Positions 1 to 26,429 of a stretch of DNA of 26,429 nt are shown piece after piece (within the stretch, counting starts at the first letter, position 1; each line of letters begins with the position of its first letter). Made by a program: the position numbers and the translations under genes. The notes beneath the pieces are model-generated. The model did not search any database and had not been told where the DNA came from. It worked only from the letters and a program-made list of their open reading frames with translations. The DNA is from a virus. The stretch spans positions 1-26,429 of IMG/VR virus record IMGVR_UViG_3300041809_003457. One strand, given 5' to 3'.

Positions 1-483
1 TCACGCACGAGCCTCTATTCCCTTCGCCCATCTGGAAAAGTCGGCAGCGTAAAGGGCGGCGACCGTATCATACGTCCCTTCCTGCCTCGCCAACTCGAAA
101 TCGGCTTGAACAAACTGCTCAATTTCCTGCCTTGAGCGATCCAGGATGTGCTGCCAAGCCTGCCGAAAATGGGCCATTCTATCGGGATCGTCGGGAGACG
201 GCGAACTTTGCGTGGCGATGAGGCAGTCCGTCAGAACCCTTTCGGGAGATGTCGTCGGGGGCTCCATCACGTAGTCGGAAACCATCTGGGCTACGGCCTC
301 CCAATAGAAGGTCTCCCGATATGGCCTGGGCTCCACGCAGAACATCTTCATCCAGGACGTGCTGCTGTCGCACCATTCAACGAGGTGTCCCACCTTCGAC
401 CAGAGGGCTCGTAGCCGAACCTCCAACTCAACGGGCAGGCTCTTTCGACCAATCGGCTTCGACTTGCTGCTCTTCTTCCCCAT
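1..483 (-). CDS. Hypothetical protein, 160 aa
   Basis: I do not recognise this soluble protein. It begins with a Lys/Ser-rich basic stretch (MGKKSSKSKPIGRK), has no signal peptide or membrane segment, and its middle and C-terminal parts are Trp- and acid-rich and probably helical. The ATG at 483 is preferred over a TTG seven codons upstream because a GAGG element lies about 8 bases before it. The stop codon is exactly at the window edge, so the reading frame is complete. It lies 76 bases downstream of the DUF6933-like gene on the same strand and could be co-transcribed with it. Nothing visible fixes a function. Confidence 0.55.
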   Translation of the reverse strand: MGKKSSKSKPIGRKSLPVELEVRLRALWSKVGHLVEWCDSSTSWMKMFCVEPRPYRETFYWEAVAQMVSDYVMEPPTTSPERVLTDCLIATQSSPSPDDPDRMAHFRQAWQHILDRSRQEIEQFVQADFELARQEGTYDTVAALYAADFSRWAKGIEARA

Positions 484-559
484 CGTAGAGCCTCGCAGTG
501 GCAATCAGGGAATCGCAGTATGCTTATCAAAGTGCATCCACCGGCACCGACTTTTCCTC

Positions 560-1099
560 TTATGGCGTTTCCACCTCGCCACCGGGCAACTCCAAGTTCT
601 CCATCAACGACTTGAACGCCTCTTTTGGCTTCCCGTAGCCTTCGGATTTGCTGCGGCCAAGTGCCGAGAGCAGGATATCGTTGAGTCGGAAGCCGACTTC
701 GTGCGGAGCGATGTCATCTTCTGCCAGCCAGAATGTCGCAAACTTGACCAATTCGTTGATGGAACCGGTCACGCTACGATCCAACGCCTTGGCGAATCGG
801 ACATTTCCGCTGGCAGGGGCAATGAACCTTTGGTAGATGAACGCCTGTCCGTCGGCGTCCATGAACTCACGGATTGTGCTCAAGGCCCGGTCGATCAGCA
901 CGCAACCATCGGTGATCCCTTTGCCGAACATCACCACAGAGTAAAGCGACTTCGTGTTCGTCAGGATGATGTACGGGGTGCGGTCTGCGGTGAAGAGATG
1001 AGCCGACCAGTCCGCATAAGGGTTCTCGTCGAGCGGCAGCGACAGCAAGTTGCCTTCTCCGAGCTTCTGGGCGAGTTTCTGGGAAAGTCGAAAGATCAT
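560..1099 (-). CDS. DUF6933-like protein, 179 aa
   Basis: A soluble protein whose start (MIFRLSQKLAQKLGE), followed by a DWSAHLF and ILTNTKSLYSVV pattern, matches what I remember of the DUF6933 family: proteins of about 170-190 residues that open with an RxTQKL motif and carry a 'W..NL......I.FTN..T' core. The function of that family is unknown to me. The length agrees. An AAGG lies about 12 bases upstream of the ATG. The gene is divergent from the 1363 gene across about 260 bases that hold no other ORF I trust. A 271-codon plus-strand frame over this gene is an antisense shadow. The family call is from memory and unverified. Confidence 0.65.
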   Translation of the reverse strand: MIFRLSQKLAQKLGEGNLLSLPLDENPYADWSAHLFTADRTPYIILTNTKSLYSVVMFGKGITDGCVLIDRALSTIREFMDADGQAFIYQRFIAPASGNVRFAKALDRSVTGSINELVKFATFWLAEDDIAPHEVGFRLNDILLSALGRSKSEGYGKPKEAFKSLMENLELPGGEVETP

Positions 1100-1362
1100 G
1101 AAGTAATGCCTTGGGAATTTCCCCTTCAGCCAGGCTGCGTTCCCAGTCTACCAATCTGGAATCCACCGAGGTAGAGCAGTCTGAACAGCCGAGGACGCCG
1201 TGTGAGCAATCGGTTAGGGCATAGGCAAGGTCGGCGGGCAACATCGTAGCCCGTCGGACTGGGGACGACAATTTAACAAACCCGGCACCGACCAGCGTTA
1301 CAATTTTTTGACTTTCCCCTCCGTTCGGACCAACCGACAGTTCGCAATCCAAACGGGGAAGA

Positions 1363-1767
1363 ATGATGGCCGAAGAACGCAGCCTGCCGGGGTGGCCGAA
1401 GAAGAAACTCGTCAAAGAGGTGCGACGGCACCTATCCCACTACGGGATCCGCCCGAGCAAGTTCGAGATTTGGCAGGCGACCTGGGCCTGGGCCGACGCC
1501 ATCGCAAGATCGTACTGGCATGTCCATTGGCCACTGCCGTCCGAAATCGCCACACAGTATATCCTGCTCCTCTTGGTCGAGATGAAGAGCAGTTGCATGT
1601 TGAAGCTGCCGTATCGGGCGAGCGAGATCATCCCGCCCGAAGTGGCCCGACTACTTCCCGCCGCCCATCAGCCCGGCATTCTGGCGATTGCCAGTGAAGC
1701 CGAGGCTAAAACACCGAGGAAAAGGCGGCAGAGGAAGATAGCCGTTGAGTCGAAGCAAGGCCCGTGA
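1363..1767 (+). CDS. Hypothetical protein, 134 aa
   Basis: Unrecognised small basic protein. The N-terminal half contains an amphipathic, Trp-rich segment (EIWQATWAWADAIARSYW) and the C-terminus is a Lys/Arg-rich tail (TPRKRRQRK), which suggests nucleic-acid contact, although no HTH or zinc motif is visible. Two adjacent ATGs (1363 and 1366) follow GGGGAAGA; either could start translation. There is no signal peptide. The gene stops about 23 bases before the degenerate tandem-repeat array and is divergent from the DUF6933-like gene. Confidence 0.5.
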   Translation: MMAEERSLPGWPKKKLVKEVRRHLSHYGIRPSKFEIWQATWAWADAIARSYWHVHWPLPSEIATQYILLLLVEMKSSCMLKLPYRASEIIPPEVARLLPAAHQPGILAIASEAEAKTPRKRRQRKIAVESKQGP

Positions 1768-1790
1768 AATGCCACCGACCTGACGTGAAC

Positions 1791-2190
1791 CGTGGCGGCG
1801 GCACCACGATTGGAGCAGAGGGTGCTTCGCTCGGGCGGGGCCGTGGCGGGGACCGGGCGGCAGCAACTCAGTATAAGACAGTGGCGAACTCGCTCGGGCG
1901 GGCCGGGCGGCAACAACACGATTTGTGCTGAGTGATTGTTTAACTCGGGTGAAGCCGTGATGGCGGCACCTCAGCTTGGATCAGAGGATGGTTACCCAAC
2001 AGGAGCCGTGGCGAGAGCAGCACAATTTGGCATAAGGATGGTGGGGCTTGCGGCGAGCCGGGCGGAAGCAACTTGGTTTGAGGCAGAGGTGGTTTTGCTC
2101 GGGGCGGCGGCACCCTGGTTGGATTGAGGATGGTTTTGCTCGGGCGAGACCGTGGTGGCGGCACCTTGATTTGGACTGAGGTGGTTAAGA
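1791..2190 (+). repeat. Degenerate tandem repeat array, eight units of about 50 bp
   Basis: Eight successive units start near 1791, 1842, 1904, 1956, 2007, 2059, 2105 and 2151, giving steps of 51, 62, 52, 51, 52, 46 and 46 bases. Each unit opens with a form of CGTGGCGGCGGCACC or CGGGCGGCAGCAAC, continues with a T-rich 'GATTTGGA..GAGG' part and a 'GATGGTTTTGCTCGGGC' part, and ends in GRGCC. No reading frame of convincing composition covers the array; a 63-codon frame at 1936-2127 looks accidental. The array ends about 10 bases before the start of the Cys-rich gene, so it may act as a leader or protein-binding array for it. Confidence 0.75.
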
Positions 2191-2198
2191 AAGCGAAG

Positions 2199-2723
2199 AT
2201 GAGAGACAAGCGGCAGGCTGAGTATAAAGCGAGGCGACCACGACAGTGTAAGGGGTGTCGGGCCTGTTGTTACGTGTTTTCAATAGGAAGAAAGCCGGGT
2301 CGGCAGTGGTGCAAACAGGTCACACCGACAGGCTGTGGCTGCCACAATGAGAGCAGACCCGATATATGCAAAAACTATCGGTGCTGCTACCTGCTCGGTA
2401 AAGGGTGGCCTTTATCCTTCAGGCCCGACCATTCGGGCCTGATTGTCACGGGGAGGGGCCGCTATGATGGGCACGGCGTTGTTGGATGCTCAGAGGTGTG
2501 GCCGGACGCTGCGGCAACCACCGGGTTGGAGATCGTCAACTTTTTGCGAAAGCACAACCTTCTTATTGTTGTCAGTACGGCTACCGGCGACTATCTGATT
2601 GGCGACCACTTAGGAATTGGCTCTGACGATGTGCTGAGGTTTCGTGAATGGATTGTCGAGACGACAGCCAAGGATAGGGAAGCCCACAAGCAAATTGATT
2701 TTGAGTTCGCATCCTGTGCGTAG
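2199..2723 (+). CDS. Cys-rich YkgJ/UPF0153-like zinc or iron-binding protein, 174 aa
   Basis: The N-terminal third carries a cysteine cluster: CKGCRACC near residues 17-24, then a run of further cysteines ending in a 'PDICKNYRCCYLL' segment near residue 70. This CxxCxxCC ... C..Y.C layout resembles the YkgJ/UPF0153 family of putative zinc- or iron-chelating proteins. The C-terminal half has no recognisable motif. Reading could start at 2124, but that part overlaps the last repeat units; I chose ATG 2199, after an AAGAAAG purine stretch, because the sequence turns protein-like (MRDKRQAEYKARRP) there. A strong intrinsic terminator follows at 2765. Metal binding is inferred from motif only. Confidence 0.65.
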   Translation: MRDKRQAEYKARRPRQCKGCRACCYVFSIGRKPGRQWCKQVTPTGCGCHNESRPDICKNYRCCYLLGKGWPLSFRPDHSGLIVTGRGRYDGHGVVGCSEVWPDAAATTGLEIVNFLRKHNLLIVVSTATGDYLIGDHLGIGSDDVLRFREWIVETTAKDREAHKQIDFEFASCA

Positions 2724-2764
2724 GACGTTGCGGACAACGTCTTGTTGATGTGCCCTTTGTGTGA

Positions 2765-2800
2765 GGGGGTGGAAGCGTGGAGCTTCTGCCCCCTTTTTTT
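2765..2800 (+). terminator. Intrinsic terminator
   Basis: A hairpin of about 12 base pairs (GGGGGTGGAAGC paired with GCTTCTGCCCCC, two wobble pairs) with a 5-base loop is followed directly by seven T residues. It lies 42 bases after the stop of the Cys-rich gene. Confidence 0.85.
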
Positions 2801-3240
2801 CACTGCGAATTACTAGTTGGACTTATCCCAGTGGAAGACGATTAGCCGGTTTTCTTCCCCTTTCTCCAAGCCAACTGGCCAAAGCCAGTTCCCCTTGCCT
2901 CCTCTCCTGATTTCTGTGTTGGGTCCCGCCTTTTCCTGGACAAGTTAGCCAAAAACTGGCCAAGGTCTGCCTCCATCCACACGGGGGCGGTTGTGTTGGT
3001 CGGAAAGAACTGGCTTCAAAAGGAAACGCAATCTTGGTAGCGACCATTCGAGAACTTCGAGTGGTCTCTTTCGGCTCTCTGGTCCACCTTCTCGCCATGA
3101 GCGGCATTCGGACGGGCGTTTTGGTTCGGACCATCCCCACGAATCACGGTCGCTTCGACCAACGGACCCTTTAGAAAGTCGAGGCCCAACGGACCGACCA
3201 CTCCCAACGAACAACCCCATTACAAAAATTGGAACGAAAG
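2801..3240. other. Non-coding interval with small hairpins
   Basis: About 440 bases without a convincing gene. Overlapping open frames on both strands here share no codon bias or motifs. Two inverted repeats are visible: AACTGGC-CAAA-GCCAGTT at 2873-2890 and a 10-bp stem GACCATTCGA / TCGAGTGGTC with a 5-base loop at 3042-3066. The 'AACTGGC' word recurs near 2953 and 3009. The region must hold the promoter of the 3241 gene, but I cannot assign boxes. Confidence 0.5.
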
Positions 3241-4722
3241 ATGGCAACCTACCTCAAAATCGAGAACCCCGGCGTCTGCCCGACCGAAGGTTTCATCCTC
3301 CTTGGTGCCACCAGCAAGCGGCTCGCCGACAACGACTCGCCCTACTGCATCGGGCAATTCGGCAGCGGCAATAAGCACGCCGTCAATGTCCTTCTGCGGG
3401 CCAAGCTCTTTCCCGTCGTCTTCTGCGGCAACCACAAGCTGGAGTACGGAACCAAGCCTGGCAAGATGAAGGCCCTGGAAGGCGAGACCGGCTACAACCG
3501 TGTGGTCGTCAAGCATGGCGGCACCGACGAAGATGGGACCAGCGTCACCTACACCGAGGAACTCTCCCAAACGGATGAATACGGGGCAATCGACTGGAAT
3601 TGCCTGGGGATGGCCTTCCGTGAGTTCGTCAGCAACGCCATCGACGCCGCCATCGCCGTCAATCGGCAGGCCAACGGCAACGTCAAATGGCCGTGGGATG
3701 GGGTGAAGATCGAGTTGGTGCCGGAGGAGAAGGTAAGGGCCAAGCGGGGATGGACCCGTGTCTTCGTTCCGGCAGACAACGAAGAAGTCATCCGATTCTT
3801 CGCCAACCTCGGAAAATGGTTCCTTCACTTCTCGGAGCCGGAATCCATCACTGACACCATCCTCACCAAGAAGTCCCGGAATCTGGACCCTGGTTGCAAC
3901 ACGGCCGTTATCTATCGGCGTGGCGTGCGAGTGCGGGAAATCGAGCAGTATTCGTCCGAAAGCCTCTTCGACTACAACCTGAACGATTTGCGGGTGGACG
4001 AATCGAGAAATGTGGATGACTACCAGTGCCGCAATGCAGCAGCAAGGGCGATGGCGAAGGCGTCTCCCGAAGTTCTCGCAACCTGGATTCGGTCGTTCCG
4101 TAGCGGCACCCCCTATTGGGAACACCAGTTCGGCGGTTATGAGTTGAAGCCCGCCTGGGGTGAGAGCCAGGAAGATATCGCCGCCCGCAAGGCCAGTTGG
4201 AACAAAGCTCTCGAATTGGTCGGGGATAGCGTCGTGCTGTCCGCCAAGGATGGACCTGTCCAAACCCTTGCCCGCAAGGGCTACGACGCCCTCGAAGTCC
4301 CCGAAACCGTGGTGCGGGCGGCAGAGGAATATGGCTGTCCTACGCCATCGAAGATTCTCAGTGCCGACGAGTTGGACGGTCGGGAATCCTTCGATCCCAC
4401 GCCCGATGCCATCGCCGCTCTCGATTGGGTTTGGGAACAGGTGGACCGGGCCGGGATGACCGACGGCAAGGCCAAGCCCCCGATCCGATGCTACCGCAAA
4501 GTCATGGATGGCGGGACTGTGGTTAGGGGATTCCTTCGGGACGGAATCGTCTACATCAACGAGGACTTGGCGACGGGGACCAGCGTGGAACTGCGGCAAA
4601 CCGTGCTGGAAGAGGTCGCCCACTACCTGACCAACTCGAAGGACGAAACAAGGGACCTGCAAGATTGGGCGTTCAAGCTGGCGGTGAAGGTGGCGATGGC
4701 TCGGACCGAACAGTGCGTGTGA
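3241..4722 (+). CDS. GHKL-type ATP-binding protein with apparently permuted motifs and a degenerate zincin-like C-terminus, 493 aa
   Basis: Residues 8-43 carry a 'ENPGVCPTEGFILLG' stretch followed by IGQFGSG, which closely resembles the G1 and G2 motifs of Hsp90-type GHKL ATPases (Hsp90 has DTGIGM ... IGQFGVG). An N-box-like REFVSNAIDA lies later, at residues 127-136 (E128, N132, D135). In known GHKL ATPases the N-box comes first, so the order here suggests a circularly permuted ATP-binding fold. The C-terminal part has VLEEVAHYLT, a HExxH-like helix with the first His replaced by Glu, followed by a DLQDWAF segment. ATG 3241 after GGAACGAAAG is preferred to a GTG-type start at 3229. It heads the plus-strand cluster. 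Substrate and role are unknown; ATP binding is an inference. Confidence 0.65.
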   Translation: MATYLKIENPGVCPTEGFILLGATSKRLADNDSPYCIGQFGSGNKHAVNVLLRAKLFPVVFCGNHKLEYGTKPGKMKALEGETGYNRVVVKHGGTDEDGTSVTYTEELSQTDEYGAIDWNCLGMAFREFVSNAIDAAIAVNRQANGNVKWPWDGVKIELVPEEKVRAKRGWTRVFVPADNEEVIRFFANLGKWFLHFSEPESITDTILTKKSRNLDPGCNTAVIYRRGVRVREIEQYSSESLFDYNLNDLRVDESRNVDDYQCRNAAARAMAKASPEVLATWIRSFRSGTPYWEHQFGGYELKPAWGESQEDIAARKASWNKALELVGDSVVLSAKDGPVQTLARKGYDALEVPETVVRAAEEYGCPTPSKILSADELDGRESFDPTPDAIAALDWVWEQVDRAGMTDGKAKPPIRCYRKVMDGGTVVRGFLRDGIVYINEDLATGTSVELRQTVLEEVAHYLTNSKDETRDLQDWAFKLAVKVAMARTEQCV

Positions 4723-4795
4723 TGGCTGGTGAAAATCGTGATGTTCCGTCCTCGCTTTCGGCGGGGCGGTTCTGTATTCGAGAAAAGGACCAACG

Positions 4796-4993
4796 ATGCC
4801 TGCCGACGTTCTGATCGAAAATCACGGTTCTGTGGCCTTGTTCACGCCAATGACGGTGAACGCCCATCAATGGGTCGAAGAGAATGTCCACGTTGAATCC
4901 TGGCAACGGATGGGCTGTTCCATCGCCTGTGAACCCCGCTGTCTGGAGCAACTCGTCAAAGGGATGCAGGAAAGCGGCCTTGTTGTTGAGTAG
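4796..4993 (+). CDS. Small element-type protein, 65 aa
   Basis: A short protein with the pattern ENHGSVALFTP ... A..WVEENV ... CEPRCLEQLVKGMQESGL. From memory, small proteins with an 'E.xGSI.LFxP...A..W..E.V' start and an 'EPRY...L..GM...GL' end recur in plasmids and integrative elements of many bacteria, without a known function. An AAAAGGACC precedes the ATG by 4 bases, a usable ribosome site. It stands between the GHKL gene and ardC and shares their strand. No metal or DNA-binding motif is visible. Confidence 0.7.
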   Translation: MPADVLIENHGSVALFTPMTVNAHQWVEENVHVESWQRMGCSIACEPRCLEQLVKGMQESGLVVE

Positions 4994-5010
4994 TTAGAAG
5001 TTTTCTAACT
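4992..5010 (+). terminator. Small hairpin after the 65-aa gene, possible weak terminator
   Basis: A perfect 8-bp stem AGTTAGAA / TTCTAACT with a GTT loop begins inside the stop codon of the 65-residue gene. It is followed by GTTTCCC rather than a run of T, so termination would be weak; an mRNA end or processing signal is equally possible. Confidence 0.3.
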
Positions 5011-5127
5011 GTTTCCCTCGTTGGGCTGGCCTTTCTCGTCGGCTACCCCCGCTTTGTCATCACGTCGGCTGGACCACCTGACTTGGTTGTTCCTGACAAA
5101 CCAACCACACGAACGGGAGACAGCCAA

Positions 5128-6039
5128 ATGGCAAACCAAGAAGAACTGCGGCGTGGCATTACGGATCAGATCGTGGCATCGTTGAAGAGCGGCGGCATCC
5201 CGCCCTGGCGAAGGCCGTGGGGAATCAGTCCCAATAGTGGCTTTCCCGTCAATGTCGTGTCAAAGCGGCGGTACAGCGGAGTAAACGTTCTGCTGCTCCG
5301 GATGGCGGCGATGACTCACGGCCACACCAGCAAATACTGGGCAACCTTCAACCAGTGGACCGAGATGGGTGGTCGTATCCAACGTCGCCCCGATTCGGTC
5401 AAGCCGGGACACTGGGGCCAGTCCATCGTGTTCTTCACAAGGGTTACGAAGAAGGAAGTGGACCCCAGCACTGGCGAGGAAGAGGAAACCTCGTTCCCCC
5501 TCCTCAAAACCTACACGATCTTCAACGTCGATCAAGTCGATGGACCGTTCGACCATCTGCGGGTGAAGGAGGAGTCGCTCACGGTCAACACCACCTTCGT
5601 GGATTACCAGCCCGTCGAAGACCTGCTCAACGCCGTGGGTGCCGATATTCGCTTCGGTGGGGACCGAGCTTTCTACAACCGTGCGGGCGACTACATCCAG
5701 TTGCCGCCCAAGCATCGGTTTGAGAAGGAACACGAATACTATGGAGTCGTGGCTCACGAAGTCACGCATTGGTCTGAGAGTCGCTGCAACTGGACCGGCT
5801 CGTATCCCGAGGGCGAACTGCGGGCGGAAATTGGCGGTGCGTTCCTCCTGGCCGCACTCGGTGTTCCCCAAAGCGACGACTTGTCGAACCACAAAGCATA
5901 CGTTGCCAACTGGTTGGAAGCCTTGAACAAGGACAGTCGATTCATCTTTCGTGCGGCGTCGGCTGCCAGCAAAGCCGCCGACTATATCCTTTCGTTCTCT
6001 CTCCAACCTGAACCGGACCTGGTCGAGTTGCCGTTCTGA
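5128..6039 (+). CDS. ardC: ArdC-like antirestriction protein with zincin-type peptidase domain, 303 aa
   Basis: The N-terminal half (residues 1 to about 130) has the ArdC/DUF1738 layout: an amphipathic 'ITDQIVASLKSGGIPPWRRPW' opening, then 'NVVSKRRYSGVNVLLL' and 'KYWATFNQW' blocks, known for single-stranded DNA binding in this family. The C-terminal half is the MPTase-type zincin domain: HEVTH at residues 210-214 followed by W, and the third ligand candidate E234 in ELRAEIGGAFL. Family members protect incoming plasmid DNA from restriction during transfer. All motif residues are present, so it is probably active. ATG 5128 follows GGGAGA; a GTG-type start at 5083 is less likely. A strong terminator follows. 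Identification is confident; the target nuclease is not known. Confidence 0.9.
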   Translation: MANQEELRRGITDQIVASLKSGGIPPWRRPWGISPNSGFPVNVVSKRRYSGVNVLLLRMAAMTHGHTSKYWATFNQWTEMGGRIQRRPDSVKPGHWGQSIVFFTRVTKKEVDPSTGEEEETSFPLLKTYTIFNVDQVDGPFDHLRVKEESLTVNTTFVDYQPVEDLLNAVGADIRFGGDRAFYNRAGDYIQLPPKHRFEKEHEYYGVVAHEVTHWSESRCNWTGSYPEGELRAEIGGAFLLAALGVPQSDDLSNHKAYVANWLEALNKDSRFIFRAASAASKAADYILSFSLQPEPDLVELPF

Positions 6040-6064
6040 AGTTGGTTGGCCGGGTGACGCAGCA

Positions 6065-6106
6065 GCACGGGGCGATGGTTTGGAGGGCTATCGCCCCGTG
6101 CCTTTT
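6065..6106 (+). terminator. Strong intrinsic terminator after ardC
   Basis: A perfect 12-bp stem (GCACGGGGCGAT / ATCGCCCCGTGC, extendable by two pairs) is followed by CTTTT. It separates ardC from the next group of genes, so these either have their own promoter after it or depend on read-through. Confidence 0.8.
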
Positions 6107-6163
6107 CGGACCGCCTTCTTCCATCGTGACGGCAACCAGCAACCAACAACGGAGAACACGATC

Positions 6164-6775
6164 ATGGCAACAGCGACCATCGGCGAACTGGACCTCGAAT
6201 CGGCTGCAAAGGAAGCAGTAGGGAACTGGCGAGACTTCGATTCTTTCTCGTGGCACCGTTCCAACGAGATCGAGGATGCCGACGTTTGGACCCTTGTCTA
6301 CACCAATCATCGTGATAGCGGATTGCTCGACCAGTCGAACGCCGAAGCGATTTCCGAAGCGATGCAACCGTTCTTGGACCAAGAACCCTGTGATGTGATG
6401 GAAGAACATCACAACCATTGGGTAGTCGGCTGGGTCGATGGTTATGCAATCCGAGTCTTCCGAGACGGCCAAATCACCGAAGCCTTTCGGACCTGGCACG
6501 ACCTTCAGGCACGGATGAATGATTATCCTCTGCTCAACGAAGAGGGCTACTCAGCGAGGGAACACGAAGCAACCCTCGAAAACATCATCGACGCCGCTTG
6601 GCGGGTCAAGCACGAATACGACGATCTGCCCGAGCAATGGGAAAGCGAAGTCTTTTCCTGGTTGTGGGACCAGGATCAAGGGGAGATTGAGAACACGGAC
6701 GACCGTGGCGGCTACCCTTCCGAGGAATCCCTTCGCCAAGCGTTTGATGCCTTGGGATACGAGAAGATCGAATAG
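6164..6775 (+). CDS. Acidic hypothetical protein, 203 aa
   Basis: Unrecognised soluble acidic protein rich in Glu, Asp and Trp. A 'HHNHWVVGWVDGYAIRVFRDG' type core (residues about 82-104) alternates hydrophobic and aromatic residues as in a beta sheet, and the C-terminal third is strongly acidic (ENTDDRGGYPSEES). The frame is open from 5951, but the first 71 codons overlap ardC and the terminator. ATG 6164 (MATATIGELDL), after GGAGAACACG, is the sensible start. It is the first gene after the ardC terminator and begins the run of small genes to 8.5 kb. No catalytic motif is visible. Confidence 0.7.
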   Translation: MATATIGELDLESAAKEAVGNWRDFDSFSWHRSNEIEDADVWTLVYTNHRDSGLLDQSNAEAISEAMQPFLDQEPCDVMEEHHNHWVVGWVDGYAIRVFRDGQITEAFRTWHDLQARMNDYPLLNEEGYSAREHEATLENIIDAAWRVKHEYDDLPEQWESEVFSWLWDQDQGEIENTDDRGGYPSEESLRQAFDALGYEKIE

Positions 6776-6829
6776 CGGACCACATTTCCGTGCTGTGGCC
6801 AATCAACGCTAGCCAAAAGGAAAAGTGCC

Positions 6830-6943
6830 GTGTGTTCAGATGAGAACGATGAAGATTGGGACGACTTCGAGGACTTCGACGACGACGAAGAGTGTGATGA
6901 TGATTTCGAAGACTTCGATGACGACTGGGACAAAGACCATTAA
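6830..6943 (+). CDS. Very acidic 37-aa protein
   Basis: A GTG start at 6830, 8 bases after AAAAGGAAAA, opens a 37-codon frame ending in TAA at 6941. About two thirds of the residues are Asp or Glu, in blocks such as EDWDDFEDFDDDEE separated by Trp and Phe. There is no Lys or Arg except one Lys near the end. The frame is consistent with its acidic neighbours, while the overlapping frames give Thr/Ser/Lys-rich products without a start. The composition is that of a DNA- or histone-mimic peptide or a metal-binding tail; either function is a guess. The minimal size is the main doubt. Confidence 0.5.
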   Translation: MCSDENDEDWDDFEDFDDDEECDDDFEDFDDDWDKDH

Positions 6944-7008
6944 GTGAGGCACCGCCTTGGACCGTGGACGACGAGCAACCTTAACCACAAAATGAAAGGC
7001 CCAACTCC

Positions 7009-7422
7009 ATGTGCAACTTCGACACCGGCTCTGGCACCGTGGCCTATGAGACCATTCGTAAGGCGATGGGCGGCGAGCCATTCACGATGAGCCTGACCGA
7101 CGAAGATGAAATCTGTGCCGTGATTGCGGCCGTCAATGAGGGAATCGACTCGCACTTGGAAGCCTGCTATTGCCCAGATCGTGGCGACCGATACGAGGGT
7201 GGAAAGCGGAAGGCCGGAAAACTAGTCCTATGTCGGACCCTGGAATGCACGATCAGCACAGAATCACTTCCGGTTCTCCTTCGTCGCCTCTGCGAATCGG
7301 AATTGGGTGGCGATGCCGAGGTGCAATCCGAGGGCAACAGTCTCGCCACGGACATCCTTATGGTACTCGGGATCGACGAGTGCGGCGAATATGTCGGCCG
7401 AGAAGCGGTGGGACTGGCGTAA
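7009..7422 (+). CDS. Hypothetical protein, 137 aa
   Basis: Unrecognised soluble protein beginning [22 protein letters not shown]. It has seven cysteines spread through the chain (two as CYC in [12 protein letters not shown]), an acidic N-terminal half and a central basic patch (GGKRKAGK). The helical stretch [16 protein letters not shown] is followed by a Gly/Asp-rich tail. An AAAGG lies about 8 bases before the ATG. Its stop overlaps, as TAATG, a possible alternative start of the next gene, so the two are probably translated together. No family could be assigned. Confidence 0.65.
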
Positions 7423-7439
7423 TGGAAGGGACCAATACC

Positions 7440-7793
7440 ATGAAAGTCGTTCGCTTGTTTGACATTTCGTGGGACACTGACGGCGAAGACCCAGGCGATT
7501 TGGGTCTACCCTCGGAGCATATCGCCGTGGTGGACGATGACGATTGGGACCCGGAAGAGGATGCAGCCGATCTCCTTTCCGATCAGTACGACTTCTGTGT
7601 TTACGGCTGTTCCTTCACCGTGCTGACCAATCCGAAGCTCAGCGAGAGTGGTTTCGAGTTGAATGATGGCGGTGTGATCGAATATCCAGACGACGAAGGC
7701 ACAATCCGACGGAGGGACCAGTTCGGCAATTTGGATGAAGTGCGAGAACCGACCGACCCCAACTACCAGGAATGGAAAGCGTTGTTCGAGTGA
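7440..7793 (+). CDS. Acidic hypothetical protein, 117 aa
   Basis: Very acidic soluble protein (for example [17 protein letters not shown] near residues 30-46) with a compact hydrophobic core [13 protein letters not shown] do not recognise the family. ATG 7440 follows GGAAGGGACC. An in-frame ATG at 7422 overlaps the stop of the previous gene (TAATG) and would add six residues. The upstream frame reaching to 7170 is shadow of the preceding gene. The stop is 8 bases from the start of the next gene. Like its neighbours it lacks membrane segments and catalytic motifs; acid-rich composition is the common feature of this stretch. Confidence 0.65.
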
Positions 7794-7801
7794 GGCAGAC
7801 C

Positions 7802-8020
7802 ATGAAATCACTGAAACAAGCCATCCGAGACAACAGGCGTTTTCACAAATACGAGCGGACCCTACGGCGAATCCGTTTGAGGATCTTCGGCTACGAGGAT
7901 GCTGGGAAGCTCGAAAAGGCCCAAAGGGTCATCGAGAAAATCAAGCGGATTTGCCAACCGATGTGGGAGAAGCGAGCGAAGCGACTGGAAAACAAGGCAC
8001 TCAACCGCTTGACTTTTTGA
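7802..8020 (+). CDS. Small basic, probably helical protein, 72 aa
   Basis: In contrast to the surrounding acidic genes this product is strongly basic, with Arg/Lys-rich helices (RRFHKYERTLRRIRLRIFG; KIKRICQPMWEKRAKRLENK). This composition would suit binding to nucleic acid or to one of the acidic partner proteins encoded next to it. ATG 7802 follows GAGGCAGACC directly after the previous stop. No known domain is seen. The stop is 16 bases from the next start. Confidence 0.6.
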   Translation: MKSLKQAIRDNRRFHKYERTLRRIRLRIFGYEDAGKLEKAQRVIEKIKRICQPMWEKRAKRLENKALNRLTF

Positions 8021-8036
8021 AGGAAGATCGGACCAA

Positions 8037-8219
8037 ATGGACCATTACGATACAGCGGGGCCAACCGTGACCATCATCGTCGAGGGTGGGGTTGTTCAGC
8101 ACGTCGCTGTTCCTCTCGGAGTGCGAGCCATTGTGCGAGACTACGACGTGGACAGCGATGATGCGGACCTTGCAACCGATGGTAACGGCGACGAGTACCT
8201 CGAAAGCGTTTGGGAGTGA
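8037..8219 (+). CDS. Small acidic element-type protein, 60 aa
   Basis: The pattern TVTIIVEGGVVQHVAVP ... VIVRDYD-like core (AIVRDYDVDSDDAD) and acidic tail is one I remember from many small genes on plasmids and integrated elements ('..I.GGVVQ.V......V.V.DYD'); no function is established. ATG 8037 follows a GAAGGAAGAT element and the GGACC word. Its TGA is 3 bases before the GTG of the next gene, so co-translation is likely. The family memory is not verified. Confidence 0.65.
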   Translation: MDHYDTAGPTVTIIVEGGVVQHVAVPLGVRAIVRDYDVDSDDADLATDGNGDEYLESVWE

Positions 8220-8222
8220 CCA

Positions 8223-8501
8223 GTGCCGATTTTTGAGATTGAGCAGTACGAACTCCACATCCTGACGCACAGAGTTACCGGAGACGACGAAACCGACGCC
8301 TTGGTCAAATTCTTCCAAGGCATTGAGGGGGAGGCAGTCTCCTTTGAATTTGTGGGCATTCCCAGCGACTATGGGATGAGCTTGGGCGAGAACCGAGACC
8401 TGACGGACCGTCTGTTCGATCTGGGAATCATCAAGAGTGGCGATACTATCATCCCCAGCGTTCGTTCCATCAGGCAAGTGGACCAGCGGAGCGGATCATG
8501 A
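8223..8501 (+). CDS. Hypothetical protein, 92 aa, coupled to the RuvB-like gene
   Basis: GTG start 3 bases after the preceding stop. The opening (MPIFEIEQYELHILTHRVTGDDETDALVKFF pattern, beta-strand then helix) resembles small 'YxVxAxxxxEA' type proteins that act in phage and plasmid early regions, but I cannot name a family. Its TGA overlaps the ATG of the next gene (ATGA at 8498), which indicates translational coupling to the RuvB-like ATPase. It could therefore be an accessory protein for that ATPase; this is inference from position only. Confidence 0.65.
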   Translation: MPIFEIEQYELHILTHRVTGDDETDALVKFFQGIEGEAVSFEFVGIPSDYGMSLGENRDLTDRLFDLGIIKSGDTIIPSVRSIRQVDQRSGS

Positions 8502-9445
8502 GTGAAGATACCGAACCCATCATCTCTAGCTTGACTCAAGTAATCGGCCAAAGCAGGGCCGTCAACGTTCTTCGCACAGCCCTTGATGCCTACTTCAACG
8601 ACCGCTTCAAGACCGGCGTTGAGGGGGCCATGCCGCATATTCTCATGTGCGGACCGGGCGGCACGGGTAAGACCCTCCTAGCCGAGACCCTGAGCCGGGA
8701 GGTGTGTGCCAACAACTGCCACATTGAGCTTTCACAAAATATCGCCAATCCCCAACAGATGCAGGGATTACTCATGATGCTCGAACCGGGGGATATTTTG
8801 TTCCTTGACGAGATTCACGAGTTGAGTTCCACGGTACAGGTCTGCCTCTACCGTGCATTGGAGGAGGGCAAACTCTTCCTCACCGGGAATCGCAAGGCGG
8901 TCAGCTTGCCGCCATTCTGCCTGATCGGTGCCACGACTGACGAATATCTGCTGACAACAAGCATGAGGGACCGCTTTAAGATTCTACTTCGCCTGACCCA
9001 TTACAGCGAAGCGGAGATGACTCTGTTGATTCGTCAGCGGGCCAAACGACTCGGCTGGGCCATTGACGACACATCGGTGGGCGAACTCGCCAAGAGAAGT
9101 CGAGGTGTCCCTCGTCTCGGTGTTCGACTTCTCGATGCTGCAAAACGTGTGGCCTCTTCCGAGTCGTCCGACGTAATCGAAGCTGGGCATGTCTCTCGTA
9201 TGTTGGAGATCGAGGGCATCGATGCTCTCGGTTTCGACCTGACTGAGCAGAAATACCTGCACCTGCTGCGGGAGCATCAGGGAGCCGTTCGTCTGAACGT
9301 GATCGCCACTTCCTTGGGGTTGCCCCGGCAGACTGTGGAAATGTTCGAGCGAGATTTCATTCGGCTTGGCCTGATCGACAAGACCGAAAAAGGCCGGATT
9401 CTCACGTCGGCTGGGATCGCCCACCTGCGGACCACAACGACCTGA
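8498..9445 (+). CDS. RuvB-like AAA+ ATPase, 315 aa
   Basis: A AAA+ ATPase closest in layout to the Holliday-junction motor RuvB. Visible are Walker A GPGGTGKT (52-59), Walker B LFLDEIHEL with D104 E105, sensor-1 GATTD (144-148), the arginine-finger segment SMRDRF (155-160) as in RuvB's 'LRDRF', the 'SRGVPRLGVRLLDAAKR' sensor-2 region, and a C-terminal winged-helix part (LTEQKYLHLLREHQGAVRLNVIATSLGL). The length is slightly short of the usual ~340. No RuvA or RuvC is encoded in the window, so it would need the host RuvA or a dedicated partner. ATG 8498 has GGAG upstream and overlaps the previous stop. Probably moves branches during element recombination or replication. Confidence 0.85.
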   Translation: MSEDTEPIISSLTQVIGQSRAVNVLRTALDAYFNDRFKTGVEGAMPHILMCGPGGTGKTLLAETLSREVCANNCHIELSQNIANPQQMQGLLMMLEPGDILFLDEIHELSSTVQVCLYRALEEGKLFLTGNRKAVSLPPFCLIGATTDEYLLTTSMRDRFKILLRLTHYSEAEMTLLIRQRAKRLGWAIDDTSVGELAKRSRGVPRLGVRLLDAAKRVASSESSDVIEAGHVSRMLEIEGIDALGFDLTEQKYLHLLREHQGAVRLNVIATSLGLPRQTVEMFERDFIRLGLIDKTEKGRILTSAGIAHLRTTTT

Positions 9446-9487
9446 TGCCGTGTTGGTAGTGTCCGTTTTCAGCAGGGATTCTGAACG

Positions 9488-9952
9488 ATGAGCGTGAGGA
9501 TCATGAGCGAAGACCGTATCAAAGCTGCAATCAGTGTTTCGGCTCACTGCAAGCTCCTGCAAATGAGCCGGAGCCAATTCTATTGGCACGTTCGCAAGGG
9601 AACATTCCATCCTCCGCTCAAACTCCCCAACGGGCGGCCCTATTACAACGCTTCCCAGGTGGAGGACAACCTCAAGGCGAGGGAGATGGGGGTGGGAGTG
9701 AATGGAGTTTTCGTAATTTTCTATGAACGTGCCGAACCCGGTGGTTCGGGTCCGACCAGGCCCGCAGCCAAGCCAAAGGCCGATTACACCGATCTGATCG
9801 AAAGCCTTCAGGCCCTTGGCCTGACCAACTTGACAACCGCCCTCGTCGAGAAAGCCGTGGCCGATTGCTTCCCCAAAGGGACGGTGGGCCAGGATGAACA
9901 GCACATTCTCCGCACAGTTTTCCGACACTTGAAGCGGTCGGGAACTGGGTGA
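9488..9952 (+). CDS. MerR/excisionase-like HTH DNA-binding protein, 154 aa
   Basis: Residues about 18-58 form a MerR/AlpA-type winged HTH: 'KLLQMSRSQFYWHVRKG' (helix-turn-helix) followed by 'LPNGRPYYNASQVEDNLKAR', the typical wing and next helix of excisionase-like proteins. The C-terminal part is Ala/Pro-rich, then helical, without a known domain, and is longer than in simple excisionases. ATG 9503 (MSEDRI), with GAGG just before it, is a possible alternative start. The gene lies 68 bases upstream of the tyrosine recombinase on the same strand, which fits an excisionase or regulator of recombination. Confidence 0.7.
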   Translation: MSVRIMSEDRIKAAISVSAHCKLLQMSRSQFYWHVRKGTFHPPLKLPNGRPYYNASQVEDNLKAREMGVGVNGVFVIFYERAEPGGSGPTRPAAKPKADYTDLIESLQALGLTNLTTALVEKAVADCFPKGTVGQDEQHILRTVFRHLKRSGTG

Positions 9953-10020
9953 TTCGCGGGTGAAGTCCGTCGGGTCAGCGTGTGGACCCTTTGCGGAAAG
10001 TGCCAATCAGTGATTGAAAG

Positions 10021-11010
10021 ATGCTCGGTTGCCATTGGGATCATGTTAGGAAACCGTTGAAAGCTGTGCGAAAGATGTGCGAGAACCAAGACGAAAAGTG
10101 TGCGGATTTACGCAAGAGAAGAGTCGTTATCTTGCATTCGCCTGAATCTGGGATCGTGGTGCCGAGAGAGACCACCCGCCAGGCCGATTCGGACGACCAA
10201 CTCATCGGCCTCTGGCTCCACGGTCGGCCCGACCACACCCAACGGGCGTACCGGGCCGAAGCGGACCGTTTCCTTAGTTATGTTGACAAGCCGCTACGGT
10301 CGGTCAGGCTGATCGACATCCAGAGGTTCGCCGACCATCTGGCCGAGGCCGGGCTGAAGCCGTCGTCCATCCATCGGGCATTGTCGGCGGTGAAAAGTCT
10401 GTTCGCTTTTGGCTTCCGCCTCGGTTATCTCCAGTTCGATGTTGGTCGGGCTCTTCGGATTCCCAGCTTTCGAGATGAGTTGGCCGAACGGATTCTCAGT
10501 GAGGCCGAGGTGCTGAGGATCATTTCGCTGGAACCGAATCCGAGAAATCGGGCGATTCTGCTCACGCTCTACGGTGGTGGCTTCCGGGTCTCCGAAATCT
10601 GCTCGCTGAAGTGGCGGCATCTTCAAGAGCGGGATTCGGCAGGCCAGATCACCGTCTTCGGGAAAGGTGGCAAGACTCGGACCGTCCTGATGCCGAGAAG
10701 CGTGTGGGAAACATTACAAATTTTACAACAGGATGCTTCTGCCGATGCTCCGGTCTTCAAAAGCCGGAAAAAAGGCCACTTGGATGAATCCCAGGTCTGG
10801 CGGATCGTCACCAAAGCCGCCGAGAGGGCTGGCATCGACAAGGCCGTGTCGTGCCATTGGTTTCGCCACGCCCACGCCAGCCATGCCTTGGACCGAGGAT
10901 GCCCAATTCACCTTGTCCAGGCCACGTTGGGCCACAGCAGTGTGGCCACAACGGGGAAGTATCTGCACGCCCGTCCCACCGATTCCAGCGGCAACTACCT
11001 GCCATTTTGA
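10021..11010 (+). CDS. Tyrosine recombinase, XerC/D-like, 329 aa
   Basis: Site-specific recombinase of the phage-integrase family. The N-terminal SAM-like core-binding domain is seen around 'RPDHTQRAYRAEADRFLSYV' and 'LKPSSIHRALSAVKSLFAF'. The catalytic set is complete: R189 in GGGFRVSEICSLKW, a Lys in FGKGGKTR, H279 and R282 in HWFRHAHASHAL, H305 in LGHSSV and the nucleophile Y314 in TGKYLHARP. It acts by transient 3'-phosphotyrosyl DNA bonds. ATG 10021 follows a GAAAG; the first ~40 residues are unusual and a later start is possible. It lies in the middle of the cluster rather than at an end, behind the HTH gene, so it may resolve multimers rather than integrate the element. Confidence 0.9.
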   Translation: MLGCHWDHVRKPLKAVRKMCENQDEKCADLRKRRVVILHSPESGIVVPRETTRQADSDDQLIGLWLHGRPDHTQRAYRAEADRFLSYVDKPLRSVRLIDIQRFADHLAEAGLKPSSIHRALSAVKSLFAFGFRLGYLQFDVGRALRIPSFRDELAERILSEAEVLRIISLEPNPRNRAILLTLYGGGFRVSEICSLKWRHLQERDSAGQITVFGKGGKTRTVLMPRSVWETLQILQQDASADAPVFKSRKKGHLDESQVWRIVTKAAERAGIDKAVSCHWFRHAHASHALDRGCPIHLVQATLGHSSVATTGKYLHARPTDSSGNYLPF

Positions 11011-11066
11011 TTTCGGACCGCCTTGACGGGGGTGGTCAACAACACCTCAGTTCAAGGAGATCCAAA

Positions 11067-11472
11067 ATGACAGCTACTCGCTCAATTCGTCAAGGTCAGA
11101 TTGAGATCGGCATCGTCGAACATGAAGGCCACGAGTTCGCCGCATACGGTGCCACGGTCGTCCGAAGAGACATCACGGGCTACGTTAAGTTTAAGTCCGG
11201 CCACTTCTGGCTGACGACTTGGGCTGGTGGGACCATGTTGGACTGCCGTTCCGAGGTCGTCGAACGGTATTGGAACGGCTCTCTTGCCCTCCTCTTCCGA
11301 CTGCCAAGAGGGCGGTTCATTCGGCTACGGCCTGGGTGATGGGATGCTTTTCAGAGGTGAACTGATCGACGGTTGCACCGAGGACGACGCCCGACGCCAC
11401 TGCACAATGGTCGCCAACAACTGGATCGAGCTTGATGCCGAAGACGAACAAGCCGAACTGGAAACTGTCTGA
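11067..11472 (+). pseudogene. Frameshifted hypothetical gene (two overlapping frames)
   Basis: A very good ribosome site (AAGGAGATCCAAA) precedes ATG 11067. The first frame reads well through VVERYWNGSLALLFRLPRGRF, then enters an Arg/Pro tail and stops at 11339. In the next frame (+1) the sequence becomes protein-like exactly there (SFGYGLGDGMLFRGEL ... WIELDAEDEQ) and runs to 11472, whereas its part before about 11315 looks like shadow and has no ribosome site. Joining the frames near 11315-11325 gives a plausible protein of about 134 residues. A one-base indel, a sequencing error or programmed +1 frameshifting would all explain this; no obvious slippery site is seen. Function unknown. Confidence 0.6.
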
Positions 11473-11492
11473 GCGGACCAGACCGTAAGTGC

Positions 11493-11960
11493 ATGGATCA
11501 CAACATCGCCAAAAAGATCGCCACGAAGATCGCCCACTGGTTATGGAGTAAGACGAAGGTCAAAGAGGCACAACCCGTCGTCGTTCAGGTTGGCCATCAC
11601 ACCTATGCGGCGGCACGGTACGTCGAAGCTCAGAAAGGCGGCAATCACCAAACACGGTTGTTTTGCCTCGGCACCCTGCCTCCGCTCCACTCCAAGATGA
11701 GGCGGCTCTGTTATCAGACGGACCCCGACTCTGAACAAGGCTGGCACTTGGTTGCTTGGTTCCGACAAAACCGGCCTTGTCCGGAGTGGGAGCAAGTTCA
11801 CCCATTTGGCTCTCATTTTGTCCTGGCCTTGTTGACGCCTTTGGAGATTTGGGCTCAGGAACAGTTCCTCCAAAAACCCTATCGTCGAATCCCGATGACC
11901 ATCGTGGAAGTCGGACCGCCTCTTTCTAAAGTCAAGGAGAAGCACGATGAGTCAAGCTGA
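11493..11960 (+). CDS. Hypothetical protein, 155 aa
   Basis: Unrecognised soluble protein with a basic start (MDHNIAKKIATKIAHWLWSKTK) and a mixed alpha/beta middle part (VVVQVGHHTYAAARYVEA; GWHLVAWFRQNRP). A hydrophobic stretch FVLALLTPLEIWAQEQF is too short and mixed to be a clear membrane segment. The ribosome site is poor, which is odd for this cluster; the GGACC word stands 14 bases before the ATG. The 3' end overlaps the start of the next gene by 14 bases, so the two are probably coupled. No family can be named. Confidence 0.55.
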   Translation: MDHNIAKKIATKIAHWLWSKTKVKEAQPVVVQVGHHTYAAARYVEAQKGGNHQTRLFCLGTLPPLHSKMRRLCYQTDPDSEQGWHLVAWFRQNRPCPEWEQVHPFGSHFVLALLTPLEIWAQEQFLQKPYRRIPMTIVEVGPPLSKVKEKHDESS

Positions 11961-12255
11961 TATCGTTGTCTTTCGACGATGGAAGAACACCGGCGACGTG
12001 ATCGCCTTGTTTCCTGAACTTCCTGCGGACCTGGGCGGCGACCACTGCGACAGCTATGAACATGTCGGCCAGCACGGCGGTGCCGACTACCATGGTGTCG
12101 TCCAACACACCAAGCCATGTTCGCCGGACGATGCTGCCGATCTTGTCGCCGAACTTCGGACCATCGGCTATGTCTTGCGACCGATCAAGCGGGCTAGTCA
12201 TGTCCATCACGAGGCACGCCGACAGCTTGCATCGGACCTTCGCAACACCGTGTAA
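11947..12255 (+). CDS. Small element-type protein, 102 aa
   Basis: The core 'VVFRRWKNTGDVIALFPELPAD ... CDSYEHVGQHGGADYHGVV' followed by a helical tail with 'LRTIGYVLRPIKR' is a pattern I recall from many uncharacterised small genes of integrative elements and plasmids. The conserved Tyr-x-His-Val-Gly-Gln-His-Gly block suggests a functional site, but no activity is known to me. A strong AAGGAGAAGCACG ribosome site precedes the ATG inside the end of the previous gene. Two His-rich segments near the C-terminus (HVHHEARR) are specific to this copy as far as I can tell. Confidence 0.7.
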   Translation: MSQADIVVFRRWKNTGDVIALFPELPADLGGDHCDSYEHVGQHGGADYHGVVQHTKPCSPDDAADLVAELRTIGYVLRPIKRASHVHHEARRQLASDLRNTV

Positions 12256-12284
12256 GCCAACCACAACAGATTGGAGAAACAACC

Positions 12285-12593
12285 ATGACGGGAATCGCCA
12301 CCACACCCAAATTTGATTGCGGCGTTCTCCTTGCCACCCCCGGAGCCAGCGAAGCATTCGAGAAGAACCATCAGACGCCGTTCGAGTTCCTCAAGCGGCA
12401 CATCGCCGGAGACTGGGGTGAAGAACTCTGTGAAGAGGACCGACTGTTGAACGATCAAGCCCTCGTGGATGGAAGTCGGCTGTTGTCAGCATACCGTTTG
12501 AAGGACCAAACACGGGTCTGGTGTATCACGGAAGCCGAGAATGAGAACGGCCATCGTGAGGCCACAACGTTCCTGCTACCTTCGGAGTATTGA
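12285..12593 (+). CDS. Small element-type protein, 102 aa
   Basis: The pattern 'LLATPGASEAFEKNHQTPFEFLKRHIAGDWGEL' then 'DRLLNDQALVDGSRLLSAYRL' and a terminal 'TEAENENG.REATTFLLPSEY' belongs to a widespread small family of mobile elements, sometimes mislabelled as a restriction subunit in databases (from memory). There is no methylase or nuclease motif, so that label should not be used. GGAGAAACAACC precedes the ATG. It follows the previous gene by 29 bases and precedes the zinc-ribbon gene by 34. Function unknown, yet its repeated company with ardC-type genes suggests a role in transfer or plasmid upkeep. Confidence 0.75.
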   Translation: MTGIATTPKFDCGVLLATPGASEAFEKNHQTPFEFLKRHIAGDWGEELCEEDRLLNDQALVDGSRLLSAYRLKDQTRVWCITEAENENGHREATTFLLPSEY

Positions 12594-12627
12594 GGGGACC
12601 AAGCCATCAGTCGAAAGGACACGCACG

Positions 12628-12792
12628 ATGCAAAACATCCCTGCGGTTGAAGAAGTCCTGACGACCTATCGGAACTTCTACCAGTGCGACGAATGCGGCA
12701 CACGATGGACCGACGAATGGGACTGCATGTGCAACGACCGCTGTCCGAAATGTTCCTGCGAAATCGAGCCGTTCGACTCGGTGGAAATCTAG
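12628..12792 (+). CDS. Small zinc-ribbon protein, 54 aa
   Basis: Six cysteines in the order CDEC ... CMC ... CPKC plus CEIE: 'YQCDECGTRWTDEWDCMCNDRCPKCSCEIEP' type layout (residues about 18-48), the arrangement of a zinc ribbon with extra cysteines. Small proteins of this kind are common in integrative elements (from memory), next to the family of the preceding gene. ATG 12628, 9 bases after AAGGACA, is chosen; the frame upstream to 12541 is shadow of the previous gene. Likely binds Zn and perhaps nucleic acid or protein. It is the last gene of the cluster. Confidence 0.7.
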   Translation: MQNIPAVEEVLTTYRNFYQCDECGTRWTDEWDCMCNDRCPKCSCEIEPFDSVEI

Positions 12793-13687
12793 AGCTACTG
12801 CCAATAGCAAATCGTGAGTGGACGGGTCTGCTGGGGACAACACCTCAGTGGACCTATCCACCCAAGAGGGAGACCGAATCAGGAACGCCGTTGTCGCAGA
12901 ACGAGTAATGAAACAATTACAGCGGAATCTATTGAATCTGGTTCCATACCCCCGGCCCCCTGGAGAATTACGGGGGTGGCTTTCTTTGTTGGCCGTCGCA
13001 TTTTTGGAAATGGAAGAACTTTCGGAACCGCCGAAAAAGCGGCGTCAAGTTCCAAGGGGCGAGGTCGAAAAAATGGCGGCGGGAAAATCGGTTCGGTGGG
13101 AGGGTACGTTGGAAGAGCAGCAGGCCGAAGGCGGCTTGCTGGCGGCTTGCTGTCTTCCATAACCCGATTGGGGCAACATAAGCGTGGTTCTGTCCCCCAC
13201 ATGAGGAAAGTTTGGAAATTCTGGCGGGCAGCCACGCCAAATGCTTGACGCAGTTTCTCAAATAGAGATAATCGGGGTGGTGTTTGTTCCACCCAGAATG
13301 AGGCAGCGTTAGCGTGGTGAACGACTGGCAACCGTGAGTGGCATCCGCCCCTTCGCTTTCATCATTGTCGGCACGCCGACGACACGATCTGGCTCTCTCG
13401 GTCGTGGCGGCGTGCGTTCTTTGCTTGGCTCCATGCTGCGAGCCGTTTCCGGTGAAGGTTTCTGCGGAGATGCTCCGCAATCGGGAGCACATTGTCGTCC
13501 ATCAAGGCACTGAAAATATCTCGATCCGCCAGGGTCGATTCCATTGTTTTGCAGCCATAACATCCCAAATTGGAGGCGGCGTTTAGCGGCTGGTTCGAAC
13601 CTTAGTACCCGTGTTGTTGGCATGGTCCAGATGGTTTTCACATTGACGAGGTAGCGTTTCCAAAAACATCTGTCGGAGGAGAAAGTT
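12793..13687. other. About 0.9 kb without a convincing gene
   Basis: Open frames on both strands are present, but none has a ribosome site together with plausible composition. I see a 7-bp hairpin ACCCCCG / CGGGGGT at about 12950-12977 that could be a weak terminator for the cluster, a GGGTGG / CCACCC hairpin at about 13275-13294, and a 17-base word GGCArCrTwAGCGTGGT twice (13172-13188 and 13302-13318). The last ~100 bases must hold the promoter of the PEP-CTERM gene. This stretch marks the border between the element-type cluster and ordinary chromosomal-looking DNA. Confidence 0.5.
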
Positions 13688-14815
13688 ATGTTCGTATTTC
13701 CATCCATCCGAGCGACTTCTTCTATTCTCGTATTGCTTAGCCTGTTATGCGGAAGCGTGGCAACTTCAGCTTGGGGGCAGTCGTACACGGCGGTGGACCT
13801 GAATCCCAGTGGATATTCAGGGTCCCAAGCCTACGGTACCTCTGGCAGCCAGCAGGTCGGGTATGGCGTGATTGGAGGCGGCTACCACGCCTTGCTCTGG
13901 TCGGGCTCGGCAAGCAGCTACGTGGACCTGAATCCCAGTGGATTTACCTTTTCCCAAGCTAACGGCATCTCTGGCAACCAGCAGGTCGGGTCGGGCGGAC
14001 CTTCCAGTTTCACTCACGCCTTGCTCTGGTCAGGCTCGGCAAGCAGCTACGTGGACCTGAATCCCGGCATTGGACCGGATGAATTTTCAGAGTCCTACGC
14101 TTATAGTATCTCTGGCAGCCAGCAGGTCGGGTATGGCGTTATTGGAGGCAACTACTACGCCTTGCTCTGGTCGGGCTCGGCGAGCAGTTATGTGGACCTG
14201 AATCCCAGTGGATACGATCAGTCTTTCGCCTACGGTACCTCTGGCAACCAGCAGGTCGGGTATGGCCGAATTATTGGCGGCACCTACCACGCCTTGCTCT
14301 GGTCGGGCTCGTGGTCCAGTTACGTGGACCTGAATCCCAGTGGATGTACATATTCCGAAGCTCTTGGCGTCTCTGGCAACCAGCAGGTCGGGTATGGCCA
14401 AATTATTATTGGCGGCAACGACCACGCCTTGCTCTGGTCGGGCTCGGCAAGCAGCTACGTGGATCTGAATCCCAGTGGATTTACATCTTCCCAAGCTAAC
14501 GGCATCTCTGGCAACCAGCAGGTCGGGTATGGCCAAATTATTGGCGGCAACGACCACGCCTTGCTCTGGTCGGGCTCGGCAAGCAGCTACGTGGATCTTC
14601 AGAGTTTCCTTCCGGAGAACTACAATTCGTCCAGAGCCCTGAGCATTGACGCCAACGGTGACATCGTTGGTTCTGCCTACAACACACTCACAGGTCAGAC
14701 TGACGCCATTCTTTGGACGCCTGTCCCCGAACCCGCTTCCCTTACGCTCCTCGGCACCGCAATACTGGGACTCGGCACGTTTGCGTTCGTTCGTCGCCGT
14801 CTTCGGGCAGCGTAG
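13688..14815 (+). CDS. PEP-CTERM sorting-domain protein with HAF-like repeats, 375 aa
   Basis: Secreted protein. Residues 1 to about 30 are a signal peptide (hydrophobic SSILVLLSLLCGSVATSAWG). The body consists of six repeats of 43-47 residues of the form YVDLNPSG...S.A.G.SG.QQVGYG....HALLWSGSASS plus a diverged seventh, similar to HAF repeats that form beta-propeller-like folds. The C-terminus (about 346-375) is a full PEP-CTERM signal: VPEPAS, a hydrophobic helix and RRRLRAA. Such proteins are cleaved and sorted by exosortase, usually into extracellular matrix. A GGAGGAGAAAG ribosome site precedes ATG 13688 and a terminator follows. No exosortase is in the window; the gene is monocistronic. 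Confidence 0.92.
   Translation: MFVFPSIRATSSILVLLSLLCGSVATSAWGQSYTAVDLNPSGYSGSQAYGTSGSQQVGYGVIGGGYHALLWSGSASSYVDLNPSGFTFSQANGISGNQQVGSGGPSSFTHALLWSGSASSYVDLNPGIGPDEFSESYAYSISGSQQVGYGVIGGNYYALLWSGSASSYVDLNPSGYDQSFAYGTSGNQQVGYGRIIGGTYHALLWSGSWSSYVDLNPSGCTYSEALGVSGNQQVGYGQIIIGGNDHALLWSGSASSYVDLNPSGFTSSQANGISGNQQVGYGQIIGGNDHALLWSGSASSYVDLQSFLPENYNSSRALSIDANGDIVGSAYNTLTGQTDAILWTPVPEPASLTLLGTAILGLGTFAFVRRRLRAA
13793..14600 (+). repeat. In-frame tandem DNA repeats of the PEP-CTERM gene
   Basis: The motif GTGGACCTGAATCCCAGTGG and its variants recur at 13793, 13922, 14051, 14192, 14324, 14459 and 14591. The steps of 129, 129, 141, 132, 135 and 132 bases are all multiples of three. Long stretches such as CCTTGCTCTGGTCGGGCTCG are identical between units, so units can be gained or lost by recombination without breaking the frame. 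Confidence 0.9.
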
Positions 14816-14841
14816 CAGTCCAGACAACCGAGAAACTCACC

Positions 14842-14868
14842 GAGCCATCCACAACGGATGGCTCTTTT
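14842..14868 (+). terminator. Intrinsic terminator after the PEP-CTERM gene
   Basis: A perfect 9-bp stem GAGCCATCC / GGATGGCTC with an ACAAC loop is followed by TTTT, 27 bases after the stop codon. Confidence 0.85.
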
Positions 14869-14870
14869 CG

Positions 14871-15067
14871 TTCGCCGAACCTACTCCGCACCCACTTCCA
14901 CCATCGCCTCACGTATTCGCCGATGCGGATTTCACCCGCACCTTCCTCATTATCATACGCTCAACACATCGCCGGATGGTCTTGCACGGCAACACCGACA
15001 AGACCGTCCGACGAGAAGCGATAGCCGAAGAAGTCGAAGCACGACCGATGAAGGTCTTGTGGGGGTG
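14871..15067 (-). pseudogene. Decayed C-terminus of a reverse transcriptase
   Basis: Read on the minus strand in three changing frames, this stretch gives pieces in the right order for the end of a group II intron-type (RVT_1) reverse transcriptase: HKTFIGR (15067-15041), FDFFGYRFSSDGL (from 15038), CKTIRRCVERMI (14986-14951) and YDNEEGAGEIRIGEYVRR followed by WWKWVRSRFGE (14957-14871). The family usually ends 'KTFIGR...GFDFLGY.FSP.GL.VA..T....ER...LYEQ......IG.YVRRW.RWV'. At least two frameshifts and a missing 5' part show that it is dead. The remnant stops about 13 bases from the end of the sigma-like gene, which may have been placed there by the event that cut the gene. Identification is from memory of the family pattern. 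Confidence 0.6.
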
Positions 15068-15079
15068 TTGCTGGACTTT

Positions 15080-15844
15080 TCACGCCCCCACCCTCGCCAT
15101 CGTCGTCGCCCGCCGCTTTGCCGCCGTTCCCGCCTCATCCTCCATTGCCTTTTCGATTCGCCGCAACAATCCATAATCACCTATCGAGGCGGCATACTTC
15201 CTTCCCAGCATCTTGATCTCCTGAACGGTCTTCTTGATGCTCCACTTGCTCGGACCTCCAAGTGCCGGAGAACCGACCAGTGATTTCGTTTCCCCGCCGT
15301 TCAACCTCAAATCGAGGACGGCAAGCCCAAGATCACCCAACTGCCTCCGCACCAACTCTCGGAACTTTTCAATCACCTGTTCGTCATGACCGTAGGAAAC
15401 GCGGTCGGGGAGATCGGTGATGGTTTCAGGCTCATGTCCGATAGCGACCGATGGGATATAGCGTCGTCGGTTGCGTTCCAACTCGACGATGTTCTTGATG
15501 CTGTTGCTCACGCTTCTTTTGAACCTCAAATCCATCGGGCCGCTCAACCGCTCATTGAAGCCCTTGAACAGTTGGCCCATCAAGAGCTTGACCGCGACCT
15601 CATGCACCTTCTCATCCCGTTCCCTTTCGTCTCGATAGCCCGCATTCCATACACAGCGGGCGATGTATCCAGTCCAGTCGAAAGTTCGCATTCGTAGAAG
15701 TGCTTCTCGCTGGGCAGGGTCTCGGACTCGTTGGATAACCTTCTCCAACTCGCCGTCGAAGAGGGCGTTGTATTGCCCGTTGTTGACGCCGTAGTAAGTT
15801 TCAAGGAGCCGGAGCCACGACAGCCATTCAAGAAAAGTGTCCAT
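15080..15844 (-). CDS. Possible sigma-70-like protein, 254 aa
   Basis: Soluble, largely helical basic protein. Residues about 75-135 (HEVAVKLLMGQLFKGF ... RFKRSVSNSIKNIVELERNRRR) resemble sigma region 2 in spacing, and residues about 165-225 (ELVRRQLGDLGLAVLDLRL ... WSIKKTVQEIKMLGRKYA) could be a region-4-like HTH. The motifs are weak, so another helical DNA-binding protein is possible. An AAGG precedes ATG 15844. It is the last gene of a four-gene minus-strand operon, 16 bases after the zinc-knuckle gene. If it is a sigma factor, the membrane protein at the head of the operon would be a candidate regulator. Confidence 0.5.
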   Translation of the reverse strand: MDTFLEWLSWLRLLETYYGVNNGQYNALFDGELEKVIQRVRDPAQREALLRMRTFDWTGYIARCVWNAGYRDERERDEKVHEVAVKLLMGQLFKGFNERLSGPMDLRFKRSVSNSIKNIVELERNRRRYIPSVAIGHEPETITDLPDRVSYGHDEQVIEKFRELVRRQLGDLGLAVLDLRLNGGETKSLVGSPALGGPSKWSIKKTVQEIKMLGRKYAASIGDYGLLRRIEKAMEDEAGTAAKRRATTMARVGA

Positions 15845-15860
15845 ACCTTATCTATGATTC

Positions 15861-16244
15861 TCATCTCAGGAACTCTCCGCCGACAACCTTCAATTCAGGC
15901 CGATCTTCCATGACGACGGGTGGAGCCTTGATGCCAATCAAATCGGCGAGGGCGTCAATCACCTCGTCGGTCAGGCCCATGAAGCCGTATTTGACCGGCC
16001 CACTTGCCGACCAAATCTCGATCTCCGTGAACTGTTCGACGGTGAGATTCTCGTCAGCCGCCCGTCTGGCCCACTCCTCATTTCCCACGGCTACGATTCG
16101 CTTCTCGATGAGGTTTTTGGCGATGGCCTCAACGAGTGAGTCCGTCCGTTCGACGTGGACGAAGAATTCCCTGACCCATCCACGGCCACCGCAACGGAGG
16201 CAGGTTTCGCCCTGGCATCCAACACAGACATAGCGGTTCTTCAT
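15861..16244 (-). CDS. Hypothetical protein with N-terminal zinc knuckle, 127 aa
   Basis: The first 20 residues contain CVGCQGETCLRCGGRGW, a CxxC-x4-CxxC knuckle with the Gly-rich surroundings of half a DnaJ-type zinc centre. The rest is mixed alpha/beta with no family I know. ATG 16244 is chosen because it overlaps the stop of the 37-residue gene upstream (ATGA) and so can be translated by coupling, which explains the lack of a ribosome site; a GTG six codons upstream is the alternative. Its stop is 16 bases from the sigma-like gene. Confidence 0.65.
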   Translation of the reverse strand: MKNRYVCVGCQGETCLRCGGRGWVREFFVHVERTDSLVEAIAKNLIEKRIVAVGNEEWARRAADENLTVEQFTEIEIWSASGPVKYGFMGLTDEVIDALADLIGIKAPPVVMEDRPELKVVGGEFLR

Positions 16245-16354
16245 CTTCGCCGGTGCTTCCACCGCTCGTAATCGTCGTGGAGGGACTTCAAGTCAGCCCA
16301 CTCTTGGAGCGAGGCCAGCACGAGGATGGCCAGGATGAACAGGAAGATTTCCAT
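16241..16354 (-). CDS. Single-pass membrane peptide, 37 aa
   Basis: ATG 16354 lies in a TAATG overlap with the stop of the preceding membrane-protein gene, and its TGA overlaps the ATG of the next gene as ATGA. The 37-codon product starts with a hydrophobic helix (MEIFLFILAILVLASL) and ends in a charged tail (DDYERWKHRRR), so it would insert with its C-terminus in the cytoplasm by the positive-inside rule. The exact fit into the overlap chain, with no base left over, is the main evidence that this short frame is a real gene. It could assist the two-helix protein encoded just before it. No family is known to me. Confidence 0.65.
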   Translation of the reverse strand: MEIFLFILAILVLASLQEWADLKSLHDDYERWKHRRR

Positions 16355-16785
16355 TAGATGATGTTGGGGTCGTCGATCCCCTTCGTCGCATCCCTTGGGT
16401 CATTTTGGGGAGGCAACGGCACGAGAGGTTGTTGAAGCCAAGCGTTCTCCTGTCGCAACTTCTCTTCAAACAACTCCTGCCAACGAACCTCGGGCGGGTC
16501 GGTGTTGAAAGGTTCCGGAAGACTCGCAAACCAAGGATCGCCGCCGCCGCGTTTGATTAGCCACCAAATCTTGGGCATCGTCAAAAGCGTCATCAAGTTC
16601 ACGAAACACCACAAAAAAAGGAAAACAGCAGCGGTCGTACCGAAACCACCAACCAAAATGGCACGCACGATGTGGTAGTTGCCGCCCAACGAGAACATGT
16701 AAGCCCAGAACAATGTTATTCCGACCGGGACGATAGAGAGCCGGAGCAGGATCGTCAGTTTGGAAGTGCGTCGGGGGCCGCTCAT
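16354..16785 (-). CDS. Two-helix membrane protein, 143 aa
   Basis: Head gene of the minus-strand operon. A short basic N-terminus (MSGPRRTSK) is followed by two strong transmembrane segments, about residues 10-34 (ILLRLSIVPVGITLFWAYMF) and 40-70 (VRAILVGGFGTTAAVFLFLW and following), then a soluble Pro/Glu-rich tail of about 70 residues. GGAG lies about 7 bases upstream of ATG 16785. Its stop overlaps the start of the 37-residue peptide gene (TAATG). No homologous family is recognised. A sensor, anti-sigma or anchoring role is conceivable because of the operon partners, but there is no direct sign. Confidence 0.65.
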   Translation of the reverse strand: MSGPRRTSKLTILLRLSIVPVGITLFWAYMFSLGGNYHIVRAILVGGFGTTAAVFLFLWCFVNLMTLLTMPKIWWLIKRGGGDPWFASLPEPFNTDPPEVRWQELFEEKLRQENAWLQQPLVPLPPQNDPRDATKGIDDPNII

Positions 16786-17174
16786 GATTTTCTCCGTTTT
16801 GAGGGTCTGGGGGTCGGGGATGGTCCACCAGGCGAGGCGGAGCGAAGGTCATACCTCTTCGCTGATAGCCGTTTGGTCCGGTAGAAACCCCGTCCCGTCC
16901 GACTTGAAACCGGCTTTGCCACCTGGGTGTCGATGGCGGATCGGGATCGGATTGGATGGGAATGAGAGGCGGAACGAACGGCTCATTCTGTTGTTAGGAA
17001 TGGCGGGTCCGAAGGGGAAGGGGCAAAGAGCGGCGAAAACGCCGCCTACGGGGTTCGCTTCCGAGCCGAGGAGAGGACGAAGCCGATCACCGGAGAGAGG
17101 GTGCAGAGGGGTCGAACGGGGGCTGACTTGGAGGTGAGCCGCTGGTAGGATGTTGGCTTAAGAGGGAGGTCCAA
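16786..17174. other. Non-coding interval between the operon and the attachment-like repeats
   Basis: About 390 bases. A 125-codon plus-strand frame here has a Gly/Arg-rich, motif-free product and I do not accept it. The first ~100 bases must contain the promoter of the minus-strand operon. Nothing else is recognisable. Confidence 0.4.
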
Positions 17175-17274
17175 GACCGTTTTTTGACCCGTTTTTGCTG
17201 GGCAACTGGTGGGCGAAATGCTGGGCGAATTGTAAAAACTTAGTTTTCATAAGTCGTGTCCATAAAACTACTTA
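17175..17274. repeat. Short direct and inverted repeats at the integrase 3' end, possible attachment region
   Basis: Two 12-base direct repeats, GACCGTTTTTTG (17175) and ACCCGTTTTTGC (17187), are followed by three about 10-base copies GCTGGGCAA (17197), GGTGGGCGAA (17208) and GCTGGGCGAA (17220), i.e. near one helical turn apart. Then come ACTTA / TAAGT / ACTTA words at 17238, 17250 and 17270. The last lies at the integrase stop. The arrangement resembles arm-type and core sites of a phage attachment region. Confidence 0.45.
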
Positions 17275-18717
17275 CGATTTCCTAAATACATCCCTGCCGG
17301 GCGTACTTTCGTATTCCGTCGCACCGCGTCGCACAACGTCGTCTAAGTCGGCAACTCGCAAAGCGTTAGGAAAAGGGACGCTGGCGGTCCCCCTTGTTCC
17401 GTCGTCGCACTCCGTCGCATCGGACGGCACTTCTTCGCGCCCCAACTGCTGCGCTTTGTGCTGCGCCCCCTCGCCCGTGGCGGTGGCGGAAGCGTCCGTC
17501 GTTCCGGTAGCTCGCAACGCTTTTGGCTCATCGGATAGCATGTTCGGGAAGCGGGCCACGGTGGCGGCGTCCTGGCCCGGGAACAGGTGGCCGTACGTAT
17601 CCATCGTCAAGGTGATCGTCGAGTGCCGCATCACCGATTGCACTGCCTTCGGGTGAGCCCCGTTCGTCGCCAGCCACGCGCCGCAGGTGTGCCGCAGGCT
17701 GTGGAAATCGAACACCTCTCCCTCGTGGCTTAGGTTAGCCAAGAAGTCACTCTGTTGGCGACGGGTGTGTTCTTTGGGATCGCGTCGAGCGGCCTTGATC
17801 CACTCTCGTCGGGTCTCAGCCAAGTCAGCCCGAATCATAGCAGCCACTTCAGTCTCCTCGGGCATCGAGAAAACCGGTGCCTGGGGAGCCTTGGTCGCGA
17901 TGTGGGCCAGAAGTTCTCGTGCCAGCGCTGGCTGGATGTATTGTCGTGCGTCCTTTCGATTCTTTGTCGACCCTGCCTTGCAGGTGACAAACGGCTGATC
18001 GCCGTCCAAGAACAGCCGTCCGCGACTCAGACTTCGCAACTCGGATGACCGCAATCCGGTCTGGATGGCCACGGCGTATAATAGCAAACGTTCTTTGGCC
18101 GCCATCCCAAATCGTTCAACCCAATCGGCTGATGTGGCCCGCAACCACTGCCATTCTTCGGGCAGAAGCATCCGTCGCTCCCGGCGGCGATCGGCCTTAG
18201 GGTTCGGCTTGGTGACCGAGACCAGCGGATCGCGCGGCAACTTGTGGTGGGCCGACAGCCACTTTGTAAACCCCTTGACCGCAGTGAGGTAGGCGGCGAT
18301 GGTGCGGGCTGAGAGGCCGTCTTCCTTCAGTTTCCCAGCGTACCGGTTCACGCCATCGGCCGTGATATCGGAGACCTTGGTGAAATGGGCCCATTCGCAG
18401 GTTGCACGGACGCACTCGACAGTTCGCGTAATATGTTTCGCGCTGCGGCTTCCTGCCCCCATCTTGGCCTCGTAATCCTTTAGATGCGATTCTATCGAGC
18501 GCCGAGACTGTTCACAGATCGCATCGAGTTCGGGATCAACCACCCCGTCTCGGCGCAGAGCTGCATCCGCCTCTAACTTGGCGACGATCCGTTCCGCCGT
18601 GGCCTTATCCGTAGTCCTCGCACTCCGGGACTGACGCTTGCCTTTGTGGTCGAAGTACGAGATGTAATAGCGGCCTCCTCGCTTTCCCTTCCCACCTCGT
18701 TTGAAAATCGTTGCCAT
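17272..18717 (-). CDS. int: Tyrosine integrase of phage type, 481 aa
   Basis: The N-terminus (about 15-60) is a KGKRQSRSARTTDKATAERI segment typical of DNA-contacting arms, then a SAM-like core-binding domain (about 85-160, with LSARTIAAYLTAVKGFTKWL). The catalytic residues are R223 (TGLRSSELRSL), K252 (STKNRKD), H339 and R342 (FHSLRHTCG), H365 (MRHSTITLTM) and the nucleophile Y375 (DTYGHLF). A tail of about 100 residues follows the Tyr, an unusual length that I associate with planctomycete integrases. The stop lies within the repeats at 17270. It is distinct from the recombinase at 10021. It is in line with the terminase genes upstream and very likely drove insertion of the phage-derived region. 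Confidence 0.92.
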   Translation of the reverse strand: MATIFKRGGKGKRGGRYYISYFDHKGKRQSRSARTTDKATAERIVAKLEADAALRRDGVVDPELDAICEQSRRSIESHLKDYEAKMGAGSRSAKHITRTVECVRATCEWAHFTKVSDITADGVNRYAGKLKEDGLSARTIAAYLTAVKGFTKWLSAHHKLPRDPLVSVTKPNPKADRRRERRMLLPEEWQWLRATSADWVERFGMAAKERLLLYAVAIQTGLRSSELRSLSRGRLFLDGDQPFVTCKAGSTKNRKDARQYIQPALARELLAHIATKAPQAPVFSMPEETEVAAMIRADLAETRREWIKAARRDPKEHTRRQQSDFLANLSHEGEVFDFHSLRHTCGAWLATNGAHPKAVQSVMRHSTITLTMDTYGHLFPGQDAATVARFPNMLSDEPKALRATGTTDASATATGEGAQHKAQQLGREEVPSDATECDDGTRGTASVPFPNALRVADLDDVVRRGATEYESTPGRDVFRKS

Positions 18718-18785
18718 GATTTTTGCCTACCTTTCGCTATTGTAGCGGACCCACTCGTGTCAGTTACGATCAATCGCCGAAAAAG

Positions 18786-18992
18786 TCAACTGCCTTGGCG
18801 GAGAGAACTCGCCCGTTTCGGGAACTGACGTAATCGTCTGGCCAGTTCCCGCAGTTGCGCTGCCTTCTCTACCCCGTACTTTGGTTTCTCGCAAATCATG
18901 CAGTGCTGACCGTCCAAGACATCCCACCAGATCATCAGGCTGCCACATTTTGGACAGGGATCAGGTGGTTCGATGCATTCTTCCCACGGCAC
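18786..18992 (-). CDS. Zinc-ribbon protein or 3' remnant of a larger gene, 68 aa
   Basis: CPKCGSLMIWWDVLDGQHCMIC (residues 14-35; CxxC-x16-CxxC) is a zinc ribbon followed by a basic helix (KAAQLRELARRLRQF). The frame starts with GTG inside the end of the large terminase gene, without a ribosome site, and is open for 10 more codons upstream (DTDSDVV before PWEE). I think it is the tail of a gene that once lay upstream of the integrase and was cut when the terminase gene was joined to it. It could still be translated by coupling, 31 bases into the overlap. Confidence 0.5.
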   Translation of the reverse strand: MPWEECIEPPDPCPKCGSLMIWWDVLDGQHCMICEKPKYGVEKAAQLRELARRLRQFPKRASSLRQGS

Positions 18993-20373
18993 GACGTCTG
19001 AGTCGGTATCCCTGCCCGAAGGCGACTACCTCGAAACCGTCCCCCTCCAATTGTGTGGCCAGTTGGGTGGCATTCCAGCGGTCGATGGCGATTTCGCGGA
19101 TCTCGTATCGCTGGCCGAGTTCGTTGATCTTCTGCCGGATGCGGTCGTAATCGATCACCTCGCCGGGCGTGGCGGCCACATAGCCTCCGCGGATCCAGGC
19201 GGTGTACGGCACGCGGTCCCGCCGCTCACGCTGTCTTGCCCCTTCCTCGGGCACCCAAAACAGCGGCAGCACATCGTAGCGGTCCTCGTTTGGAAAGACG
19301 AGGACCAGGGCGGTAATGTCGGTCGTGGAAGAGAGATCCAGCCCAGCGTAGCATGGGCGTCGTTCCAGGTTCCCCGTCGGCGCCGCACAGGCGTCCCACT
19401 TCTCCAGGCTCAGCCAGCGGACCTCCTGCTCGGTCCATTGGTTGAGCCGATAGCGGCGGAAGGAGTTTTCCTTCGCCGGTGACTCCTGGGCCTCGCGGCA
19501 GTCCTCGGCAAACTGCTCGGGACTGATTGTCACGGCAAAGCTGGGGTTGGCCTTCCGCCAAACCTCGGGATTTGTCCAGTCGTCCTCCGCGCCGGCCGCC
19601 GCGATGAAGGGCAAGAACGACGAGTCTTCGATCGTGCCGTCGAGCACCTTCTCCGCGTAGTCGTGCTGCTCCCAGCAGATCGAGTGGCGATCGAAGCCGG
19701 CGGTGGTGATGCTCAGGTGCAACGGCTGCCGCCGCGCGGCGCCGGTGTAACGCAGGGTGTCCCACAACTGGCGTGTTTTCTGGGCGTGTAACTCGTCGAT
19801 CAGCACGGCATGGGCGTTGAGCCCTTCCTTGGCTGGCACGTCCGCCGACAGGGCCTTGTAGAAGGAGTGGCTGCGGGGCATGACGATTCGTTTGGTGGAG
19901 CGGACCACGTTAAGCCGTGACGACAACTGCGGCGAGACCTCTACCATGTTGGCCGCCTCGTTGAAGACGATCGACGCCTGGTCGCGATCCACGGCAGCGC
20001 TATAAACCTCCGAGCCCGGCTCCCCGTCGGCGGCCAGCAGGTACAGACTCAGGCCGGAGAAGAGGGCCGACTTGCCGTTCTTCTTGGGCACTTCGATGTA
20101 TGCGCGGCGATAGCGTCGGGTGCCGTCGGCCCGCTTCCAGCCGAACAGCGGGCCAACGACCTCGCGCCACTGCCAGTCGAGCAACGCGAATGGCTGCCCG
20201 GCCCATTGCCCCTTGGAGTGGCGAAGGAACTTGGTGAAGAACGTCCGCACCCGCTCCGCAGCCTGCACGTCAAACCGACAGCCTTCGAGGACTGCCTTCT
20301 CGTCCCGTGGGCCGCGGATCCACTCGCTCCAACCTTCACGCCTGGCATTGCTAAGACGTCGTGTCTGCCGCAT
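18961..20373 (-). CDS. terL: Phage terminase large subunit (Terminase_1 type), C-terminally truncated, 470 aa
   Basis: Packaging ATPase/nuclease. The ATPase part has Walker A EVPKKNGKS (94-102), Walker B LIDE (191-194) and the coupling motif SITTAG (221-226). The RNase H-like nuclease starts normally with D346 in GLDLSSTTDITAL and D431 in IAIDRWNATQL, then 'LEGDGFEVVAFGQG'. From residue 456 (about position 19008) the sequence no longer fits the family, whose last ~80-100 residues with the third acidic ligand should follow; instead 15 Arg-rich residues lead to the stop. The nuclease is therefore probably inactive. ATG 20373 overlaps the terS stop (TGATG). An ORF extension upstream to 20730 is shadow of terS. 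Strongly suggests a deletion junction. Confidence 0.85.
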   Translation of the reverse strand: MRQTRRLSNARREGWSEWIRGPRDEKAVLEGCRFDVQAAERVRTFFTKFLRHSKGQWAGQPFALLDWQWREVVGPLFGWKRADGTRRYRRAYIEVPKKNGKSALFSGLSLYLLAADGEPGSEVYSAAVDRDQASIVFNEAANMVEVSPQLSSRLNVVRSTKRIVMPRSHSFYKALSADVPAKEGLNAHAVLIDELHAQKTRQLWDTLRYTGAARRQPLHLSITTAGFDRHSICWEQHDYAEKVLDGTIEDSSFLPFIAAAGAEDDWTNPEVWRKANPSFAVTISPEQFAEDCREAQESPAKENSFRRYRLNQWTEQEVRWLSLEKWDACAAPTGNLERRPCYAGLDLSSTTDITALVLVFPNEDRYDVLPLFWVPEEGARQRERRDRVPYTAWIRGGYVAATPGEVIDYDRIRQKINELGQRYEIREIAIDRWNATQLATQLEGDGFEVVAFGQGYRLRRRAVGRMHRTT

Positions 20374-20837
20374 CAGCCGGTCTCCAGGAATGCGTCGAAC
20401 TCGTCCGTGGCCCGGGGATTCCCCGGTACCCGAATCCGGCTGCGGCTGGACGGGGTCAGTCCGAACTCGACCATGAACTTCCGCATCGTCTCCAGGGCCT
20501 GATCGGCGACCGTCAGGTACGGCGACTTCATGGGAAAGTTCTTCAGCGGCGACTTGACGATCGTGCCCAGCCGCCGCACTTGGGCTTCGGCCGCCACCCA
20601 GCGACTGTAAGCCACGCAGTAGGCCGCCAACGCAGCCCGATCGGCCCGTGTCAGCAGTCCCATGTCCTCTAGCACCTTGGCCATGCGGAACCACTCCGCT
20701 CGGGCTTCGTCGTCCAGAAAATCCGGGCACTCGGGGATCTCGGCTTGCACCTGCGGTTCGTGGTCATTCAGCGATCGCTTGCCGGGATTACCATCGAGGA
20801 TTTTCAGTGTCGTCGGTTTCGGCTTACGTCCTCGCAT
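20373..20837 (-). CDS. terS: Phage terminase small subunit, P27 family, 154 aa
   Basis: Matches the P27 family: start MRGRKPKPTTLKILDGNPGKR, then 'CPDFLDDEARAEWFRMAKVLEDMGLLTRADRAALAAYC' helices and the terminal 'FGLTPSSRSRI' motif typical of these proteins. It recognises phage DNA and loads the large subunit. Length is usual for the family. A clean AAGGAGCAGAT precedes ATG 20837. It overlaps terL by a TGATG. It appears intact even though its partner terL is truncated. Confidence 0.9.
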   Translation of the reverse strand: MRGRKPKPTTLKILDGNPGKRSLNDHEPQVQAEIPECPDFLDDEARAEWFRMAKVLEDMGLLTRADRAALAAYCVAYSRWVAAEAQVRRLGTIVKSPLKNFPMKSPYLTVADQALETMRKFMVEFGLTPSSRSRIRVPGNPRATDEFDAFLETG

Positions 20838-20938
20838 ATCTGCTCCTTATTTGGCATCTTACCCAATCTAACCTCCCCCCACCCAATTTCGCGGAAATGC
20901 GCGCAGCGGGGACCCCGCGGTATTACGATCCCATCCTG

Positions 20939-21424
20939 CTAGAAACAGATCCCCCCTTCCCCCAATGATTCCTGTTCTTCTTCTCTGGCTCGTGGCGGCT
21001 CGGCCAACTGTTCCGCAAGTCGACGGTTGGCGGCTTGCTCAGGCAACGGGTTTCTCGCCGTACTGCTGCCGTAGAGCTTGTTGTCTTCGGCCGTCTTCCT
21101 CTGATGACACATGGGGCAGATCACCTGCGTGTTGCCCAGTACCAGCCGCTAATCGGGGCGAACGTGAACCGGAACGATGTGGTCCACGATGTCTGCCAAG
21201 GTCAAGCGATCTTGTTGCCGGCACGGTCGACACAGGCCGCAGTCCAGCGTGCGACGCAACCGAGCCACCTTGGCCCACGTCACATCGTAGCCGCGCTGCT
21301 TGGGCGTGCCGCGGCGAGCATCGCTGAGTCGCCCGGCTTCATTGGTATGCGCGTCGCAGAAGCGACCGCGGCATGTTCGATGGCAGCCGGGGTGGTTGCA
21401 GCGGGTCTTCAATCGGCTGGGCAT
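20939..21424 (-). pseudogene. HNH endonuclease interrupted by an in-frame TAG
   Basis: From ATG 21424, after a near-perfect AGGAGGTATCCGT ribosome site, the frame reads [18 protein letters not shown] (zinc cysteines), then '[13 protein letters not shown]' and '[18 protein letters not shown]' where it meets TAG at 21151-21149. In the same frame the family pattern continues without a gap: [23 protein letters not shown], to the final stop at 20939. Joined, 161 residues have the standard phage HNH layout (first His in DHIVP, CPMC zinc pair, last helix KTAED). One base change in a Leu codon (TTG to TAG) would explain it. Phage HNH proteins next to terminase genes help packaging; here only suppression would give full product. 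Confidence 0.8.
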
Positions 21425-21599
21425 ACGGATACCTCCTGTTGGACGCAGCGGGGCGGCGGCAGTGATGCAAATCCCGCTCCAATTCCCGCGAAATCTGGAG
21501 TGCGAACCGATTACAGAACAATTACAAGAATCTGGCTGAATCGAGGGCGGATTCCGCTTGAGCTTTCTCCGAAACCATGGCTCCTGTGTGGATGTACAG

Positions 21600-21617
21600 A
21601 CGAACGTAGTAGTTCGT
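21600..21617. promoter_or_regulatory. Interrupted palindrome upstream of the HARE-HTH gene, possible operator
   Basis: ACGAAC-GTAGTA-GTTCGT is a 6-bp inverted repeat about 41 bases before the start of the plus-strand HARE-HTH gene, in the 234-base divergent interval that separates it from the HNH gene. Position and symmetry would suit a repressor site; there is no second copy to confirm it. Confidence 0.3.
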
Positions 21618-21658
21618 TGCGAAGGTCGAAGAATCCCTTTTTTCCGAGGAGATGGACC

Positions 21659-22354
21659 ATGAAGAAGAACGAAGTGAAGATCGGCGGCGTCTATACCGCC
21701 AAGGTCACCAACAAGGTCGTCCAAGTGCGGATCGACGCCGAGAGCCGCTATGGCGGTTGGGATGCCACCAACATGGAGACCGGCAAGAAGGTCCGCATCA
21801 AGTCGCCGGCCAAGTTGCGGGCGGCCGTTGGGGGCGACGGCGCCGCCACGGGTGCCAAGAAGGCCAAGGGCGGTAAGAAGGCCGAGGTCCCGGCCGCGGC
21901 CGCCCAGGCGCAAACGTCGGCGCCCACGGGCGAACCGGACGCCAAGCCCGAGACGGCACCAGGCGTCTGCCCCAACTGTGGCGCGACCGAGGTCGACGAG
22001 GACGGCGATTGTGCCAAGTGCCACGAGCCCCATGTCGCCGGAAAGGACGCCAAGGTCGACGGCGCCCCCAAGGCCGACAAGGCCAAGAAGCCCCGAGCCA
22101 AGAAAGCCAAGGCCGACAAGCCCAAGCGCACCAGCGGCTTGGATGCCGCTGCCAAGGTGCTCGAAGAATCCGGCCAGCCGATGACGGCCAAGGAGATGGT
22201 CGAAGCGGCTGAGGGCAAGGGCTACTGGAAATCGCCCGGCGGCAAGACGCCCCACGCCACGGTCTACAGTGCGATCATTCGAGAAATCGCCAAGAAGGGC
22301 GATGCCTCGCGGTTCGTGAAGACCGAACGGGGCAAGTTCGCGGCTAACAAGTAA
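21659..22354 (+). CDS. HARE-HTH domain protein with zinc ribbon and Lys/Ala-rich linker, 231 aa
   Basis: Three parts are seen. Residues 1-55 look like a small beta-barrel ([20 protein letters not shown]). Residues about 100-125 contain a zinc ribbon ([18 protein letters not shown]) set in Lys/Ala/Pro-rich linkers like histone tails. Residues about 160-231 form a winged helix of HARE-HTH type ([25 protein letters not shown] ... [14 protein letters not shown]). HARE-HTH domains occur in RNA polymerase delta, restriction-linked and chromatin proteins, and have been proposed to sense modified DNA. GAGGAGATGGACC precedes ATG 21659. It is the only plus-strand gene among the phage genes, with its own terminator, and converges on the methyltransferase with an 11-base overlap; a 'moron' type insertion fits. 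Confidence 0.8.
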
Positions 22355-23750
22355 CCGCATCGGGAGTCCTTTCTCCTACTACCCCGGCTTCGGCTGGGGT
22401 TTTCTCAGTGGTGGCCACGGCTTTCTCGCAGATGGCCTTCTTGCCGGTGAACTTCTCCCAGCGCTCGACGATGACGTCACAGTAGGGGGCATCCAGTTCC
22501 ATGAGGAAGGCGTGCCGTCCGGTCTGTTCGGCCGCGATCAGCGTACTGCCGCTGCCGCCAAACAGGTCCAGAACATTCTCGCCAGCACGAGAGGAGTACT
22601 GCATCGCCCGCACGGCCAATTCGACGGGCTTCTCGGTGAGGTGAACCATGCTCTGCGGGTTAATCTTCTTGATGTGCCACAGATCGGTGGCATTGTTCGG
22701 GCCAAGGTACACATGGGCGGCGCCCTCCTTCCACCCATAGAAACACCACTCATGCGCGCCCATGAAGTCCTTTCGCGTCAGCACGGGATGCTCTTTGTCC
22801 CAGATGATGGCCTGGGAGAAATAGAGCTTCTGGGCCTTGAGCACCGGCGGGTAGTTGGCACAGTTGGCGTAGCCGCCCCAGATGTAGAACCCGCGGCCCG
22901 GTTCCAGCACCCGGGCCATGTTGCCGAACCATGCGTTGAGCATCCGGTCGAACGCCTCCTCCGAGACGAAGTCGTTGGCCAGTGGCCGGTCCTTCGCCCG
23001 CATCTTCCGGCTAGTGGGCTTCGACTTCTCGGGATGCCGAGCTAAGTCCAACTGCTGGTGGTGATAGTTTGTGAAAGAGCTGTTACCGGCAGCAATGGCG
23101 TTGTTGCTCCGCGGCTCAACCTTCACGTTGTAGGGCGGGTCGGTGTTCACCAACTGGATGGTGGCGCCGGCCAACAGCCGGTCGACATGTTCCGGCTTGC
23201 TGCTATCGCCACAGAACAGACGGTGATTGCCGAGGATCCACAGATCGCCCGGTTGGGTAATGGCCTCGTCAGGTGGCTCGGGAATCTCGTCCGGGTCGGT
23301 CAAGCCCTGCTTACCATCGGGATAGAGAAGCTCTTCCAATTCTCTTTCAGGGAAGGCCAGCAAGGACAGATCGAATTCCACGTCCTTCAAGGCGAGTAGC
23401 TCGATTTCCAGCAGATCGTAATTCCACTCCGCCAACGACGCCGTTTGATTGTCGGCAATGCGAAATGCCCGCACCTGCTCCGGCGTCAGGTCGTCGGCCC
23501 GGATCACGGGTACCTCGGTCATGCCCAGCTTCCTGGCTGCCTTATATCGCGTGTGACCGGCCACGATCTCGTTGTTGGCGTCCAGGATGATCGGTATCTT
23601 GAAGCCAAACTCCTGGATCGAGCGGGCCACGGCGTCTACGGCCCCCTCGTTATCCCGGGGATTGTTCTGGTAGGGCCGGATGTCGTCGATCGGGACGTAT
23701 TCGATCGTCAGCTTGGCGCCCGGCGTGATGGTCCGTTTCTTCTTTGCCAT
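22344..23750 (-). CDS. ParB-domain DNA methyltransferase (N4/N6 type), 468 aa
   Basis: Residues about 14-105 form a ParB/sulfiredoxin-type N-terminal domain ([17 protein letters not shown] ... [16 protein letters not shown] ... FRIADNQ). It is followed by a class-beta amino-methyltransferase: catalytic motif IV TDPPYNV (203-209) comes before the AdoMet-binding motif [11 protein letters not shown] (394-403), with LTEKPVEL between. It would methylate adenine N6 or cytosine N4 in phage DNA, protecting it from host restriction. Both motifs are intact. ATG 23750, nine bases after AGGAG, is preferred to two nearer upstream ATGs. The gpA-type terminase stop overlaps this start region (ATGA). The last ~20 residues overlap the HARE-HTH terminator and are probably dispensable. 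Confidence 0.9.
22382..22403 (+). terminator. Intrinsic terminator of the HARE-HTH gene, inside the methyltransferase 3' end
   Basis: CCCCGGC-TTCG-GCTGGGG (7-bp stem, one wobble, TTCG tetraloop) is followed by TTTT, 27 bases after the plus-strand stop. On the minus strand the same bases encode the 'TPAEAG' part of the methyltransferase tail, so the terminator and the coding region overlap. Confidence 0.75.
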
Positions 23751-23755
23751 AATCA

Positions 23756-25801
23756 TCATCTCCTGTGGTAGGCATTACTGTTCCTGCTTTTGAGCCAGTC
23801 CATAACGGTCATCGCCTTTGGTTCGCTTCCCTCTCCCGAGGGAGCCAAACGAAAGCCGAGATAATTCCCCGCTGCACTTCCCAACATCCCACAGTCGAGC
23901 CAATGATTGGGGCCATGCTTGACCCAGGTCTCCACGAGCCCCTTGTCCGCTTCCATCATTTGCTGCCGCTGTTCGCTGGCAAAATGCCGCGAGAGTTTGT
24001 TGTGCATGTCCCGCATCATTTTGTCCGTACCGGGGTCGTAAAGCGTAATCGCCCCCGGCTGCGGTTTCCCAGCATCGTCGGTCGGCGGTATCTGCAAGCC
24101 GTGCTGCAGCCGCAGCTTGTAGTGGTCCGCATCGATCGTGACCAGCCAGCTCTGGTATTCCCGCACTCTGGAAATGAACCAGCGGTCCCCGATCCGCCGG
24201 ATGGTGTTGGTCATTCTTGCCGGGGCGTTGTACTTCATCTTTTGCACTTGGGAGGCGCCGCGGCCGATGCAGGCCATCCAGCGGCCGCCAGGGAATGTGC
24301 CCGACTCCCGGCAAAACTGGTGGATCACCCCGGGCAGATGGCCAGCGTCAATCCAGACCGCATCGGGCACCCGGTTGCCGCTGATTCCCTCGACCGGCCA
24401 CCCCTCCTCAACCGTTTCGCGGAACTCGCGGAGGGCCTGCAAGATGGCCACTTCCTCCGCCAGGGCGTCGGAATGCACTTCGATGACCCCGTAATCGGGA
24501 ATGTGGATCCGCTTGTTGGCCCGAAAGCACAGGCACAGATACCAGGACTGCCACTTGCCGATGTCCACCCCGATGACGAACTTCTCCGTGTCGGCCGGCA
24601 GCAGCTTGTGGGGAAGGTTGTCTTTCCGCTTGGCCACGATCTTGGGGTCCAGCGGGGCGCCCTCGACCAATTCCGGTTGGAAAGGCAAGCACCAACGAAA
24701 CTGCCGGAGCGCCTTCTCGGCGTTCTCCTGGTCGGCCGCATTCTTCCCCTGCCACTCCTCGGCGGCCAACTCGGCCGCGTCGGTAAACAGGTTGTGGAAC
24801 CCCGACCAGCGAAAGCCCAGCGTTCGTGTCGGCGGAAGCGAACCGACGATCTTGCCTTCAGGCGTCACCTCCTGGCCGCGATGGAGGAGCAGGGCCCGCC
24901 GGTTCATGTCCAGCCGCTCCCCTTCCGTAATCTGCCGTCCGCAAGCCGGGCAGGCCCAGAAGGCCGCCAACCGCGCCGCCTCCTCGCTCTCCGCGTCCTG
25001 CCAGCCGACGAGCTGCTCCCGTTCCATCTCCACCCACGCCGCACAGTGGGGACAGGGAGTCAGTATCCGTGAGGCCGAGCCTTGCTCGTAATAGCACCAC
25101 GTGGGGTTCTCCTTCGTGGTGACCGTGCACTCCTGGTAAACTACCGCCCGGTCTTTGTAGGCTTTGGTCCGCCCCTCCAACTGCTTGAGCTTGTCCGCCT
25201 CCAGGGAAGTCTCCGCCGCCTTGGCGAAATCGTCGGTCTCGGTCACCACCAGCACGCGAGAGGTAAACGATGCCCGCGCCTTATCTGACCCGCCGCCGGT
25301 CATGAACCGCAACGTGGCCCCGTTACGCAGCCGCACCGAGGAAACCCGCCCGCCCCGAGACCCGCCCCCGCGCAGGGGCAACAGCTCCCGGTACCGCGTC
25401 CGCTCAATCACCGGCAACAGGTCCTCGAACCACTTGTCGCTCACCGTGTCGAGCGAAGGCACGCCGCACACGACCGTCTCCTGTACCTCGAATAGGTGAT
25501 AGAGGATCGGAATCACGAATCCCAAGAGCGACTTGCCGCACTGCTGCGGCCCCGTGACGTTCCGCCGCCGCCAGTACAGATAGCCCGTCACCGGGTCGCG
25601 ACGGTCCTCCTCGTCCAGCAGCAGCCGGGTGAACGGCTGTCGCAGACAATTGAACCGCCGGCCCTCATACGGGCCCGTCGGCAGGGTGATCTCCTGCTCC
25701 GCGAACTCCCGCATCGTCCTCAGCACCGGGGGCACGCTCTGTCGGAGCAGCCGAATCGCCATCTGCCGCGTCTGGATCGCTTCCCAATTCACTGCCAACA
25801 T
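23756..25801 (-). CDS. GpA-family phage terminase large subunit, 681 aa
   Basis: Lambda GpA-like large terminase. ATPase motifs are Walker A GPQQCGKS (84-91) and Walker B VLVVTETDDF (183-192). A zinc pair CPHC (250-253) and CPAC (284-287), usual in GpA, follows. The nuclease domain has D413 in VIGVDIGKW, D485 in VWIDAGH and D636 in HWLDCG, so all three acidic positions are present and the enzyme may be active. The assigned ATG 25801 lies 137 bases inside the upstream gene; internal ATGs at 25762 and 25714 are alternatives. It is unrelated in subfamily to the terL at 18961 and should package with the Nu1-like protein encoded just upstream. Confidence 0.9.
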   Translation of the reverse strand: MLAVNWEAIQTRQMAIRLLRQSVPPVLRTMREFAEQEITLPTGPYEGRRFNCLRQPFTRLLLDEEDRRDPVTGYLYWRRRNVTGPQQCGKSLLGFVIPILYHLFEVQETVVCGVPSLDTVSDKWFEDLLPVIERTRYRELLPLRGGGSRGGRVSSVRLRNGATLRFMTGGGSDKARASFTSRVLVVTETDDFAKAAETSLEADKLKQLEGRTKAYKDRAVVYQECTVTTKENPTWCYYEQGSASRILTPCPHCAAWVEMEREQLVGWQDAESEEAARLAAFWACPACGRQITEGERLDMNRRALLLHRGQEVTPEGKIVGSLPPTRTLGFRWSGFHNLFTDAAELAAEEWQGKNAADQENAEKALRQFRWCLPFQPELVEGAPLDPKIVAKRKDNLPHKLLPADTEKFVIGVDIGKWQSWYLCLCFRANKRIHIPDYGVIEVHSDALAEEVAILQALREFRETVEEGWPVEGISGNRVPDAVWIDAGHLPGVIHQFCRESGTFPGGRWMACIGRGASQVQKMKYNAPARMTNTIRRIGDRWFISRVREYQSWLVTIDADHYKLRLQHGLQIPPTDDAGKPQPGAITLYDPGTDKMMRDMHNKLSRHFASEQRQQMMEADKGLVETWVKHGPNHWLDCGMLGSAAGNYLGFRLAPSGEGSEPKAMTVMDWLKSRNSNAYHRR

Positions 25802-26429
25802 GGCTGTGCTGGTCTCTCAGGTTCTGGATTTCACGCTCGAACAGCCGCTCCACGTCCTCGATCCCCTCCCGCACGATATTCATCGCCTCCGTGCCGAACT
25901 GCCGCTGCAGGCTGTCCAGCGTTTGCCTCAATCCCGAGGCAATCACGGCGAACAGGTCTTGGATCTCGTCCACCGGCAGGTACTTTTTCTTGAGTACCCG
26001 CAGGTTAAACTCTTCCTTTTCGGCCTTCGCCGTCCGTAGCCGGTCCAGAGACTCGGTCAGCGGCCCCTCCGCGTCGTAGTCTCCCTCCAGCAAGGTCTTG
26101 ATCCACTTGCCGCCATGCCGCCCCAGTTTCGCCAGAAAGTCGTGCAGCCGCCCGACCACGATCGGCAAGTCAACCACTCGGCCGCCGAAGGGGAGCCCAT
26201 AGAGATTTGCCTGCTCGGCCAAAACCTTGGTCTGCCGGCCGGACATTTCCCGCCAATGTTTCTGCGGGATGGTCCGGTAGTAGGCCCACCGGCGCTGTTC
26301 TTCCTGACGTTTCTCGACCCGGTTCAGCGCCTCCTGCTCCCGAACCGTGGGGATTTCACCGCGTTTACGCTTCGCGATCGCCTCGATCGCAAGATCCTGA
26401 TCGATGGCGTCCGACTGTTTCACTTTCAT
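25665..26429 (-). CDS. Nu1-like terminase small subunit or packaging protein, at least 254 aa
   Basis: The centre (HWREMSGRQTKVLAEQANLYGLPFGG followed by VVDLPIVVGRLHDFLA, about residues 58-101) resembles the recognition part of Nu1-type small terminases, followed by long charged coiled-coil helices (RTAKAEKEEFNLRVLKKKYLPVDEI). The last ~50 residues are a Gly/Asp/Ala-rich tail encoded within the start of the gpA-type gene, in another frame, and may not be functional. The ATG is exactly at the window edge, so the true start could lie beyond. It stands directly upstream of the large subunit, the usual order. The family assignment is moderate. Confidence 0.65.
   Translation of the reverse strand: MKVKQSDAIDQDLAIEAIAKRKRGEIPTVREQEALNRVEKRQEEQRRWAYYRTIPQKHWREMSGRQTKVLAEQANLYGLPFGGRVVDLPIVVGRLHDFLAKLGRHGGKWIKTLLEGDYDAEGPLTESLDRLRTAKAEKEEFNLRVLKKKYLPVDEIQDLFAVIASGLRQTLDSLQRQFGTEAMNIVREGIEDVERLFEREIQNLRDQHSHVGSELGSDPDAADGDSAAPTERAPGAEDDAGVRGAGDHPADGPV

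Follow-up and report, generated by a model that had tools for sequence, protein, structure and literature searches.

The gene and its product

The window analysed here is a stretch of 26,429 nucleotides from a virus, comprising the whole of IMG/VR record IMGVR_UViG_3300041809_003457. The gene of interest encodes a protein of 493 residues, and its ATG at position 3241 is backed by relatives that share the same start site. Translation of 3241-4722 recovers all of the motifs picked out in the initial annotation, namely NPGVCPTEGF (residues 9-18), IGQFGSG (37-43), REFVSNAIDA (127-136) and EEVAH (457-461). The protein very probably consists of a permuted GHKL ATPase, an S5-like transducer, a middle domain and a C-terminal zincin-like domain. 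The features are listed below with the evidence for each, the fractions referring to an alignment of 83 relatives.

3241..4722, plus strand: whole gene, 493 aa (translation, family alignment, structure model, relatives)
3247..3273, plus strand: G1 strand TYLKIENPG, residues 3-11 (strand 3-10 in the model; N9 in 75/83, G11 in 76/83)
3349..3369, plus strand: G2 motif IGQFGSG, residues 37-43 (starts helix 43-53; G38, G41 and G43 in 83/83)
3550..3723, plus strand: proposed relocated block, residues 104-161 (profile grid, hhalign, secondary-structure match between two models)
3619..3645, plus strand: N-box REFVSNAID, residues 127-135 (R127, E128, N132 and D135 in 83/83)
3751..3771, plus strand: GT-type strand, residues 171-177 (T172 invariant; directly precedes the transducer)
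3907..4008, plus strand: S5-like transducer core, residues 223-256, with DESR at its C-terminal end (R256 in 83/83; aligns to LDRDR of the sister family)
4018..4356, plus strand: middle alpha/beta region, residues 260-372 (model; lies inside the swapped alignment to the sister protein L192)
4360..4710, plus strand: predicted zincin-like domain, residues 374-490 (VIA-align Z 7-8; Foldseek match to 4jiu)
4609..4623, plus strand: EEVAH at the HExxH position, residues 457-461 (E457 in 74/83)

The relocated block is made up of strand 104-111, the N-box helix 122-143 and strand 156-161, its edges being placed to within 10-20 residues. No Pfam or NCBIfam model matched the target protein, and scans of the target and its relatives with Pfam, NCBIfam and PADLOC gave nothing convincing for the permuted family. 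A 480-aa open frame overlaps the gene in antisense (window 3220-4662, minus strand); it looks like an artefact of codon bias rather than a gene.

A phage family with a shared motif order

The initial annotation noted that the G motifs lie ahead of the N-box, and this proves to be a property of the family, since G2 precedes the N-box in all 83 aligned relatives. Residues G38, G41, G43, K45, R127, E128, N132, D135, T172 and R256 are identical throughout (83/83); with motif residues invariant and the order always the same, the order cannot be due to chance. The number of residues upstream of the G1 position has a median of 7 and never exceeds 17, so that in no member could an N-box be hidden there.

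The protein had also been described as one that could not be placed in any described family. This was not borne out: it belongs to PHROG 8203, a family sister to PHROG 6077. The PHROG 8203 profile matches the target over residues 4-271, corresponding to the ATPase and transducer, with an E-value of 1.6e-19, and it is matched by all 83 aligned members. The family comes mostly from phages and is annotated as being of unknown function. Relatives that are 39-50% identical occur in virus contigs and planctomycete genomes. By profile scan, viral contigs yielded 179 relatives and genome contigs 23, and the sequences compared here come from the best 80 loci per scan; relatives on plasmids were looked for and not found.

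Related genes are present in about 70-80 isolate phage genomes, including those encoding YuA gp29 and the homologue of Bordetella phage CN2. YuA gp29 and its Rabinowitzvirinae relatives have the same motif order as the target, but are shorter (392 aa) and diverged, with approximately 20-25% identity. Some deposited copies are labelled HATPase or ATP-binding protein, and one 'hydrolase, metallopeptidase', so parts of the identity have already been guessed by annotators.

A relative with 47% identity (L099:1712-2713) comes from a Methanoregulaceae MAG, on a contig of 3.4 kb that is possibly misbinned and belongs to a phage. The target model also matches BFVD entry A0A3Q8Q6V3, a 'putative viral structural protein' of Sulfolobales Beppu filamentous phage 1, with an E-value of 7.6e-11; on the strength of this model match, the permuted family may reach archaeal viruses.

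A sister family in the canonical order

PHROG 6077 was reached via distant matches in isolate phages. Its members start, for example, with 'KLSITENYVSHWSWWQGARELMQNAID', followed by 'ISRGGVVPVSGLLMGVSTKRDDDSKIGKFGEGLKVGLLVLVREG'; these are the peculiar segments of the target family, arranged in the canonical order. The N-box is ahead of G2 in 53 of 53 non-redundant members. Examples are L192, from a 435 kb phage contig, a Vibrio phage 1.100.O protein annotated as 'histidine kinase-like ATPase', and phiTE_019. A scan of viral contigs gave no close relatives of the Vibrio protein. One member, L153, passes the Pfam model HATPase_c_3 with 27.0 bits against a cut-off of 25.

The two families have in common the G1-lid-G2 segment, a W-x-x-REL-xxN-xxD block, a transducer with a conserved arginine and a related middle region. 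They differ in the location of the N-box block, which is N-terminal in PHROG 6077, as is canonical for GHKL proteins. Because a closely related phage family keeps the normal order, the rearrangement can be read directly.

Profile comparisons after block moves

In its native order, the target-family profile aligns to that of PHROG 6077 using hhalign with a score of 152 and a pairwise E-value of 1.5e-19, leaving the N-box unaligned. When residues 103-165 are moved to the N-terminus, the score rises from 152 to 222. A grid of block moves gave the best results with the start of the block near 85-105 and its end near 140-170. By comparison, 150 random block moves gave a median score of 134, and the few that exceeded 170 placed all or part of the G1/G2 segment behind the N-box. 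The grid and the random moves together demonstrate that it is the order-restoring moves that help.

Comparison was also made with a reference GHKL set, drawn from ten genomes and containing Hsp90 and MutL among other GHKL proteins. The Hsp90 profile aligns to only 22 columns of the native-order family, with a score of 38.6, and cuts that leave the motifs in the wrong order score 38-44; with residues 112-165 put first, the score is 61.9 and the probability 96, with N-box, G1 and G2 collinear (all of these scores are pairwise and do not correspond to database E-values). With MutL profiles the block swap brought little improvement, and the case therefore rests on the Hsp90-type and sister profiles. 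In this permutation-aware comparison the reordered profile aligns both the N-box and the G motifs with Hsp90, and the reading as a GHKL protein holds.

Predicted structures

The AlphaFold model of the target, built on the 83-sequence alignment, has a pLDDT of 94.4 and a pTM of 0.87. In order from the N-terminus, the predicted elements are strand 3-10 (G1), helix 16-19, the lid, helix 43-53 (G2), strands 59-62, 65-78 and 81-95, then strand 104-111, helix 122-143 (N-box), strands 156-161 and 171-177, and helix 181-188. The AlphaFold model of L192 has strand 3-9, helix 18-36 (N-box), strand 40-45, strand 48-54 (G1), helix 60-63, the lid, helix 81-92 (G2), strands 96-101, 104-113, 118-127 and 134-140, and helix 144-151. 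The two lists match one to one once residues 104-161 of the target are placed first.

The L192 model aligns with TRAP1, HSP90B and GyrB from residue 4-7 onward, with Z of 11-12, and matches HSP90 in Foldseek with an E-value of 8e-8. In the target, by contrast, residue 1 aligns to residue 80 of HSP90B, 165 of TRAP1 and 54 of MORC2, so that the protein starts past the N-box of Hsp90; the Z of about 7 given by VIA-align for the target alone is within the chance range, and the evidence is the contrast with its sister L192. A Foldseek search of the PDB with the target model gave no match below an E-value of 0.001, Hsp90 and MORC appearing only in VIA-align. The predictions thus point to a fold that is related to the Bergerat ATPases, with its elements in a rearranged order.

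Nature and history of the rearrangement

The normal GHKL order is block A (strand, N-box helix, strand), block B, the GT strand and the transducer. In the target, block B (G1 strand, lid, G2 helix and three strands) would come first and block A second, while the last ATPase strand, of GT type, and the transducer keep their usual place. The circular permutation suggested in the initial annotation therefore stands as regards the rearranged motif order, but not as a permutation of the whole domain: what is found instead is a swap of two N-terminal blocks within the ATPase domain. We assign a probability of roughly 0.87 to this reading, in which a GHKL (Bergerat-fold) ATPase with an S5-type transducer, a middle region and a zincin-like part has had two N-terminal ATPase blocks exchanged.

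A whole-domain circular permutation would have moved the N-box block to the end of the ATPase domain, with strand 171-177 as part of the moved block. Moving residues 103-180 does give a score of 214 against PHROG 6077 in hhalign, and the exact block edges are not sharp in the grid. However, the grid scores drop once the moved block takes in 171-177, T172 aligns with the GT strand of Hsp90, and the two models correspond one to one only if 171-177 is left in place, all of which makes a permutation of this kind very unlikely. It is scarcely credible that the motifs are there by chance, or belong to another fold that merely resembles GHKL. The missing Pfam match and the weak Foldseek result for the target would fit such a view, but the native-order homology to PHROG 6077 (score 152, pairwise E 1.5e-19) extends from G1 to the transducer, and members of PHROG 6077 are GHKL proteins both by Pfam and by structure.

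If A-B had been duplicated in tandem and the first A and the second B then lost, the two N-terminal blocks would have changed places. No intermediate carrying block A twice was present among 136 sequences (from the best 80 loci per scan). In a tree of 136 sequences, which were reordered before tree building, a single branch with an SH-aLRT of 100 separates the two orders. The permuted order is taken as derived, because Hsp90, MutL, gyrase and PHROG 6077 share the normal order. Judged from these sequences, the data need only one rearrangement, which would have taken place in phages and started from the normal order.

The predicted nucleotide site

The N-box motif ExxxNxxD is present on helix 122-143, with E128, N132 and D135 invariant, and the G2 motif GxxGxG is likewise complete, with G38, G41 and G43 invariant. 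In place of the G1 motif DxGxG, with its adenine-contacting aspartate, there is only NxG. The position of the aspartate is occupied by Asn in 75/83 and by Ser or Thr in 7/83 of the permuted members, and by Ser, Asn or Thr in all 53 canonical-order sisters. As the loss is common to both families it probably predates the rearrangement, and it leaves the adenine specificity uncertain. The order of GHKL motifs is N-box, G1, G2, whereas all 83 members have G1, G2, N-box, and the target is thus a rearranged GHKL variant and no ordinary member. Its homology to accepted GHKL proteins runs via PHROG 6077 (L153 by Pfam, L192 by its Z of 11-12). The conserved basic residue of the transducer is represented by the invariant R256, which aligns to LDRDR of the sisters and is a candidate for the gamma-phosphate arginine.

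The C-terminal domain

The C-terminal EExxH segment had been described as an HExxH motif lacking its first histidine. This was confirmed: EEVAH is found at residues 457-461, and the fold predicted around it looks zincin-like. The segment is conserved across the 83 relatives (E457 in 74/83, E458 in 75/83 and H461 in 76/83) and is therefore no peculiarity of the target copy; D468 is also strongly conserved. The HExxH expected of a zincin is absent from the target, and among permuted members only L084 and L086 have it. In VIA-align, residues 374-490 give Z of 8.0 with serralysin, 7.8 with abylysin and 7.7 with jannalysin. Foldseek matches the domain to 4jiu with a probability of 1.00 but an E-value of 0.084.

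In L192 (L192:2501-3814, on the 435 kb contig), a canonical-order GHKL domain is fused to a zincin-like domain with an intact HExxH. The protein has HEVAH at the EExxH position, and after the swap its alignment with the target family covers 386 columns. No recognisable C-terminal HExxH is present in the other sisters compared. As canonical-order L192 carries the same domain with HEVAH, the zincin-like part is probably older than the swap, and the change from His to Glu probably later. In L053, L088, L089, L091, L092 and L095 the EExxH segment is absent or the C-terminus different, which suggests repeated loss or replacement of the C-terminal domain in the permuted family.

Genomic neighbourhood

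Among 107 neighbouring proteins from about 40 loci there are four Erf-like annealing proteins, three SSB, two proteins of the exonuclease VIII type, two AAA_24, two RusA and two RNase H proteins. In YuA-like phages, the gene follows the polymerase and primase genes. These neighbours suggest, weakly, a role in early DNA metabolism, as such genes are common in that region of phage genomes.

Within the window, an ArdC-type anti-restriction protein with an intact HExxH metallopeptidase domain is encoded at 5083-6036 and a RuvB-like ATPase at 8498-9442. In the planctomycete loci L096, L097 and L109, too, the permuted ATPase has ArdC homologues and RuvB-like genes nearby. ArdC was considered as a relative of the C-terminal domain and rejected (profile match probability 1.6). 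Two tyrosine recombinases and two large terminases are encoded at 10021-11010, 17272-18717, 18961-20730 and 23756-25801, the two terminases being of different families, phrog_9 and phrog_15. Between the recombinases, at 13688-14815, lies a gene for a protein that contains several similar repeats and has a C-terminal end resembling PEP-CTERM. It may be that the 26,429-base record is made up of two elements separated by host DNA.

A possible mode of action

Since the canonical motif residues are kept, with the exception of the G1 aspartate, the site, once folded, should differ little from that of other GHKL proteins. E128 would act as the base, N132 would be on Mg, G2 and the lid would bind the phosphates, and R256 would come in from the transducer. 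The conservation of E128, N132, G2 and R256 argues for an ATP-driven switch, and the protein is probably an ATP-gated switch in early phage DNA metabolism. ATP binding would close the lid and a dimer, and the transducer would relay the signal to the zincin-like domain, whose role would be to act on or bind a partner in that metabolism.

Ahead of the N-box, Hsp90, GyrB and MutL have a free N-terminal arm that their subunits exchange. In the target, the corresponding strand would be tethered at both ends and could not be exchanged in the same way, so that ATP-driven dimerisation would have to differ. We would put at even odds the fuller proposal that one ancient block swap in phages gave rise to a large clade in which the N-box strand and helix are internal, there is no free arm, and closure is coupled to the zincin-like domain by a different dimer mechanism.

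In the 53 canonical members, and in every permuted member that has a residue at this position, the G1 aspartate is replaced by Asn, Ser or Thr. This would be compatible with a fold that has no ATPase activity and senses a nucleotide, uses one other than ATP, or survives as a structural remnant. We regard a fold of this kind as unlikely: the Glu and Asn of the N-box, the glycines of G2 and R256 are all invariant, which is not how a remnant would behave. Somewhat more can be said for an active metallopeptidase in which Glu serves as a metal ligand and the ATPase gates proteolysis of a host or phage protein, given that E457, E458, H461 and D468 are strongly conserved, that the fold matches are metallopeptidases, and that L192, L084 and L086 have HExxH. 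Even so, this is doubtful, because EExxH would be an unusual zinc site, peptidases usually become inactive when the first His is lost, and the motif is entirely absent from some members.

Comparison with known systems

In the well-known GHKL ATPases the motifs run N-box, G1, G2, and profile searches are built on that assumption. This probably explains why a large phage family has no Pfam name, and it shows that permuted members can escape family libraries. In the open-access papers searched, no account of a GHKL or Bergerat ATPase with permuted motifs was found; a 2021 survey of jumbo phages names GHKL for topoisomerase and rIIA only, and a 2008 survey of MORC proteins does not mention permutation. 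With permuted and canonical sister families both to hand, it can be asked how the ATPase core tolerates rewiring, and whether GHKL function needs N-terminal strand exchange. L192 would be well suited to the question whether a peptidase is gated by the ATPase. The analysis also gives genes of laboratory phages, YuA among them, a probable identity as ATPases.

T4 rIIA is a phage GHKL protein (PMC7824862), with its N-box RELITNMID at 46 and G2 IGGFGLG at 116, and unlike the target it has the canonical order. Although some sisters are annotated as RIIA, it was rejected as the family to which these proteins belong, the hhalign probability being 1-4 to either family. The ATPase plus transducer modules of Hsp90/HtpG/TRAP1, MORC and GyrB resemble the target in the N-box, G2, the ATPase and transducer fold and the transducer arginine. 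They differ from it in having the N-box first, a G1 aspartate and a free N-terminal arm, and in having no zincin-like domain.
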